Shown here piece by piece: positions 1 to 64,000 of a stretch of 64,000 nt of DNA. How positions within the stretch are numbered: position 1 is the first letter of the stretch; the number at the start of each line of letters is the position of its first letter. The stretch covers positions 1 through 64,000 of the forward strand of contig NZ_QCZF01000012.1 of the NCBI RefSeq assembly GCF_003075095.1, in the 5' to 3' direction. A model generated the notes under the pieces. That model did not search any database. It saw nothing but the letters and a program-made list of their open reading frames with translations, and had not been told where the DNA came from. Position numbers and translations under genes: made by a program. This DNA comes from Blastococcus litoris. Lineage in GTDB: Bacteria; Actinomycetota; Actinomycetes; Mycobacteriales; Geodermatophilaceae.

Positions 1-181
1 GCGCGAGATGCAGGTGCTCACCGGCATGAGCCAGGGCAAGAGCAACGCCCAGATCGGCCGGGAGCTCTACCTGTCCGAGGACACCATCAAGACCCACGCC
101 CGCCGGCTCTTCCGCAAGCTCGGTGCGAAGGATCGCGCCGAGGCCGTCGCGACGGGTTTCCGCCGCGGCATCATGACCTGA
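1..181 (+). CDS. bldM: LuxR-type response regulator C-terminus, BldM-like (5' cut by window edge)
   Basis: Only the last 59 codons are present, read from base 2 to the TGA at 179-181. They encode a LuxR/FixJ-type helix-turn-helix: the stretch SNAQIGRELYLSEDTIKTHA is the recognition-helix region, followed by RRLFRKLGAKDRAEAV. This tail closely resembles BldM of Streptomyces, an atypical response regulator of development, and bldM also lies just upstream of guaB in S. coelicolor as I remember it. The receiver domain is off the window, so whether the phosphorylation pocket is intact cannot be judged. The DNA-binding family is secure. The BldM identity rests on tail similarity plus gene order. 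Confidence 0.75.
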   Translation, partial: REMQVLTGMSQGKSNAQIGRELYLSEDTIKTHARRLFRKLGAKDRAEAVATGFRRGIMT

Positions 182-194
182 CAGCAGGCGAGAA

Positions 195-240
195 CGCACC
201 GAGGGCTGCCTCCCGATCACGGGAGGCAGCCCTCGGTGCG
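195..240. terminator. Bidirectional intrinsic terminator between convergent genes
   Basis: A perfect 20-bp inverted repeat (arms 195-214 and 221-240) with a 6-nt loop lies between the end of the BldM-like gene and the end of the convergent DUF5319 gene. No long T tract follows on either side, as is usual for very GC-rich actinobacterial terminators. Its position suits termination from both directions. Confidence 0.85.
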
Positions 241-253
241 TGGTGACGTGCGC

Positions 254-2291
<2,038 letters not shown>

Positions 2292-2293
2292 GC

Positions 2294-3430
2294 ATGAGCG
2301 TGCGTGACACCGTCGAGATCGGGCTCAACCGCTTCGCCCGCCGGGGCTACGACCTGGACGAGGTCTCGATCGTCCCGTCCCGGCGCACGCGGGACGTCGA
2401 CGACGTCTCGACCGCCTGGCAGATCGACGCCTTCCGGTTCGGCATCCCGCTGGTCACCAGCCCGTCGGACGCCGTGGTCAGCCCGGCGACGGCGATCGCG
2501 GTGGGCCAGGCCGGTGGCCTCGGCGTCCTGAACGCCGAGGGGCTCTGGACCCGGTACGAGGACCCGGAGCCGGTGTACCGCAAGCTCCGGGACGCTGCGG
2601 GCGCCGGGGCGCCGCCGGTGGCGCTGCTGCAGGACGTCTACTGCGAGCCGGTGAAACCCGGGCTCGTCGCCGAGCGGATCCGCGAGATGCGCGACGCCGG
2701 GGTGACGACGGCGGTGCGGGTCTCGCCGCAGCACACCGAGCAGCTCGCGCCCGCGGCGCTGAAGGCAGGCGTCGACCTGCTGGTCATCCAGGGGACGATC
2801 GTCTCGGCCGAGCACGTGACGACGCAGGGCGACGCCCTCAACCTCAAGCAGTTCATCGCCGACCTCGACGTCCCGGTGATCGTGGGCGGGGCGGCGAACT
2901 ACACGACCGCCCTGCACCTGATGCGCACCGGCGCGGCGGGCGTCGTCGTCGGCGTGGGCGCCGACAGCTTCTCCACCAGCGACGACGTGCTCGGCATCCG
3001 CGTGCCGCTGGCCAGTGCCATCGCCGACGCCGCGGCCGCCCGCCGCGACTACCTCGACGAGACCGGTGGCCGGTACGTGCACGTCATCGCCAACGGCCGG
3101 ATCGAGACCAGCGGCGCGATCGCCCGCGCCCTGGCCTGCGGCGCCGACGCGGTGCAGCTGGGGGAGTCGCTGCGGATCGCCACCGAGGCGCCCGCCGGCG
3201 GGATCTGGTGGGACTCGGTGGCCGCCCACCCGCGGCTGCCGCGCGGTGGCACCTCGGCCCCCGTGCAGCCGGTCGGCCCGCTCGAGCAGGTGCTGCTCGG
3301 CCCGGCGGCGAGCTCCGACGGCCGCACCAACCTGTTCGGCGCCCTGGCCCGCACGATGGCCAAGACCGGCTACCGGGACCTCAAGGAGTTCCAGCGGGTC
3401 GATCTCGTGATCGGCGGTCAGGCGGACTGA
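2294..3430 (+). CDS. guaB3: GuaB3 family IMP dehydrogenase-related protein
   Basis: A 378-residue TIM-barrel protein of the IMPDH/GMPR superfamily without CBS domains, starting 2 nt after the guaB stop. GuaB3 proteins commonly sit beside guaB in actinobacteria and their physiological reaction is not well established. Aligned with the neighbouring GuaB, the active-site loop reads [16 protein letters not shown], so the catalytic cysteine position is serine (S227) and the following arginine is an aspartate. I therefore doubt classical IMPDH activity and suspect a regulatory or altered catalytic role. Membership of the family is certain; function is open. Confidence 0.9.
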
Positions 3431-4992
3431 TGGACTTCCCGACCGTCCTCGTCGTCGACTTCGGTGCCCAGTACGCGCAGCTGATCGCCCGGCGGATCCG
3501 CGAGGCGGGCGTCTACTCGGAGATCGTCCCCTCCGACGTGCCCGCCGAGGAGATCGTCGCCCGCAAGCCCGCGGCGATCGTGCTCTCGGGCGGCCCGTCG
3601 AGCGTCTACGCGCCCGGCGCCCCGCAGGTCGACCCGGCGCTGTTCGAGGCCGGCGTCCCGGCCTTCGGCATCTGCTACGGCTTCCAGGCGATGGCGCAGA
3701 GCCTCGGCGGCTCCGTCGCGCACACCGGTGACCGCGAGTACGGCGGAACGCCGCTGACCGTCACGACGGCCGGCCGGCTGTTCGGGGAGCTCCCGGTCCA
3801 GCAGGACGTCTGGATGAGCCACGGGGACGCCGTCTCGCAGGCGCCGCCCGGCTTCACCGTGACGGCGACGTCGACCGGCGCCCCGGTGGCCGCTTTCGAG
3901 GACGTGGACCGCAAGCTCGCCGGCGTGCAGTTCCACCCCGAGGTGCGGCACACCGCGCACGGGCAGACGGTGCTCGAGCACTTCCTGTTCGACATCGCCG
4001 GCCTCGAGCCGACCTGGACGATGGCCAACGTCGTCGAGGAGCAGGTCGAGCGGATCCGCGAGCAGGTCGGCGAGGGCCGGGCGCTGTGCGCGCTGTCCGG
4101 CGGGGTCGACTCCGCCGTCGCGGCCGCCCTGGTCCAGCGGGCGATCGGTGACCGGCTCACCTGCGTCTACGTCGACCACGGGCTGATGCGCGAGGGCGAG
4201 ACCGAGCAGATCGAGCGCGACTTCGTCGCCGTCACCGGTGTGGACCTGCGGGTGGTCGACGCCCGCGAGCAGTTCCTCGGCGCGCTGGCCGGGGTCTCCG
4301 ACCCCGAGGAGAAGCGGAAGATCATCGGCCGGGAGTTCATCCGGGTCTTCGAGCAGGCCGCGCTCGACGTCGTCGGCGACGCCAAGGAGCACGGCGACAC
4401 CGTCGACTTCCTCGTGCAGGGGACGCTCTACCCCGACGTCGTCGAGTCCGGCGGCGGGTCCGGGACGGCGAACATCAAGAGCCACCACAACGTGGGCGGC
4501 CTGCCGGAGGACCTGCAGTTCACGCTGGTCGAGCCGCTGCGCACGCTGTTCAAGGACGAGGTCCGCGAGGTCGGCCTCCAGCTGGGCCTGCCCGAGGCCA
4601 TGGTGTGGCGCCAGCCCTTCCCGGGTCCCGGCCTCGGCATCCGCATCGTCGGCGAGGTGACCCAGGAACGGCTGGACATCCTGCGCAAGGCCGACGCGAT
4701 CGTCCGCGCCGAGCTCACTGCGGCGAAGCTGGACCGGGAGATCTGGCAGTGCCCCGTCGTGCTGCTGGCCGACGTCCGGTCGGTCGGCGTCCAGGGCGAC
4801 GGGCGGACCTACGGGCACCCGATCGTGCTGCGGCCGGTGTCGAGCGAGGACGCGATGACCGCCGACTGGACGCGGCTGCCCTACGACGTGCTGGCGCGGA
4901 TCTCGACCCGCATCACCAACGAGGTGCGCGAGGTCAACCGGGTCACCCTCGACGTCACCAGCAAGCCGCCGGGCACCATCGAGTGGGAGTAG
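3430..4992 (+). CDS. guaA: GMP synthase (glutamine-hydrolysing)
   Basis: GuaA aminates XMP to GMP using glutamine and ATP. The 520-residue protein has an N-terminal class I glutaminase domain with C82 in FGICYGFQ and the histidine-glutamate pair in FHPEVRHT. An ATP pyrophosphatase domain follows with the PP-loop [12 protein letters not shown], and the C-terminal dimerisation domain ends in KPPGTIEWE, the usual ending of the family. The ATG overlaps the guaB3 stop by one base (TGATG), so translation is probably coupled. Together with guaB it completes the IMP to GMP branch. Confidence 0.97.
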
Positions 4993-4996
4993 TTCC

Positions 4997-5761
4997 TCAG
5001 CCCGCGTCCCGGTAGACGAGGCCCCGCCCGTCGTCGGCTGTGAGGGTGAGGCGGTCCTCGGTGACCTCGGTGGCCGGACTGCCGCCCAGCACCGAGGACA
5101 CCGCTACGTCCTGCTGCGCGACCTCGGGCGGGCAGTCGATGCCGTCGGCCAGCAGGTCGTCGATCACCAGGGCGCCGTCCTCCAGCAGCCAGCGGCCGGT
5201 GATCGTGCGGCAGCCGGTCGTGGCCTCGGCGGTCCCGTCGCCGTCCAGCCGCAGGACCGCCGGTTCCCCGACGGTGGAGCTCGCGGTCGCCCCGTCCACG
5301 ACCGTCTCGAGCACCCAGCGGGTGCCCTCGAGCGGGCTGTCGGGGACCGACGCCGCACGGGTGAAGCGCAGCTCGACCCCGTCGCCGGAGAGCAGCAGCC
5401 CGTCGTCGCCCGACGCCGCCGTGTCCACCGCGCCGAGGGCGGCCAGGAAGGCGCTCTCGGCGGCGAGCACATCGGGCGCGCAGCCCATCTCGGTGCTGCC
5501 CAGACCCGACACCGTGAACGACGACCCGTCGAGCCGGTAGGAGGCGAACCAGTGGTTGCAGAACGCGGTGCCGCGCAGCTCGTCCCCGTCCACCTCGAGG
5601 GTCGCCGCCGTGCCGTCGGGCCGGGGGAGGGCCGCGCCGTCCGCCGTCCCTCCGGTGAACTCCCACTCGCCGGCCAGGTCCGGCCCGCTGCCGGCGCCCC
5701 CGCCGCAGGCGGCGAGCGCCAGGACGGCGGCGAGCAGGAGGGCTGCGCGGTGCACGCTCAC
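4997..5761 (-). CDS. META domain-containing lipoprotein
   Basis: A 254-residue predicted lipoprotein. The signal peptide has a hydrophobic stretch and a lipobox ending LALAAC with the lipidated cysteine at about residue 19, followed by a short Gly/Ser linker. Two META-type beta domains follow, about residues 27-130 (GEWEFTGGTADG start) and 140-250 (GTRWVLETVVDG start). META domains occur in bacterial surface and heat-shock lipoproteins such as HslJ; the function here is unknown. The start is GTG at 5761. It converges on guaA, with stops 4 nt apart, and no terminator fits between them. Confidence 0.85.
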   Translation of the reverse strand: MSVHRAALLLAAVLALAACGGGAGSGPDLAGEWEFTGGTADGAALPRPDGTAATLEVDGDELRGTAFCNHWFASYRLDGSSFTVSGLGSTEMGCAPDVLAAESAFLAALGAVDTAASGDDGLLLSGDGVELRFTRAASVPDSPLEGTRWVLETVVDGATASSTVGEPAVLRLDGDGTAEATTGCRTITGRWLLEDGALVIDDLLADGIDCPPEVAQQDVAVSSVLGGSPATEVTEDRLTLTADDGRGLVYRDAG

Positions 5762-5798
5762 TCCGACGCCCCGCGGCGCATCTCGGTTCCCGCACGGC

Positions 5799-5834
5799 GG
5801 AGGGCCCGGGGAGCGATCGCTCCCCGGGCCCTCC
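5799..5834. terminator. Perfect 36-nt palindrome, probable terminator
   Basis: The sequence is a perfect palindrome with arms 5799-5816 and 5817-5834. As RNA it would form a stem of about 16 bp with a tight loop. It lies just downstream of the minus-strand gene ending at 5853 and upstream of the META lipoprotein gene, so it probably ends the PspC transcription unit. Confidence 0.7.
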
Positions 5835-5852
5835 CGACGTCCGCTCCGCCGG

Positions 5853-6155
5853 TCAGCTACGGCGCCGCCGGGACTTCTTCAGCTCCGACACCAGCAGCGC
5901 GATGCCGCCGCCGATCAGCAGGATCCAGACGAAGCCACCGTTCTCCCAGAACCCGAACGGCAGGTCGACGCCGGCCATCGCCACGACCGCCAGGGCGAGG
6001 AACAGCACGCCGGGCACCAGTGCGGTGAGGTCGACCGCCCGCTTGCGCGGCGGCTCGGGGTCCTCGGTCGACAGCGGCAGCACCGTCTGCCAGTCCTTGA
6101 GCTGCGCCTCCTGCCAGGCGGTCGGCGTGGTCGGGAACTCGCTGTAGTCAGCCAC
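5853..6155 (-). CDS. Small two-helix membrane protein of the PspC locus
   Basis: A 100-residue protein with a hydrophilic, acidic N-terminal half and two transmembrane helices, about residues 42-62 (LVPGVLFLALAVVAMAGV) and 75-92 (WILLIGGGIALLVSEL), ending in a basic tail KKSRRRRS. I do not recognise a family. GTG at 6155 is chosen because GGAGG sits 6 nt upstream; an extension to 6179 is possible. It overlaps the PspC-domain gene by 8 nt and is surely co-transcribed with it, so it may help its membrane function. That role is inferred from position only. Confidence 0.75.
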   Translation of the reverse strand: MADYSEFPTTPTAWQEAQLKDWQTVLPLSTEDPEPPRKRAVDLTALVPGVLFLALAVVAMAGVDLPFGFWENGGFVWILLIGGGIALLVSELKKSRRRRS

Positions 6156-7083
6156 GGGACACCTCCACGTCTCCCACACCTGCGTTGACGGTGATCACGA
6201 ACTCGGCCCGGCCGTCGTCGGACCATGACCGGCCCGCCCCGGGGAAGAAGCCGTCGGACTCGGAGCTGTCGAAGACGTCCATGTCGCCGAGGCCGTGGTT
6301 GCCCTCCAGCTGCACGTCCGCCGAGCGGGGCACGATGATCTCGAGGTCGCCCACGCCGTGGTCGATCTCCACCTCCAGTCCCCGTCCGGAGATCCCCTGG
6401 TCCAGCCGGCTCAGGTCGACGGTGACGTCGCCGATGCCCCCGCTGTAGACGTCCCGGAGCTCGGACACGGTGGCCGGCCGGTAGGTCCGGTCACCGACGC
6501 CGCCGTCCGTGTCGCCCACGGTCGAGACGGCGACCAGGGCCAGCGAGAGGACCACGCCGAGGGCGATGAGGCCGCCCCGCGCGGTCCGCCCGCCGCTGAA
6601 CGCGGCGGCGACGAGACCGAGCCCCACCACGGCCAGCAGGCCGCCGAGGACGCCGCGCGGGCCGATGTCCCAGTCGCTGAGGTTCGTGACGGCGGCCATG
6701 AGCCCGGCGACGATCAGCAAGGCGGCAACGGTGATCCGCGGAACCGGCGACCGGGGCAGGGCCGGCTTCTGCGGCGCCGGGGCGACCGCGGAGCCGGGGG
6801 CGCCGGGCGGGCCGGCCGGCATGAGCACCCACAGCAGCAGGTAGACGATGACGCCGGTGCCGGCGGCGAGGGTCAGGGCGACGAACCCGACCCGCCAGAG
6901 CAGGGCGTCGATGCCGGTGTACTCGGCCAGGCCGCCGTTGACGCCGCCGAGGATCTTGTCGGTGCGGCTGCGGCGCAGCTGGGGACGAGCCGCCGGCGGC
7001 TCGGGAGGAGGCGGCGGCCAGGACGGGGGCTCCATCGCCGGGGGCAGGGGCGGCGGAGCTGCGGGGGGCGGAGCGGATGTCAT
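6148..7083 (-). CDS. PspC domain membrane protein with LiaF-like C-terminal domain
   Basis: A 311-residue membrane protein. Residues 1-37 are proline-rich. A PspC domain follows (RRSRTDKILGGVNGGLAEYT and a long hydrophobic helix to about residue 85), then three more helices, then an extracytoplasmic beta-rich domain from about 210 with repeated GxGDVTVDL-type motifs as in LiaF/DUF2154 proteins. PspC and LiaF proteins sense or modulate envelope stress. The gene is divergent from a PspC-fused kinase, which suggests it belongs to that signalling system. Start ATG at 7083; the ribosome binding site is weak, and an in-frame start at 7101 cannot be excluded. Confidence 0.88.
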   Translation of the reverse strand: MTSAPPPAAPPPLPPAMEPPSWPPPPPEPPAARPQLRRSRTDKILGGVNGGLAEYTGIDALLWRVGFVALTLAAGTGVIVYLLLWVLMPAGPPGAPGSAVAPAPQKPALPRSPVPRITVAALLIVAGLMAAVTNLSDWDIGPRGVLGGLLAVVGLGLVAAAFSGGRTARGGLIALGVVLSLALVAVSTVGDTDGGVGDRTYRPATVSELRDVYSGGIGDVTVDLSRLDQGISGRGLEVEIDHGVGDLEIIVPRSADVQLEGNHGLGDMDVFDSSESDGFFPGAGRSWSDDGRAEFVITVNAGVGDVEVSRG

Positions 7084-7205
7084 GACCGGAAGCCTGCCCA
7101 CCGCGGCGCCCGGATTCCATCAGGGAAGCCCCCCATCCGACCCTGGATCGGCCGCGCCTGCTCTTCCAGGGTGATCACCCGTGTCGGAGGCGTGGCCCGC
7201 GGTGC

Positions 7206-7211
7206 GACGAT
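7206..7211 (+). promoter_or_regulatory. Weak -10 element of the PspC histidine kinase gene
   Basis: GACGAT lies 7 nt before the GTG at 7219 and fits the NANNNT pattern seen at many starts in this window. No ribosome binding site precedes the GTG, so a leaderless transcript is possible. The hexamer is weak on its own. Confidence 0.3.
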
Positions 7212-7218
7212 CGGGTAT

Positions 7219-8424
7219 GTGACCACCACTGCGACCGGGGCGCCCCCCGCGACGACGGCGGACCGGCCGCCGCTGGTGCGCCCGCGGTCGGGACGCCTGC
7301 TGGCCGGCGTGGCCGTCGGCACCGCGTCCCACCTGAAGCAGGACCCCCTGGTGGTGCGCGTGGCGTTCGTCGTGCTCGCCAGCTTCGGCATCGGCATCGT
7401 CATGTACGGCCTGCTCTGGCTGACCATGCCCGTCGCCGCGCCGGGGGAGGACCCGACGCCGGCCGCGATCCGGCTCCAGCGCCCGACCGGCAAGCGCCAG
7501 GTGGTCACCCTCGTGCTGCTGGGGATCGCCGCCGTCACGGTGCTCGGGCAGGTTGCGAGGCTGAGCAACGGCGACCTGGTCGTGCCGCTGCTGGTGCTCG
7601 CCGTCGGCATGGCGGTGATCTGGCGTCAGCTCGACACCGACCGGACGCTCAACCTGCCCGGCGTCCGCTGGGCGCTGGCCGGAGGCGCGGCGCTGGCGGC
7701 CGGGGGCCTCATCCTGCTGCTGGCGACCACGGGCCAGCTGGCCAACGCCCGGAACGGCTTCGCCGCGACCCTCGTCATCCTCACCGGCCTGGTCCTCGCG
7801 ACCGCGCCGATCTGGCGGCGGCTGCTGGCCTCCCGCGCGGAGGAGCGCACCGCGCGCGTGCGCTCGGAGGAGCGGGCCGCCGTCGCCGCCCACCTGCACG
7901 ACTCGGTGCTGCAGACCCTGGCCCTCATCCAGCGCCACGCCGAGGACCCGCAGGCGGTGAGCCGGCTGGCCCGCGGCCAGGAGCGGGAACTGCGCGCCTG
8001 GCTGTACGACCCGAAGGTCGTGCGCGAGGGCGGCACCTGGGCCGGGCTGGTGGCGGCGGTGGTCGCCGAGGTCGAGGCCGACCACGCCCTGCTGGTCGAC
8101 CCGGTCGTGGTCGGCGACGCGCCGGTCGACGAGGCGCTGGCCGGGCTCGGCGCGGCCGCCCGCGAGGCGCTGGTCAACGCGGCGAAGCACTCGGGCGCCA
8201 CGGCGGCCGACCTCTACACCGAGGTGACGCCCGAGCGGGTGTCGGTCTACGTGCGCGACCGCGGCAAGGGGTTCGATCCGGCGGAGGTGTCCGACGACCG
8301 CCGCGGTCTGCGCGACTCGGTCAGCGGTCGGCTCACCCGGCTCGGCGGCACGGCCGTCGTCCGGTCGGCGCCCGGTGAGGGCACAGAGGTGGAGCTCGTG
8401 CTCCCGAGAGGAGCAGCCGCATGA
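7219..8424 (+). CDS. PspC-domain sensor histidine kinase
   Basis: A 401-residue membrane kinase. An N-terminal PspC domain (about residues 20-72, including RSGRLLAGVAVGTASHLKQD) is followed by further transmembrane helices to about residue 200. The dimerisation segment carries the phospho-acceptor H227 in AHLHDSVLQTL. The HATPase domain has the N-box region ALVNAAKHSGA and a G-box in RDRGKGFDP. This fusion is typical of actinobacterial NarL-type systems that watch envelope state; the signal is unknown. It overlaps the response regulator by 4 nt (ATGA) and is divergent from the PspC/LiaF-like gene, its likely target or partner. Confidence 0.92.
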   Translation: MTTTATGAPPATTADRPPLVRPRSGRLLAGVAVGTASHLKQDPLVVRVAFVVLASFGIGIVMYGLLWLTMPVAAPGEDPTPAAIRLQRPTGKRQVVTLVLLGIAAVTVLGQVARLSNGDLVVPLLVLAVGMAVIWRQLDTDRTLNLPGVRWALAGGAALAAGGLILLLATTGQLANARNGFAATLVILTGLVLATAPIWRRLLASRAEERTARVRSEERAAVAAHLHDSVLQTLALIQRHAEDPQAVSRLARGQERELRAWLYDPKVVREGGTWAGLVAAVVAEVEADHALLVDPVVVGDAPVDEALAGLGAAAREALVNAAKHSGATAADLYTEVTPERVSVYVRDRGKGFDPAEVSDDRRGLRDSVSGRLTRLGGTAVVRSAPGEGTEVELVLPRGAAA

Positions 8425-9083
8425 CCACCCCCCGCGTCTTCGTGGTCGACGACCACGCGATGGTCCGCGCCGGCGTGCGCGCGGAGCTCGGGGACGACGT
8501 CGCGTTCGTCGGCGAGGGTGCCGACGTCGCCTCGGCGGTCGAGGGCATCCGCGCGACGGAGCCGGACGTCGTCCTGCTCGACGTGCACATGCCGGGTGGT
8601 GGAGGCCGGGCGGTGCTCGAGACCCTGCGCGCCGAGCTGCCCGACGTGAAGTGGCTGGCCCTGTCGGTCTCCGACGCCGCCGAGGACGTCATCGCCGTCA
8701 TCCGGGCCGGGGCCCGCGGCTACGTCACCAAGACGATCTCGGGGCCGGACCTGCTCGACGCCGTCCGGCGGGTGGCCGACGGCGACGTCGTCTTCAGCCC
8801 GCGGCTGGCCGGGTTCGTGCTGGACGCGTTCGCGGCCGGCGGACCGGTGGCCGCCGTGCAGCCGGAGGAGGAGGCGACCGACCCGGGGCTGGACCTGCTC
8901 AGCGCGCGCGAGCGCGAGGTGATGCAGCTGCTGGCCCGCGGCTACACCTACCGGGAGATCGGCTCGCGGCTGTTCATCTCGGTGAAGACGGTGGAGTCGC
9001 ACGCCTCGAACGTGCTGCGCAAGCTCCAGCTGTCCAACCGCAACGAGCTGACCCGCTGGGCGGCGACCAACCGCCTGCTCTAG
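8421..9083 (+). CDS. LuxR/NarL-family response regulator
   Basis: A 220-residue DNA-binding regulator paired with the upstream kinase. The receiver domain (about 5-120) has the acidic pair DD at 10-11, the phosphorylation site D54 in VLLDVHMPGG and a K in VTKTISG. A linker leads to a LuxR helix-turn-helix (about 150-210) with LSAREREVMQLLARGYTYRE. Translation is coupled to the kinase through ATGA. The natural target is the divergent PspC operon, which is inferred. The gene converges with the TfoX-like gene, sharing the palindromic CTAG as both stops. Confidence 0.95.
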   Translation: MTTPRVFVVDDHAMVRAGVRAELGDDVAFVGEGADVASAVEGIRATEPDVVLLDVHMPGGGGRAVLETLRAELPDVKWLALSVSDAAEDVIAVIRAGARGYVTKTISGPDLLDAVRRVADGDVVFSPRLAGFVLDAFAAGGPVAAVQPEEEATDPGLDLLSAREREVMQLLARGYTYREIGSRLFISVKTVESHASNVLRKLQLSNRNELTRWAATNRLL

Positions 9084-9379
9084 CGCTGGGACTCCACCCA
9101 CGCACGGGCCTCGGCGACGACGGGATCCCACTCCGCGCCGTCGTGCAGCAGCGCCCAGCCGTTCATCGGGCGGCCCTCCATCGGCTCGAACTGCTCGGCC
9201 AGCCCGGCGTCGGCCAGCTGCCGGAACCGGTCGGCCGGCAGCTTCACGACGAGCTGCTCGTGCCACCAGATGGCGAAGAACTTCCTGCCGGTCCGCAGAC
9301 CTGCCGAGCCGAACATGGTCCCGGGCGTGACGTCGCCCCCGCGGGTGCGCTCGACCAGGTCCTCCCAGGAGTCAGCCAT
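9080..9379 (-). CDS. TfoX/Sxy N-terminal domain protein
   Basis: A 99-residue cytoplasmic protein with a TfoX N-terminal-type fold: the opening WEDLVERTRGG, the MFGSAGLRTGRKFFAIWW strand region and ADRFRQLADAG. Stand-alone TfoX-N proteins are widespread in actinobacteria. Unlike full-length Sxy of gammaproteobacteria they have no proven competence role. Start ATG at 9379 has a GAGG sequence 6 nt upstream. Its stop overlaps the stop of the convergent response regulator by 4 nt. Confidence 0.82.
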   Translation of the reverse strand: MADSWEDLVERTRGGDVTPGTMFGSAGLRTGRKFFAIWWHEQLVVKLPADRFRQLADAGLAEQFEPMEGRPMNGWALLHDGAEWDPVVAEARAWVESQR

Positions 9380-9391
9380 GGCCTGACCTCA

Positions 9392-10123
9392 TCACGCCGT
9401 GTGGACGACGTGGAAGGCCTCCGCGAGCCGGCCCTCGGGGAGGCCGAACCGCTGCGCCGTCTGCCGCATCCAGCCGGTGACGAACTGGTCGATGTCGGGG
9501 TTGTGGCTCACCTGCGTGACGTGGCAGTGCAGCGCGGCCAGCTTCCGGTCGAGCACGTCGGTGACGTCGACGGCGTGGTCGGCCCGCGGGCTCGCGCCCA
9601 GCCACACCTCGGGCACGGTCCAGGCCTCGAGCCCCTCGTCCTCGAGCAGCTCCGGGAAGGCGAACGGGTTGCGCGCGTCGGGGTAGACGGCGCGCAGGGT
9701 CGATTCGCCGACCGTCATGTGGTCGGGGTGGCTGGCGCCGATCCGCTCCCAGAACCGCTCGGGGGACGACGTCAGCACCCGCTGCGGCCGGACCTGGCGG
9801 ATGACCCGGCTGATGTCGCGGCGCAGGTCGAGGGTCAGCTCCAGCCGCCCGTCGGGGTAGCCGAGGAAGCGGACGTCGGTGACGCCGACGGCGGCCGCGG
9901 CGGCGCGCTGCTCGGCCTGGCGGAGCGGACCCATCTGGTCGCGCGGCGTCTCGTCGAACCCGCCGGCGTCGCCGTCGGTGACGATGCAGTAGACGACCTC
10001 CGTGCCGGCCGCCGTCCACGTCGCGACGGTGCCCGCGCTCCCGAAGTCGACGTCGTCGGGGTGGGCGAGCACGCAGAGGACGCGCTCGACGGATGCGGCA
10101 GGTGCGCGGGGTGGCTGGGTCAC
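9392..10123 (-). CDS. PIG-L/LmbE family deacetylase
   Basis: A 243-residue member of the LmbE-like zinc deacetylase family. The metal-binding signature AHPDD is at about residues 20-24, and a second metal-binding histidine is expected in SHPDHMTVG. Relatives deacetylate N-acetylglucosamine conjugates, such as MshB and Mca of mycothiol metabolism, or mycothiol S-conjugates. The exact substrate here cannot be read from sequence. GTG at 10123 has TAGGCT six nt upstream, suggesting a leaderless mRNA. It lies 9 nt downstream of the ECF41 sigma gene on the same strand, so read-through is likely. Confidence 0.9.
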   Translation of the reverse strand: MTQPPRAPAASVERVLCVLAHPDDVDFGSAGTVATWTAAGTEVVYCIVTDGDAGGFDETPRDQMGPLRQAEQRAAAAAVGVTDVRFLGYPDGRLELTLDLRRDISRVIRQVRPQRVLTSSPERFWERIGASHPDHMTVGESTLRAVYPDARNPFAFPELLEDEGLEAWTVPEVWLGASPRADHAVDVTDVLDRKLAALHCHVTQVSHNPDIDQFVTGWMRQTAQRFGLPEGRLAEAFHVVHTA

Positions 10124-10129
10124 CGCGCG

Positions 10130-10135
10130 AGCCTA
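10130..10135 (-). promoter_or_regulatory. -10 element of the PIG-L gene (leaderless start)
   Basis: TAGGCT on the minus strand ends 6 nt before the GTG at 10123 and overlaps the last codons of the upstream sigma gene. It could give the deacetylase its own leaderless transcript independent of the sigma operon. Confidence 0.45.
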
Positions 10136-11035
10136 GGAGCGCAGGGCGACGCCCCGCAGCTTGTCGGGGTTGCGCACCAGCAGCACCTGGCCGATCCGGC
10201 CGTCCTCGGCCAGCACCATCGACATGGAGAGGAACGGCTCGCCGCCCTGCCAGGCCACGATCGCCGGGGCTCCGTTGACGTCCGCGACCTCCACCCGGAG
10301 GTCGGGCACGGCCAGGCCCTGCGACGAGACCCCGGCGACGAAGCGGGCCACCTTGTCGGCGCCCTCGATGGGACGCAGCGCCGCCTTCGCCTTGCCGCCG
10401 CCGTCGCTCACCAGGACGACGTCCGGCGCGAGCACGGCCAGCAGCTGCTCGACGTCGCCGCCGGCGGCGGCGGCGAGGAAGCGCTCGGTCGCCTCGCGCT
10501 GGGCGCGGCGATCGGTGTCGAACCGGGGACGGCGGGCCTCCACGTGCTCGCGCGCCCGGTGCGCCGTCTGCCTGACCGCCGCCTCGCTGCGGCCGAGGGC
10601 GCCGGCCACCTCGGCGACCGGCATCCCGAACACCTCCCGGAGGACGAAGACCGCCCGCTCGGCGGGGGAGAGCGTCTCGAGGACGACGAGCAGCGCCAGC
10701 GACACCTGCTCGCCGAGCTCGGCCGCCTCGTCGGGCCCGGGGGCCGGCGGGGCACCTGCCACCCCACCGCCGGTGAGCAGCGGCTCGGGCAGCCACGGGC
10801 CGACGTAGGTCTCCCGCCGCGCCCGCGCCGATCCCAGGCGGTCCAGCGCCAGCCGGGTCGTGATCTGCACCAGGTAGGCCCGTGCGTCGACGACGTCGTC
10901 CCGCGGCGCCGCCGACCAGCGCAGCCAGGCGTCCTGGACGACGTCCTCGGCGTCGGCGACGCTGCCCAGCATCTGGTAGGCCACCGTGAACAGCAGCCGC
11001 CGGTGCCGGTCGAAGGGGGCGAGGGCGGCGGTCAC
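10133..11035 (-). CDS. sigJ: ECF41-family RNA polymerase sigma factor, SigJ-like
   Basis: A 300-residue extracytoplasmic-function sigma factor with a C-terminal SnoaL-like extension, the hallmark of ECF41/SigJ. Region 2 includes LGSVADAEDVVQDAWLRW and region 4 includes LREVFGMPVAEVAGALGRSE. Two motifs described for ECF41 are present: WLPEP in the linker at residues 81-85 and DGGGK in the extension at 211-215. In ECF41 the extension controls activity in place of a separate anti-sigma factor. It overlaps the upstream carboxymuconolactone-decarboxylase-like gene by 4 nt, the usual partner type for this group. The SigJ symbol is by family, not proven orthology. Confidence 0.92.
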   Translation of the reverse strand: MTAALAPFDRHRRLLFTVAYQMLGSVADAEDVVQDAWLRWSAAPRDDVVDARAYLVQITTRLALDRLGSARARRETYVGPWLPEPLLTGGGVAGAPPAPGPDEAAELGEQVSLALLVVLETLSPAERAVFVLREVFGMPVAEVAGALGRSEAAVRQTAHRAREHVEARRPRFDTDRRAQREATERFLAAAAGGDVEQLLAVLAPDVVLVSDGGGKAKAALRPIEGADKVARFVAGVSSQGLAVPDLRVEVADVNGAPAIVAWQGGEPFLSMSMVLAEDGRIGQVLLVRNPDKLRGVALRS

Positions 11036-11583
11036 GACGCCGGTACCTCGCAGCGGTCGCGGAACCCCTGGCTGGTCAGCCCGAGGGCGCTGTTGAACCG
11101 CGACCGCACGTTCTCCACGGCGATCATCATGGTCAGCTCGACCAGCTCGGCGTCGTCCAGCCGCTCCCGCAGGCCGTCGACCATCTCGTCGCTCACGGTC
11201 GGCGGGGTCGCCGTCGCCGCCTCGGCGTAGGCCATGACCTGCCGCTCGAGGTCGGTGAACACGTCGCTGTCACGCCACCGGGGGACGGCGCGGAGCTTCG
11301 CCGGGTCCACCCCGTCCTGGGTGCTGATCCAGTAGCCGAAGTCGACGCACCACGAGCAGCCGATCTCGACGGCCGAGGCCATGACGGCCAGCGCCTTGAG
11401 CGTCGGGTCCAGCCGGTTCCACTTCGCCAGGGAGGTCTCGAAGCGCGCGTCCGCGAGCAGCACCCGCGGGTGGTGCCCCATCGCCGCCAGCGGGTCGGGC
11501 ATCACGCCGTAGGTGCGGCGGGCGTACCACTCGGCGAGGCGGTAGAGCCGGGTGCGGGGCGGGTCGAGCGGGATCCGTGCCAT
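11032..11583 (-). CDS. Carboxymuconolactone decarboxylase/AhpD-like protein, ECF41 partner
   Basis: A 183-residue AhpD-fold protein. The redox-type cysteines C76 and C79 lie in AVEIGCSWCVDFG; the glutamate of the AhpD relay is E73, but the usual downstream histidine of CxxCxxxH is not in place. Many such proteins are peroxide-related oxidoreductases rather than true decarboxylases. In ECF41 systems one partner from the decarboxylase, oxidoreductase or epimerase group is typically encoded beside the sigma factor and is its main target. Start ATG at 11583 has GGAGAGGA upstream. The translational overlap with the sigma gene supports a shared operon. Confidence 0.88.
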   Translation of the reverse strand: MARIPLDPPRTRLYRLAEWYARRTYGVMPDPLAAMGHHPRVLLADARFETSLAKWNRLDPTLKALAVMASAVEIGCSWCVDFGYWISTQDGVDPAKLRAVPRWRDSDVFTDLERQVMAYAEAATATPPTVSDEMVDGLRERLDDAELVELTMMIAVENVRSRFNSALGLTSQGFRDRCEVPAS

Positions 11584-11617
11584 GTCGTCGTCCTCTCCGT
11601 GCCTGTGTGCGCATGGA

Positions 11618-11644
11618 GACGACGCAGCGGCCGCGGACGTGACA
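11618..11644 (-). promoter_or_regulatory. Candidate ECF41-type promoter of the decarboxylase-sigJ operon
   Basis: On the minus strand a -35 TGTCACG (11638-11644) is separated by 16 nt from CGTC (11618-11621), with a second CGTC three bases earlier. This matches the TGTCAC...CGTC consensus I recall for ECF41 promoters. It lies 35 nt upstream of the ATG at 11583, so the sigma factor probably drives its own operon. Confidence 0.6.
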
Positions 11645-11775
11645 GGGCCGGCACCGGCCGGGTCCTCCCCCTTCCGACCCGACCGGCGCCGGCGACCGGA
11701 CGGCACGTCCGGCCTCCGGCCCGGCCGTGGCTCCGCGAGGTCAGGGCGGGCCGGCCGGGCCGGACGTCGGGGGTG

Positions 11776-12030
11776 TCAGCAGCTGGAGTTCTCGACCGTG
11801 TGCTTGTGGCCGAAGGCGTCGACGACGACGACCGGGCCGCAGGTCTGGTCCCGCATCGCCTGGGCCTCGCCCGCCGGGACGGCGACGGTGAAGGCCGCGG
11901 CGAGGATGCCGGCGACCAGCACGACCGCGGCCATCGGGCGCCGGGGTGCGGTGGCCTGGATGCGGGCGGCCACCTCGGCGGGCAGGCGGTGGCGGAACGG
12001 CGGAACGGGGATCGACTCGGGCATCGTCAT
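11776..12030 (-). CDS. Small single-pass or secreted protein of unknown function
   Basis: An 84-residue protein with a hydrophilic N-terminus of about 32 residues and one hydrophobic helix, about 33-52 (MAAVVLVAGILAAAFTVAV). A small C-terminal part carries two cysteines (DQTCG and ENSSC at the very end) that could form a disulfide outside the cell. No family recognised. ATG at 12030 is preceded by GAGAGGA; another ATG at 12024 has better spacing and cannot be excluded. It lies behind the decarboxylase-sigJ operon on the same strand, with its own upstream region. Confidence 0.65.
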   Translation of the reverse strand: MTMPESIPVPPFRHRLPAEVAARIQATAPRRPMAAVVLVAGILAAAFTVAVPAGEAQAMRDQTCGPVVVVDAFGHKHTVENSSC

Positions 12031-12095
12031 CACGTCCTCTCGGTGGGCCTGTGACCGGAGGAGGGAGGTGACGGAGGCGCCGGATACACGGCGGG

Positions 12096-12101
12096 CAGAC
12101 T
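12096..12101 (+). promoter_or_regulatory. CAGACT -10-like element before the gene at 12108
   Basis: CAGACT ends 6 nt before the GTG at 12108, with no ribosome binding site between. The same hexamer occurs at the same place before three other starts in the window, which strengthens it as a promoter element of a leaderless gene. Confidence 0.45.
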
Positions 12102-12107
12102 GCGGCG

Positions 12108-12401
12108 GTGGACACCTTCACGCTCTTCCTCGCGCTGCGCCCCGACGAGTCCCCGGACGACTCCGCCGTCGACGCGCTGACGACCGGCCTGCGCCCCGGG
12201 GACGACGCGCTGCGGGTGTGGCGCGAGGACGGGCGCGGGCTGCTCCGCGTGGCGACGGAGGAGCCGGCCGAGAGCCTCGAGGCGGCGCTGGGGCTGGCCC
12301 AGGACCTGGGGGCGGAGTTCGTGGCGCGGTGCCCGGGGACGCTGCTCGAGGTGTCGGCGATGGGGGACGAGGACTCGCTGGTCTGGCGCGCGGTCCCCTG
12401 A
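12108..12401 (+). CDS. Hypothetical acidic protein, 97 residues
   Basis: A small soluble acidic protein with no signal peptide, helix or motif that I recognise. The sequence begins VDTFTLFLALRPDESPDD and contains a helix-forming segment ESLEAALGLAQDLGAEF. Start GTG at 12108 is supported by the CAGACT element 6 nt upstream. It converges on the chorismate mutase gene, with 16 nt between stops, and is divergent from the small protein gene at 12030. Codon use matches the neighbours. Confidence 0.6.
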   Translation: MDTFTLFLALRPDESPDDSAVDALTTGLRPGDDALRVWREDGRGLLRVATEEPAESLEAALGLAQDLGAEFVARCPGTLLEVSAMGDEDSLVWRAVP

Positions 12402-12417
12402 CCGGTCGGAGCCGCTC

Positions 12418-12690
12418 CTACAGCCGGCCCCGGCCCTGGCGCAGCAGCAGCATCCCGAGCGCTGCGCCGTCCGGGCCGAGCGCGGTGCGGAAGCGGTCGA
12501 GCACCTGCTGCTCGCGGGAGAGGTTGAGCCGGGTGCCGCCGCTGGCCGACCGCAGCTCACCGATCTGCTGCGACACGGCCACGCGCTTCTGGACCAGCTC
12601 GATGATGGCGGCGTCGCAGGCGTCGATCTGGGCGCGCAGCTCGCCGATGCTCTCGACGTCGGTGCCGGTGACGGCGGTGGGAGTGCTCAC
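12418..12690 (-). CDS. Chorismate mutase, AroQ-delta type
   Basis: A 90-residue chorismate mutase that converts chorismate to prephenate for Phe and Tyr synthesis. It matches the actinobacterial AroQ-delta class of M. tuberculosis Rv0948c: ELRAQIDACDAAIIELVQKR, then ASGGTRLNLSRE and the end LLLRQGRGRL. The M. tuberculosis enzyme ends with two further residues, Gly-His, that contribute to contact with DAHP synthase; they are absent here. GTG at 12690 has GGAGG 8 nt upstream. A leader peptide and terminator-like hairpin precede the gene, so attenuation by aromatic amino acids is likely. It is divergent from pcrA, as in M. tuberculosis. Confidence 0.93.
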   Translation of the reverse strand: MSTPTAVTGTDVESIGELRAQIDACDAAIIELVQKRVAVSQQIGELRSASGGTRLNLSREQQVLDRFRTALGPDGAALGMLLLRQGRGRL

Positions 12691-12738
12691 GGGATGTCCT
12701 CCGGGGGTGGGTGGCCGTCAGGTCCCCGGAGACGAAGA

Positions 12739-12768
12739 ACGCCCCGGGGCTCTTCGGGCCCGGGGCGT
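12739..12768 (-). terminator. Attenuator-type terminator upstream of chorismate mutase
   Basis: A 10-bp perfect stem (arms 12739-12748 and 12759-12768) with a 10-nt loop is followed on the minus strand by TTCTTCGTCT, a pyrimidine-rich tail. It lies between the leader peptide stop and the chorismate mutase ribosome binding site, the place expected of an attenuator terminator. Confidence 0.7.
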
Positions 12769-12784
12769 CTGTTGCGGCGGTTGC

Positions 12785-12847
12785 TCAGCCAGCGGTGACG
12801 GACACCGGATCCCGGTGGCCGTAGTAAAAGCTGACCGTGGCGAGCAC
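12785..12847 (-). CDS. Leader peptide with Phe-Tyr-Tyr codons for chorismate mutase attenuation
   Basis: A 20-codon open frame, GTG at 12847 to TGA at 12785, too short for normal gene calling. It encodes VLATVSFYYGHRDPVSVTAG, with Phe, Tyr, Tyr in a row at codons 7-9, products of the pathway the downstream enzyme feeds. The stop lies 17 nt before a terminator-like hairpin. CAGACT 7 nt upstream suggests translation of a leaderless transcript, which would put a ribosome on the leader at once. Stalling at scarce Phe-tRNA or Tyr-tRNA would favour read-through into chorismate mutase. All this is inference from layout, but the coincidence of codons, position and hairpin is strong. Confidence 0.7.
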   Translation of the reverse strand: MLATVSFYYGHRDPVSVTAG

Positions 12848-12854
12848 GGATCGG

Positions 12855-12860
12855 AGTCTG
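12855..12860 (-). promoter_or_regulatory. CAGACT -10-like element of the leader peptide transcript
   Basis: CAGACT on the minus strand lies exactly 7 nt before the leader GTG at 12847. Transcription would begin at the first leader codon. It lies back to back with the pcrA promoter, about 90 bp apart. Confidence 0.5.
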
Positions 12861-12947
12861 CCACAGTCCGGGGCACCCCCGCCAGGACCGTCCTGGGACG
12901 GGAGTGGCGGGCGTGGACGGCGGCGGGGGAGTGTCCCCCGACCGGCT

Positions 12948-12953
12948 TACAGT
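12948..12953 (+). promoter_or_regulatory. -10 element of pcrA
   Basis: TACAGT ends 9 nt before the ATG at 12963. No ribosome binding site is visible, so the mRNA is leaderless or has only a few bases of leader. Confidence 0.45.
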
Positions 12954-12962
12954 GATGTGGTC

Positions 12963-15257
12963 ATGAGCAGCGTCCAGGAAGCCCTCCCCGGCACAGCCGC
13001 ACTCCAGCGCACGGCCAAGGGGTCCGTCGGGCGCGAGCTCGAGCGGATGCTCGCCGGGCTCAACGGCCCGCAGCGCCAGGCCGTCGTCCACGAGGGCGGC
13101 CCGTTGCTCATCGTCGCCGGTGCGGGCTCGGGCAAGACCCGGGTGCTGGCGCACCGGATCGCCTACCTCCTCGGGGCCCGGCACACCCAGCCGGGCGAGA
13201 TCCTCGCGATCACGTTCACGAACAAGGCTGCCGGCGAGATGAAGGAGCGGGTGGCCCACCTGGTCGGCCCCCGCGCCCGCGCCATGTGGGTCTCCACGTT
13301 CCACTCGATGTGCGTCCGCATCCTGCGGGCCGAGGCGGCCAAGCTGGGCCTGAAGTCGTCGTTCACCATCTACGACCAGGGCGACTCGGTGCGGCTGATG
13401 ACGATGGTCGCCCGCGACCTCGATCTCGACGCCAAGCGCTACCCCGGCCGCAGCCTGGCCGCGCAGGTCTCGAACCTGAAGAACGAGCTGGTCGACGAGG
13501 AGGCCTACGTCCCGCAGACGGCGCCGGAGAAGGTGCTGGCCGAGGCCTACAAGCTCTACCAGCAGCGGCTGCGCCAGGCGCACTCGATGGACTTCGACGA
13601 CCTGATCATGAACACCGTGCACCTGCTGCAGGCGTTCCCCGACGTCGCCGAGCACTACCGGCGCCGGTTCCGCCACGTCCTGGTCGACGAGTACCAGGAC
13701 ACCAACCACGCGCAGTACATGCTGGTGCGCGAGCTGGTCGGGGACGGCGCGGGCCCGGTGCCGATGGCGGAGCTGTGCGTCGTCGGCGACGCCGACCAGT
13801 CGATCTACGCCTTCCGCGGCGCGACGATCCGCAACATCGACGAGTTCGAGCGCGACTACCCGCAGGCCACCACGATCCTGCTGGAGCAGAACTACCGCTC
13901 GACCCAGCGGATCCTCAAGGCGGCCAACCAGGTCATCTCGAAGAACACCGGCCGCCGTCCCAAGAACCTGTGGACCGACTCGGGCGACGGCGAGCTGATC
14001 GAGGGCTACGTCGCCGACAACGAGCACGACGAGGCGGCCTGGGTCGCCGAGCAGATCGACGCGCTCGTCGACGAGGGCACGGCCCAGCCCAAGGACATCG
14101 CGGTCTTCTACCGCACGAACAACGCCTCCCGTGTGTTCGAAGAGGTGTTCATCCGGGTCGGCATGCCCTACAAGGTCGTCGGCGGCGTGCGCTTCTACGA
14201 GCGCAAGGAGGTCCGCGACGCGCTGGCCTACCTCAAGGTGGTCGCCAACCCGGCCGACGTGGTGAGCCTGCGCCGGGTCATCAACACCCCGAAGCGCGGC
14301 ATCGGCGACCGGGCCGAGGCGTGCATCGAGAACTTCGCCGACCGGGAGCGGATCGCTTTCGCCTCGGCGCTGCGCCGCTGTTCCGAGATCGGCGACCTGG
14401 CCACGCGCTCGCTCAAGGCGATCCAGGAGTTCGTCGCGCTGCTCGAGGAGTTCGAGCAGCTGGTGGAGACCGGTTCCGGCCCCGCCGCGCTGCTGGAGAG
14501 CATCCTCGACCGCACCGGCTACCTGGCCGAGCTGCAGGCCAGCACCGACCCGCAGGACGAGGGGCGCGTCGACAACCTCAACGAGCTCATCTCGGTCGCG
14601 GCGGAGTTCGAGGCGGCCAACCCGAACGGCACGGTCACCGATTTCCTCGAGCAGGTGTCCCTGGTCGCCGACGCCGACCAGATCCCGGTCACCGGTGACG
14701 ACGCCGGCGTGGTGACGATGATGACGCTGCACACCGCCAAGGGGCTGGAGTTCCCGGTCGTCTTCCTGACCGGCCTCGAGGACGGCGTCTTCCCGCACCT
14801 GCGGGCGCTCGGCGACCCGCACGAGCTGGAGGAGGAGCGCCGGCTGGCCTACGTGGGCATCACCCGCGCCCAGCAGCGGCTGTTCCTGTCCCGGGCGCAG
14901 GTCCGCACGAGCTGGGGCCAGCCCTCGTACAACCCGCCGTCGCGCTTCCTCGACGAGCTGCCGGCCGACACGGTGCACTGGGCGCGGCTGGAGCCCGCCC
15001 CCGCGTCGACGGGCTACTCCTCGGCGCAGTCGCGCGTGGCCGCCACCGGGCTGTCCACCGGCGGGCTGCGCGGCGGCGCCGGCAACCGGCCGATCATCTC
15101 GGTGGACGTCGGCGACCGGGTGAGCCACGACGCTTTCGGCCTCGGCACGGTCGTCGAGGTCACCGGCGTCGGCGACAAGGCGCAGGCGACCGTGGACTTC
15201 GGCTCCGGCGGCACCAAGCGTCTCGTCCTGCGCTACGCCCCCCTCGTCAAGCTCTAG
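12963..15257 (+). CDS. pcrA: ATP-dependent DNA helicase PcrA/UvrD
   Basis: A 764-residue superfamily 1A 3'-5' DNA helicase for repair and replication restart. Walker A GAGSGKT is at residues 53-59, motif II is VDEYQDTN, motif III GDADQSIYAFRGA, and motif VI lies in YVGITRAQQRLFL. The C-terminal Tudor-like segment (DRVSHDAFGLGTVVEV) that binds RNA polymerase in PcrA/UvrD proteins is present. ATG at 12963 fits the family N-terminus; a longer frame from 12837 would run through the promoter region. It is divergent from chorismate mutase and convergent with the M23 peptidase gene, the order of Rv0948c-Rv0950c (uvrD1). Confidence 0.96.
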   Translation: MSSVQEALPGTAALQRTAKGSVGRELERMLAGLNGPQRQAVVHEGGPLLIVAGAGSGKTRVLAHRIAYLLGARHTQPGEILAITFTNKAAGEMKERVAHLVGPRARAMWVSTFHSMCVRILRAEAAKLGLKSSFTIYDQGDSVRLMTMVARDLDLDAKRYPGRSLAAQVSNLKNELVDEEAYVPQTAPEKVLAEAYKLYQQRLRQAHSMDFDDLIMNTVHLLQAFPDVAEHYRRRFRHVLVDEYQDTNHAQYMLVRELVGDGAGPVPMAELCVVGDADQSIYAFRGATIRNIDEFERDYPQATTILLEQNYRSTQRILKAANQVISKNTGRRPKNLWTDSGDGELIEGYVADNEHDEAAWVAEQIDALVDEGTAQPKDIAVFYRTNNASRVFEEVFIRVGMPYKVVGGVRFYERKEVRDALAYLKVVANPADVVSLRRVINTPKRGIGDRAEACIENFADRERIAFASALRRCSEIGDLATRSLKAIQEFVALLEEFEQLVETGSGPAALLESILDRTGYLAELQASTDPQDEGRVDNLNELISVAAEFEAANPNGTVTDFLEQVSLVADADQIPVTGDDAGVVTMMTLHTAKGLEFPVVFLTGLEDGVFPHLRALGDPHELEEERRLAYVGITRAQQRLFLSRAQVRTSWGQPSYNPPSRFLDELPADTVHWARLEPAPASTGYSSAQSRVAATGLSTGGLRGGAGNRPIISVDVGDRVSHDAFGLGTVVEVTGVGDKAQATVDFGSGGTKRLVLRYAPLVKL

Positions 15258-15260
15258 CCC

Positions 15261-15295
15261 GAGGAGTGGGGGCCCGGAGGGTTCCCCGACGAGCG
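15261..15295 (+). repeat. Imperfect direct repeat, copy 1
   Basis: A GAGGAG..GGGCCCGGAGGGT..CGACGAGCG segment directly after the pcrA stop. It recurs with few changes at 15371-15402. The 213-bp intergenic region holding both copies contains no gene that I can support. Confidence 0.55.
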
Positions 15296-15370
15296 GCTAG
15301 GGAGCCGCGAGCACAAGTGGGGACGGCTGGAGCTGCGGAACACGGGGCGGGCCGCCCCGCGAGGCGCCGT

Positions 15371-15402
15371 GAGGAGCGGGCCCGGAGGGTCCTCGACGAG
15401 CG
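15371..15402 (+). repeat. Imperfect direct repeat, copy 2
   Basis: Second copy of the segment at 15261-15295, 110 bp downstream and matching over about 30 bases with three or four differences. It may be a dispersed intergenic element of the genome, which one window cannot show. Confidence 0.55.
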
Positions 15403-15470
15403 AGCGGGATGGGCTCTACGCCGCAGGGGCACGGCACCTGGCCGCGGTCGATCAGGCGGAGCCCGATCGA

Positions 15471-16271
15471 TCAGATGCTCACGCCGTGCTCGGCCAACCA
15501 GTCCTGCGGGTCGGTGGGGCGGCCGTCCATGCCGCCGCGGTGGATCTCGTAGTGCAGGTGCGGGCCGGTCGAGTAGCCCTCGTTGCCGACCTTCGCGATC
15601 TGGTCGCCGGCGTGCACGATGTCGCCCGCGGCCACGTTGTAGTAGCGCATGTGCCCGTAGATGTGGACGTTCCCGTCGGCGTCCTGGATGTAGACCGCGT
15701 TGCCGAAGCCCGACGCCCGGCCGGCCTTGAGCACCACGCCGTCGGCGGCCGCGTAGATCGGCGTCCCGAGGGGGGCGGCCAGGTCGAGGCCGTAGTGCAT
15801 CTGGCCCCAGCGCATGCAGTAGCAGGTGGTGAGCCGGCCCTGGGTGGGCAGCACGGTCTTGGGGGCGCGGGCGGCGCGGGAGGCGGCCAGCTCGCCCAGG
15901 CGGGCCTGCGCCTCGGCCTCGGTGATGCTGCGGCGCACCCCGCTGTCGTCGATGCCGCCGCTGAGGGCGAGGTCGGCGGCGACGCCGAGGCCGTAGTCGG
16001 ACGCGGTGCCGGTCAGTTCCTCACCGCTGCCGGTCAGACCGGGGACGGCGGCGATCAGCGCGCCGGCGATGAGCGCGGCCAGCCAGAGGTGCGCCCGTCG
16101 GCCGGGCGGGTGGGGGAGCCGGCGGCGGGAACGGGCCGGGACCGGCTCGGCCTCGAGGACCTCGGTGGTGGGGGGCGCGGTGGTGACCGCCGTGGCGGGG
16201 ACGGGCGTCGCCGTGCGCTCGCGCTCGGTGCCGGGCCGTTCGAGGACCTGCGGTGCACTGCTGCGAGCCAA
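15471..16271 (-). CDS. M23 family metallopeptidase (LytM-type)
   Basis: A 266-residue predicted membrane-anchored or secreted peptidoglycan endopeptidase. After a basic, proline-containing N-terminus of about 70 residues comes one hydrophobic helix (HLWLAALIAGALIAAVPGL), a linker with an Arg-Ser-rich helix, and the LytM domain. Zinc ligands are visible: the H and D of MHYGLDLAAP and the histidines of GPHLHYEIH. Start is TTG at 16271, chosen because GGGAAGG lies 7 nt upstream. The frame continues far upstream without a good site. It matches the position of Rv0950c in M. tuberculosis. Confidence 0.88.
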   Translation of the reverse strand: MARSSAPQVLERPGTERERTATPVPATAVTTAPPTTEVLEAEPVPARSRRRLPHPPGRRAHLWLAALIAGALIAAVPGLTGSGEELTGTASDYGLGVAADLALSGGIDDSGVRRSITEAEAQARLGELAASRAARAPKTVLPTQGRLTTCYCMRWGQMHYGLDLAAPLGTPIYAAADGVVLKAGRASGFGNAVYIQDADGNVHIYGHMRYYNVAAGDIVHAGDQIAKVGNEGYSTGPHLHYEIHRGGMDGRPTDPQDWLAEHGVSI

Positions 16272-16391
16272 GGCGCACCTTCCCGGACGAGCGCTTCCCT
16301 GCCGAGCCGGTCGACGGCCCGTCGGGGGAGCGACGGCGGCTGGGACGACGGCTGTCCGGCGTCCGCCGGTGGTCACCGGCGCCGTGATCGA

Positions 16392-16419
16392 ACCGTAACG
16401 ACGCGTCAGGGCGCGACAA
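16392..16419 (-). promoter_or_regulatory. Candidate promoter of the M23 peptidase gene
   Basis: On the minus strand TTGTCG (16414-16419) and TACGGT (16392-16397) are separated by 16 nt, one of the few housekeeping-like -35/-10 pairs in the window. It would give a 5' leader of about 110 nt before the TTG start. Confidence 0.45.
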
Positions 16420-16465
16420 AGCACCGCACGGCACGTGTCGCGATGTGTGCGAGGTGTGACGGCTC

Positions 16466-17353
16466 TCAGGCGACGGCGCGGTGCAGGGGCCGCGCCTCGT
16501 CCCGCCGGCCGGCCAGCGTCGCGGCCACCTCGTCCACGACGTGGCGCTGCCGGGGCAGGCTCATGTGCCCGACACCGCGGACGAGCACGTTGCGTGCGCC
16601 GAGGTCCGGGTGGTCGCAGCGGCCGGAGTTGGTGGGCAGCACCATCTGGTCCAGGTCGCTGTAGATCGCGGTGATCCGTGTCCGGCAACCCGGCGCCGGC
16701 TCGGCGAGTTCCTGCAGCACGGGGGAGCCGGGCCGCAGCTGGCGGATCAGCGGGGTCGGCACCACGTGGGCGAGGACGGACCCCGAGTGCGGGGTGCCCA
16801 GGGTCACCAGCGAGGCGATGCGGCAGTCGCCGCCCTGCCGCTGCACGAGGTGGCGGGCGATGAGGCCACCCAGGCTGTGCCCGACCACGTGCACGCGGTC
16901 GTGACCGGTCCGCTCGCAGATCCGCTCGACGTGCTCGCCGAGGTCCGCTGCGCCGCGGGCGATGTCGGTCAGCAGCGGGCTGTAGTTCCAGGTGCAGACG
17001 TGGGCGAACCCCCGCCGGCGCAGGCTGCGCTGCATCACCGAGAACACCGAGCGGTTGTCGACCAGGCCGTGCACGAGCAGGACCGGCGTGCGGGCCGCGA
17101 GCGGGTCGTCGGCGAAGAGCGCGCGCACCGCGGCCGGCTGCTCGCCCGTTCGGATCCGGGGGTCCAGCCGCAGCGCGGGCGTGCGCGTGCCCAGCGGGTA
17201 CATGAGGACGTGGGCCCCGACCCAGGCGAGTTCGGCGAGACCGCCGGTCAGGGTGGCCGGCCGGCAGAGCGCCCGGACGCCGGTGGGGGCGGGCCCGGCC
17301 GACCCGCCCGTCTGCGACGCTGGGACCGCGCCGGGGACGACACCTGGACGCAT
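16466..17353 (-). CDS. Alpha/beta-fold hydrolase, lipase/esterase type
   Basis: A 295-residue alpha/beta hydrolase. The oxyanion region is [10 protein letters not shown] (about 91-100), the nucleophile S160 lies in [13 protein letters not shown], the acid is probably D233 or D235 in [10 protein letters not shown], and the histidine is H263 in [16 protein letters not shown] after the nucleophile is typical of triacylglycerol lipases of the class 2/LipA type. No clear cleavable signal peptide is seen, but a hydrophobic stretch near 38-53 may bind membrane. ATG at 17353 follows a GGGGGAG site. The substrate is unknown. The gene is divergent from the eight-helix membrane protein gene. Confidence 0.87.
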
Positions 17354-17607
17354 GGTCGAACTCCCCCCGCTCCTGCTCACCGGCGGTGGCTCGGGTTTCG
17401 GCCCCGCAGGTGCACGGCTACTGCTCCGTTCACCGGACGGTAATGCGCACGTGTGTCCGTCGTCACACGCAACGCTCCCGTTCATCGGCCGATCGAGTCC
17501 GGTTCGTGACCGGATCGCGGCCATCCGTGACCCTCCGACCGCCGACCGCGGCCGCAGACTGGAACCGGCGTCGGGACTCCGACGAGCCGGCGACCGAAGG
17601 GGGAACC

Positions 17608-18639
17608 GTGTCCCGCGACGTCCGCTCCGGGTCTGCCGCCCGGCGCACCGCACCGACGGCCCGCCGGACCTCCGCCCGTCCGGCCGCGTCCGGCCGACGC
17701 GGGGCGCCGGGCGCCGGTCGGCCCGCGGACACCGTGGTCGTCGGCGCCGTACCCCCGGGTGCACGGGCCGCCGGCGCGCTGCTGGTGCTCGCCGCCCTGC
17801 TGGGGATCGCCGCCGCCTTCCCCACCTACCTCGTCGTCGGCGGCGAGGAGCTGTCGGCCGTCGACGGGCTGGGCAGCGCCCTCGTCGCGCTGCTCGTGCC
17901 GGTCGCCGGGCTGGCGGTCGGGAGCACGCTGCTGCGCGGGGCGGTGCCGAAGTTCGGTCTCGCCTACGCCGCGGTGGCCGGCGCCCTGGGCGTCGGGCAG
18001 CTGCTCATCGAGATCTACCGGGGGAGCAGTTCCACGGCACGGCCCGGAGTGGAGGTGCTCGCCGGCCAACGGGTTCTCACCACCGGTGTCGAGGCCGGCC
18101 CGGGCTGGGTCCTCGGCGTCGTCGCGCTCGTCGTCACGGTCGTGGCCGGCGTCGTCGCCGTCGCAACGTGGGGCAGGACCGTGATGGACGACGGGGGTGC
18201 GCTGGACGCCGTCCGGTCCGGGATCGCCGGGGCCGCCGTGCTGCTGGGCGTCGCGACGGTGCTCTGCCTCAGCCTGCCGGCCGCCGACGTGCCGGACAGG
18301 CTGGTCGTCGATCCCGCGACCGGGCTCGAGACCGTCGTGACCCAGGAGGGTCCGCAGGCACTGCTCGAACGCCCGGGCCTCGCGCTGATGGGTGGACTGC
18401 TGCTGGCCGGAGCGGTGGTGCTCTGCTCGGTCGTGGCGCCGTCCCTGCGCCCGCGCCTCGCCGTGGTGGGCGGGTTGCTCGCGATCGCCGTCGCCGTCCT
18501 GGCCGCCGCCCTCTCCGGGCTCCGGGACGCTGCGGCGTCCGACGAGCTCGAGTGGACCCTCCCCGGGGTGGGCCTGCTCGTCACCGGCGTCGGCTACGCG
18601 GTCCTCACCGCGCTGGCCTGGCGGCTGCGCCGGGGCTGA
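17608..18639 (+). CDS. Eight-helix membrane protein of unknown function
   Basis: A 343-residue protein with a basic, Ala/Arg/Ser-rich cytoplasmic N-terminus of about 50 residues and then eight predicted transmembrane helices, beginning [20 protein letters not shown] and ending [20 protein letters not shown]. Extracytoplasmic loops carry some charged residues ([19 protein letters not shown]). I recognise no family; it resembles actinobacterial Trp-biosynthesis-region or ESX-neighbour membrane proteins only in topology. GTG at 17608 is preceded by GAAGGGGG, while the frame runs upstream to 17386 without a better start. The B12-binding gene begins 32 nt downstream. Confidence 0.75.
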
Positions 18640-18658
18640 CCGGCGACGGCCGTCTGCA

Positions 18659-18664
18659 TAAGGT
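18659..18664 (+). promoter_or_regulatory. -10 element of the B12-binding protein gene
   Basis: TAAGGT ends 7 nt before the GTG at 18672 with no ribosome binding site between, so a leaderless transcript is likely. Confidence 0.5.
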
Positions 18665-18671
18665 GCGGGGC

Positions 18672-19073
18672 GTGGACGAACGCATCCGGGTGGTCATCGC
18701 CAAGCCGGGCCTCGACGGGCACGACCGCGGCGCCAAGATCGTGGCGCGGGCGCTGCGCGACGCCGGCATGGAGGTCGTCTACACCGGCCTGCACCAGACC
18801 CCCGAGCAGATCGTCGAGACCGTCGTCCAGGAGGACGCCGACGCCGTCGGCCTGTCCGTCCTCTCGGGGGCGCACATGACGCTGTTCGCCCGGCTCCGGG
18901 AGCTGATGGACGAGCGCGGCATCGACGACGTCGTCGTCTTCGGCGGCGGGATCATCCCGGACGAGGACATTCCCGAGCTCGAGCGGCTGGGCGTCGGGCG
19001 CATCTTCACGCCCGGCGCCACCACCACCGAGATCGTCGACTGGGTCCAGCGCAACGTCGGCGCGGCCGCCTAA
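18672..19073 (+). CDS. Stand-alone cobalamin (B12)-binding domain protein
   Basis: A 133-residue protein that is just the C-terminal B12-binding domain of methylmalonyl-CoA mutase-type enzymes. The base-off signature DxHxxG is at residues 15-20 in [14 protein letters not shown], the SxL motif in LSVLSGAH, and the GG loop in [11 protein letters not shown]. Such small subunits partner with a separate TIM-barrel mutase subunit (methylmalonyl-, isobutyryl- or 2-hydroxyisobutyryl-CoA mutase). No such subunit is in this window, so the reaction cannot be named. The stop overlaps that of the convergent CocE-type gene by 4 nt. Confidence 0.9.
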
Positions 19074-20944
19074 CCCACCACGGGGACGGTCAGCTGCTGG
19101 CCCCGTCCCGGCCCGGTGGTCAGCGTGACCGGCTGGGGGAGCGTGGACCCGCGGTAGGCGAGGTCGCCACCGGCGAGGACGACGGCGAGCCGGTGCCCGC
19201 GCTCGAACCGGTGCACGATCCCCGGCAGCTCGATGGTGACCGGCTTCGTGACGTCGGCGACGCGGACCGGCGAGATCAGCCGGTTCGGCAGCTCGATCGC
19301 GCCGTCCGGGCCGATGTCGTAGACCTTCGCGTGGACGACGAGCTGGCCGGCCGGGCCACCCGCCTGGGTCGCCGCCACCGTCGGTGCGTCGAGCCGCACG
19401 GTCAGCCGCGGCGAGCCCACGACGTCCATAGCCCGGGTCAGCGGCGCGGTCGCGAAGCGGATCGCCGTCCCGGGCGGATCGGTCACCGGCCCGCTCTGGT
19501 CGAGCGCCGAGGTCTCGGTGTAGTTCGGCCCGACCGGCGCCACCCCGCTGTAGGCGCTCAGGCCCGGGACGACCTGCGTCGGGGAGGTGACCAGGGCGCC
19601 GTCCCGGCCGCCGGCGCTGGAACCGGACAGGTGGAAGGTCCGCTCGGTGCCGACCGGGTAGGACGGCGCGACGGCGTAGGACCGGGTGATGTCGCCGGTC
19701 GCCTCGTAGACCCAGTCGCGGTAGTAGGCGAAGCCCTGGGGCGGCTTGGGCCCGCGGTCACGGACGTAGTGGTCGAACCACGCCAGCGCCGCCTTGCCCT
19801 GCAGCGACTGCGCGGGGTGGCGCATGTCCAGCTCACCCGGCTTGGGGGTGGAGCTGCTGTGCCCCCACGATTGCCAGACGAGCGAGACCGGCGTCCCCTG
19901 CCGCCGGAGCGCGGTGTAGGTGGCCACGGACTCCTGGAGGTTGAACAGGGTGTCGGCCTGCCCCTGCCCGATGAGCGTCGGCACCCGCACGTCGCGCATG
20001 TAGCTGGCCACCGAGTTCGAGCGCAGGTAGTCGACCGACGCCTGGGTCGGGTAGCCGATCGTGGCGACCTCGGCGAGCGCCCGGCAGACCTCGGGCTCGA
20101 AGTTCGCGCAGTTCTCCGCCTGCGAGGCCTGCTGGAAGAAGGCGGTGAACGCCTCGGGGTCGGCGAGCGCCTGCAGGTCCTGCGCGCCGTTGATGACGCC
20201 GACGGTCGTGAACAGGGCCGCCCACTGGTACTTGAAGACGCCGCTGTTCCCCGAGCTCACCGAGCCGCTGCGCGCGGTGCCCTGCGGCAACCCGCTGTTG
20301 TCCGGTGCGAGGGAGTAGGAGAGGTCGTTCCAGGTGATCAGCGGGATGATCGCGTCGACCCGCGGGGTGCCGGCGGCCTTCTCGAAGCCCGCGGTCGCGA
20401 ACTGGATCTGCCCGCCGTAGGAGCCACCGGTCATGCCGACCTGGGGGTCGTACCGCACGCCCGTCCTCGCGTCCTCGCGGACCACCTGGTCGATCCGCAC
20501 CGGCTGCCCGGTGGCGTCGTCGACGGCGCTGATCGCGGGGTCCCCGCCGAGGAACCGGACCAGCTGGCCGGCCGCGTTCCCGTCGTGCTCGCGGTCGTCG
20601 AGGGTGATGGGGCAGTTGTCGCCGTCGACGAAGCCGAGGCCCGTGTAGGAGAGCGTCACGTAGCCCTGCTCGCCGAAGCCCTGCGCGAGGTCGGCCTGGT
20701 CGTCCTTGGTGCCCCCGAAGCCGTTGGTCGCCAGCAGCGCCGGGGCGGGGCGGGCCTTGCTGACCCCGGCCGGGACGTAGAGGTCGGCGTCGATCCGGCA
20801 CGTCCGGTTCTCCGGCCCGAGACCCGTCACGGTGATCGTCAGGTCCCGCGGGGTGATCTCGGACGCGGACGCCGGTGGCGCGAGCGCGGCCATGCCCCCG
20901 GCGGTCAGCATGGTGGTGACCAGGACGGTCGTTGCTCGGCGCAC
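19070..20944 (-). CDS. Secreted CocE/NonD-family hydrolase (Xaa-Pro dipeptidyl-peptidase-like)
   Basis: A 624-residue exported serine hydrolase. The signal peptide is [17 protein letters not shown] followed by a hydrophobic stretch and PASASEI, with likely cleavage after about residue 28. The catalytic domain has the nucleophile S175 in [10 protein letters not shown], a probable acid in QGQADTLFN and histidine in WGHSS. A C-terminal jelly-roll domain typical of cocaine esterase and X-Pro dipeptidyl-peptidases follows. Substrate could be a peptide or ester. GTG at 20944 has GAGGAG 5 nt upstream; earlier in-frame starts lack a site. Divergent from sucC. Confidence 0.88.
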
Positions 20945-21086
20945 GGGGACTCCTCGTCGTCGAGGTGCGTCGGTCAGGGCACGTGCAGGCGGAACTCCGG
21001 CCCGTTGGGGTGACGCATCCTGTGATGCGCCCCACCCGGCCCGCACCCCTACAACGCCCGGAGGCGCGAGGAGGTTACGGGCGGGC

Positions 21087-21092
21087 TACGGT
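21087..21092 (+). promoter_or_regulatory. -10 element of sucC (leaderless start)
   Basis: TACGGT ends 8 nt before the GTG at 21101. No ribosome binding site is present, so sucCD is probably transcribed as a leaderless mRNA. Confidence 0.5.
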
Positions 21093-21100
21093 GCCTGTTC

Positions 21101-22261
21101 GTGGATCTCTTCGAGTACCAGGCCCGTGACCTGTTGGCCTCGCACGGTGTCCCCGTGCTCCCCGGCGGCGTCGCCGACACCCCCGAGCAGGCGGAGGCGA
21201 TCGCCCGCGAGATCGGGCAGACCGTCGTCGTCAAGGCGCAGGTGAAGGTGGGCGGCCGCGGCAAGGCCGGTGGCGTCAAGCTCGCCGACAACCCCGAGGA
21301 CGCCAAGGCGCGCGCCCAGGACATCCTCGGGCTGGACATCAAGGGGCACATCACGCACCGCGTGATGGTGGCCCAGGCCAGCGACATCGCCGAGGAGTAC
21401 TACTTCTCCTACCTGCTCGACCGCTCCAACCGCACCTTCCTGGCCATGGCCTCGAAGGAGGGCGGCATGGAGATCGAGCAGCTCGCGGTCGAGCGGCCCG
21501 AGGCCCTGGCCCGGATCCCCGTCGATGCGTCGAAGGGCGTCGACGAGGCCACGGCGGCCGAGATCGTCGACGCGGCGAACTTCCCGGCCGAGGTGCGCGA
21601 CCAGGTGATCGCGATCGCCGTCCAGCTGTGGGACGTGTTCTCCAAGGAGGACGCCACGCTGGTCGAGGTCAACCCGCTGGCCAAGGCGCCCGACGGCACC
21701 GTGCTCGCGCTCGACGCGAAGGTGACCCTCGACGAGAACGCGTCCTTCCGCCAGGAGGGCCACGCCGCGCTCGAGGACACCGCCGCGGCCGACCCGCTCG
21801 AGGCGCGCGCCAAGGAGAAGGACCTCAACTACGTCAAGCTCGAGGGCGAGGTCGGGATCATCGGCAACGGTGCCGGCCTGGTCATGAGCACCCTCGACGT
21901 CGTGGCCTACGCCGGTGAGGAGTTCGGCGGCGTCAAGCCGGCCAACTTCCTCGACATCGGTGGCGGTGCCTCCGCGGAGGTCATGGCCAACGGCCTGGAG
22001 ATCATCCTCTCCGACCCCGCCGTCAAGAGCGTCTTCGTCAACGTCTTCGGTGGCATCACCGCCTGCGACGCGGTGGCGAACGGCATCGTCAGCGCCCTGG
22101 GCATCCTCGGCGACGAGGCGACCAAGCCGCTCGTCGTCCGCCTGGACGGCAACAACGTCGACGAGGGCCGCCGCATCCTCGCCGAGGCCAACCACCCGCT
22201 GGTGACCGTGGTCGACACGATGGACGGCGCCGCGCGCCGGGCCGCCGAACTCGCCGCCTGA
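21101..22261 (+). CDS. sucC: Succinate-CoA ligase (ADP-forming), beta subunit
   Basis: The 386-residue beta subunit of succinyl-CoA synthetase, which makes ATP or GTP from succinyl-CoA in the TCA cycle. The N-terminal ATP-grasp domain shows [17 protein letters not shown] and [17 protein letters not shown]; the C-terminal CoA-ligase domain contains the nucleotide-side loop [14 protein letters not shown]. Length matches the family. GTG at 21101 is set by the -10 element 8 nt upstream. sucD follows after 31 nt, so the subunits are co-expressed. Confidence 0.97.
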
Positions 22262-22292
22262 TCGCCGCCCCCACTCCGGACAGGACACCAGA

Positions 22293-23171
22293 ATGTCGAT
22301 CTTCCTCAACGAGAACAGCAAGGTCATCGTCCAGGGCATGACCGGCTCCGAGGGCAGCAAGCACACCCAGCGCATGCTGGCCTCGGGCACCGCGATCGTC
22401 GGTGGCGTGAACCCGCGCAAGGCCGGCACGAGCGTCGACTTCGACGGCGCCAGCGTCCCGGTGTTCGGCGGCGTGGCGGAGGCGATGAAGGAGACCGGCG
22501 CCGACGTCAGCGTCATCTTCGTGCCCCCGCCGTTCGCCAAGGCCGCCGTCATCGAGGCCGTGGACGCGGGCATCGGGCTCGCCGTCGTCATCACCGAGGG
22601 CATCCCGGTGCACGACTCGACCTACTTCTGGGCGCACGCCCAGGGCAGCTCCACCCGCATCATCGGCCCGAACTGCCCGGGTCTGATCAGCCCCGGGCGC
22701 TCGAACGCCGGCATCATCCCGGCCAACATCACCAAGCAGGGCAGGATCGGCCTGGTCTCGAAGTCGGGCACGCTGACCTACCAGATGATGTACGAGCTCC
22801 GGGACATCGGTTTCTCCACCGCCGTCGGCATCGGCGGTGACCCGGTCATCGGCACCACGCACATCGACTGCCTCCAGGCGTTCCAGGACGACCCGGAGAC
22901 CGAGGCCATCGTGATGATCGGCGAGATCGGCGGCGACGCCGAGGAGCGCGCCGCCGACTTCGTGAAGGCCAACGTCACGAAGCCGGTGGTCGGCTACGTC
23001 GCCGGCTTCACCGCGCCCGAGGGCAAGACCATGGGCCACGCCGGCGCGATCGTCTCCGGTTCGGCCGGCACCGCGCAGGCCAAGAAGGAGGCCCTCGAGG
23101 CCGCCGGTGTGCGCGTCGGGAAGACCCCGTCGGAGACCGCCCGCCTCATGCGGGAGATCGTCGGCGGCTGA
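22293..23171 (+). CDS. sucD: Succinate-CoA ligase (ADP-forming), alpha subunit
   Basis: The 292-residue alpha subunit, with an N-terminal CoA-binding Rossmann domain ([19 protein letters not shown]). Its active-site histidine, phosphorylated in catalysis, lies in the late [17 protein letters not shown] segment. [11 protein letters not shown] is also characteristic. It pairs with sucC directly upstream; an AGGAC site precedes the ATG. A strong 20-bp-stem terminator follows the stop, closing the operon. Confidence 0.97.
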
Positions 23172-23180
23172 CGCCGCTCG

Positions 23181-23225
23181 CGCCGCTGCCCGGTGTCCCC
23201 AGACGGGGGACACCGGGCAGCGGCG
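23181..23225 (+). terminator. Intrinsic terminator of sucCD
   Basis: Perfect 20-bp inverted repeat, arms 23181-23200 and 23206-23225, with a 5-nt loop, 10 nt after the sucD stop. There is no T tract, in line with the other terminators of the window. Confidence 0.85.
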
Positions 23226-23341
23226 TCTCCGGGGTCCTGCGAAGATCACGTTCGGACGACGACACGCGAGGCGCCGTTGCCCGGCCGCCGCGCGGCGGCC
23301 ACGATGCGCCTCGCCCATCCCCACTGCGAGGAGCGCCCGAC

Positions 23342-24448
23342 ATGACCTCCAGCCAGCCGCCCCAGCCGCCCTCGGGCGAGCAGCCGGGGCCCGGGCACCC
23401 GCAGCAGCCCCCGCCGCCGGCGCAGCCGCCGTACGGGCAGCAGCCCCCGCAGGGCTACGGGAGCCCGCAGGGTCCGGGTCACCAGCCCCCGCCGGGCTAC
23501 CAGCCGCCACCCGCCCAGCAGCCCCCACCGGGCTACGGCCAGCCGCCCCCGCCCGGCTACGGGCAGCCGCCCGGCTACGGCCCGCCTCCGGGTTACGGCC
23601 CGCCGCCCGGCTACGGGCCGCCGCAGGGCTACCAGCCCGGCTACGGCCAGCCGGGGTGGGGCCCGCCCCCCGGGTACCCGCCGGTCCGGCCCGCGGGCAG
23701 CGGCTTCTCCTTCGATCTGAAGCGGCTTCGGGTCGCCGACTACGTCATCGCCGCCGGGACGGTCCTCTACTTCGTCTGGGCGCTGTTCCCGTGGGAGACC
23801 TTCGGGGACGACTTCTTCAGCTTCAGCCGCAGCGGCTTCGACTTCAGCAACGTGACGTCGGCGTTCGTCCTGCTCGTCCTCGCCACGGCGTGGGCGCTGC
23901 TCCCGGCCTTCGTCGACCTGAAGCTCGGCTTCCCGCGGTCGTGGGTCACCGTCGCGCTCACGGCGCTGGCCTGGCTGCTCACCCTGTTCGCCTGGCTGGA
24001 GAGCATGGACACCGGGTTCACCGTGTGGCCCCTGCTCGGCTTCCTGACCTCGACCGCGGTGCTGGTGATCGCCGGGCTGTCCCTGATCCCCGAGATCCGC
24101 AACCGGCCGTCCCTGCCGAGCGGGCTGGCCGGTGCCGCCCAGTGGGCCAACCAGCCCGCCCCGGACTTCGGCCAGCGCCCGGGCGGCCCGCAGCAGGCCT
24201 ACGGCCAGCAGGGACCGGGCCAGCACGGGCTCGGGCAGCAGGGGCACGGGCAGCAGGGGCACGGCCCGGGCTACGGGCAGCCCGGCCAGCAGTACGGGCA
24301 GCCGGCCCAGCCCTACTCGTCGGCCCCACCGCCGCCGCCTCCGCAGTCGGCCCCGGCCCCGCCTCCGGCGCCGCCGTCCGAGGGCGGCTCGACCGCGTCC
24401 GGTGAGGGCTCGGGCACTCCCGGTTCCGGCGAGCGGCCTCCCGCCTGA
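23342..24448 (+). CDS. DUF5336-like proline/glutamine-rich membrane protein (Rv0954-like)
   Basis: A 368-residue protein in three parts. Residues 1-120 are a low-complexity cytoplasmic tail of repeated PPPGYGQ/QPPGYG units. Residues about 135-255 contain four transmembrane helices (DYVIAAGTVLYFVWALFPW first). The rest is again Gln/Gly/Pro-rich with GQQGHGQ repeats. Position between sucD and perM equals that of Rv0954 in M. tuberculosis, reported to be linked to the divisome; that function is carried over by synteny only. ATG at 23342 follows GAGGAG. The Pro-rich repeats probably mediate protein contacts rather than catalysis. Confidence 0.78.
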   Translation: MTSSQPPQPPSGEQPGPGHPQQPPPPAQPPYGQQPPQGYGSPQGPGHQPPPGYQPPPAQQPPPGYGQPPPPGYGQPPGYGPPPGYGPPPGYGPPQGYQPGYGQPGWGPPPGYPPVRPAGSGFSFDLKRLRVADYVIAAGTVLYFVWALFPWETFGDDFFSFSRSGFDFSNVTSAFVLLVLATAWALLPAFVDLKLGFPRSWVTVALTALAWLLTLFAWLESMDTGFTVWPLLGFLTSTAVLVIAGLSLIPEIRNRPSLPSGLAGAAQWANQPAPDFGQRPGGPQQAYGQQGPGQHGLGQQGHGQQGHGPGYGQPGQQYGQPAQPYSSAPPPPPPQSAPAPPPAPPSEGGSTASGEGSGTPGSGERPPA

Positions 24449-24452
24449 TCGA

Positions 24453-24492
24453 CGCGCCGGGACCGCCCGATATCGGGTCCGGTCCCGGCGCG
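24453..24492 (+). terminator. Intrinsic terminator after the DUF5336-like gene
   Basis: A 12-bp perfect stem (24453-24464 with 24481-24492) encloses a second self-complementary segment CCCGATATCGGG. It begins 5 nt after the stop codon and lies before the separate perM promoter region. Confidence 0.75.
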
Positions 24493-24520
24493 TGCGGCCG
24501 CGTCGGCCCCCTCCTCTTGC

Positions 24521-24526
24521 GAGAGT
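24521..24526 (+). promoter_or_regulatory. Weak -10 element of perM
   Basis: GAGAGT ends 6 nt before the GTG at 24533. It fits NANNNT only loosely, and a G-rich run between it and the start could instead act as a poor ribosome binding site. Confidence 0.3.
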
Positions 24527-24532
24527 GGGGAC

Positions 24533-25708
24533 GTGGTCTCCCTGCTCGCGCGCCTGCCCCGGACCGGCCGTGCGGGCTCCGTACCGGTCGTCGCGCTGGC
24601 CGGCGCCGCGGCTCTGGCCGTCAGCGCCGCCGCCCTGGCAGGTCTCGCCCTCGCGCTGGTCGTCGTCCAGACCCTCGACCCGAGCGGCGGCCGGTCCGTC
24701 GGTGACTCGGTCGTGCTGGCCGGCCGGCTGTTGCTCCTCGCCCAGGGCGGGGAGCTCGGCCTCGACTCCGGCCCGCTGGTGCTCGCGCCGCTGCTGCTCA
24801 CGCTCGGCCTCGCGTGGGGGCTGTCCCAGGCCGGCCGCGGGATCGCCCGCGTGCGACCGCCGTCGTCCGGAGCCGATGCGGCCCGGGCGGTGGGCACGGT
24901 CGTCGCCGTCCACGTGCTCCTCACCGTCGTCCTGGCTCTGGTCGTGGACGCGCCCGGCGCGCGGGTCGGGCTGCTCCGGACGGTGGCCGGTGCCGCCGTG
25001 CTGGCACTCGTGGCCACGGGCTGGGGCGTCGCGCGCGAGTCGGGCTCCCTCGACGCGGTGCTCGACCGCGGCTCCACCCGCGCGGTGCTGCGCGGGGTCG
25101 TGGCCGGGCTGCTGACGGCGCTCGCGCTGTGCACCGGTGTCGTGGCGGTCGCCCTGGTCTCCGACGCCGGCGGCTACGCGGCGCTGTCGGGCTCGCTGGG
25201 CGGCGCCGGCGCGGGTGCGGTCGGGCTCGCCGGGCTGGCCCTGCTCCTGCTGCCCAACGCGGCGGGAGCCGTGCTCGGGCTCGCCGCCGGGCCCGGCTTC
25301 CACGTCGGCTCCGGCACCTTCGTCTCGGTGCACGGTGTGACCCTCGACGCCGTCCCCGCCCTGCCGATGCTCGCCGCCCTGCCCGACACCCAGGCCGTCC
25401 CGCTGATCGCGTTCGTCTCCCAGGCGATCCCGGCGCTGGCCGGGCTGGTCGCCGGTACGGCGGTGGGCCGCTGGCTCGGCGACGAGCACGGTGGCTCGGT
25501 CGTGGCCGGGCTGAACGGTGTCCTGACCGGGGTGCTGCTCGGGGTGGCCGGCGGGGTGCTGGTCTGGATCGCGGGGGGATCCCTCGGCGACGGCGCCCTC
25601 GCCGAGGTGGGCGCCCCCCCGGTGGCCACGGGTATCGCGATCGCCGCCCAGAGCGGTATCGCGGCGGCGGTCGCCGCAGCCGTCGCCCGCTGGCGGGCCC
25701 ACGGCTGA
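24533..25708 (+). CDS. perM: DUF6350 polytopic membrane protein, PerM-like
   Basis: A 391-residue, very hydrophobic protein with about nine or ten helices, starting [12 protein letters not shown] after the first helix and ending with a helix before RWRAHG. The family (DUF6350) includes M. tuberculosis PerM (Rv0955), an integral membrane protein tied to cell division and persistence. That gene also stands between Rv0954 and purN, so orthology is likely. Residues [19 protein letters not shown] near the C-terminus form a conserved-looking loop and helix. GTG at 24533 is the only suitable start. purN begins 44 nt downstream from its own promoter. Confidence 0.85.
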
Positions 25709-25739
25709 CGGCGCCGACGGTCGCGCCCGGGCCCGCGGC

Positions 25740-25745
25740 TAGGGT
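25740..25745 (+). promoter_or_regulatory. -10 element of purN (leaderless start)
   Basis: TAGGGT ends 7 nt before the GTG at 25753; no ribosome binding site is present. This settles the purN start, since the open frame runs far upstream through perM. Confidence 0.55.
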
Positions 25746-25752
25746 TCCGTGC

Positions 25753-26364
25753 GTGCCCGCCACCGAGCCCGTCGAGCGGGCCCGTGTCGCCGTCCTGCTG
25801 TCCGGCACCGGCTCCCTGTGCGCCGCGCTGCTCGCCGCGGCCGACGACCCCGCCTACCCCGCGACGGTCGTGGTCGTGGGCGCCGACCGGGAGGCGGCCG
25901 GCCTGGAGCACGCCCGCCGGCGCGGTATCCCGACGTTCGTCCGCGCGCTGGGCGACCACCCCGACCGGGCCGCGTGGGACCGCGCGCTGGCCGCCGAGCT
26001 GGCCGCGCACCGGCCGGACCTCGTGGTGTCGGCCGGGTTCATGAAGCTGGTCGGTCCGGCGGTGCTGGACGCCTTCGGCGGACGGCTCGTCAACACCCAC
26101 CCCGCGCTGCTGCCGGCCTTCCCCGGCGCGCACGCCGTGCGCGACGCGCTGGCCGCCGGGGCGACGGTGACCGGCGCGACCGTGCACGTCGTCGACGCCG
26201 GTCTCGACACGGGTCCCGTCCTCGCCCAGCGCGAGGTCGCCGTCCGGCCGGACGACGACGAGGACCAGTTGCACGAACGGATCAAGGAAGTGGAGCGAGA
26301 GCTCCTGGTGGAGACGGTGGCGCAGCTCGTCACCGCCGAGCTGACGAGGAAGAGCGACCGATGA
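25753..26364 (+). CDS. purN: Phosphoribosylglycinamide formyltransferase
   Basis: PurN transfers a formyl group from 10-formyl-THF to GAR in purine synthesis. The 203-residue protein shows [16 protein letters not shown] at the N-terminus, the catalytic Asn-His pair in [15 protein letters not shown] and the aspartate in [11 protein letters not shown]. The usual GxGSN motif reads GTGSL here, a mild departure. GTG at 25753 is fixed by TAGGGT 7 nt upstream. The stop overlaps the purH start by 4 nt (ATGA), so the two are translationally coupled. folD, which makes the formyl donor, lies 3 kb downstream. Confidence 0.95.
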
Positions 26365-27911
26365 CCGACCGCACCCCGATCCGCCGTGCCCTGCTCGGCG
26401 TCTACGACAAGACCGGTGTGGAGGAGCTGGCCGCCGGACTGGCCGCCGCCGGCGTGGAACTGGTCAGCACCGGCGCGACCGCGCGCCGCATCGCCGAGGC
26501 GGGCATCCCCGTCACCCCGGTCGAGCAGGTCACCGGCTTCCCCGAGTGCCTCGACGGCCGGGTCAAGACCCTGCACCCGGCGGTGCACGCGGGCATCCTG
26601 GCCGACCGCCGCAAGCCCGAGCACGTGGCGCAGCTCGACGAGCTCGGCATCGCGCCCTTCGACCTGGTGGTCGTGAACCTCTACCCGTTCACCGAGACCG
26701 TCGCCTCCGGTGCCAGCGCCGACGAGTGCGTCGAGCAGATCGACATCGGCGGCCCCGCGATGGTGCGGGCGGCGGCGAAGAACCACCCGTCGGTCGCCGT
26801 CGTGGTCGACCCCGCCCGCTACGCAGACGTCCTGGCGGCCGTCGGCGCCGGCGGCTTCACGCTGGCCGAGCGGCAGAAGCTGGCCGCGGCCGCGTTCCGG
26901 CACACGGCCTCCTACGACATCGCCGTCGCGTCGTGGCTGGGCAACGTCGTCGCACCGGACGACGACAGCGGCTTCCCCGCCTGGGTGGGCGCGAGCTGGG
27001 AGCGGGCCGACGTCCTCCGCTACGGCGAGAACCCGCACCAGGGGGCGGCGCTCTACCGCGGCTGGCAGCCCGGGCTGGCGCACGCCGAGCAGCTGCACGG
27101 CAAGCAGATGTCCTACAACAACTACATCGACACCGACGCCGCCTGGCGGGCCGCGCACGACCACGACGACCCCTGCGTCGCGATCATCAAGCACGCCAAC
27201 CCGTGCGGGATCGCCGTCGGCACCGACATCGCCTCGGCGCACCGCAAGGCGCACGCCTGCGACCCCGTGTCGGCCTTCGGCGGGGTGATCGCCGCCAACC
27301 GCGAGATCGACCTGACCATGGCCGAGCAGGTCGCGGAGGTGTTCACCGAGGTGGTCGTGGCGCCGTCGTTCACCGACGACGCGGTGCGCGTGCTGACCGG
27401 CAAGAAGAACATCCGGCTGCTGCGGCTCCCGCACCTGCCCGCGCCCGGCGCCGAGATGCGCCCGATCGGCGGGGGCCTGCTGCTCCAGGTGAAGGACCGG
27501 CTCGACGCCCCCGGTGACGACCCCACCACCTGGACGCTGGCGACCGGCGAGCCGCTCGACGCGGCCGGCCTCGACGACCTGGTGTTCGCCTGGCGCTCGG
27601 TCCGCGCGGTCAAGAGCAACGCGATCCTGCTCGCGCACGACCGGGCCACCGTCGGGGTGGGCATGGGCCAGGTCAACCGGGTCGACGCCGCGCGGCTGGC
27701 GGTGTCGCGCGCAGGGGAGCGGGTCGTGGGCTCCGTCGCCGCGTCCGATGCGTTCTTCCCGTTCGCCGACGGGCTGCAGGTGCTCCTGGAGGCAGGCGTC
27801 CGCGCCGTCGTCCAGCCCGGAGGGTCGGTGCGTGACGACGAGGTGGTCGCCGCGGCGGCCGCCGCCGGCGTGCCGCTGTACCTGACCGGCACGCGCCACT
27901 TCGCGCACTGA
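26361..27911 (+). CDS. purH: Bifunctional AICAR formyltransferase/IMP cyclohydrolase
   Basis: PurH carries out the last two steps to IMP. The 516-residue protein has an N-terminal cyclohydrolase (MGS-fold) domain to about residue 190, with VYDKTG and [17 protein letters not shown]. The C-terminal AICAR transformylase domain has the catalytic Lys-His in IIKHANPCG and a late [10 protein letters not shown] segment. Length and order of domains are normal. It is coupled to purN by ATGA, and its own stop overlaps the next ATG by one base. IMP made here feeds guaB at the left end of the window. Confidence 0.97.
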
Positions 27912-28546
27912 TGCGCCACTCGTCCCGTCCCCACCTCGGCCCGCCCGAGGCGGGGGCCGAGGTCGAGGGCGAGGACTTCGCCCGGGTCGACTGGTGGGGC
28001 ACGGAGCTGGAGGGCGTCACCTTCACCCGGTGCCGTTTCGACGACGCCGGCCTCGAGGAGCTGGTCACCCGGCGGTGCGTGTTCGACCAGTGCGTCCTCA
28101 CCGGGGTCCGCCTGGGCGGCTCGCGGCACCTCGGCTCGGCGTTCCTGTCCTGCCGGTTCGACCGCGCCCGGCTCATCGACGTCACGTGGGAGGGCTGCAA
28201 GCTGACCGGCTCCCAGTTCCCCGGCGCCCACCTGCGGCCGATGACGGCGACCGAGTGCGACTGGAGCTACGTCTCGCTGCGGGGCGCCGACCTCGCCGAG
28301 CTCGACCTCTCGCGCCAGCGCTTCCGGGACGCCGACCTCACCGACGCCGACCTGCGCGGCACCGACCTGACCAACGCGGACCTGGACCGGGTGCGGCTGC
28401 AGGGCGCCAAGCTCCGCGGGGCGAACCTGTCCGGGGCATCGACGGACGAGGTCAACTGGCGGGCGTTCGAGCTGACCGGCGTCCGGCTCGACCTCGCGCA
28501 GGCCGTGCAGTTCGCCCGCGCGCACGGCGCCGTCGTCGGCAGCTAG
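27911..28546 (+). CDS. Pentapeptide repeat protein
   Basis: A 211-residue protein with pentapeptide repeats of the A(D/N)Lxx type, clearest at about residues 120-185: DADLTDADLRGTDLTNADLD and AKLRGANLSG. Earlier repeats are more degenerate (CRFDRARL). Such sequences fold into a right-handed quadrilateral beta helix; MfpA/Qnr relatives mimic DNA and protect gyrase. Whether this one does so is unknown. It begins within the purH stop (TGATG) and is co-transcribed. The stop TAG forms a palindromic CTAG with the stop of the convergent membrane protein gene. Confidence 0.88.
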   Translation: MRHSSRPHLGPPEAGAEVEGEDFARVDWWGTELEGVTFTRCRFDDAGLEELVTRRCVFDQCVLTGVRLGGSRHLGSAFLSCRFDRARLIDVTWEGCKLTGSQFPGAHLRPMTATECDWSYVSLRGADLAELDLSRQRFRDADLTDADLRGTDLTNADLDRVRLQGAKLRGANLSGASTDEVNWRAFELTGVRLDLAQAVQFARAHGAVVGS

Positions 28547-29082
28547 CGCGCCACCTTCGGGCGCGTGAGCAGCGCCTTCACGCTGCCGAGCAGGCCGAGG
28601 ACGGCGACGGCGATGCCGAGCCAGAAGCCGGGGCCGAAGAAACCGAGGTCCCAGTCCGCGTCCTGCAGCGGCACCAGCACGGCGGCGATGACCGCTCCGG
28701 TGACCAGCAGGCCGAGCAGCCCCAGGAAGCGGTGGCCGCGCATGGGCAGCCACATCAGGATGCCGAGCACGAAGAGGACGCCCCCGCCCAGCACGATCGC
28801 CAGCGGTTGCCACAACCCGGTGTCGAAGATGCCGCCCAGGTCGTCGAACCCGGCCCGGACCAGGGTCCAGCCCGAGACGTCGTCGCCCTCGAGCCAGTCC
28901 AGCAGCAGGCTGACCGCCGCAGCGATGCCGGCGAGGATCAGCAGCAGCCCACCGAGGCTCTCCGGCCCGCGGATCGCGACTGGCCTCGCGGAGTAGTCCG
29001 GCGCCGTGGAACCGGTGTCCGGCCCCTGCGCGGGCGGGTAGGCGGTCGCCCCGGTGGGCTGCACGGGCTCGCGCTCGGTCAT
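28543..29082 (-). CDS. Four-helix membrane protein of unknown function
   Basis: A 179-residue protein with a Pro/Thr-rich N-terminal tail of about 40 residues and four transmembrane helices: [20 protein letters not shown], then [39 protein letters not shown] and [18 protein letters not shown]. Loop 1 contains [10 protein letters not shown] and is extracytoplasmic by charge bias. No family recognised. ATG at 29082 has GGAGG 7 nt upstream. It converges with the pentapeptide gene with a 4-nt overlap and is divergent from folD. Confidence 0.75.
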
Positions 29083-29160
29083 CGGCGTACCTCCGGCGGT
29101 CGGCAGAGCGGGCGGGCGTGCCGAGCGTAGGACCGCGCCGTCGTCCGTGGGGGCTTCCGG

Positions 29161-29166
29161 CAGACT
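29161..29166 (+). promoter_or_regulatory. CAGACT -10-like element of folD
   Basis: CAGACT ends 7 nt before the GTG at 29174, the same hexamer and spacing as at the chorismate mutase leader peptide. It suggests a leaderless folD mRNA. Confidence 0.5.
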
Positions 29167-29173
29167 GTGCGAC

Positions 29174-30043
29174 GTGCCCGCGACGATCCTGGACGGCAAG
29201 GCGACGGCGGCAGCCATCCGCGAGGAGCTCACCGAGCGGGTGGCGGCGCTGGCCGCGGCCGGGCACCGGCCCGGGCTGGGCACCCTGCTCGTCGGCGACG
29301 ACCCGGGCAGCCGCTGGTACGTGAACGCGAAGCACTCCGACTGCGCGCAGGTCGGCATCGCCAGCATCCAGCGCGAGCTGCCCGCGACGGCCACCGAGGC
29401 CGACGTCCTGGGCGTCGTCGACGAGCTCAACGCCGACCCGCGGTGCACCGGGTACATCGTGCAGCTGCCCCTGCCGGCCGGGATCGAGGAGAGCCGGGTG
29501 CTCGAGGCGATGGACCCGGGCAAGGACGCCGACGGCCTGCACCCGGTGAACCTCGGCCGGCTCGTCCTCAACGTGCCCGGGCCCCTCCCGTGCACGCCGG
29601 TCGGCATCGTCGAGCTGCTCCGCCGGTACGACGTCCCGATCGCCGGCGCGGAGGTCGTCGTCGTCGGGCGCGGGATCACCGTCGGCCGGCCGCTCGGGTT
29701 GCTGCTCACCCGGCGCACGGAGAACGCCACCGTGACCCTGTGCCACACCGGCACCCGCGACCTGGTCGCGCACGTCCGGTCGGCCGACGTGGTGGTGGCC
29801 GCGGCCGGCGTCCCCGGGCTGATCGGCACGGACATGGTCAAGCCGGGTGCCGCCGTCCTCGACGTCGGCGTGAGCCGGGTCGACGGGAAGATCGCCGGCG
29901 ACGTCGCCCCTGACGTCCTCGAGGTGGCCGGTCACGTGGCGCCGAACCCGGGCGGGGTGGGGCCGATGACGCGGGCGATGCTGCTGCAGAACGTCGTCCT
30001 CGCCGCCGAGCAGGCCGCGGCGCTCGAGGCGCTGTCGGCCTGA
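29174..30043 (+). CDS. folD: Methylenetetrahydrofolate dehydrogenase/cyclohydrolase
   Basis: FolD interconverts 5,10-methylene-, methenyl- and 10-formyl-THF, supplying PurN and PurH. The 289-residue protein carries the signature Y49...K53 in YVNAKHSDC, the QLPLP motif, KDADGLHP, and the Rossmann segment [14 protein letters not shown]. The C-terminal [15 protein letters not shown] is typical. GTG at 29174 is set by the CAGACT element; a frame from 29054 would run across the promoter. The DUF3017 gene follows after 2 nt, a pairing seen in many actinobacteria. Confidence 0.96.
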
Positions 30044-30045
30044 GC

Positions 30046-30345
30046 ATGACGCGTCCGCCCCTCTACGTCCGCCGGCCCTTCCTGGCCGGGCTCCTGCGCC
30101 AGCTGCCGCTGCTCGCCGTGCTCGTGACCGTGGGCGTGGGGCTGCTGGTCGTGACCTTCGGCCACTGGCGCCGGGGCCTGGTCGTCATGGGCGTGACCCT
30201 GGTGGCCGCCGCGCTGCTCCGGCTCCTCCTGCCGGTGCGGCGGGTGGGCTTCCTCGCCGTCCGCAGCCGGCCGGTGGACGTCGTCCTGATGGCGGGGGCC
30301 GGGGTGGCCCTGACCGTGATCGCCCTGATGATCCCGTCGGTGTAG
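30046..30345 (+). CDS. DUF3017 small membrane protein
   Basis: A 99-residue protein with three hydrophobic helices: LPLLAVLVTVGVGLLVVTF, VVMGVTLVAAALLRLLL and VVLMAGAGVALTVIALMI. The short connecting loop GHWRRG and the basic segment RRVGFLAVRSR are typical of DUF3017, which usually follows folD. Function unknown. It starts 2 nt after the folD stop, so the two share an mRNA. Confidence 0.87.
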   Translation: MTRPPLYVRRPFLAGLLRQLPLLAVLVTVGVGLLVVTFGHWRRGLVVMGVTLVAAALLRLLLPVRRVGFLAVRSRPVDVVLMAGAGVALTVIALMIPSV

Positions 30346-30353
30346 CCCTCCCG

Positions 30354-30373
30354 CGCCCCGCCCGCGCGGGGCG
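30354..30373 (+). terminator. Probable terminator after the DUF3017 gene
   Basis: An 8-bp G/C stem (30354-30361 with 30366-30373) and 4-nt loop lies 9 nt after the stop and just before the mdh promoter. There is no T tract, so the call is moderate. Confidence 0.45.
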
Positions 30374-30386
30374 GCGCGCACGGCGA

Positions 30387-30392
30387 TAGGTT
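30387..30392 (+). promoter_or_regulatory. -10 element of mdh (leaderless start)
   Basis: TAGGTT ends 7 nt before the ATG at 30400 with no ribosome binding site between. It marks a separate mdh-icd transcription unit. Confidence 0.5.
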
Positions 30393-30399
30393 CCTGGCC

Positions 30400-31353
30400 A
30401 TGGCAGAGAAGTCCAGGAACGGCAAGGTCACCGTCGTCGGTGCCGGTTTCTACGGCTCCACCACTGCACTGCGTCTCGCGGAGTACGACATCTTCGAGAC
30501 CGTCGTCCTCACCGACATCGTCGAGGGCAAGCCCGAGGGCATCGCGCTGGACATGAACCAGTCGCGGCCGATCGAGGGCTTCGAGACGAAGGTCGTCGGC
30601 GTCGGCGGGGGCTCCTACGAGGGCACCGAGGGCTCCGACGTCGTCGTCATCACCGCGGGCCTCCCGCGCAAGCCCGGCATGAGCCGGATGGACCTCATCG
30701 AGACCAACGCGAAGATCGTGCGCCAGGTCGCGGAGAACATCGCCTCGAGCTCGCCCGACGCCGTGATCATCGTCGTGTCGAACCCGCTCGACGAGATGAC
30801 GGCGCTGGCGCAGCTGGCCACCCAGTTCCCGAAGAACCGGGTCATGGGGCAGGCCGGCATGCTCGACACGGCGCGCTTCAGCAACAACGTCGCTGAGGAG
30901 CTCGGCGTCCCGGTCTCCTCGGTGCAGACCCTGACGCTCGGGTCGCACGGCGACACCATGGTCCCGGTGCCCTCCCGCTGCACCGTCGACGGCAAGCCGC
31001 TCTCCGACGTGCTCGCGCAGGACCGCATCGACCACCTCGTGGACCGGACCCGGAACGGCGGCGCCGAGGTCGTGGCGCTGCTCAAGACCGGGTCGGCGTA
31101 CTACGCGCCCTCGGCCGCGGCAGCCCGCATGGCCCGCGCGGTCATGGAGGACTCCGGCGCCGTGATGCCGGTGTGCGCCTGGGTCGACGGCGAGTACGGG
31201 ATCAACGGCGTCTACCTGGGCGTCGAGGCCGAGATCGGGCGAGAAGGAGTGCGGAAGGTCGTCGAGGGCGACCTGTCCGACAGCGAGCTGGCCGGGCTGC
31301 GCGACGCGGCCGAGGCCGTGCGCGCCAAGCAGGCCGACGTGGCCGACCTCTGA
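30400..31353 (+). CDS. mdh: Malate dehydrogenase, LDH-like type
   Basis: A 317-residue NAD-dependent malate dehydrogenase of the LDH-like group, oxidising malate to oxaloacetate. Visible motifs are the nucleotide loop VGAGFYGST at about residues 13-21, the NAD-ribose aspartate in VLTDIVEGK, the substrate arginines in [17 protein letters not shown] and the catalytic histidine in [10 protein letters not shown]. The glycine loop carries Phe-Tyr where many homologues have Asn-Val, a small variation. icd begins 35 nt downstream, making a TCA-cycle pair. Confidence 0.95.
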
Positions 31354-31388
31354 GCGCATCGCTCAGAGCTGCAGAGAGGGACGTGCAA

Positions 31389-32603
31389 GTGGCAAAGATC
31401 AAGGTCGAGGGCACCGTCGTCGAGCTCGACGGCGACGAGATGACCCGGATCATCTGGCAGTTCATCAAGGACCAGCTGATCCTCCCGTACCTCGACGTCG
31501 ACCTCGAGTACTACGACCTCGGCATCGAGAAGCGCGACGAGACCGACGACCAGATCACGGTCGACGCGGCGAAGGCGATCCAGAAGCACGGCGTCGGCGT
31601 CAAGTGCGCCACCATCACCCCCGACGAGGCGCGGGTCGAGGAGTTCGGCCTCAAGCGGATGTACCGGTCCCCGAACGGGACGATCCGCAACATCCTCGGC
31701 GGCGTCATCTTCCGCGAGCCGATCATCATGCAGAACGTGCCGCGGCTCGTGCCCGGCTGGACCAAGCCGATCGTCGTCGGCCGTCACGCCTTCGGTGACC
31801 AGTACCGCGCCACCGACTTCAGGTTCCCCGGCGAGGGCACGCTCACCATCAGCTTCCAGCCGGCCGACGGTTCCGCGCCGATCGAGCACGAGGTCTTCCA
31901 GTCGCCCGGTGGTGGCGTCGCGATGGCGATGTACAACCTCGACGACTCGATCCGCGACTTCGCGCGGGCCTCCATGAACTACGGCCTGCAGCGCGAGTAC
32001 CCGGTCTACCTGTCGACCAAGAACACGATCCTCAAGGCCTACGACGGCCGCTTCAAGGACCTGTTCCAGGAGGTCTTCGAGGCCGAGTTCAAGGACAAGT
32101 TCGAGGCCGCCGGCATCACCTACGAGCACCGCCTGATCGACGACATGGTCGCGGCGTCGCTCAAGTGGGAGGGCGGCTACGTCTGGGCGTGCAAGAACTA
32201 CGACGGCGACGTCCAGTCCGACACCGTCGCGCAGGGCTTCGGCTCGCTGGGTCTCATGACCTCCGTGCTGATGTCGCCCGACGGCCGCACCGTCGAGGCG
32301 GAGGCCGCGCACGGCACCGTCACCCGCCACTACCGCCAGCACCAGCAGGGCAAGGAGACGTCGACCAACCCGATCGCGTCGATCTTCGCCTGGACGCGGG
32401 GCCTCGCCCACCGCGGCAAGCTGGACGGCACTCCCGAGGTCACCCGGTTCGCCGAGACCCTCGAGCGCGTCTGCATCGAGACCGTCGAGAGCGGCCAGAT
32501 GACCAAGGACCTGGCGCTGCTGATCTCCAAGGACAGCCCGTGGCTGACCACCCAGGACTTCCTGGCGGCCATCGACACCAACCTCCAGAAGGCCATGGCC
32601 TGA
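31389..32603 (+). CDS. icd: NADP-dependent isocitrate dehydrogenase, homodimeric type
   Basis: A 404-residue isocitrate dehydrogenase that oxidatively decarboxylates isocitrate to 2-oxoglutarate. Sequence features ([47 protein letters not shown]) place it in the homodimeric group related to eukaryotic IDH1/2, not the E. coli-type. GTG at 31389 has GAGAGGGA about 7 nt upstream; the frame extends upstream into mdh without a credible start. A terminator with an 18-bp stem follows 31 nt after the stop. Confidence 0.96.
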
Positions 32604-32623
32604 CCCAGGTCATCGCCTCGCGG

Positions 32624-32636
32624 TGATCAACGCCCG
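32624..32636 (+). repeat. Short direct repeat, left copy, flanking the decayed gene
   Basis: TGATCAACGCCCG, identical to 33183-33195. Together the two copies bracket the icd terminator and the broken DUF559-type gene. Confidence 0.6.
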
Positions 32637-32675
32637 TCAGGGGCCCTCTCGATCCGCTCGAGAGGGCCCCTGACG
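32635..32675 (+). terminator. Intrinsic terminator of mdh-icd
   Basis: Perfect 18-bp stem (32635-32652 with 32658-32675) and 5-nt loop, 31 nt after the icd stop. The left arm begins inside the short direct repeat TGATCAACGCCCG. Confidence 0.85.
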
Positions 32676-32732
32676 CGTTCTCGCCCGTGGATGGCCAGAA
32701 GGGCCGGAGCCGCCAGCGGGCAGGGTCGCGGG

Positions 32733-33199
32733 ATGCCGATCGCCGCCCTGCGTCCCGAGCCGCTCCGCGGACGGGTGTTCCGAGGAACGACGGCGGTGCA
32801 GCAGGGGCTGCTGACCCGGAAGCAGTTGCGCAGCTCTGCCTGGCGCCGTCTGCGGCAGGATGTCCACGCCGATGCCGCGCTCGAGGTGACCCATCGACTG
32901 CTGGTCAGCGCGGTGGGGCTGGTCCTGCCGTACGGGGTGGGCTTCACCGGCCTCGGCGCGGCCGTGCTCCGAGGCGTGCCCGAGGTCGCCGGTCCCCGCG
33001 ATCCCGTCGAGGTGGTCCTCCCCGGCGGGCAGCGGTGGCACCCCGGGGAGGGGCTCCTCGCGGCGGGCTCGACCGGCTCGACGCAGCGGGGTGGGAGGTC
33101 GTGCACGTGACGGTCGAGGACCTGCGCGACCCCCGCCGTCTGCTTGCCCGGGTGCGGGCCCTCCGGCCGGAGGGGCTGGCGATGATCAACGCCCGCTGA
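32733..33199 (+). pseudogene. Remnant of a DUF559/AbiEi-antitoxin-like protein gene (internal deletion and frameshift)
   Basis: Two parts of one protein are read in different frames. The first, from ATG 32733, gives the usual N-terminus of this actinobacterial group (GRVFRGTTAVQQGLLTRKQL, then a small winged-helix-like region to about 33060). The second, from about 33074 to the TGA at 33197-33199 in another frame, gives the usual C-terminal end RLDAAGWEVVHVTVEDLRDP. The middle part, around 130-160 residues in intact relatives as I recall them, is missing, including the DUF559 nuclease-like core. The remnant lies between copies of TGATCAACGCCCG. I infer a deletion that joined the ends out of frame. 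Confidence 0.7.
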
Positions 33200-33248
33200 G
33201 CGCCCCCTCGTCGAGGTCGGAGAGGGCCACCGGTGGGCGTTGATCATC
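33181..33248. repeat. Palindromic element with 14-bp arms at the end of the pseudogene
   Basis: Inverted repeat GATGATCAACGCCC (33181-33194) and its complement (33235-33248), 40 bp apart, overlapping the last codons of the remnant gene. The left arm holds the right copy of the direct repeat (33183-33195). It may be a small repetitive element or a terminator-like structure for the minus-strand CAP gene ending at 33271. Confidence 0.55.
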
Positions 33249-33270
33249 CCCTGTCACCGGGGCGGGCGGG

Positions 33271-34152
33271 TCAGCCGAAGAGCTGGGTCCACCAGGGGCC
33301 ACCGCTGCCCTCGGCGACACCGACGCCGAGCCGGGTCAGGCTGCAGTTGAGGATGTTCGCGCGGTGACCGGGGCTGTTCATCCACGAGTCCATCACCTCG
33401 GCGGGCGACCGCTGACCCCAGGCGATGTTCTCGGCCCGCGCGCTGAGCCCGGCACGCTCGGCCCGGTCGAACGGGTCGAGGCCGTCGAGGTTGACGTGGT
33501 CGAAGAAGCCGCGGTCGCGCATGTCCGCGCTGTGCGCACGGGCGACGTTCGCCAGCCCCGCGTCGGCGGAGAGGGCGCCGCAGCCGGCGGCTGCCCGCTC
33601 GGCGTTCACGAGCGCGAGCACCTGGCCCTCGGTGGTGCCGTCGGACGGCGCAGGAGCAGCCGCCGGGGCGGGCGCGGGCGCGGGCGCGGGCTTCGGGGCG
33701 GGTGCCGGTGCCGGCTCGGGGGCGGGCGCCGGAGCGGGCTCCGGGACGACCGGCGCGGCCGTCGCCGGGTCGGGCACCACCGGTGCCGTCCCGCCCGGGA
33801 GCGAGCCGGTGGCGGAGGGCTCCGCGGTCACGTCGTCGGCGGTGGACGACCGCGGCGACGGGGCGGCGGCGGTCTCATCGGTGGCCGAGGAGTACGTCGC
33901 CGCGGAGGTGAGCCCGGCGAAGGTCTCCGACGACAGGGGCCCGCCGTCCTGCCCCAGGACGACGGGGGAGGAGGGGCTCGGCGTGGCCACCACCGGCATC
34001 GCGAGCACCAACGCGGTCACCACGGTGCTCAGGCAGACGCTCAGCGCGAGGCGTCCGCCCCGGTGGCCGAGGGCGCGGCGGACGGCCGGGAACCAGGAGG
34101 AGCCGGCGGAGGAGTGGTGCACGTCTTGAACCTCACGGAGTTGCTTGATCAC
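33271..34152 (-). CDS. CAP/SCP domain-containing secreted protein
   Basis: A 293-residue exported protein. A basic N-terminus and hydrophobic helix (about 34-56, LALSVCLSTVVTALVLAMPV) serve as signal or anchor. A long Pro/Ala-Glu/Lys linker (PAPAPEPAPAPAPKPAPAP, about 138-168) probably spans the wall. The C-terminal CAP domain (about 170-293) shows LALVNAERAAAGCGAL, ARAHSADMRDRGFFDHVN and WMNSPGHRANILN, with the CAP cavity histidines and glutamate. Bacterial CAP proteins are of unclear activity. GTG at 34152 is the start used; the ribosome binding site is not strong. Confidence 0.88.
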   Translation of the reverse strand: MIKQLREVQDVHHSSAGSSWFPAVRRALGHRGGRLALSVCLSTVVTALVLAMPVVATPSPSSPVVLGQDGGPLSSETFAGLTSAATYSSATDETAAAPSPRSSTADDVTAEPSATGSLPGGTAPVVPDPATAAPVVPEPAPAPAPEPAPAPAPKPAPAPAPAPAAAPAPSDGTTEGQVLALVNAERAAAGCGALSADAGLANVARAHSADMRDRGFFDHVNLDGLDPFDRAERAGLSARAENIAWGQRSPAEVMDSWMNSPGHRANILNCSLTRLGVGVAEGSGGPWWTQLFG

Positions 34153-34340
34153 GTTTCGTTACCGAGCCGAGACTAACGGTGCGCGCAAGGTCACCGATAG
34201 TGCCCGAGGGATTCGTCACGTCCGGAGCGCGACGGCACCCCGCTGAGGGAGCCCGGCGGTGCCGACCGCGACCGGGCGGGTCCGGAGCAGGCACCATGGG
34301 GGCGCCCCACGTCCCGACCCCCCTGAGGAGCACGCCGCCG

Positions 34341-35669
34341 GTGAGCGACGTCTGGCTCAACATCGTCATGGTCGTCGTCTTCGTCCTGATCGGCGGTGCC
34401 TTCTCCGGCGCGGAGATCGCCCTGGTCTCCCTGCGCGAGTCGCAGGTCCGCGCGATGGCGGAGACCGGCCGCCGCGGGCAGTCGGTGCAGAAGCTGCTCA
34501 GCGACCCCAACCGGTTCCTGGCCGCCGTGCAGGTCGGCGTCACCTTCGCCGGCTTCTTCTCCGCGGCGTTCGGCGCCAGCACGCTGTCCGAGCCCTTCGC
34601 CGGGTGGCTGCAGGAGCGGGGCGTCTCCGAGGGGGTCTCGGGCACCCTCGCCCTGGTGCTGGTCACGATCGCGATCAGCTACCTGTCGCTGGTGGTGGGG
34701 GAGCTGACCCCCAAGCGGCTGGCCCTGCAGCGGGCCGAGGGCTTCTCGCTGCTGGTGGCGGCGCCGCTCAACGCCCTGGCCACGCTGTCGCGGCCGATCA
34801 TCTGGCTGCTCTCGAAGTCGACCAACGTCCTCGTCCGGCTCCTCGGCGGTGATCCGAAGCAGAGCGGCGAGGCGATCAGCCAGGAGGAGCTCCGCGACCT
34901 GGTGGCCGCCCACGAGTCCCTGAGCAGCGACGAGCGCCGGCTGATCGACGAGGTCTTCCGCGCCGGCGAGCGCGAGGTCCGCGAGGTCATGACGCCGCGC
35001 ACCGAGGTCGGGTTCCTGGACGCCGGCACCACGGCCAGCCGCGCGGCCAAGCAGGTCGGCGACTCCAACTGGTCCCGTTTCCCGGTGGCCGGCCGCGACG
35101 AGGACGACGTCGTCGGCTTCGTGCACGTGCGCGACCTGTTCCTGCCCAACCACCCCGCCGGGCGCGCGGCCACCGTCGGCGACCTGGCCCGCGAGGTGAA
35201 GCGGCTGCCCGGCACCGCCGGCGTCCTCACCGCCCTCAGCGAGATGCGGCGGGAGAACCACCACCTCGCCATCGTCGTCGACGAGTACGGCGGCACCGAC
35301 GGGATCGTCACCCTCGAGGACCTCATCGAGGAGGTCATCGGCGAGATCTACGACGAGTACGACGAGGAGGCGGCACCGGAGGACAGGCAGCCCGACGGCG
35401 GCCCGCGCGAGGTGGACGGCCTGCTGAACCTCGACGACTTCGCCGAGGTGACCGGTCTCCAGCTGCCCGACGGGCCGTACGAGACGGTCGCCGGCTACGT
35501 GCTCGCCGAGCTCGGCCGGCTGCCCGAGGTGGGCGACGCGGTCGAGGTCGAGGGCCGCAGCCTGTCGGTCGTCGAGCTCGACGGACGGCGGATCGCGCGC
35601 CTCCTGGTCGGCCCGCCGCCCGCCCCGGCGGACGACGAGGCCTCGACGGAGGAGCCCGCGGGTGCCTAG
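34341..35669 (+). CDS. CNNM/CorC-family membrane protein with CBS domains (hemolysin-family)
   Basis: A 442-residue membrane protein with a DUF21/CNNM domain (about 1-190, several helices, [20 protein letters not shown]). A CBS pair follows (about 205-335, with [15 protein letters not shown] and [17 protein letters not shown]), then a C-terminal CorC_HlyC domain (about 355-430). Relatives export magnesium or affect cobalt resistance; the hemolysin label is historical. GTG at 34341 has GAGGAG 10 nt upstream. An ATG at 34296 would add 15 residues. It converges on galE, sharing CTAG. Confidence 0.88.
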
Positions 35670-36619
35670 CGCGCTCGCGCCACGTCCCAGGCGTCGCGGA
35701 CGATCCCGGCCAGGTCGGTGTGCCGAGGCGCCCAGCCGAGCTCGGCGCGGATGAGGTCGCTGGAGGCGACCAGCTGGGCGGGATCGCCGGCCCGCCGCTC
35801 GCCGACGACGACCGGCACCGGGTGGCCGGTGACCTCGCGGGCCGCGTCCACCACCTGCTGCACGGAGAAGCCGGTGCCGTTGCCCAGGTTGTAGATGCGG
35901 TGCTCGCCCGCGGCCGGCGCGGGCAGGGCGAGCAGGTGGGCGTCGGCGAGGTCCTCGACGTGCACGTAGTCGCGGATGCAGGTGCCGTCGGGCGTCGGGT
36001 AGTCGTCGCCGTAGACGGTGAGGGTCTCCCGCTCGCCCGCCGCCACCTGCAGCGCGATGGGGATCAGGTGCGTCTCCACCGCGTGCCGCTCGCCCAGGCC
36101 GTGCGCGGCGCCGGCCACGTTGAAGTAGCGGAGGCTGACCGCGGCGAACCCGTGCGCCACGGCGTACGAGGTCAGCATGTGGTCGACGGCGAGCTTCGAG
36201 GCGCCGTAGGTGTTGGTCGGCCGCGTCGGGGCGTCCTCGCGGATCGGCACGGACTCGGGCTCCCCGTAGGTCGCGGCCGTCGAGGAGAAGACGATCCGGC
36301 GGCAGTGATGAGCGCGCATCGCCTCGAGCAGCGCCAGCGAGCCGCCCACGTTCGTGTCCCAGTACTCGTGCGGGCGCTGCTGCGAGACGCCGACCAGCGA
36401 CTTGGCCGCGAAGTGCAGCACCGCCTCGGGGCGGACGTCGGCCAGCACCGGCGCGGACTCGTGGAGGGAGACGGCCGCCAAGGTGGCGCCGGACGGGACG
36501 GCGTCGGCGTGGCCGGTCGACAGGTCGTCGAGGACCGTGACCTCGTGCCCGTCGGCCAGCAGGGCAGCCGTCACTACGCTGCCGATGTAGCCGGCTCCAC
36601 CGGCGACGAGTACGCGCAT
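35666..36619 (-). CDS. galE: UDP-glucose 4-epimerase
   Basis: A 317-residue short-chain dehydrogenase-type epimerase interconverting UDP-glucose and UDP-galactose. NAD-binding GGAGYIG is at residues 7-13, the catalytic Ser/Thr cluster FSSTAATYG near 111-119, and the YxxxK pair Y138/K142 in NTYGASKLA. The C-terminal region has [14 protein letters not shown], typical of GalE. ATG at 36619 is preceded by TAGGGT at 7 nt, so the mRNA is probably leaderless. Divergent from the aminotransferase gene, with only 43 bp between starts. Confidence 0.93.
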
Positions 36620-36626
36620 GGCGGCC

Positions 36627-36632
36627 ACCCTA
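36627..36632 (-). promoter_or_regulatory. -10 element of galE (leaderless start)
   Basis: TAGGGT on the minus strand ends 7 nt before the ATG at 36619, identical in sequence and spacing to the purN element. Confidence 0.5.
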
Positions 36633-36662
36633 GGAGGACCGCCGGGGAGAGGTGGTCCAGCA

Positions 36663-39411
<2,749 letters not shown>

Positions 39412-39419
39412 CGAGGCCG

Positions 39420-39425
39420 CAGACT
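39420..39425 (+). promoter_or_regulatory. CAGACT -10-like element of the YihY gene
   Basis: CAGACT ends 6 nt before the GTG at 39432 and starts 9 nt after the preceding stop. It gives the gene its own probable leaderless transcript. Confidence 0.45.
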
Positions 39426-39431
39426 CGGGCG

Positions 39432-40391
39432 GTGAGTTCTCCCGCGGAGCAGCCCGCAGGCCGCGAGCCGTGGTGGAACCGGCTCTACGCGTGGTTCGAG
39501 GACCGCATCGCCGCCCTGCGCCGGCGCTACCGCTGGTTCGACCACCTGGCGCGCGCGGGCGGCCGCTACCAGCGGGTCCAGGGCGACCTCATGGCGGCCG
39601 GCGTCACCTACTTCGTGTTCCTCGGCCTCTTCCCGGTCCTGCTGCTCGTCGCGTCCGTCATCGGGCTGGTGCTGTCGGGCAACGAACTGCTGCAGTCCGA
39701 GCTCTTCGCCGCCATCGAGGACGCCTTCCCCGGTGCGGTCGGCCGGGAGCTGGTCCGCCAGCTGCAGAGCGCCATCTCCGGCGCCGGCGTGCTCGGGCTG
39801 ATCGGCCTGGTCGGCTCGCTCTACGCCGGGCTGCGCGCGATGGACAAGCTCCGGGTCGGCATGGAGCGCATCTGGAAGGGGCACGTCGACGAGCCGGAGT
39901 TCCTCCGCGACAACGTCCAGGACCTGCTCGCGCTCGTCGCCCTCGGCGCGGTCGGCCTGGCCAGCCTCGGGCTGACCGGCGGCGTCACCCAGGCCACCTC
40001 CTGGGTGCTCGACCTGCTCGGGCTCGCCGACGAGCCGGGCTACGGCGTCCTCACCTGGGTCCTCGGCATCGCGTTGGCCGTGGCCGCCGACGTCGTCGTC
40101 TTCCTGTGGCTGCTGCGGGTGGTGCCATCGGTCAACCACCCGCTGCGGCTGCTGCTGCCCGGGGCGCTGTTCGGCGCCGCCGGCGTCGAGGCGCTGAAGC
40201 TGATCGGCGGCTACTACCTGTCGCTGATCTCCGACAGCCTGACCGCGTCGGCGTTCGGCGGTGCGGTGGGTCTGCTGGTCTGGATCAACCTGGTGGCCCG
40301 CTTCGCGTTCTTCACGGCCGCGTGGACGTCGACCCTCCGTCGGATCGAGGCGCGCGACCCCCGCCGGGAGGAGTCCCCGGTCCTCGCCTGA
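39432..40391 (+). CDS. YihY/virulence factor BrkB family membrane protein
   Basis: A 319-residue inner-membrane protein of the YihY/BrkB family with six helices. A cytoplasmic N-terminus (VSSPAEQPAGREPWWNRLYA) leads to a conserved first-helix region AGVTYFVFLGLFPVLLLVA. A middle re-entrant region GLIGLVGSLYAGLRAMDKL and the C-terminal helix end GLLVWINLVARFAFFTAAWT complete it. The old RNase BN label for this family is not accepted; function is open. The last 80 bases overlap, on the other strand, the end of the carboxypeptidase gene. Confidence 0.9.
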   Translation: MSSPAEQPAGREPWWNRLYAWFEDRIAALRRRYRWFDHLARAGGRYQRVQGDLMAAGVTYFVFLGLFPVLLLVASVIGLVLSGNELLQSELFAAIEDAFPGAVGRELVRQLQSAISGAGVLGLIGLVGSLYAGLRAMDKLRVGMERIWKGHVDEPEFLRDNVQDLLALVALGAVGLASLGLTGGVTQATSWVLDLLGLADEPGYGVLTWVLGIALAVAADVVVFLWLLRVVPSVNHPLRLLLPGALFGAAGVEALKLIGGYYLSLISDSLTASAFGGAVGLLVWINLVARFAFFTAAWTSTLRRIEARDPRREESPVLA

Positions 40392-41607
40392 GGACCGGCA
40401 CGACCCGCACGGCCCGCCGCCGTCCCACGAGCGTCGCCGTCACGATCGCCAGCGCGCCGGCGCCCAGGGCCAGCGGCACCCACGGCGCGGTACTCGCCGG
40501 GCTGGGAACGGGGTCGGCCTGCAGGACCGTTGCCGGGCGGGGTGTCCGCCGCGCGGCGGTCGTCGGCGCCGGGAGCGGGGGGAGCCGGCCGGAGTCGACC
40601 AGGGTGCCGACGGCGTCGGCGTCCCCGGGGACGGCGAAGCCCCAGTCGAGCAGCAGCGCCGCCTGGTCGGCCGCGCGCAGCGGCACGTTCTCGGTGTCCA
40701 TGACGCTGACCACGAGACGGCGCCCGTTGCGCTCCGCGGCGGTGACGAAGGTGTGCCGTGCGGCGTCGGTGAAGCCGGTCTTCCCGCCGAGGTTGCCCGG
40801 GGTGCCGGCCAGCGGGTTCTGGTTCTGGATCTGGTAGCCCGGCGACCGGCCTTCCACGGGCGGGATGTCGGCGGTCGGGGTGGTGAGGATCGCCGCCGTG
40901 CGGGGGTCGGCGATGAGCCTCCGGAAGATGAGCGCGAGGTCGTAGGGGGACGACGACTGCCCGGCGACGTCGAGCCCGGACGGCGTCCCGGCGACCGTGT
41001 CGTACGCGCCGATGTCCTCGGCCGTCTCGTTCATGGCCGCGACGGTCACGTCGACCCCGCCGGCCGCGCGGGCCAGCGCGTTGGCCGCGTCGTTGCCCGA
41101 CTGCAGGATCAGGCCCTGGAGCAGCAGGGAGACCGGGTAGCGCCCGCCCTGCACGAGGCCGACCCGGCTGCCTTCGATGTTCTCGTCCTCGACGGTGCCC
41201 TCGACGACCGCGGCCGGGTCCAGGAGCGGGGCCAGGGTCAGCAGCGTCAGCGTCTTGAGCGTGCTCGCCGGGTAGTAGCGGCCGTGCGGGTCCCGGGCGG
41301 CCAGGACCTCGCCCGTGCCCGCGTCGGCCACCAGCCAGCCGCCGGCCGCCAGGCCGTCGGGGAGCGGCGGTGCCCCCTCGGCGACCACCAGACCCCGCGT
41401 GTCGAGGTCCTCGCCGCCCACGGTGCGGCCGTCGGGAGCCGACCCCTGGGGTGGCCCGCCGACGTACGGCGCGGTGGGTGTCGGGGCGCCGGGATCGACG
41501 GTCGGCCGCGCGTCGTCGGCCGCCGCGGGGCCCGCCCCCGGCAGGGCGACCACAGCCGCGACCAGCGCGGCGACCGGCCACCGCGCCCCCCGTGGGCGTC
41601 GCTCCAT
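40312..41607 (-). CDS. D-alanyl-D-alanine carboxypeptidase (low-molecular-weight PBP)
   Basis: A 431-residue penicillin-binding protein of the PBP5/DacC type that trims peptidoglycan pentapeptides. After a signal peptide (ARWPVAALVAAVVALPGAG) and a Pro-rich linker, the catalytic motifs are SxxK in YYPASTLKTL, SGN in LQSGNDAANA and KTG in GGKTGFTDA. A C-terminal helix (PWVPLALGAGALAIVTATLV) and basic tail anchor it in the membrane. ATG at 41607 follows TACCGT by 7 nt. The 3' end overlaps the YihY gene antisense for 80 nt. Confidence 0.93.
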   Translation of the reverse strand: MERRPRGARWPVAALVAAVVALPGAGPAAADDARPTVDPGAPTPTAPYVGGPPQGSAPDGRTVGGEDLDTRGLVVAEGAPPLPDGLAAGGWLVADAGTGEVLAARDPHGRYYPASTLKTLTLLTLAPLLDPAAVVEGTVEDENIEGSRVGLVQGGRYPVSLLLQGLILQSGNDAANALARAAGGVDVTVAAMNETAEDIGAYDTVAGTPSGLDVAGQSSSPYDLALIFRRLIADPRTAAILTTPTADIPPVEGRSPGYQIQNQNPLAGTPGNLGGKTGFTDAARHTFVTAAERNGRRLVVSVMDTENVPLRAADQAALLLDWGFAVPGDADAVGTLVDSGRLPPLPAPTTAARRTPRPATVLQADPVPSPASTAPWVPLALGAGALAIVTATLVGRRRAVRVVPVLRRGPGTPPGGGRAPRSDGGSTSTRP

Positions 41608-41614
41608 GGACGGC

Positions 41615-41620
41615 ACGGTA
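41615..41620 (-). promoter_or_regulatory. -10 element of the carboxypeptidase gene (leaderless start)
   Basis: TACCGT on the minus strand ends 7 nt before the ATG at 41607 with no ribosome binding site between. Confidence 0.5.
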
Positions 41621-41840
41621 GGCGCTCGTGCCCCTCGAGGTGACCCCGCCCACCCCTGTCCGGCGGTTCGCAACGATCGCATCTCAGTCCTGGGCGGGGT
41701 GGTGGTGTCCGTGCCCGGCGCAGTTAGCGTTCCTCAGTCCTAAGCGATCGAGTCCGGCCTGCGGGCCGGGGCCGATGGATCCTGACCCCACCGGGACGCG
41801 CACCGACGAACACGCGCGTCCCTCCAGAGAGGAGATCGTC

Positions 41841-42905
41841 TTGCGCCGAGCGCGGATGACGAAGGCCGCAGCGCTGCTGCTGGCCGGCGGCCTGGCCCTG
41901 TCGGCCTGTGCCAGCGACGAGGACGGCGGCGACGCCGCCGGCGGCAGCAGCAGCGGCGGCGGCGGCAGCGAGGACCTCAAGATCGGCGTCGCGTACGACA
42001 CCGGTGGCCGTGGCGACCGCTCGTTCAACGACTCGGCCATCGCCGGCGTCGAGGCCGCGATCGAGGAGCACGGTGGCGAGGTCCGCGACCTGTCCCCGAA
42101 CTCCGACGCCTCGAACCGCGTGGAGCTGCTCACCCAGCTCGCCGACGAGGGTTACAACCCGGTCATCGCCGTCGGCTTCGCCTACGGCGACGTGATCGGC
42201 GACGTGGTGGAGCAGTACCCGGACACCACCTTCGCGATCATCGACTCCTCGGTCGAGGAGATCGGCGCCGACAACCTCACCGGCCTGCTGTTCGCCGAGG
42301 AGCAGGGCTCGTTCCTCGCCGGCGTCGCCGCCGCCCTGAAGACCGAGACCGACCACATCGGTTTCGTCGGTGGTGTCGAGACGCCGCTGATCGAGAAGTT
42401 CGAGGCGGGCTACGTCGCCGGCGCCAAGGCCGTCAACGACGCGATCACGGTCGACGTCTCCTACATCTCGCCGGCCGGTGACTTCTCCGGCTTCAACGAC
42501 CCGGCGAAGGGCCAGATCGTGGCGCAGGGCATGTTCGACGGCGGGGCGGACATCGTCTACCACGCAGCCGGTGGCTCGGGTCTGGGTGTCTTCCAGGCCG
42601 CCGCCGCCTCGAACGGCCGCGCGATCGGCGTCGACTCCGACCAGTACCAGACCGTCGACGACCCGGCCCTCCAGGCCGTGATCATGACCTCGATGCTCAA
42701 GCGTGTCGACAACGCCGTCCAGGCGTTCATCGACAGCTTCGTCGAGGGCAACGTCGAGGGCGGCACGGACGTCGTCAACGACCTCGAGTCCGAGGGCGTC
42801 GGCCTGGCCACCACCGGTGGGTTCATCGACGACATCCAGGGTGACATCGACGAGTACCGCCAGCAGATCATCGACGGTGAGATCGAGGTCCCCACGACCC
42901 CGTGA
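41841..42905 (+). CDS. BMP family lipoprotein, nucleoside ABC transporter substrate-binding protein
   Basis: A 354-residue lipoprotein of the BMP/PnrA family that binds nucleosides outside the membrane. The lipobox is GLALSAC with the lipidated cysteine near residue 23, then an acidic Gly/Ser linker and the two-lobed domain (IGVAYDTGGRGDRSFNDSA, GVDSDQYQTVDDP). Start TTG at 41841 fits GAGAGGAG 6 nt upstream; ATG at 41856 would leave the n-region too short. TAGCGT at 41725-41730 is a possible promoter. The ATPase, two permeases, cdd and deoA follow, which supports nucleoside rather than other substrates. Confidence 0.93.
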   Translation: MRRARMTKAAALLLAGGLALSACASDEDGGDAAGGSSSGGGGSEDLKIGVAYDTGGRGDRSFNDSAIAGVEAAIEEHGGEVRDLSPNSDASNRVELLTQLADEGYNPVIAVGFAYGDVIGDVVEQYPDTTFAIIDSSVEEIGADNLTGLLFAEEQGSFLAGVAAALKTETDHIGFVGGVETPLIEKFEAGYVAGAKAVNDAITVDVSYISPAGDFSGFNDPAKGQIVAQGMFDGGADIVYHAAGGSGLGVFQAAAASNGRAIGVDSDQYQTVDDPALQAVIMTSMLKRVDNAVQAFIDSFVEGNVEGGTDVVNDLESEGVGLATTGGFIDDIQGDIDEYRQQIIDGEIEVPTTP

Positions 42906-42910
42906 CACCG

Positions 42911-43007
42911 GGCGCGGGCCCGTTCCGGCGGGCCCGCGCCGCTGATCCACCCCCGACGGCGGGTCCGGGCGCACCGCACCTCCGGTGCGCAGCCCGGGCC
43001 CGCCGTC
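42911..43007 (+). terminator. Two strong hairpins between the BMP gene and its ABC ATPase gene
   Basis: An 11-bp perfect stem (42911-42921 with 42930-42940) starts 6 nt after the BMP stop. A second long structure has outer arms 42955-42963 and 42999-43007 and an inner 8-bp stem (42969-42976 with 42983-42990). In solute-binding-protein operons such hairpins often act as partial terminators or RNA stabilisers that raise the binding protein above the membrane parts. Confidence 0.6.
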
Positions 43008-43183
43008 GCGGTCGGGGCGCACCGCACGCCCCGCACCGCCCCCGGTCTCCCGCCGGTACGGCGAGGTGCGACATCATGCGGCGAGCCCGAACCGCAGCGC
43101 CGCGGGCGGACGACCCCGTCGCCGGCGCAGACGAGCACACCTGCGCCGCCCACCGGCGGCCGCACCCGAGGGAGAGGCCCACC

Positions 43184-44806
43184 ATGGCCGCAACAGGAGG
43201 AACCGGCGACAGCGCCCCGGCGCCGGCGGCCGGTGAGGCCCCGTACGCCGTCGAGCTGCGCGGCATCACCAAGCGCTTCCCGGGCGTCGTCGCCAACCGC
43301 GACATCCGGCTGCGGGTCCGCCGCGGCGAGGTGCACGCGATCGTCGGCGAGAACGGCGCCGGGAAGTCGACGCTGATGAAGACCCTGTACGGCGAGCACC
43401 GGCCCGACGAGGGCAAGATCGTCGTCGACGGGCGCGAGGTCTCCTTCCGCAGCCCGGCCGACGCCATCGCTGCCGGCATCGGCATGGTCCACCAGCACTT
43501 CATGCTGGCCGACAACTTCACCGTCCTCGAGAACGTCGTCCTCGGCAGCGAGCCGACCAAGGGCGTGCGCCTCGACCGTACGGAGGCCCGCCGGCGCATC
43601 CTCGAGATCTCCGACCGGTACGCCCTCGGCCTCGACCCCGACGAGCTGGTCGAGAACCTCGGCGTGGGCGCGCGGCAGCGGGTCGAGATCGCCAAGGTGC
43701 TCTACCGCGACGCCCGCATCCTGATCCTGGACGAGCCGACCGCCGTCCTGGTGCCCCACGAGGTCGACGAGCTGTTCGGCAACCTCAAGCAGCTCACCCG
43801 CGAGGGCCTCACCGTCATCTTCATCTCGCACAAGCTCGACGAGGTCCGCCGGGTGTGCGACGCGATCACCGTCATCCGCCGCGGCACGACGGTCGGGGAC
43901 GCCGACCCGCGGACGACGACGGTCAAGCAGCTCGCCGAGATGATGGTCGGCTCCGAGCTGCCCTCCCCGGAGACGCGGACGTCGACCGTCCGCGACGAGC
44001 CGGTCCTGGTGCTCGAGCACCTCACGGTGCGCACCCCCGAGGGCCGCGCGCTCATCGACGACGTGAGCCTGACCGTGCGGGCGGGCGAGGTCGTGGGGCT
44101 GGCCGGGGTCGAGGGCAACGGCCAGGCCGAGCTCGTGGACGCGATCATGGGCCTGCGCCCCCTGGCGACGGGCACCGTGCGGCTCGACGGGGGGACGAAG
44201 GGCGACGGCGGGGCGGACAGGGGCGGAGCCGCTCTGGAGGACATCACCGCCTGGAGCACGCGCGCCCGCCGCGAGGCCGGGCTCGGCTTCATCCCCGAGG
44301 ACCGGCACCGGCAGGGCATCCTCCTCGACGCGCCGCTCTGGGAGAACCGGATCCTCGGCCACCAGACGCTGCCGCCCGCCGCGAAGGGCCTCTTCATCGA
44401 CAAGAAGGCCGCCCGGACCGACACCGAGCGGATCATGAAGGACTACGACGTCCGCGCCCCGGGGCCGGACACCCTCGCCGTCGCGCTGTCGGGCGGCAAC
44501 CAGCAGAAGCTCATCGTCGGCCGCGAGATGAGCTCGAACCCGCGTCTGCTCATCGCCGCGCACCCGACCCGCGGCGTCGACATCGGGGCCCAGGCGGCGA
44601 TCTGGGAGCTGCTCAAGGACGCCCGAGCCGAAGGGATGGGGATCCTGCTGATCTCCGCCGACCTCGACGAGCTGATCGGCCTGTCGGACACGCTGCAGGT
44701 GATGCTGCGCGGCCGGCTGGTCGCCACCGTGGACCCCGCTCACGTCACGCCCGAGGAACTCGGCGGCTACATGACGGGCGCGCGCACCTCGGCGGGTGCG
44801 GCATGA
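43184..44806 (+). CDS. Nucleoside ABC transporter ATP-binding protein
   Basis: A 540-residue double ABC ATPase of the NupO/YufO type. The first domain has Walker A GENGAGKST near 57-65, Walker B ILILDEPTAV and signature NLGVGARQRVE. The second has the degenerate Walker A GVEGNGQAE and signature LSGGNQQKLIVGR, with a His in place of the Walker B glutamate region (LLIAAHPTRG), usual for this group. A short Gly/Asp-rich insert lies near residue 345. ATG at 43184 follows GGGAGAGG. It overlaps the first permease by 4 nt. Confidence 0.95.
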   Translation: MAATGGTGDSAPAPAAGEAPYAVELRGITKRFPGVVANRDIRLRVRRGEVHAIVGENGAGKSTLMKTLYGEHRPDEGKIVVDGREVSFRSPADAIAAGIGMVHQHFMLADNFTVLENVVLGSEPTKGVRLDRTEARRRILEISDRYALGLDPDELVENLGVGARQRVEIAKVLYRDARILILDEPTAVLVPHEVDELFGNLKQLTREGLTVIFISHKLDEVRRVCDAITVIRRGTTVGDADPRTTTVKQLAEMMVGSELPSPETRTSTVRDEPVLVLEHLTVRTPEGRALIDDVSLTVRAGEVVGLAGVEGNGQAELVDAIMGLRPLATGTVRLDGGTKGDGGADRGGAALEDITAWSTRARREAGLGFIPEDRHRQGILLDAPLWENRILGHQTLPPAAKGLFIDKKAARTDTERIMKDYDVRAPGPDTLAVALSGGNQQKLIVGREMSSNPRLLIAAHPTRGVDIGAQAAIWELLKDARAEGMGILLISADLDELIGLSDTLQVMLRGRLVATVDPAHVTPEELGGYMTGARTSAGAA

Positions 44807-46002
44807 GCGTGCTCCGCCGCATCGGGATGGCGCTGTTCGCGCCGGTCCTGGCCGTCGTCGTCGCCCTGGTCATCTCGTCGCTGGTCATGGCCGCGCTGCA
44901 GGTGAACCCCCTGCAGGTGTTCGAGGTGATGCTCGACTTCGGCGAGACGCCGGCCCAGCAGGTCACCGCGATCGTGGTGATCGTCAACCGGGCGATCCCG
45001 CTGTTCCTCGCCGGCCTGGCGGTCGCCGTCGCCTTCCGCATGGGCCTGTTCAACATCGGCGTCGAGGGCCAGTACCGGCTCGCGACCATCGTGGCCGCCG
45101 CCGTCGGGGCCGCCGTCGCGCTGCCCGGGCCGCTGCACGTCCTGCTGATCGTGGTGGTGGCCGTGGTCGTCGCGGCGTTCTGGGCGGGCATCGTCGCCGT
45201 CCTCAAGGTGACCCGCGGCGTCAGCGAGGTCATCAGCTCGATCATGCTGAACTTCATCGCGCTGGGGCTGGCGTCCTACCTGCTCACCGGACCGTTCCGG
45301 GGGAGCGAGGAGGGCGCCTCGATCATCAGCACCGCCGAGATCCCCGAGTCGGGTCAGCTCGGCGGCATCAACGCGATCTTCGGCGCGATCGGGCTGGCCA
45401 ACCCGCCGCGGCAGCTCTACGGCTTCCTGCCGATCGCGATCGTCGTCGGCGTCGTCATCGCGATCCTGCTCAACCGCACGCGGTTCGGCTACGACCTCAA
45501 GATCAGCGGCCTGTCGCCCTCGGCGGCGAGCGCGAGCGGGGTCGACGCCCGCGGCATGGTCATCAAGACGATGCTGCTGTCCGGCGCGGTCGCGGGCCTG
45601 ATCGGCCTGCCCGACCTGCTCGGGACGACGCACTCCTACACGACCGACTTCACCGCCGGCCTGGGCTTCCTCGGCATCGCGGTGGCGCTGCTGGGCCGCA
45701 ACCGGCCGCTCGGCATCGCGTTCGCGGCCCTGCTCTTCGGGTTCCTCGACCGGTCGCTGGTGCCCCTGCAGATCGCGGACTTCCCCGCATCGGTCGTCAC
45801 GATCATCCAGGGCACGATCGTGCTGGCGGTCGTCGTCGCGAACGAGATCGCCCGCCGCGTGGCCCGCCGGTCGGCCGAGCGGGGCAGCGGCCAGGCGCCC
45901 GCCCCGGTGGCCGGTGACGGCGGCACCGGACCCGACCAGACCCCGGGCGGCCCAGCCGGGCCCGCCGGGGATCTCGACCAGCGGCAGGGGGCCCGGGCAT
46001 GA
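44803..46002 (+). CDS. Nucleoside ABC transporter permease 1
   Basis: A 399-residue permease of the BPD_transp_2 (branched-chain/ribose/nucleoside) type, NupP-like, with about nine helices. Characteristic segments are RMGLFNIGVEGQYRLATI in the coupling region and GLGFLGIAVALLGRNRPLG near the C-terminus. A hydrophilic Gly/Pro-rich tail of about 45 residues ends the protein. ATGA overlaps join it to the ATPase before and to the second permease after. Confidence 0.94.
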   Translation: MSVLRRIGMALFAPVLAVVVALVISSLVMAALQVNPLQVFEVMLDFGETPAQQVTAIVVIVNRAIPLFLAGLAVAVAFRMGLFNIGVEGQYRLATIVAAAVGAAVALPGPLHVLLIVVVAVVVAAFWAGIVAVLKVTRGVSEVISSIMLNFIALGLASYLLTGPFRGSEEGASIISTAEIPESGQLGGINAIFGAIGLANPPRQLYGFLPIAIVVGVVIAILLNRTRFGYDLKISGLSPSAASASGVDARGMVIKTMLLSGAVAGLIGLPDLLGTTHSYTTDFTAGLGFLGIAVALLGRNRPLGIAFAALLFGFLDRSLVPLQIADFPASVVTIIQGTIVLAVVVANEIARRVARRSAERGSGQAPAPVAGDGGTGPDQTPGGPAGPAGDLDQRQGARA

Positions 46003-47279
46003 GCACCGTGGTGACGTCACCCGGGACCCGGCCCAGCCGCGGTCCGATCACCGACCTCCTGACCGGCGGTGGGCCGGTCCGCCGGGCGCTGTGGCTGGCC
46101 ATGGCCGCCCTGGTCCTGTTCTCCGTCGTCCGCGCGATCAGCGGCGAGGAGGCGCTGACGTCGTCCTCGACGATGTCGGCCGCCCTGCTGCTGGCGGTGC
46201 CGATCGGTCTGGCCGCGCTGGGCGGGCTCTTCTCCGAGCGCGCGGGCGTGGTGAACATCGGCCTCGAGGGCATGATGATCCTCGGCACCTGGGGCGCGGG
46301 CTACGCCGGCTACCAGTGGGGCTGGGCGGCCGCGCTGATCGGCGGCGTCCTGTTCGGCGCCCTCGGCGGCCTCCTGCACGCGGTCGCGACAGTGACCTTC
46401 GGCGTCGACCACGTGGTGTCCGGTGTGGCCATCAACATCCTGGCCGCCGGCGTCGCCCGCTTCCTCTCCGAGCTGCTCTACACCGACAACCCGGCCGGCG
46501 GCGGCGTGACCCAGTCCCCGGCGCTGTCGAGCGACCCGCCGCGGCTGTCGCTGCCGGTGCTCTCGTCGGGCCCGGACCTGCTCGGCGACCTCGAGAACCA
46601 GCACTGGTTCCTGGTCAGCGACCTGGCCGGCGTCCTGCGCGGGTTCACCAGCGGCGTCGGCGTCCTGACGATCCTCGCCGTCCTGCTGGTGCCGGCGTCC
46701 TACCTGCTGCTCTGGCGGACGGCGTTCGGGCTGCGGCTGCGCTCGTGCGGTGAGAACCCGGCGGCCGCCGACTCCCTCGGCGTCGCGGTCTACCGGATGA
46801 AGTACATCGCCGTGATCATCTCCGGCGCGCTGGCCGGCATGGGCGGTGTCTTCCTGGTCTTCATCGCCGGCATCTACCGGGAGAACCAGACCAACGGCCG
46901 TGGCTTCATCGGTCTGGCCGCGCTGATCTTCGGCAACTGGCGGCCGGGCGGCCTGGCCGCGGGCGCCGGCCTCTTCGGGTTCGCCGACGCGCTCCAGCTG
47001 CGCAGCCGCACCGCGGTCGTGGCCCTCCTGCTGCTGGTGGCGGTCCTGCTCGCCGGCGTGGCGATCTGGCAGGCGACGCGACGCAAGCTGGTGCAGGCGA
47101 TCCTGGCCGGCGCGTTCGCGGTCGCGTCGCTGACCGGCTTCCTGCTGATCGACGAGCTGCCCCCGGGCATCGTCTCCTTCACGCCGCACCTGACGACGCT
47201 GCTCGTCCTCTCGCTGGCCTCCCAGCGATTGCGCATGCCCCAGGCCGACGGCCTGGTCTACCGACGAGGAGAGCATTGA
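45999..47279 (+). CDS. Nucleoside ABC transporter permease 2
   Basis: A 426-residue second permease, NupQ-like, forming the channel with permease 1. Visible family segments are SERAGVVNIGLEGMMILGTW and a coupling-type loop RSCGENPAAADSLGVAV, with GRGFIGLAALIFGNWRPGG later. About ten helices. The C-terminal region carries two extra helices and a short tail. It overlaps permease 1 by 4 nt and the cytidine deaminase start by 1 nt. Confidence 0.94.
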   Translation: MSTVVTSPGTRPSRGPITDLLTGGGPVRRALWLAMAALVLFSVVRAISGEEALTSSSTMSAALLLAVPIGLAALGGLFSERAGVVNIGLEGMMILGTWGAGYAGYQWGWAAALIGGVLFGALGGLLHAVATVTFGVDHVVSGVAINILAAGVARFLSELLYTDNPAGGGVTQSPALSSDPPRLSLPVLSSGPDLLGDLENQHWFLVSDLAGVLRGFTSGVGVLTILAVLLVPASYLLLWRTAFGLRLRSCGENPAAADSLGVAVYRMKYIAVIISGALAGMGGVFLVFIAGIYRENQTNGRGFIGLAALIFGNWRPGGLAAGAGLFGFADALQLRSRTAVVALLLLVAVLLAGVAIWQATRRKLVQAILAGAFAVASLTGFLLIDELPPGIVSFTPHLTTLLVLSLASQRLRMPQADGLVYRRGEH

Positions 47280-47713
47280 TGGGCGGGCCGGGCCGGAGTG
47301 TCCAGGCGGACTGGGACGCCCTGCGGGCGGCCGCCCGCGAGGCGATGACCCACGCCTACGCGCCGTACTCGAAGTTCCCGGTCGGCGTCGCCGGTCTCGT
47401 GGACGACGGCCGCGTGGTCACCGGGTGCAACGTGGAGAACGCCTCCTACGGGCTGGGCCTGTGCGCCGAGTGCGGGATGGTCAGCGACCTCGCCCGCACC
47501 GGTGGCGGCCGGCTCGTCGCCGTGGCGTGCGTGGGCGGCGACGGGCAGCCGCTGATGCCGTGCGGGCGCTGCCGGCAGCTGCTCTGGGAGCACGGGGGAG
47601 CGGACATGCTCATCGAGACCGTCTCGCTCGGCATCGTGCCCATGCGCGAGGTGCTGCCCGACGCGTTCGGTCCCGAGGACCTGGTCGCCGCGGCGGAGCG
47701 GGGGCAGGGCTGA
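47279..47713 (+). CDS. cdd: Cytidine deaminase
   Basis: A 144-residue zinc enzyme that deaminates cytidine and deoxycytidine to uridine forms. The zinc site is complete: C62-A-E64 in LCAECGMV and the pair C95/C98 in PCGRCRQ. NVENASYG is the nucleoside-binding strand. ATG at 47279 overlaps the permease stop (TGATG), with GAGGAG upstream, and its own stop overlaps the deoA ATG by one base. It acts directly on imported pyrimidine nucleosides. Confidence 0.95.
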   Translation: MGGPGRSVQADWDALRAAAREAMTHAYAPYSKFPVGVAGLVDDGRVVTGCNVENASYGLGLCAECGMVSDLARTGGGRLVAVACVGGDGQPLMPCGRCRQLLWEHGGADMLIETVSLGIVPMREVLPDAFGPEDLVAAAERGQG

Positions 47714-48984
47714 TGGACGCGATCGACGTCCTCCGCACCAAGCGGGACGGCGGGCAGCTGACCCCGGAGCAGATCCGCTGGGTCATCGGCGCCTACACCG
47801 ACGGCACCGTGCCCGACGAGCAGATGAGTGCGCTGCTCATGGCGGTGTTCTTCCGCGGGATGTCGCCGGACGAGCTCGCCGTGTGGACCCAGGCGATGAT
47901 CGACTCGGGCGAGCGCAAGGACCTGTCCTCGCTCGGCCGGCCCACCGCCGACAAGCACTCCACCGGCGGCGTGGGCGACAAGATCACGCTGCCCCTGGCG
48001 CCGCTCGTGGCCGCCTGCGGGGTCGCGGTGCCGCAGCTGTCGGGGCGCGGGCTCGGGCACACCGGCGGCACGCTGGACAAGCTCGAGGCCATCCCGGGCT
48101 GGCGCGCCGACGTGCACGAGGAGGCCTACCTGGCGCAGCTGCGCGAGGTCGGCGCGGTGATCTGCGCGGCCGGCAACGACCTGGCGCCGGCCGACAAGAA
48201 GCTCTACGCGCTGCGCGACGTGACCGGCACGGTGGAGTCGATCCCGCTGATCGCCAGCTCGATCATGAGCAAGAAGATCGCCGAGGGCGCCGACGCGCTG
48301 GTGCTGGACGTGAAGACCGGCTCGGGTGCGTTCATGAAGGACCCGGAGCTCTCCCGCGAGCTGGCCCGCACGATGGTCGGCCTCGGCGAGGCGGCCGGCG
48401 TGAAGACGGTCGCGCTCGTCACCGCGATGGACCGCCCGCTCGGCCGCGCGGCGGGCAACGCCGTCGAGGTCGCGGAGTCGGTCGAGGTGCTCGCCGGCGG
48501 CGGGCCGGCCGACGTCGTCGAGCTGACCCTCGCGCTGGCCCGGGAGATGCTCGCCGGTGCGGGGCGGGCCGACGTCGACCCGGCCGACGCGCTGGCCGAC
48601 GGCCGGGCCATGGACGTGTGGCGGCGGATGATCGCCGCCCAGGGCGGTGACCCGGACGCCGCGCTGCCGACGCCGGCCGAGACGCACGTCGTCACGGCAC
48701 CGGCGACCGGCACCCTGACCCGCCTGGACGCGTTCTCCCTCGGTGTCGCCGCCTGGCGGCTCGGTGCCGGGCGGGCGCGCAAGGAGGACCCGGTGTCCGC
48801 CGCGGCGGGCGTCGTCTGGACCGCCCAGGTCGGGGAGCAGGTGACCGCCGGCCAGCCGCTCCTGGAGCTGCAGACCGACGACGCCTCGCGCATCCCGCGG
48901 GCACTGGAGGCGCTCGAGGGCGCCATCGGCGTCGACACCGGCGAGCAGCCGCTGCCGCTGGTCCTGGACCGCATCACCGGGTGA
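47713..48984 (+). CDS. deoA: Thymidine/pyrimidine-nucleoside phosphorylase
   Basis: A 423-residue phosphorylase that splits thymidine (and possibly uridine) to base and (deoxy)ribose-1-phosphate. The signature phosphate and substrate segment DKHSTGGVGDKITLPLAP lies near residues 76-93, with SGRGLGHTGGTLDKLE following. SSIMSKKIAEG and VKTGSGAFMKD are conserved catalytic regions. It ends the transporter operon, before a terminator-like hairpin. The sugar phosphate formed can be used by DeoC, encoded 9 kb downstream. Confidence 0.95.
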   Translation: MDAIDVLRTKRDGGQLTPEQIRWVIGAYTDGTVPDEQMSALLMAVFFRGMSPDELAVWTQAMIDSGERKDLSSLGRPTADKHSTGGVGDKITLPLAPLVAACGVAVPQLSGRGLGHTGGTLDKLEAIPGWRADVHEEAYLAQLREVGAVICAAGNDLAPADKKLYALRDVTGTVESIPLIASSIMSKKIAEGADALVLDVKTGSGAFMKDPELSRELARTMVGLGEAAGVKTVALVTAMDRPLGRAAGNAVEVAESVEVLAGGGPADVVELTLALAREMLAGAGRADVDPADALADGRAMDVWRRMIAAQGGDPDAALPTPAETHVVTAPATGTLTRLDAFSLGVAAWRLGAGRARKEDPVSAAAGVVWTAQVGEQVTAGQPLLELQTDDASRIPRALEALEGAIGVDTGEQPLPLVLDRITG

Positions 48985-48990
48985 TCTGCG

Positions 48991-49020
48991 CGATCCCGCG
49001 GCCACCTGGCCGCGGGATCG
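48991..49020 (+). terminator. Terminator of the nucleoside transport-salvage operon
   Basis: A 14-bp self-complementary stem (48991-49004 with 49007-49020) begins 6 nt after the deoA stop. No T tract follows. Confidence 0.75.
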
Positions 49021-49034
49021 GCAGGTCGGAGGGG

Positions 49035-49040
49035 GACACT
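49035..49040 (+). promoter_or_regulatory. Weak -10 element of the ABC-2 exporter operon
   Basis: GACACT ends 8 nt before the GTG at 49049. A GGAGGGGG run lies farther upstream, too far for a normal ribosome binding site, so a leaderless start is plausible. Confidence 0.3.
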
Positions 49041-49048
49041 GTCTCCTC

Positions 49049-49948
49049 GTGACCAGCACTCCCGCGTCGGCAGCCGCCGTGCTGCCTCCCGTCGAGCCCC
49101 TCGACCCCGACGCAGCGATCTCCATCCGCGGTCTGGTGAAGCGCTACGGAACCTTCGCCGCCGTCGACGGGCTCGACCTCGACATCCGCCGTGGCGAGAT
49201 CTTCGCGCTGCTCGGCCCCAACGGAGCCGGCAAGACGACGACCGTCGAGATCTGCGAGGGGTACCGCCGGCCGGACGCCGGCGAGGTCCGGGTGCTCGGC
49301 GAGGACCCGGCCGCGGGCGGTCGCCGCTGGAAGTCGCGGCTCGGCATCGTGCTGCAGTCCGGGGCGGGGGACAGCCAGCTGACCTGCCGGGAGCTGCTGC
49401 AGGCCCAGGCCTCCTACTTCCCCGACCCGCGCGACCCCGACGAGGTGCTCGAGCTGGTCGGGCTCACCGAGAAGGCGAAGTCGCGCGGGCGGACGCTGTC
49501 GGGTGGCCAGCGGCGGCGCCTCGACGTCGCCCTCGGCATCGTCGGCCGCCCCACGCTGCTGTTCCTCGACGAGCCGACCACCGGGTTCGACCCCGAGGCG
49601 CGCCGGCAGTTCTGGTCGCTGATCCGGTCGCTGCGCGAGCTGGGCACCACGATGCTGCTCACCACGCACTACCTCGACGAGGCCGAGGCGCTCGCCGACC
49701 GCGTCGGGGTCATCGCCCGCGGCCGGCTGGTCGAGGTCGCCGTCCCGGCGCACCTGGGCGGACGGGAGAACGCGCCCGCCGTCGTCAGCTGGAGCGAGGA
49801 CGGCGTCCGGCGCACCGAGGCGACCGCGACGCCGACCGCCTTCGTGCGGGACCTGGCGAGCCGGTTCCCGGGCGAGGTCCCGGAGCTGGCCGTGACCCGG
49901 CCGACGCTCGAGGACGTCTACCTGCGGATGATCGGGGACCCGGCATGA
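49049..49948 (+). CDS. ABC-2 type exporter ATP-binding protein
   Basis: A 299-residue single-domain ABC ATPase of the drug-exporter DrrA/CcmA group. Walker A is GPNGAGKTTT near residues 52-61, the signature LSGGQRRRLDVALG, Walker B LLFLDEPTTGFDP and the switch histidine in LLTTHYLDEAE. The C-terminal part has the regulatory extension of this group. It overlaps its permease by 4 nt. The exported substrate is unknown; the adjacent salvage genes are not strong evidence for nucleosides. Confidence 0.93.
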   Translation: MTSTPASAAAVLPPVEPLDPDAAISIRGLVKRYGTFAAVDGLDLDIRRGEIFALLGPNGAGKTTTVEICEGYRRPDAGEVRVLGEDPAAGGRRWKSRLGIVLQSGAGDSQLTCRELLQAQASYFPDPRDPDEVLELVGLTEKAKSRGRTLSGGQRRRLDVALGIVGRPTLLFLDEPTTGFDPEARRQFWSLIRSLRELGTTMLLTTHYLDEAEALADRVGVIARGRLVEVAVPAHLGGRENAPAVVSWSEDGVRRTEATATPTAFVRDLASRFPGEVPELAVTRPTLEDVYLRMIGDPA

Positions 49949-50769
49949 CCACCGTCCAGGACCGCTCGCAGGTCGCGCTGCCGTCGCTGGCGGCCGTCTA
50001 CCGCACTCGGGCGTCCGTGGAGCTCAAGGAGTTCTTCCGGCAGCGGGAGTCGGTGGTCTTCACCCTCGCCTTCCCCGTGATCCTGCTGGTGGTGTTCGGT
50101 GCCGTCCTCGACTACGACATCGGCGGCGGCGTCACCTTCACGCAGTACTTCATGGCCGGGATCATCGCGGCGGGCATCCTGGGGGCCAGCCTGCAGAACA
50201 TGGCCATCAGCATCGCCACCGAGCGCTCCGACGGGACGCTGAAGGGCCTCTACGGCACGCCGATGCCGAAGAGCGCCTACTTCGTCGGGAAGGTCGTCCA
50301 GGTCCTCGCCGTCACGGTGCTGATCGTGGCGATCCTGCTGGCAGTCGGGGTCCTCGTCTACGGCATCGACCTGCCGACGGGCAGCGACTGGGTCACCTTC
50401 GTCTGGGTGACGGCGCTCGGCTCGGCCGCCTGCACGCTGCTCGGCATCGCCGTGTCCAGCCTGGCGAAGAACGGGCGGTCGGCGTCGGCGATGGTCACCC
50501 CGATCGCGCTGGTGCTGCAGTTCATCTCCGGTGTCTTCTTCCAGTTCAGCCAGGTGCCGACCTGGATGCAGACGATCGCGTCGTTCTTCCCGCTCAAGTG
50601 GATGGCGCAGGGCCTCCGGTCGGTGTTCCTGCCCGACTTCCTGGCCGCGCAGGAGCCGGCCGGCACCTGGGAGCTCGGCCGGGTCGCGATCGTCCTGGGC
50701 GTGTGGTGCGTGGCCGGGCTCCTCCTGTGCGTGGCCACCTTCCGCTGGCAGGACCGCGGCTCGGACTAG
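49945..50769 (+). CDS. ABC-2 type transporter permease
   Basis: A 274-residue ABC-2 permease with six helices, beginning with a cytoplasmic segment that includes SVELKEFFRQRESVVFTLAF and with the ABC-2 signature around AISIATERSDGTLKGLYGTP. Later helices include VFFQFSQVPTWMQTIASFFP, a re-entrant loop typical of the family. It pairs with the ATPase through an ATGA overlap to make a complete exporter. Confidence 0.92.
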   Translation: MTTVQDRSQVALPSLAAVYRTRASVELKEFFRQRESVVFTLAFPVILLVVFGAVLDYDIGGGVTFTQYFMAGIIAAGILGASLQNMAISIATERSDGTLKGLYGTPMPKSAYFVGKVVQVLAVTVLIVAILLAVGVLVYGIDLPTGSDWVTFVWVTALGSAACTLLGIAVSSLAKNGRSASAMVTPIALVLQFISGVFFQFSQVPTWMQTIASFFPLKWMAQGLRSVFLPDFLAAQEPAGTWELGRVAIVLGVWCVAGLLLCVATFRWQDRGSD

Positions 50770-50807
50770 CGCTCCGCAGCCTCGCCGGCCCTTCGCCGCA
50801 CGGCAGG

Positions 50808-50813
50808 TAGCGT
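50808..50813 (+). promoter_or_regulatory. -10 element of add (leaderless start)
   Basis: TAGCGT ends 6 nt before the GTG at 50820 with no ribosome binding site between. Confidence 0.45.
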
Positions 50814-50819
50814 CGCTGC

Positions 50820-51896
50820 GTGCCTGCTCCGCTGAACGCCGAGAACATCCGCCGCGCCCCCAAGGTCCTCCTCCACGACCACCTGGACGGCGGCCTGCGC
50901 CCGGAGACGGTGCTCGAGCTGGCCGACGAGTTCGGCTACCGCGGGCTGCCCGCATCCGACCCGGAAGGGCTCGGCGCCTGGTTCCGGGAGGCGGCCGACT
51001 CGGGCTCGCTGGTGCAGTACCTGGAGACCTTCGCCCACACGGTCGGCGTGATGCAGCAGCCCGAGGCGATCCACCGGGTCGCCCGCGAGTGCGCGCTCGA
51101 CCTCGCCGCCGACGGCGTCGTCTACGCCGAGGTGCGGTTCGCCCCGGAGCTGTCGACCGCCCAGGGCCTGCCGATCGAGGAGGTCGTCGAGGCGATGGTC
51201 GACGGCTTCGCCGTCGGCGGCCGGGAGGCCACCGAGGCGGGCTCGCCGATCCGGGTGGGCGCGCTGCTGTGCGCCATGCGCCAGGCCGACCGCTGGGACG
51301 AGGTCGCCGGCCTCGTCGTCCGCTTCCGGGACGCGGGTGTGGTCGGCTTCGACCTCGCCGGGCCGGAGATCGGCTTCCCGCCCGACCGGATCCCCTCGGC
51401 GATCGGCGTGCTGGACGGCGCCCGCGCCCACCGCACCATCCACGCGGGCGAGGCGGCCGGCATCGACAGCATCCGGGCGGCGCTGGACGGCGCCCACGCC
51501 GAGCGGCTCGGCCACGGCATCCGCATCGCCGACGAGGTGGGCGCCGACGGCACCCTGGGCCCGGTGGCGCAGCGCGTCCTCGACGAGCAGGTGGTCCTCG
51601 AGGTCGCGCCGTCGTCCAACGTGCAGACCGGCGCGTACCCGTCGCTGGCCGAGCACCCCGTCGACCGGCTGCACCGGCTGGGTTTCGCCGTCACGCTGAA
51701 CACCGACAACCGGCTGATGAGCGGGGTCTCGGTGACCAGCGAGGTCGCGGCCGTCGCCGGCACTTTCGGCTGGTCGTGGGACGACGTCCGCACCGTCACC
51801 GAGCGGGCGCTGGCCGCCGCCTTCATCGGCGAGGGCGACCGGCAGCGGCTGCTCGACCAGCTGGTCCGGCCGGGGTACGCCGCCCTGCAGGGGTGA
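50820..51896 (+). CDS. add: Adenosine deaminase
   Basis: A 358-residue zinc hydrolase that deaminates adenosine and deoxyadenosine to inosine forms. Metal and substrate residues are visible: H19/H21 in LHDHLDGG, HAGEAAG near residue 205, the catalytic glutamate in that motif, and the aspartate in TLNTDNRLMSG. The length is normal for bacterial Add. GTG at 50820 is fixed by TAGCGT 6 nt upstream. It is not in the transporter operon but extends the salvage set to purine nucleosides. Confidence 0.95.
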   Translation: MPAPLNAENIRRAPKVLLHDHLDGGLRPETVLELADEFGYRGLPASDPEGLGAWFREAADSGSLVQYLETFAHTVGVMQQPEAIHRVARECALDLAADGVVYAEVRFAPELSTAQGLPIEEVVEAMVDGFAVGGREATEAGSPIRVGALLCAMRQADRWDEVAGLVVRFRDAGVVGFDLAGPEIGFPPDRIPSAIGVLDGARAHRTIHAGEAAGIDSIRAALDGAHAERLGHGIRIADEVGADGTLGPVAQRVLDEQVVLEVAPSSNVQTGAYPSLAEHPVDRLHRLGFAVTLNTDNRLMSGVSVTSEVAAVAGTFGWSWDDVRTVTERALAAAFIGEGDRQRLLDQLVRPGYAALQG

Positions 51897-51941
51897 CCGC
51901 CCCCACCCCCTTCTCGGGAATCGCCCGGCGGTCCCCGCTGC

Positions 51942-51947
51942 TAACCT
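51942..51947 (+). promoter_or_regulatory. Candidate -10 element of the DEAD-box helicase gene
   Basis: TAACCT is followed 180 nt later by the helicase ATG. It would create a long leader that contains at least two hairpins. No good -35 element is seen. Confidence 0.35.
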
Positions 51948-51953
51948 GGGTGT

Positions 51954-52127
51954 ACCGGCACAAGGCCGGTCATCCTCCCGGACGGTTTGTCCGGGCACGA
52001 GCGCATCCGTGCAGATCCGCGTTCCACACCTGGGCGCAAGCGATCGCCATGTGAGGACGCCGGTACCTGACGGTGCTCCTCCTCTCCCACGGGACGCGCT
52101 CCGAGCAGTATCGGAGCCCCACCCCGC
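51954..52127 (+). other. Long structured 5' leader of the DEAD-box helicase gene
   Basis: This 231-bp gap between add and the helicase has no supportable gene. It holds a 7-bp stem at 51977-51983 with 51989-51995 and another at 52098-52104 with 52111-52117, the latter ending 10 nt before the ATG. No clear ribosome binding site precedes the ATG. Cold-shock RNA helicase genes in other bacteria often have long leaders that control translation or stability, and this may be one. Confidence 0.45.
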
Positions 52128-53603
52128 ATGACCTTGGTCCACCCTGTCTCGTTCGAGTCGAACGCTGTTCAGACCACTTCCGAAGACCTTTCCGTCGAGG
52201 CCCCCGCGGGTCCGACCTTCCACGAGCTGGGCCTGCCTCAGCTGCTGATCACCGCCTTGGAGCGGCGCGGCATCCACCGCCCGTTCGCCATCCAGACCTC
52301 CGCCCTGCCGGACGCCCTCGCCGGCCGTGACGTGCTCGGCAAGGCCGCCACCGGCTCGGGCAAGACCCTGGCCTTCGGCCTCCCGCTGCTCGCGCGCATC
52401 GGCGCCGAGGTGAAGCAGGGCCGCCGTGCCCCGCGTGGCCTGGTCCTCGTGCCGACCCGCGAGCTCGCCCAGCAGGTGCACGACAACCTGGCCCCGCTGG
52501 GTCAGGCGACCGGCGTCCAGCTGGCCACCGTCTACGGCGGTGCGCCCATGTACCGCCAGATCCAGCAGCTGCGCCGTGGCGTCGACGTCGTCATCGCCAC
52601 CCCGGGCCGGCTCCAGGACCTGATCAACCAGGGCGAGGCCACCCTCGCCGAGGTCGTCATCACCGTCCTCGACGAGGCCGACTTCATGGCCGACCTGGGC
52701 TTCCTCCCGGTCGTCAAGGAGCTCCTCGACCAGACCGTCTCCGACGCCCAGCGGCTGCTCTTCTCGGCCACCCTGGACGGCGAGGTGGACGCCCTCGTGC
52801 GCCGCTACCTCAAGGACCCGGCCCGGCACGAGGTCAAGCGCGCCGGGGACGACGCCCCGCCGGCCGAGCACCTGGCGTTCAGCCTCGCCTTCCGCGACAA
52901 GCTGCAGGTGGCCACGGAGCTGGCCGGCCGCCCGGGCCGGACGATCGTCTTCGCCCGCACCCAGCTGGGCGTCGACCGGCTCGCCGAGAACCTGAAGGCC
53001 GCCGGCATCAAGGCCGAGGCCATCCACGGCGGGCTGCCGCAGTCGGCGCGCCGCCGGGCCCTCGAGGAGTTCACCGACGCGCGGTCGCCGGTGCTCGTCG
53101 CGACCGACGTCGCCGCCCGTGGCATCCACGTGGACGACGTCTCGCTGGTCCTGCACTACGACCCGCCGACGGACGCCAAGACCTACCTGCACCGTTCGGG
53201 CCGCACCGCCCGCGCCGGTGCCGCCGGTGTGGTCGTGTCGCTGCTCCTGCCCGACCAGGTCGGCCAGGCCAAGCGCCGCTTCCGGACGGCGAAGGTCGAC
53301 CCGCGCGTCGACCGCATCCGCCCCGGTGACCAGGCGATCCTCGACCTGGTGGCGAAGGGCATCGCCGTGGAGCCCAAGGAGCGCACCCAGCGCGACATGC
53401 GCCGCGGCGGCGGCGGCCCCGGCGGCCGCCCGCGTCGCGACGGCGACCGGCCCACCGGCGGTCACCGTGGCGGTCCGCGTCGCTCGTTCGGCGACCGGCC
53501 CCGGCCGGCCGGCGAGCGGTCCGGCTCGGGTGAGCGCTCCTACGGGGACCGCGGTCAGCGGTCCGGCGGGCGGCCCGGCCGCCCGTCGCGCTACTCCAGC
53601 TGA
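52128..53603 (+). CDS. DEAD-box ATP-dependent RNA helicase
   Basis: A 491-residue DEAD-box helicase. Q-motif region is FHELGLPQLLITALERRGI, motif I AATGSGKT, motif Ia PTRELAQQ, motif II VLDEADFM, motif III FSATLD, motif VI HRSGRTARAG. The C-terminal 60 residues are a basic Arg/Gly-rich tail (repeats of GDRP, GGHRGG) as in RhlE/CshA-type RNA-binding helicases. ATG at 52128 has no obvious Shine-Dalgarno sequence. Likely role: RNA unwinding in ribosome assembly or mRNA decay, often cold-induced. Confidence 0.94.
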   Translation: MTLVHPVSFESNAVQTTSEDLSVEAPAGPTFHELGLPQLLITALERRGIHRPFAIQTSALPDALAGRDVLGKAATGSGKTLAFGLPLLARIGAEVKQGRRAPRGLVLVPTRELAQQVHDNLAPLGQATGVQLATVYGGAPMYRQIQQLRRGVDVVIATPGRLQDLINQGEATLAEVVITVLDEADFMADLGFLPVVKELLDQTVSDAQRLLFSATLDGEVDALVRRYLKDPARHEVKRAGDDAPPAEHLAFSLAFRDKLQVATELAGRPGRTIVFARTQLGVDRLAENLKAAGIKAEAIHGGLPQSARRRALEEFTDARSPVLVATDVAARGIHVDDVSLVLHYDPPTDAKTYLHRSGRTARAGAAGVVVSLLLPDQVGQAKRRFRTAKVDPRVDRIRPGDQAILDLVAKGIAVEPKERTQRDMRRGGGGPGGRPRRDGDRPTGGHRGGPRRSFGDRPRPAGERSGSGERSYGDRGQRSGGRPGRPSRYSS

Positions 53604-53621
53604 CGCGCAGCACCGGACGAC

Positions 53622-53661
53622 GCAGCGGCCGGTCCCGGGATCTCCCGGGGCCGGCCGCTGC
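53622..53661 (+). terminator. Terminator after the DEAD-box helicase gene
   Basis: An 11-bp stem (53622-53632 with 53651-53661) continues inward through a second complementary block CCCGGG. It lies 18 nt after the helicase stop and before the convergent gene ending at 53691, so it may serve both. Confidence 0.75.
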
Positions 53662-53690
53662 CGTTCCAGCTTCCTGTACCGACAGCGTTC

Positions 53691-55022
53691 TCAGTCGCGG
53701 AAGACCAGGGCGCCGCTGATCTCGCCGACGACCTCGTCCCACTGGCGGCGCAGCTCGCCGGCGTCCTCCTGGCGCAGCGGTGCCGTCGGGTGGCTCTCGC
53801 CGTGGACGACGGCGCGGCCGAGCGGCTCGCCGGGGGAGAGCAGGGCCTCCACCCGGCGGAGCCCCGCGTACTCGGCGAGGTCGCGCACGCCCTCCACCGG
53901 CTGGGCGAAGGCCTGGTGGTCGACCAGCCCCGCGGCGCCGTCCGCGACCTCGGCGAGCACCTCGGAGAGCTCCGTGAGGTCGTAGCGGTCCTGGTCGGCG
54001 GGCAGCGGCCGGACGTCGGTGTCGGCCACCTCCGGCCACGACGCGATCTCCGCCAGGTCGTGCTCCTCGTTGCCCTTGCAGAAGCGCGCCAGCTGCTCGG
54101 GGGTGTCGAAGAGGAACACCTCGCCGTCGCGGCCGAGGAACCGGGCGACGTCCTCGACGTAGCAGCGCAGGGTCACCCCGGCCCCGTCGGGCACCACGAT
54201 CTCCACCGGCAGGATCCCGACCGCCTCCCAGAACGTCGCGGCCTGGGCCACCTCGGCGGCCGAGGCGTTGAGCCGGCCACCGCGGGCGATGCTGCTCACC
54301 GGCGTGGCACCGGCGGGCTCGTCGTCGTCGACCACGACGACGTCCTCCGGGAGGTCGTCGGGGTCGACGTCCTCCACCTCGGACGCGGCCGGGTAGTCGT
54401 CGAGGGTGGCCGAGCCGGCGCCGGTCCAGTCGAAGTGCTCGTCGAGCTCGGCGACGACGTCCTCCCACAGGTCGTCGAGCACCCCTCCCACACCGACCCA
54501 GGCGTCCTCGCCGGACCGGCCGACGAACGCGTCCACGCCGAGTCCCAGGGAGCCGATCTCCGGCTTGGCCGCCAGCTCGGCGACCGCCTCGAACTGCGTC
54601 TCGTCGTCGTCCTCGTCGTCCTCGTCGCCGGCGGTGTCCAGGCAGTCGGCCAGCCGGGTGACGATGTCGATGGTGGCCGCGAGCTCCTCGACCGCCCAGC
54701 GGTCGGGGTTCTCGGCGGCGATGTCGTAGACGCCGTCGAGGTCGTAGCGGTGGTCGTCGTCCGGGGTCAGGTCCTCGGGGCCGAGGCCGACGACGACCGG
54801 CCACACCGGGTGGTCGGCGAGGTCGTGGTCGGTGCTGGTGCGGCAGTACGCCGCCAGCGCCGCCGGGGTGGGGAAGAGGTGGACCTTCGCCGTGTCGCCC
54901 TCGGTGGTGCCGAGGAACGCCTGCCACTCCTCCCCGTCCTCCTCCCACGGAGGAGCCCACAGGGTGTAGCCGGTGCGGTCATCGAGGGTGAGTGCGATCG
55001 GGACGATGCTGGGCCTGGCCAC
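53691..55022 (-). CDS. Acidic protein with internal duplication, often labelled primosomal protein
   Basis: A 443-residue, strongly acidic, soluble protein. Databases commonly call such actinobacterial proteins primosomal, but I see no helicase, zinc or DNA-binding motif. Two copies of one unit are visible: about residues 18-108 (HLFPTPAALAAYC, DHDLADHPVWP, DDHRYDLDGVYD) and about 282-362 (FLFDTPEQLARFC, EHDLAEIASWP, DQDRYDLTELSE). Between them lie Asp/Glu-rich linkers near 133-141 and 216-235. GTG at 55022 follows GAGAGGG at 8 nt. It faces the helicase gene tail to tail. Function unknown. Confidence 0.78.
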   Translation of the reverse strand: MARPSIVPIALTLDDRTGYTLWAPPWEEDGEEWQAFLGTTEGDTAKVHLFPTPAALAAYCRTSTDHDLADHPVWPVVVGLGPEDLTPDDDHRYDLDGVYDIAAENPDRWAVEELAATIDIVTRLADCLDTAGDEDDEDDDETQFEAVAELAAKPEIGSLGLGVDAFVGRSGEDAWVGVGGVLDDLWEDVVAELDEHFDWTGAGSATLDDYPAASEVEDVDPDDLPEDVVVVDDDEPAGATPVSSIARGGRLNASAAEVAQAATFWEAVGILPVEIVVPDGAGVTLRCYVEDVARFLGRDGEVFLFDTPEQLARFCKGNEEHDLAEIASWPEVADTDVRPLPADQDRYDLTELSEVLAEVADGAAGLVDHQAFAQPVEGVRDLAEYAGLRRVEALLSPGEPLGRAVVHGESHPTAPLRQEDAGELRRQWDEVVGEISGALVFRD

Positions 55023-55064
55023 GGGAACACCCTCTCAGGTCGCCCTGGGAACGCGCTGCCCGGT

Positions 55065-55934
55065 TCAGACCCCGATCGGGTGCCACACCGTCTTGGTCTC
55101 GAGGAACGGCGTCATCCGCGAGAGCCCCGGGTCGGCCGTCCAGTCCGGCTCCTGGGCCGGCGCGCGCAGGACGCGCTTCACCGTGCCGGCCGCCTCGCGC
55201 TCGAACTCCATGGCCCGGCGCGGGGACGCGCCGGTGAGGTCGATGGCGTCGACGTCGGCGTGCTCGGCGAGCCAGGGGCCCAGCTCGTCGGCGTCGCCGG
55301 TCAGCACGTTCACCACGCCGCCCGGGACGTCGCTGGTGGCCAGCACCTCGGCCAGGGTGACCGCCGGGAGCGGGCGCTCCTTCGACGTCACCACTACCGC
55401 GGTGTTGCCGCCGGCCAGGACGGGGGCCAGCACGCTGACCAGGCCGAGCAGGGACGACTGCTGCGGCGCCAGGACGGCGACGACGCCGGTCGGCTCCGGC
55501 ATGGAGAAGTCGAAGTACGGGCCGGCCACCGGGTTGGCCCCGCCGAGGACGGCGGCGAGCTTGTCGGTCCAGCCGGCGTACCAGACCCAGCGGTCGATGG
55601 CCGCGTCCACGGCGGCGCGGGCCTTGGACGCGGACAGGCCCTCGCCCTCGGCGACCTCCGCGCAGAACTGGACGTGCCGGCCCTCCATCACCTCGGCGAC
55701 GCGGTAGAGCACCTGGCCGCGGTTGTACGCCGTCATGGCTGACCACTTCCCGAAGGCGCCACGTGCGGCGACGACGGCGTCCCGGGCGTCCTTGCGCGAC
55801 GCCCAGGCGGCGTTGGCGAGGAAGTGGCCCTTGGCGTCGGTGACCTCGTAGGTGCGCCCGGACTCCGACCGCGGGAAGGCCCCGCCGACGTAGAGCTTGT
55901 AGGTCTTCCGGACGGCGAGACGGTCCGAGCTCAC
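55065..55934 (-). CDS. Short aldehyde dehydrogenase-family protein lacking catalytic residues
   Basis: A 289-residue protein similar to the N-terminal cofactor domain of aldehyde dehydrogenases (TYKLYVGGAFPRSESGRTYE, later PTGVVAVLAPQQSSLLGLV). It stops before the part that normally carries the catalytic cysteine. The FTGS-type region reads IDLTGASPRRAMEFE, and neither the ELGGK glutamate nor the GQxC cysteine is present. It cannot be a normal dehydrogenase and may be a pseudoenzyme subunit of the partner encoded upstream, whose stop it overlaps by 4 nt (GTGA). Similar short copies behind deoC-linked dehydrogenases occur in other actinobacteria, as I recall. Confidence 0.82.
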   Translation of the reverse strand: MSSDRLAVRKTYKLYVGGAFPRSESGRTYEVTDAKGHFLANAAWASRKDARDAVVAARGAFGKWSAMTAYNRGQVLYRVAEVMEGRHVQFCAEVAEGEGLSASKARAAVDAAIDRWVWYAGWTDKLAAVLGGANPVAGPYFDFSMPEPTGVVAVLAPQQSSLLGLVSVLAPVLAGGNTAVVVTSKERPLPAVTLAEVLATSDVPGGVVNVLTGDADELGPWLAEHADVDAIDLTGASPRRAMEFEREAAGTVKRVLRAPAQEPDWTADPGLSRMTPFLETKTVWHPIGV

Positions 55935-57415
55935 TGGTCGTTCCCCTTCAGGTACGCGGCCAGGCCGTGGCGGCCGCCCTCGCGGCCGTAGCCGGACTGC
56001 TTGTAGCCGCCGAACGGCGACGTCGGGTCGAACTTGTTGAACGTGTTGGCCCACACGACGCCGGCCCGGAGCTGGTTCGCGATCTTGAGGATCCGCGAGC
56101 CCTTCTCGGTCCAGATGCCGGCCGAGAGCCCGTAGGTGCTGTTGTTCGCCTTCGCGACCGCCTCGTCGGGCGTGCGGAAGGTCAGCACGCTGAGCACGGG
56201 CCCGAACACCTCGTCGCGCGCGATGCGGTGCGCGGGGGAGACGTTGGTGAAGACCGTCGGCGGGAACCAGAACCCGCGGTCGGGCAGCTCGCACGCGGGC
56301 TGCCACCGCTGCGCGCCCTCGGCCTCGCCGTAGTCGGACAGCTCCTTGATGCGGGCGAGCTGCTCGGCGGAGTTGATGGCGCCGATGTCGGTGTTCTTGT
56401 CCAGCGGGTCGCCCACGCGCAGGGTGCCGATCCGGCGCTGCAGGCTGGCGATCACCTCGTCGTGGATCGACTCCTGCACCAGCAGCCGGGAGCCGGCGCA
56501 GCAGACGTGACCCTGGTTGAAGAAGATGCCCTGCACGATGCCCTCGACGGCCTGGTCGATGGGGGCGTCGTCGAAGACGATGTTGGCCGCCTTGCCGCCC
56601 AGCTCCAGCGTGAGCTTCTTGCGGGTGCCGGCGACCGCACGGGCGATCTGCTTGCCCACCTCGGTCGAGCCGGTGAACGCCACCTTGTCGACGTCGTCGT
56701 GCTCGACCACTGCGCGACCGGTGTCGCCGGCGCCGGTGACGATGTTGACCACGCCCGGGGGCAGGTCGGCCTGGCGGCAGACCTCGGCGAACAGCAGCGC
56801 GGTCAGCGGGGTGGTCTCGGCCGGCTTGAGGACGACGGTGTTGCCGGTGGCCAGCGCCGGGGCGACCTTCCACGCCAGCATCAGCAGCGGGAAGTTCCAC
56901 GGGATGACCTGACCCGCGACGCCGAGCGGCCGCGGGGCCGGCCCGAGGCCCGCGAACTCGAGCTTGTCGGCCCAGCCCGCGTGGTAGAAGAAGTGCGCCG
57001 CGGCGAGGGGGACGTCGACGTCGCGGGACTCCCGGATCGGCTTGCCGTTGTCCAGGGACTCGAGGACGGCGAACTCGCGGGCGCGCTCCTGCAGCAGGCG
57101 CGCGATGCGGAACAGGTACTTGCCGCGGTCGGCCGGGCGCATCGGGCCCCAGACGCGGGTGAACGCCCGGCGGGCGGCGGCGACGGCGCGGTCGACGTCG
57201 GCCTCGCTCGCGGCGGAGACCTCGGTGAGGACCTCCTCGGTGGCCGGGTTGACGCTCTTGAACGACTCCCCGGTGCCGTCGACGAACTCGCCGTCGATGA
57301 ACAGGCCGTAGGACGGCGCGATGTCGACGATCGACCGCGACTCGGGTGCCGGGGCGTACTCGAAGGGGGCGCGGGTGCTGGCGGGCTGGGCCGGGCTGGG
57401 CGGAGTGGTTGTCAT
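55931..57415 (-). CDS. NAD(P)-dependent aldehyde dehydrogenase
   Basis: A 494-residue full-length aldehyde dehydrogenase. The catalytic cysteine is C305 in NQGHVCCAGSR, the general base E271 in LTLELGGKAAN, the oxyanion asparagine in VIPWNFPLLM, and the cofactor loop FTGSTEVGK. The gene begins 6 nt after deoC on the same strand, so acetaldehyde from deoxyribose-5-phosphate is the most likely substrate. ATG at 57415. The short homologue overlaps its 3' end. Confidence 0.92.
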   Translation of the reverse strand: MTTTPPSPAQPASTRAPFEYAPAPESRSIVDIAPSYGLFIDGEFVDGTGESFKSVNPATEEVLTEVSAASEADVDRAVAAARRAFTRVWGPMRPADRGKYLFRIARLLQERAREFAVLESLDNGKPIRESRDVDVPLAAAHFFYHAGWADKLEFAGLGPAPRPLGVAGQVIPWNFPLLMLAWKVAPALATGNTVVLKPAETTPLTALLFAEVCRQADLPPGVVNIVTGAGDTGRAVVEHDDVDKVAFTGSTEVGKQIARAVAGTRKKLTLELGGKAANIVFDDAPIDQAVEGIVQGIFFNQGHVCCAGSRLLVQESIHDEVIASLQRRIGTLRVGDPLDKNTDIGAINSAEQLARIKELSDYGEAEGAQRWQPACELPDRGFWFPPTVFTNVSPAHRIARDEVFGPVLSVLTFRTPDEAVAKANNSTYGLSAGIWTEKGSRILKIANQLRAGVVWANTFNKFDPTSPFGGYKQSGYGREGGRHGLAAYLKGNDQ

Positions 57416-57421
57416 CGTCGG

Positions 57422-58417
57422 TCAGTCCACCGTGACGTAGTCGGGGCCGGAGTAGTGGCCGGTGCGCAGCTTCTGCCGCTGCAGCAGGAGGTCGTTGAGC
57501 AGGCTGGAGGCGCCGAAGCGGAACCAGTCGGGGTCGAGCCAGTCGGCGCCGACGGTCTCGTTGATCAGCACGAGCTGCTTGATGGCGTCCTTCGTCGTCC
57601 GGATGCCGCCGGCGGGCTTGAAGCCGATCTGGCGGCCCGTCGCGGCGCGGAAGTCGCGGACCGCCTCGAGCATCACCAGGCTGACCGGCAGCGTCGCGGC
57701 CGGGTTCACCTTGCCGGTGCTGGTCTTGATGAAGTCGCCGCCGGCCAGCATGGCGATCCAGCTCGCCCGGCGGACGTTGTCGAGCGTGACCAGCTCGCCG
57801 GTCTCGAGGATGACCTTGAGGTGGGCGTCCCCGCAGGCCTCCTTGACCGCGACGATCTCCTCGTAGACGTCGAGGTAGCGGCCGGCGAGGAAGGCGCCGC
57901 GGTCGATGACCATGTCGATCTCGTCGGCGCCGTTCTCCACGGCGTCGCGGACGTCGGCGATCTTCACCGCTCGGGAGGCGCGGCCGCTGGGGAACGCGGT
58001 GGCGACCGCGGCGACGTGGATGCCGCTGTCGCCGAGCGCCTCGCGGGCCACGCCGGCGAGGTCGCCGTAGACGCAGACGGCCGCGACCTGGGGGCACGAC
58101 GCGTCGCCCGGGTCGGGGCGGCGGGCCTTCGCGGCCAGGCTGCGGACCTTGCCGGGGGTGTCGGCGCCCTCGAGGGTGGTGAGGTCGACCATGGAGATGG
58201 CCATGTCGATGGCCCAGGCCTTCGACGTGGTCTTGATCGAGCGGGTGCCGAGCACGGCGACGCGGGACTCCGCGCCGACCTGGTCGACGCCCGGCAGGCC
58301 GTGCAGGAACGCGCGGAACGCCGAGTCGGAGCGGGTGACGTCGTCGTACGGCGGCAGCGGCGCCATCAACGCGCGCGCGTCGTCGGGCAGCGCGTCGGGA
58401 TCCAGCAGGTGGGTCAT
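57422..58417 (-). CDS. deoC: Deoxyribose-phosphate aldolase
   Basis: A 331-residue class I aldolase that cleaves deoxyribose-5-phosphate to glyceraldehyde-3-phosphate and acetaldehyde. The Schiff-base lysine is K231 in [10 protein letters not shown] and the second lysine K267 in IGFKPAGGI. It is longer than the E. coli-type enzyme, as usual for this actinobacterial form. ATG at 58417 has GATGAT 6 nt upstream; a longer frame to 58651 lacks a credible start. It heads an operon with two aldehyde dehydrogenase-family genes and is divergent from upp. Confidence 0.94.
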
Positions 58418-58423
58418 GCAGCC

Positions 58424-58429
58424 ATCATC
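58424..58429 (-). promoter_or_regulatory. -10-like element of deoC
   Basis: GATGAT on the minus strand ends 6 nt before the ATG at 58417, fitting NANNNT. No ribosome binding site is present. Confidence 0.35.
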
Positions 58430-58558
58430 CCCCGAGGGGCAATCGCCTCCGGTGCCGCACTCACCCGTCGGGAGCGGGAGCGTCGTCCCGCAGCCGGCCG
58501 GAACCGGCGCCGGAACGGCCGCCCGAGGGACATCGCTCCGGCTGTTCCCGGCTGCCGA

Positions 58559-58564
58559 TACGGT
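58559..58564 (+). promoter_or_regulatory. -10 element of upp (leaderless start)
   Basis: TACGGT ends 7 nt before the GTG at 58572, the same hexamer and spacing as at the DUF5319 gene. Confidence 0.5.
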
Positions 58565-58571
58565 GTCGCGC

Positions 58572-59195
58572 GTGCAGCTCACCGTCGTCGACCACCCGTT
58601 GGCCCGCGCCCGTCTGACGAAGATGCGTGACGAGCGGACGGACAACGCCATGTTCCGGGCCGCCCTGCGCGAGCTGACGCAGATGCTGGTCTACGAGGCC
58701 ACCCGCGACCTGCAGATCGCCGAGGAGCCGATCCGGACGCCGGTGACCTCGACGACCGGGTACCGGCTGGCCGCGCCGCCGCTGATCGTGCCGGTGCTGC
58801 GCGCGGGCCTCGGCATGGCCGACACCGCGCACGGCATGCTGCCCGAGTCGCAGATGGGCTTCGTCGGCCTCGCCCGCAACGAGGAGACGTTCCAGCCCGA
58901 GGCGTACATGGCCTCGCTGCCGGAGTCGCTGGTCGACCGGGAGGTGTTCGTCCTCGACCCGATGCTGGCCACCGGCGGCTCGCTGGTGCACTGCTGCGGC
59001 CTGCTCACCGCCCGCGGCGCCACCTCGATCACCGTCCTGTGCGCCCTGGCCGCACCCGAGGGCATCCGCCGGCTCGAGGAGAGCGGCCTGCCGCTGCGGG
59101 TCTTCACCGCGAGCGTCGACGAGGGCCTCAACGACAAGGCCTACATCGTCCCCGGCCTCGGCGACGCCGGTGACCGCCAGTTCGGCGCGGTCTGA
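58572..59195 (+). CDS. upp: Uracil phosphoribosyltransferase
   Basis: A 207-residue PRTase that converts uracil and PRPP to UMP. The PRPP-binding loop is in [15 protein letters not shown] and the uracil-binding region near the C-terminus is [26 protein letters not shown] is also family-specific. GTG at 58572 is set by TACGGT; the frame extends upstream to 58149 antisense to deoC. Together with deoA and cdd it completes pyrimidine recycling. Confidence 0.96.
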
Positions 59196-59197
59196 CC

Positions 59198-60088
59198 ATG
59201 CGGTTCGGCGTCCTCGGCACCGGCTTCTGGGCCAAGGAGGTCCACGCGACCGCCCTCGCCGACCACCCCGACGCCGAGCTGGTCGGCGTCTGGGGTCGCG
59301 ACCTCGCGAAGGCCAAGGCCGTCGGCGCCGAGTTCGACGTCCCCGGCTTCTCCGAGGTCGACGAGCTGCTGGAGCAGGTCGACGCGGTCGCCATCGCCCT
59401 CCCGCCGCACGTGCAGGCGCCGCTGGCCGAGCAGGCTGCGGCGGCCGGCAAGCACCTGCTGCTGGAGAAGCCGATCGCCCTCGACGTCGCGGCCGCCGAC
59501 CGCGTCGTCGCCGCCGTCCGGGACGCCGGCGTCGCGTCGGTCGTCTTCTTCACCTTCCGCTTCCGCCCGTCCACGGCCACCTGGCTGGAGCAGGCGACGC
59601 GGATGACGCTCGCGGGCGGGTCCGGCTCCTGGCTGTCCTCGCTCGCCGGGTCGCCGTTCGACTCCTCGCCCTGGCGCCAGGAGCACGGCGCGCTCTGGGA
59701 CATCGGGCCGCACGCCCTGTCCCTGCTCGTCCCCGCGCTCGGGCCCGTGACCTCCGTCCAGGCGGGCGCGGGGCTGCGCGACACCGTGCACCTGGTGCTC
59801 ACGCACGAATCCGGCGTCGCCTCGACGGTGACCGTCTCCCACACGGTGGCGCCGATGTCGACGGGCAACGAGTTCTTCGTCCACGGGGACGCCGGGCGGC
59901 TGGTCCTCCTGCCGGAGGACGGCGTCGCGCGGGAGGCGTTCGGAGTGGCGGTCGACGAGCTCACCGCCGCGGCGGTCGCCGGCGGGCAGCACCCGTGCGA
60001 CGTCGCCTTCGGCAGGGACGTCGTCGCCGTGCTGGAGGCCGCGGCCAGGGCCCTGGCGAGCGGGTGCCGGGAGCCCGTCGCGGACTGA
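59198..60088 (+). CDS. Gfo/Idh/MocA family oxidoreductase
   Basis: A 296-residue NAD(P)-dependent sugar-type oxidoreductase. The Rossmann motif GTGFWA is at residues 7-12, the conserved lysine-proline pair in LLLEKPIALD, and the C-terminal substrate domain (from about 120) includes GALWDIGPHALSLLV with the conserved Asp and His. Substrate unknown. It begins 2 nt after the upp stop and so is in the same operon, which may be chance. It converges on the Lrp/AsnC gene with 4 nt between stops. Confidence 0.88.
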   Translation: MRFGVLGTGFWAKEVHATALADHPDAELVGVWGRDLAKAKAVGAEFDVPGFSEVDELLEQVDAVAIALPPHVQAPLAEQAAAAGKHLLLEKPIALDVAAADRVVAAVRDAGVASVVFFTFRFRPSTATWLEQATRMTLAGGSGSWLSSLAGSPFDSSPWRQEHGALWDIGPHALSLLVPALGPVTSVQAGAGLRDTVHLVLTHESGVASTVTVSHTVAPMSTGNEFFVHGDAGRLVLLPEDGVAREAFGVAVDELTAAAVAGGQHPCDVAFGRDVVAVLEAAARALASGCREPVAD

Positions 60089-60092
60089 GGGC

Positions 60093-60551
60093 TCAGGCCG
60101 TCTGCGGCACGTTCGGACGGCGCACCATCACCGACAGCAGCATCGTCGTGTCGGTCTGCTGCACGTAGGAGAGGCCGCGCAGCCGGCTGATCACGCGCTC
60201 GAGGTGCGGGACGTCGCCGGCCACCACGCGCAGCATCGCGTCCGCCGCCCCCGCCACCGTGAAGGCCTCCACGACCTCCGGCACGTGGTCGAGGTCGCCG
60301 CGCATCGTCTCGAACGGCACGGTCCCGTTCGTGTAGAGCTGGACGACGGCCTCGATCTCCCAGCCCATCGCGTGCGGTTCCACGACGGCGGTGAAGCCGC
60401 GGATCGCCCCGTCGCGCACCAGCCGGTCGACCCGGCGCTTGGCGGCCGACGCCGACAGACCCACCTCGTCGCCGATGTCGGCGTAGGAGCGGCGACCGTC
60501 GCGGAGCAGCGCGCGCAGGATCCGGTGGTCCAGTTCGTCAGGAGAAGCCAC
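60093..60551 (-). CDS. Lrp/AsnC family transcriptional regulator
   Basis: A 152-residue regulator with an N-terminal winged helix (about 5-60, DELDHRILRALLRDGRRSYA then VGLSASAAKRRVDRLV) and a C-terminal RAM/AsnC ligand domain (about 65-145, EIEAVVQLYTNG, AFTVAGAADAMLRVVAGD). Such proteins form octamers that respond to amino acids. GTG at 60551 is chosen; longer frames cross the intergenic operators. It is divergent from the M20 peptidase gene, with two related palindromes between them, so it probably controls that gene and itself. Confidence 0.9.
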   Translation of the reverse strand: MASPDELDHRILRALLRDGRRSYADIGDEVGLSASAAKRRVDRLVRDGAIRGFTAVVEPHAMGWEIEAVVQLYTNGTVPFETMRGDLDHVPEVVEAFTVAGAADAMLRVVAGDVPHLERVISRLRGLSYVQQTDTTMLLSVMVRRPNVPQTA

Positions 60552-60559
60552 GCCGGATG

Positions 60560-60586
60560 ATTGCGTTTCAGCCGTGTGAACGCAAT
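60560..60586. promoter_or_regulatory. Lrp/AsnC operator candidate 1
   Basis: Inverted repeat ATTGCGTT (60560-60567) and AACGCAAT (60579-60586) around an 11-nt centre, 9 bp upstream of the regulator's start. The arms recur in a tighter palindrome 40 bp away. Confidence 0.6.
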
Positions 60587-60604
60587 GAACCGGCGTGGAG
60601 GCGC

Positions 60605-60617
60605 TGCGTTTCGCAAT
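60605..60617. promoter_or_regulatory. Lrp/AsnC operator candidate 2
   Basis: TGCGTTTCGCAAT, with TGCG and CGCA as inverted arms, shares TGCGTTT and CGCAAT with candidate 1. It ends next to the -35 position of the M20 peptidase promoter, suitable for repression or activation. Confidence 0.5.
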
Positions 60618-60640
60618 GGTCCGGCGCGGTCGCTCGGCCC

Positions 60641-60646
60641 TACGGT
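60641..60646 (+). promoter_or_regulatory. -10 element of the M20 peptidase gene
   Basis: TACGGT would give a start near 60653 and a leader of about 26 nt that holds a GGAG ribosome binding site before the ATG at 60679. Unlike many genes here this one is not leaderless. Confidence 0.45.
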
Positions 60647-60678
60647 GCCGGTACCCACCGAGCCCAGGAGAGCGCCCC

Positions 60679-61953
60679 ATGCCCGAGCTGACCCGTGCCG
60701 AGGAGCGGGCCCTCGCCGTCGTCGACCGCCAGGCGATCGTGTCCTCCCTCGTCGAGCTGCTGGCGGTGCCCAGCATCAGCGGCAGCGACGCCGAGTGCGA
60801 CGTGCAGCACCGGCTGGCCAAGGACGTGCAGTCGCTCGGTCTCGACGTCGACCTGTGGTCCATGGACATCGCCGAGCTGACCGCCGCCGAGGGCTTCCCG
60901 GGCACGGAGGCGCCGCGCTCGGAGGCGTGGGGGCTGGTCGGCACCCAGGCGGGGGAGTCGGAGATCCCGGCGCTGGTCCTGCAGGGGCACGTCGACGTCG
61001 TCCCGGCCGGCGACCTCGCGCACTGGCGGACGGCACCGTTCGAGCCCACGCTGCGGCAGGGGAGCATCCACGGCCGCGGCGCCTGCGACATGAAGGCCGG
61101 GGTGGTGGCCAACCTGGCGGCCGTGCGGGCCATCCGCGAGTCCGGCGTCCGCCTGCGCGGTGGCCTGGCCCTGCACTTGGTGATCGGCGAGGAGGACGGC
61201 GGGCTCGGCGCGTTCGGCACCCTGCGCCGCGGGCACACCGGTGAGGCCTGCGTCATCACCGAGCCGACCAGCGGCACCCTGATCACCGGCGCGGCGGGCG
61301 CCCTCACCTTCACCCTCGAGGTGCCCGGCGCGGCGACCCACGCGGCCACGCCCTACGCCGGCTCCAGCGCGATCGACTCCTACGTCCGGTTGCACATGGG
61401 CCTGCAGTCGCTGCAGGCCGAGCGCAACAGGATCGTCGAGCCGCTGATGCGCGAGTACCCCGTCCCGTACCCCCTGGTCATCGGGCGCGTGGAAGCAGGG
61501 GACTGGTCGAGCAGCGTGCCCGACCGGCTCGTCGCCGAAGGCCGGCTCGGGCTGCGCATCGACGAGGACCCGGCCGCCGCCCGCGCCGAGCTCGAGTACT
61601 GGGTCGGCGTCGTCGCCGAGGCCGACCCGTACCTGCGCGACCACCCGCCCGTCGTCACCTGGTCCGGCGGCCAGTTCGCCGGGGGCGCGTTCCCGAGCGG
61701 GCACCCGCTCGGCGCCGTGGTGGCGGCCGCGCACGCCGACGTGACCGGCGGGCCGGCACCGCGCGAGCGCGGCGCCCCGTACGGCAGCGACCTCCGGCTC
61801 TACGCCGGCAGCGGCATCCCGACGCTGCACTACGGGCCGGGTGACGTGCGGCTGGCGCACGGACCCGAGGAGGCGGTCGAGATCGACGAGGTGGTCCGCG
61901 TCGTCGAGACGCTCGTGCTGACCGCGATCCGGACCTGCGGGACCCTCGACTGA
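60679..61953 (+). CDS. M20/ArgE-DapE-ACY1 family amidohydrolase
   Basis: A 424-residue di-zinc hydrolase of the acetylornithine deacetylase/succinyl-diaminopimelate desuccinylase family. Metal ligands visible: H104 and D106 in LQGHVDVVP, D137 in GACDMKAG, the catalytic glutamate pair E171/E172 in VIGEEDGG, and a late histidine near VRLAHGPEE. A lid/dimerisation domain lies at about 205-320. The likely substrate is an N-acylated amino acid; the divergent Lrp/AsnC regulator fits that. ATG at 60679 follows CCAGGAG. Confidence 0.9.
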   Translation: MPELTRAEERALAVVDRQAIVSSLVELLAVPSISGSDAECDVQHRLAKDVQSLGLDVDLWSMDIAELTAAEGFPGTEAPRSEAWGLVGTQAGESEIPALVLQGHVDVVPAGDLAHWRTAPFEPTLRQGSIHGRGACDMKAGVVANLAAVRAIRESGVRLRGGLALHLVIGEEDGGLGAFGTLRRGHTGEACVITEPTSGTLITGAAGALTFTLEVPGAATHAATPYAGSSAIDSYVRLHMGLQSLQAERNRIVEPLMREYPVPYPLVIGRVEAGDWSSSVPDRLVAEGRLGLRIDEDPAAARAELEYWVGVVAEADPYLRDHPPVVTWSGGQFAGGAFPSGHPLGAVVAAAHADVTGGPAPRERGAPYGSDLRLYAGSGIPTLHYGPGDVRLAHGPEEAVEIDEVVRVVETLVLTAIRTCGTLD

Positions 61954-61954
61954 C

Positions 61955-62500
61955 CTAGCCGCGGCGTCGGGCGTGGTGCAGCAGGACCACACCGCAGCCG
62001 AAGCGGCGGGTGCCCACCAGCTCGAGGTCGTCGGGGGCGTTCCCCGGCCCGAACAACGGCCGCCCCCGCCCGAGCAGCACCGGGTGGACGAAGAGCCGGT
62101 ACTCGTCGATCAGGTCGTGCTTGCGGAAGGACTCGATCAGGTCGGCCCCGCCGATCGTCATGTCACCGCCCGGCTGCTGCTGCAGGGCCCGGATCTCGTC
62201 GGGGTCGACCTCGCGGTGCACGGAGGTGGCCCACTCGTCCTGCTGCATCGTGCGGGAGAAGACGATCCGCGGGACGCGACGGAAGATGTCGGGGAACTCC
62301 CGGTCCTGCTCGGAGGTGGCCCAGGCGTCGACCATGAGCCGGTGGGTCACCCGGCCGAAGAGGAACGCGCTGGTGGTCGCCAGGTACTCGTCGACGGACG
62401 CGAGCATCTCCTCGTCCATGCGGTGCCAGCTGATGTCCCGGTCGGGTCCCTCGAAGAACCCGTCGAGGGACACCCCCATGTGGACGACGATCTTGCGCAC
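61955..62500 (-). CDS. Dihydrofolate reductase-family (RibD C-terminal domain) protein
   Basis: A 181-residue protein of the RibD_C/DHFR-like fold: IVVHMGVSLDGFFEGPD at the start, FLFGRVTHRLM, GGADLIESFRKHDLIDEYR and the end HPVLLGRGRPLF. Stand-alone members are NADPH-dependent reductases of unknown substrate, common in actinobacteria, and are not true folate reductases. GTG at 62500 has GGAGGAAC 5 nt upstream. Stops of this gene and the convergent M20 gene are 1 nt apart. Confidence 0.87.
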   Translation of the reverse strand: MRKIVVHMGVSLDGFFEGPDRDISWHRMDEEMLASVDEYLATTSAFLFGRVTHRLMVDAWATSEQDREFPDIFRRVPRIVFSRTMQQDEWATSVHREVDPDEIRALQQQPGGDMTIGGADLIESFRKHDLIDEYRLFVHPVLLGRGRPLFGPGNAPDDLELVGTRRFGCGVVLLHHARRRG

Positions 62501-62561
62501 CCGTTCCTCCGTTCGTGGACGTCGCGGGGCTGACCGTCGCCGCCCGCAGAACTGATCGGTG

Positions 62562-64000
62562 TCAGAGCCCGAGCGCCGCCGACATCTCCGCCCGCAGCTG
62601 GTCCAGCTCGTCCTCGCCGCGGCCGCGGGCCGCGATCAGCCCGGCGTCCTCGTGCACCGGGACGACCGTCTCCAGGTACGCCTTCAGCTTCGGCTCGGTC
62701 CCGCTCGGCCGGACGATCACGCGCATGCCGTCCCCGAGCAGCCGGACGGCGTCCACCGGTGGGTCCTGGTGCGCGAGGTCGGTGACGGCGACCGGCCGGC
62801 CCAGCAGCGACGACGGCGGCTGCGCCCGCAGCCGGGCCATCGCGTCGGAGATCAGCGACAGGTCCTCGACCCGCACCGACAGCTGCCCGGTCACGAACAG
62901 GCCGTGCTCGTCGGCCAGCTCGTCGAGCCGGTCGGTCAGCGTCCGCCCGTCGGCCTTCAGCTCGGCGGCGAGCAGCGCCACGGCCAGCGACGCCGAGATG
63001 CCGTCCTTGTCCCGGGCGACGGACGGCGCGACGGCGTACCCCAGCGCCTCCTCGTAGCCGTAGACCAGCGGGGCGTCGTCCGAGCCGGCGCGGATGATCC
63101 ACTTGAACCCGGTCGGCGTCTCCGCCGAGGGCTGCCCCGCCGCGGCGGCGATCACGTGCATGAGCGAGCCGCTCACCAGGGACGACGCGTACGTCCCGCG
63201 CACCCCCCGGCGCAGCAGCCAGTCGGCCAGCAGGGCGCCGACCTCGTCACCGGTCAGCTGCCGCCCGCCGCAGACGACGGCGCAGCGGTCGGCGTCGGGG
63301 TCCTCGGCGATCGCGACGTCGGCGCCGGTGCTCGCGGCCAGCGCCTTGAGCAGGTCGGTCGCCCCCGGTTCCTCCGGGTTCGGGAAGGCGACGGTCGGGA
63401 AGCGCCCGTCGGGGGTGTCCTGCTCGGCCACGCTCACCGGCTCGGCGAGCCCTGCCGCGGCGAACACCGCGCGCGTCGTCTCGGCGCCCACGCCGTGCAT
63501 CGCGGTGTAGGCGACCACCAGCCCGTCGCGGCCGGTCACCTGCGCCGGGTCGAGGGCCCCGACCACCGCCGCCACGTAGTCGGCCCGGACGTCGTCACCG
63601 ACGGTCAGCCAGTCGTCGGAGAGCGGGACCTCGCGGGCCGGCCCGACCGCCGCGATCGCGGCCTCGATCTGCCGGTCGGCCGGCGGGACCAGCTGGGCGC
63701 CGTCGCCGAGGTAGACCTTGTAGCCGTTGTCGTCGGGCGGGTTGTGGCTGGCGGTGACCATGATCCCGGCCACGCAGCCCAGGTGCCGGACGGCGAAGGA
63801 CAGCACCGGGGTCGGCAGTGCCTTGGGCAGCACCTGCACCGCGAACCCGGCGCCGGCCAGCACGGCCGCGGACACGTGGGCGAACTCGTCGGACCGGCGT
63901 CGGGCGTCGTAACCGATCACTACGCCACCGCCCGCGTGCCCGGAGTCGGTCAGGTACCGCGCCAGCCCCGCGGCGGCGCGGGTGACGACGGCGGCGTTCA
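62562..64000 (-). CDS. Phosphomannomutase/phosphoglucomutase-family protein (5' end cut by window edge)
   Basis: The frame remains open to the right edge, so the N-terminus is missing; 479 codons are present. The alpha-D-phosphohexomutase motifs are in order: active serine loop VTASHNPPDDNGYKV, metal-binding EDPDADRCAV, sugar-binding GYEEALGY and phosphate-binding RPSGTEPKLKAYLE. Actinobacterial homologues beside deoC/upp are called phosphomannomutase and may also isomerise (deoxy)ribose-1-phosphate, linking DeoA to DeoC. That activity is an inference. The stop at 62562 lies 61 bp upstream of the DHFR-family start. Confidence 0.92.
   Translation of the reverse strand, partial: NAAVVTRAAAGLARYLTDSGHAGGGVVIGYDARRRSDEFAHVSAAVLAGAGFAVQVLPKALPTPVLSFAVRHLGCVAGIMVTASHNPPDDNGYKVYLGDGAQLVPPADRQIEAAIAAVGPAREVPLSDDWLTVGDDVRADYVAAVVGALDPAQVTGRDGLVVAYTAMHGVGAETTRAVFAAAGLAEPVSVAEQDTPDGRFPTVAFPNPEEPGATDLLKALAASTGADVAIAEDPDADRCAVVCGGRQLTGDEVGALLADWLLRRGVRGTYASSLVSGSLMHVIAAAAGQPSAETPTGFKWIIRAGSDDAPLVYGYEEALGYAVAPSVARDKDGISASLAVALLAAELKADGRTLTDRLDELADEHGLFVTGQLSVRVEDLSLISDAMARLRAQPPSSLLGRPVAVTDLAHQDPPVDAVRLLGDGMRVIVRPSGTEPKLKAYLETVVPVHEDAGLIAARGRGEDELDQLRAEMSAALGL

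Follow-up and report, generated by a model that had tools for sequence, protein, structure and literature searches.

The first step committed to Phe and Tyr synthesis is catalyzed by chorismate mutase. The aroR attenuator of Corynebacterium glutamicum was reportedly described by Neshat et al. in 2014, the pheL leader of Escherichia coli contains a long Phe run and has a Shine-Dalgarno sequence, and polycysteine leaderless short ORFs in mycobacteria are said to have been reported by Canestrari in 2020. According to the accessible portions of PMC11802643 and PMC4046766, a leader with Phe-Tyr-Phe precedes aroF, a DAHP synthase gene, in C. glutamicum, and the former also covers the pheA leader (pheL) and the pheST attenuators of E. 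coli and its relatives. For actinobacteria, the accessible portion of a 2005 comparative survey gives no conserved RNA structure upstream of phenylalanine/tyrosine operons (PMC1262725), and the eight leaders of Streptomyces lividans in the available text of PMC8079986 include none for Phe or Tyr; several attenuators of this species are leaderless. Excerpts of PMC13236596 describe attenuation at ilvB1 of Mycobacterium tuberculosis and translation attenuation of cysteine genes; its Extended Data Fig. 5 shows further loci, with names absent from the legend, which may overlap with the element reported here. The literature searched, main texts of mostly open-access papers including the accessible parts of PMC2965389, PMC4633059, PMC9094748 and PMC7356990, yielded no description of a leader peptide at an actinobacterial chorismate mutase; an earlier sequence-only reading of the present locus knew of none either.

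In this study, we analyzed a leader upstream of the chorismate mutase gene in a 64,000-nucleotide stretch of Blastococcus litoris DNA (the window). The closest relative of this putative attenuator is aroR at the C. glutamicum DAHP synthase. The two would share aromatic control codons, attenuation of an aromatic-pathway gene and the same bacterial order, but they differ in the gene and the pathway step; the gene behind the window leader is chorismate mutase and not DAHP synthase, which places it outside the aroR family. Further, DAHP-synthase leaders carry Trp beside Phe-Tyr-Phe, whereas chorismate mutase leaders carry F-F-Y-G or F-x-Y-G followed by a hairpin inside the coding sequence. Compared by description, E. 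coli pheL is similar in having Phe codons, alternative hairpins and a chorismate mutase under its control, which in E. coli is fused to prephenate dehydratase; the kind in the window differs in its AroQ-delta enzyme and in an F-Y run that is short and probably leaderless. The actinobacterial trp, leu and ilv attenuators also place control-codon leaders before amino-acid genes, but for other amino acids, and the polycysteine ORFs are likewise leaderless sensor ORFs in mycobacteria, but for cysteine.

Results

The locus reads on the minus strand as a -10-like element, 7 nt, the leader, 15 nt, a stem-loop, a pyrimidine tail, GGAGG and chorismate mutase. The leader ORF (12785..12847) starts with GTG at 12847-12845, has 20 codons and ends with TGA at 12785, encoding the peptide VLATVSFYYGHRDPVSVTAG with the control codons Phe-Tyr-Tyr (TTT TAC TAC) in a row at 12821..12829. 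CAGACT with an extended TG (TGGCAGACT) lies at 12855..12860, 7 nt upstream of the leader GTG, so placed that the transcript is probably leaderless; a consensus scan of the locus found no sigma-70 promoter. The terminator-like hairpin (12738..12769; left arm 12769-12759, right arm 12748-12738, loop of 10 nt) has 11 bp, including one G-U, begins 15 nt after the leader stop and is followed by CTTCGTCTC, a weak U tract; the same scan called no U-tract terminator here. The Shine-Dalgarno GGAGG of chorismate mutase (12698..12702) stands 7 nt before the gene GTG.

The chorismate mutase gene (12418..12690, minus strand) encodes 90 residues from a GTG start and is of the AroQ-delta type, like Rv0948c, with PF01817 at E 1.2e-12 in the domain search and 2qbv as the best PDB match (E 4e-19). 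2qbv is Rv0948c, the AroQ-delta chorismate mutase of M. tuberculosis. The next gene upstream of the leader, a divergent pcrA/uvrD-type helicase on the plus strand (12963..15257; PF00580, PF13361), is not oriented toward the terminator.

The sequence-only reading had described this frame with its aromatic codons, the GGAGG and the pyrimidine tail, all of which are present as it gave them, and its AroQ-delta assignment agrees with the domain and structure matches. It had also placed a 10-bp stem 17 nt behind the leader; the stem is there, but it is one pair longer, and the distance of 17 nt applies only when counting from CGCC. The observation of a leader with a terminator-like stem is thus confirmed.

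The leader RNA of the window folds with a z-score of -2.54, and 3 of 200 shuffles folded equally well. Rfam 15 gave nothing in the window at gathering score, hence no assignment to the T-box or another Rfam family, and the local search at the leader gave a single match, ar7, at E 5 on the opposite strand. Elsewhere in the window, the ORF at 23342-24448 has Pro/Gly/Gln-rich repeats at both ends, with tandem repeats at 23396-23638 and 24190-24311, and the 2 kb beside it (24001-26000) has 79% GC and a strong AT skew.

Conservation was evaluated by a leader rule, namely an ORF with [FY]2+G or FxYG and a stop within 24 codons, at most 500 nt upstream of chorismate mutase. Of 61 genomes, 60 had a chorismate mutase, the window genome among them, and a leader by this rule, with codons for the end products Phe and Tyr and predicted to be translated, stood before it in 55 of the 60, again including the window's own. 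First-order Markov sequences gave a mean of 0.36 of 60 (maximum 2 of 60, 50 rounds) and reversed sequences 1 of 60; the leader therefore occurs above chance. The rule missed a FYADFFY variant without Gly (L039) and divergent aromatic ORFs in L042, L059 and L060, and no leader was seen upstream of chorismate mutase in L048.

A second set of 30 loci from a class search, three genomes of which were also in the first set, contained 9 loci without a leader by the rule, 8 of them in genera g31, g35, g36 and g224 of family f8 and one in g19. Within f8, chorismate mutase is present with no leader by the rule at L048/L067, L068-L071, L092, L098 and L117, and leader regulation may have been lost in several of its genera. 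The f8 locus of g19 (L114) has FIYG for FFYG, lacks both a stop where one is usual and a clear terminator, and looks like a decayed copy of the switch.

The leaders of the window's family are mostly SFYYGHRDPVSVTAG or SFFYGHRDPVSVTAG, and those across the order are often FFYGYRxPVPV or FFYGYRxAVPVV. Some genomes have F-x-Y-G leaders with S, P, A, L, I or T as the middle residue. Family f18, of the same class and with larger genomes (presumably Streptomyces), has FTYG or FSYG leaders in the same layout at 11 of 11 loci. A chorismate mutase of family f88, also of this class (L300), is preceded by a divergent leader, MAMVRFYPDRPPVLDAA, and a possible stem follows this leader.

At E 0.01, the RNA model R1 matched 331 of the order's 396 genomes, representing 60 of 74 genera, with a few weak matches off the gene (e.g., G300 at E 0.004). 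In the class, 69 of 246 genomes were matched at the same threshold; f18 reached E 4e-7, and some class matches with E above about 1e-4 are unexplained. A leader pattern matched 41 of 298 genomes within the order, once each, with 0 matches in the reversed control; the first pattern required Phe directly before the last Tyr, so the window leader was not matched. In the genome collection, the pattern occurs in at least 118 stretches. Among these 118 matches, chorismate mutase follows on the same strand in 105, with its aligned start 133-248 nt from the pattern, 2 were ended by the contig and 11 without chorismate mutase are unrelated chance matches, of which the six listed all lay in other phyla. 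The matches listed include Mycobacterium, Mycolicibacterium, Rhodococcus, Pseudonocardia, Nakamurella, Jatrophihabitans and Blastococcus. The upstream comparison that the sequence-only reading had proposed thus came out in its favor, since conservation of the frame, its Phe/Tyr codons and the hairpins extends well beyond the genus, and the hairpins covary.

A second copy of the element per genome was considered for 15 genomes with two matches. On re-running, 12 second matches were opposite-strand overlaps of the first, because the element is nearly palindromic; of the other three, one is a DAHP-synthase leader (G055), and two lie elsewhere (G048, L308; G735).

For start signals and codon choice, 168 leader rows were reduced to 135 and then to 133 nonredundant leaders. 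In 112 of these 133, an in-frame start follows a -10-like hexamer, at 6 or 7 nt in 110 and with GTG as the start in 106 of the 112, compared with 1 and 7 of 133 in frame-shift controls. The 21 leaders without this arrangement include several mycobacteria with a GTGCTC start further upstream; extra codons lie between that start and the aromatic run in mycobacterial L146, L177, L182, L199-L201, L215 and L229. The aromatic run has two to four residues before Gly in the 133 leaders, which is part of how they were selected. Among the 128 leaders with three aromatics, 123 have TTT as the first Phe codon (12827-12829 in the window), whereas all 52 Phe codons counted in six window coding sequences are TTC; the leader preference for TTT is unexplained. 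Arg is encoded by CGG in 116 of 133 leaders, and at the Pro/Ala position 132 of 133 have a codon with G in the third place, as the leader hairpin and the antiterminator described below would require.

Three helices were predicted. The first is a hairpin inside the leader on the minus strand, with arm 1 GGCCACCGG at 12820-12812, the loop GAT and arm 2 CCGGTGTCC at 12808-12800. It is encoded by the codons G-H-R-D-P-V-S (12800..12820), 8 of its 9 pairs form in the window, and its consensus, right after the aromatic run, is GGGUACCGG-NNN-SCGGUGCCC (G-Y-R-x-P/A-V-P). On 53 unique rows a mean of 8.0 of 9 pairs formed. In the alignment of 52 of these leaders (L051, with two aromatics, was left out), 88.9% of cells were paired and the covariation was 0.175 versus 0.087 in shuffled rows, with 0 of 500 shuffles as high; slid helices were 28.6-52.1% paired, and five or six kinds of standard pair occur at each of the column pairs 12-28 and 13-27. 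Family f18 keeps this hairpin with other codons, most commonly as TATGGCAACCGG-CCCA-CCGGCTGCCATG.

The second helix is the putative antiterminator on the minus strand, whose 5' arm CGGGATCCGG (12805..12814; codons R-D-P and the first base of V) would pair with a 3' arm in the terminator left arm and loop (12754..12763), as assigned by pairing and covariation. Its core joins the leader CGG-NNN-SCGG with CCGS-NNN-CCG of the terminator left arm. Among 57 rows, 81.5% of cells were paired, with a covariation of 0.200 versus 0.098 shuffled and 0 of 500 shuffles as high; slid by -1, the helix was still 64.5% paired with a covariation score of 0.159. These rows are 57 of 64 combinations, L011, L043, L046, L047, L049, L108 and L195 being left out for deviant or misassigned terminators. 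Cognate arms formed 7.63 of 10 pairs versus 7.00, a value that 0 of 10,000 re-pairings of the 64 unique combinations (132 leaders, L109 dropped) reached, with relatedness uncontrolled, and 7 of 10 pairs form in the window in the shared register. The sequence-only reading had proposed an antiterminator from the leader motifs CCGG (12808-12805) and CGTC (12800-12797), both of which lie where it located them. Its CCGG:CCGG pairing falls within the conserved 10-nt core (12814-12805 : 12763-12754), while the CGTC:GACG extension fits the window but is weak overall (67.5% of cells paired versus 62.5% shuffled; 31 of 500 shuffles reach its covariation score).

Where Ala (GCG) replaces Pro (CCG), as in mycobacteria, the facing terminator base is mostly C or U and not G, which is a mismatch inside the terminator itself. 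The pair at this position is broken in 10 of 57 rows, including L056, L095 and L129 (Ala with G) and L044, L167, L212 and L215 (Pro with A, C or U).

The third helix, the terminator between leader and gene, is conserved and covaries, and is predicted to be intrinsic in spite of the weak U tract. Its shared 8-bp part was paired in 96.5% of cells, with a covariation of 0.229 versus 0.101 shuffled and 0 of 500 shuffles as high. Positions 12812-12814 and 12805-12808 serve both the leader hairpin and the antiterminator, which are thus mutually exclusive, and the antiterminator shares the left arm with the terminator, as attenuation requires. The covariation shuffles do not remove relatedness, which the slides do in part. 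Further pair types were exceptional (0, 7 and 5 of 500 shuffles for the leader hairpin, antiterminator and terminator, respectively), whereas pairs changed on both sides, the measure least touched by relatedness, were not, with 256, 63 and 197 of 500 shuffles as high.

The switch was modeled by folding the RNA before the terminator right arm with an assumed ribosome footprint, 15 nt on the upstream and 12 nt on the downstream side of the A-site codon, held unpaired. In 127 of 133 leaders, the mean probability of pairing between the terminator left arm and the leader was 0.11 without a ribosome, 0.77, 0.67 and 0.51 with the ribosome at aromatic codons 1, 2 and 3 (125 leaders for the third), and 0.34 (median 0.21) at the stop. 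The window alone gave 0.10 without a ribosome, 0.65, 0.13 and 0.05 at its three aromatic codons and 0.71 at the stop. Stalling is thus predicted to free the antiterminator on average, less cleanly in the window, where the first (Phe) codon would be the effective one and the stop state would not be off under the assumed footprint; this stop-state result is the weakest point of the mechanism at the window locus. This design would respond more strongly to Phe than to Tyr. The contrast between the second aromatic codon and no ribosome was 0.56 for native leaders versus 0.14 for synonymous recodings, and native was higher in 42 of 45 leaders, these being leaders with exactly three aromatics, a located terminator and a distinct core.

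In the window genome, inspection by eye of 700 nt found no aromatic leader at pheA (PF00800, L268) or DAHP synthase II (PF01474, L269), and the PF00793 DAHP synthase (L327) had no such leader. Elsewhere, leaders before DAHP synthase I are of the MQRNFWRFYGYRP or SFWYGDG type in f91 and of WYGY types in f5. Two genomes of genus g332, which we assume to be Corynebacterium, have the WRFYF leaders MRNWRFYFEWGSGR and MRMWRFYFSKAPEAETS before DAHP synthase, which resemble the described aroR (F-Y-F before aroF). An RNA model built only on chorismate mutase leaders matched 15 f91 genomes, and in 10 of 10 checked the best match lay directly upstream of DAHP synthase I. Trp is in or adjoins the aromatic run in all 14 DAHP-synthase leaders of f91, f5 and g332, whereas among the 133 chorismate mutase leaders it occurs within three codons before the run in 6 and never at or after it. 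These six are WRFFYG leaders, namely four mycobacterial rows, a Mycobacteroides and a Rhodococcus. They (L148, L167, L185, L213, L219 and L220) resemble the WRFYG of DAHP-synthase leaders, and WRFFYG looks like a link between the two kinds. The Trp/branch logic is a strong tendency, not a rule.

Several actinobacterial families have leaders with Trp and Phe and/or Tyr (WRFYGYRP, WYGY, FWYGDG and WRFYF) upstream of DAHP synthase I (L296-L299, L305, L310, L317, L321-L324 and L328-L335); these leaders probably form a wider family around aroR.

Discussion

The element is very probably a ribosome-mediated transcription attenuator through which chorismate mutase is adjusted to the charged tRNA-Phe and tRNA-Tyr available, as judged from sequence comparison, folding models and the match between the Phe and Tyr control codons and an enzyme that opens the Phe/Tyr branch. 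The attenuator interpretation of the sequence-only reading is supported in this way, and the leader would regulate chorismate mutase. RNA polymerase would start at or next to the leader GTG, so that the leader would be translated without a Shine-Dalgarno sequence. With ample Phe and Tyr, the ribosome would reach the stop and cover the R-x-P-V codons, the terminator would form and transcription would end before the gene. Under shortage of Phe (or Tyr), the ribosome would stall on TTT TAC TAC and mask the 5' arm of the leader hairpin, leaving R-x-P-V free for the terminator left arm and permitting read-through. Without translation, the leader hairpin would form and the terminator would win. The mechanism would be classical and ordinary; it is anchored by comparison, is apparently undescribed at chorismate mutase and appears unusually widespread.

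The residues past the aromatic run (G-Y/H-R-x-P/A-V) are kept across families, which would also be expected if the nascent FYGxRxPV peptide itself, rather than a shortage of charged tRNA, arrested the ribosome. We consider such an arrest quite improbable, since this stretch is the RNA hairpin and its amino-acid changes mostly preserve pairing, which is kept even in GSGHPAA and GTGSPAA leaders and in the f18 YGNRPTGCHG. Moreover, S, P, A, L, I or T can stand between Phe and Tyr, and synonymous recoding abolishes most of the predicted switch.

Control at the level of translation, in which leader translation or the hairpins expose or hide the chorismate mutase Shine-Dalgarno and the stem is no working terminator, would agree with the weak U tract. 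A second hairpin that may hide the Shine-Dalgarno appears in the window fold, with a predicted pairing of 0.85, and this pairing is at least 0.72 in 7 of 9 scorable family members, an uncontrolled comparison in GC-rich RNA, which pairs readily. Against this, 7 of 16 family members have no GGAG-type site by pattern and hence were unscored, the window stem ends 35 nt before the Shine-Dalgarno, and the stem covaries and keeps its position behind the leader; we therefore give this mode of control very little chance. A constitutive terminator with a chance ORF and no regulation is hardly credible and in our view refuted by conservation, for although terminators and short ORFs are common, pcrA is divergent, so that no neighboring gene ends here, and leader and terminator co-occur upstream of chorismate mutase in many genomes.

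Beyond chorismate mutase, Actinomycetes may have a class-wide family of aromatic attenuators, with sequence-related leaders at two committed steps and codons matched to the branch, a proposal on which we lean neither way. If it is true, DAHP synthase, at the pathway entry, would read Trp, Phe and Tyr (W-R-F-Y-G-Y-R), and chorismate mutase, past the Trp branch-off, would read mainly Phe and Tyr.

The transcription attenuator proposed here would explain why the peptide is conserved past its control codons, as those codons would be the RNA switch, and would fill a gap explicitly left by the 2005 comparative survey, as worded in its accessible portion (PMC1262725). According to the available text of PMC7762937, AroQ-delta of M. 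tuberculosis is weak alone, and its high activity requires a complex with DAHP synthase; in our reading, regulation has therefore been viewed mainly as allosteric. The attenuator probably limits production of the enzyme to Phe/Tyr shortage; as a conserved element responding to Phe/Tyr, it would give this regulation a transcriptional layer in mycobacteria and much of the order.
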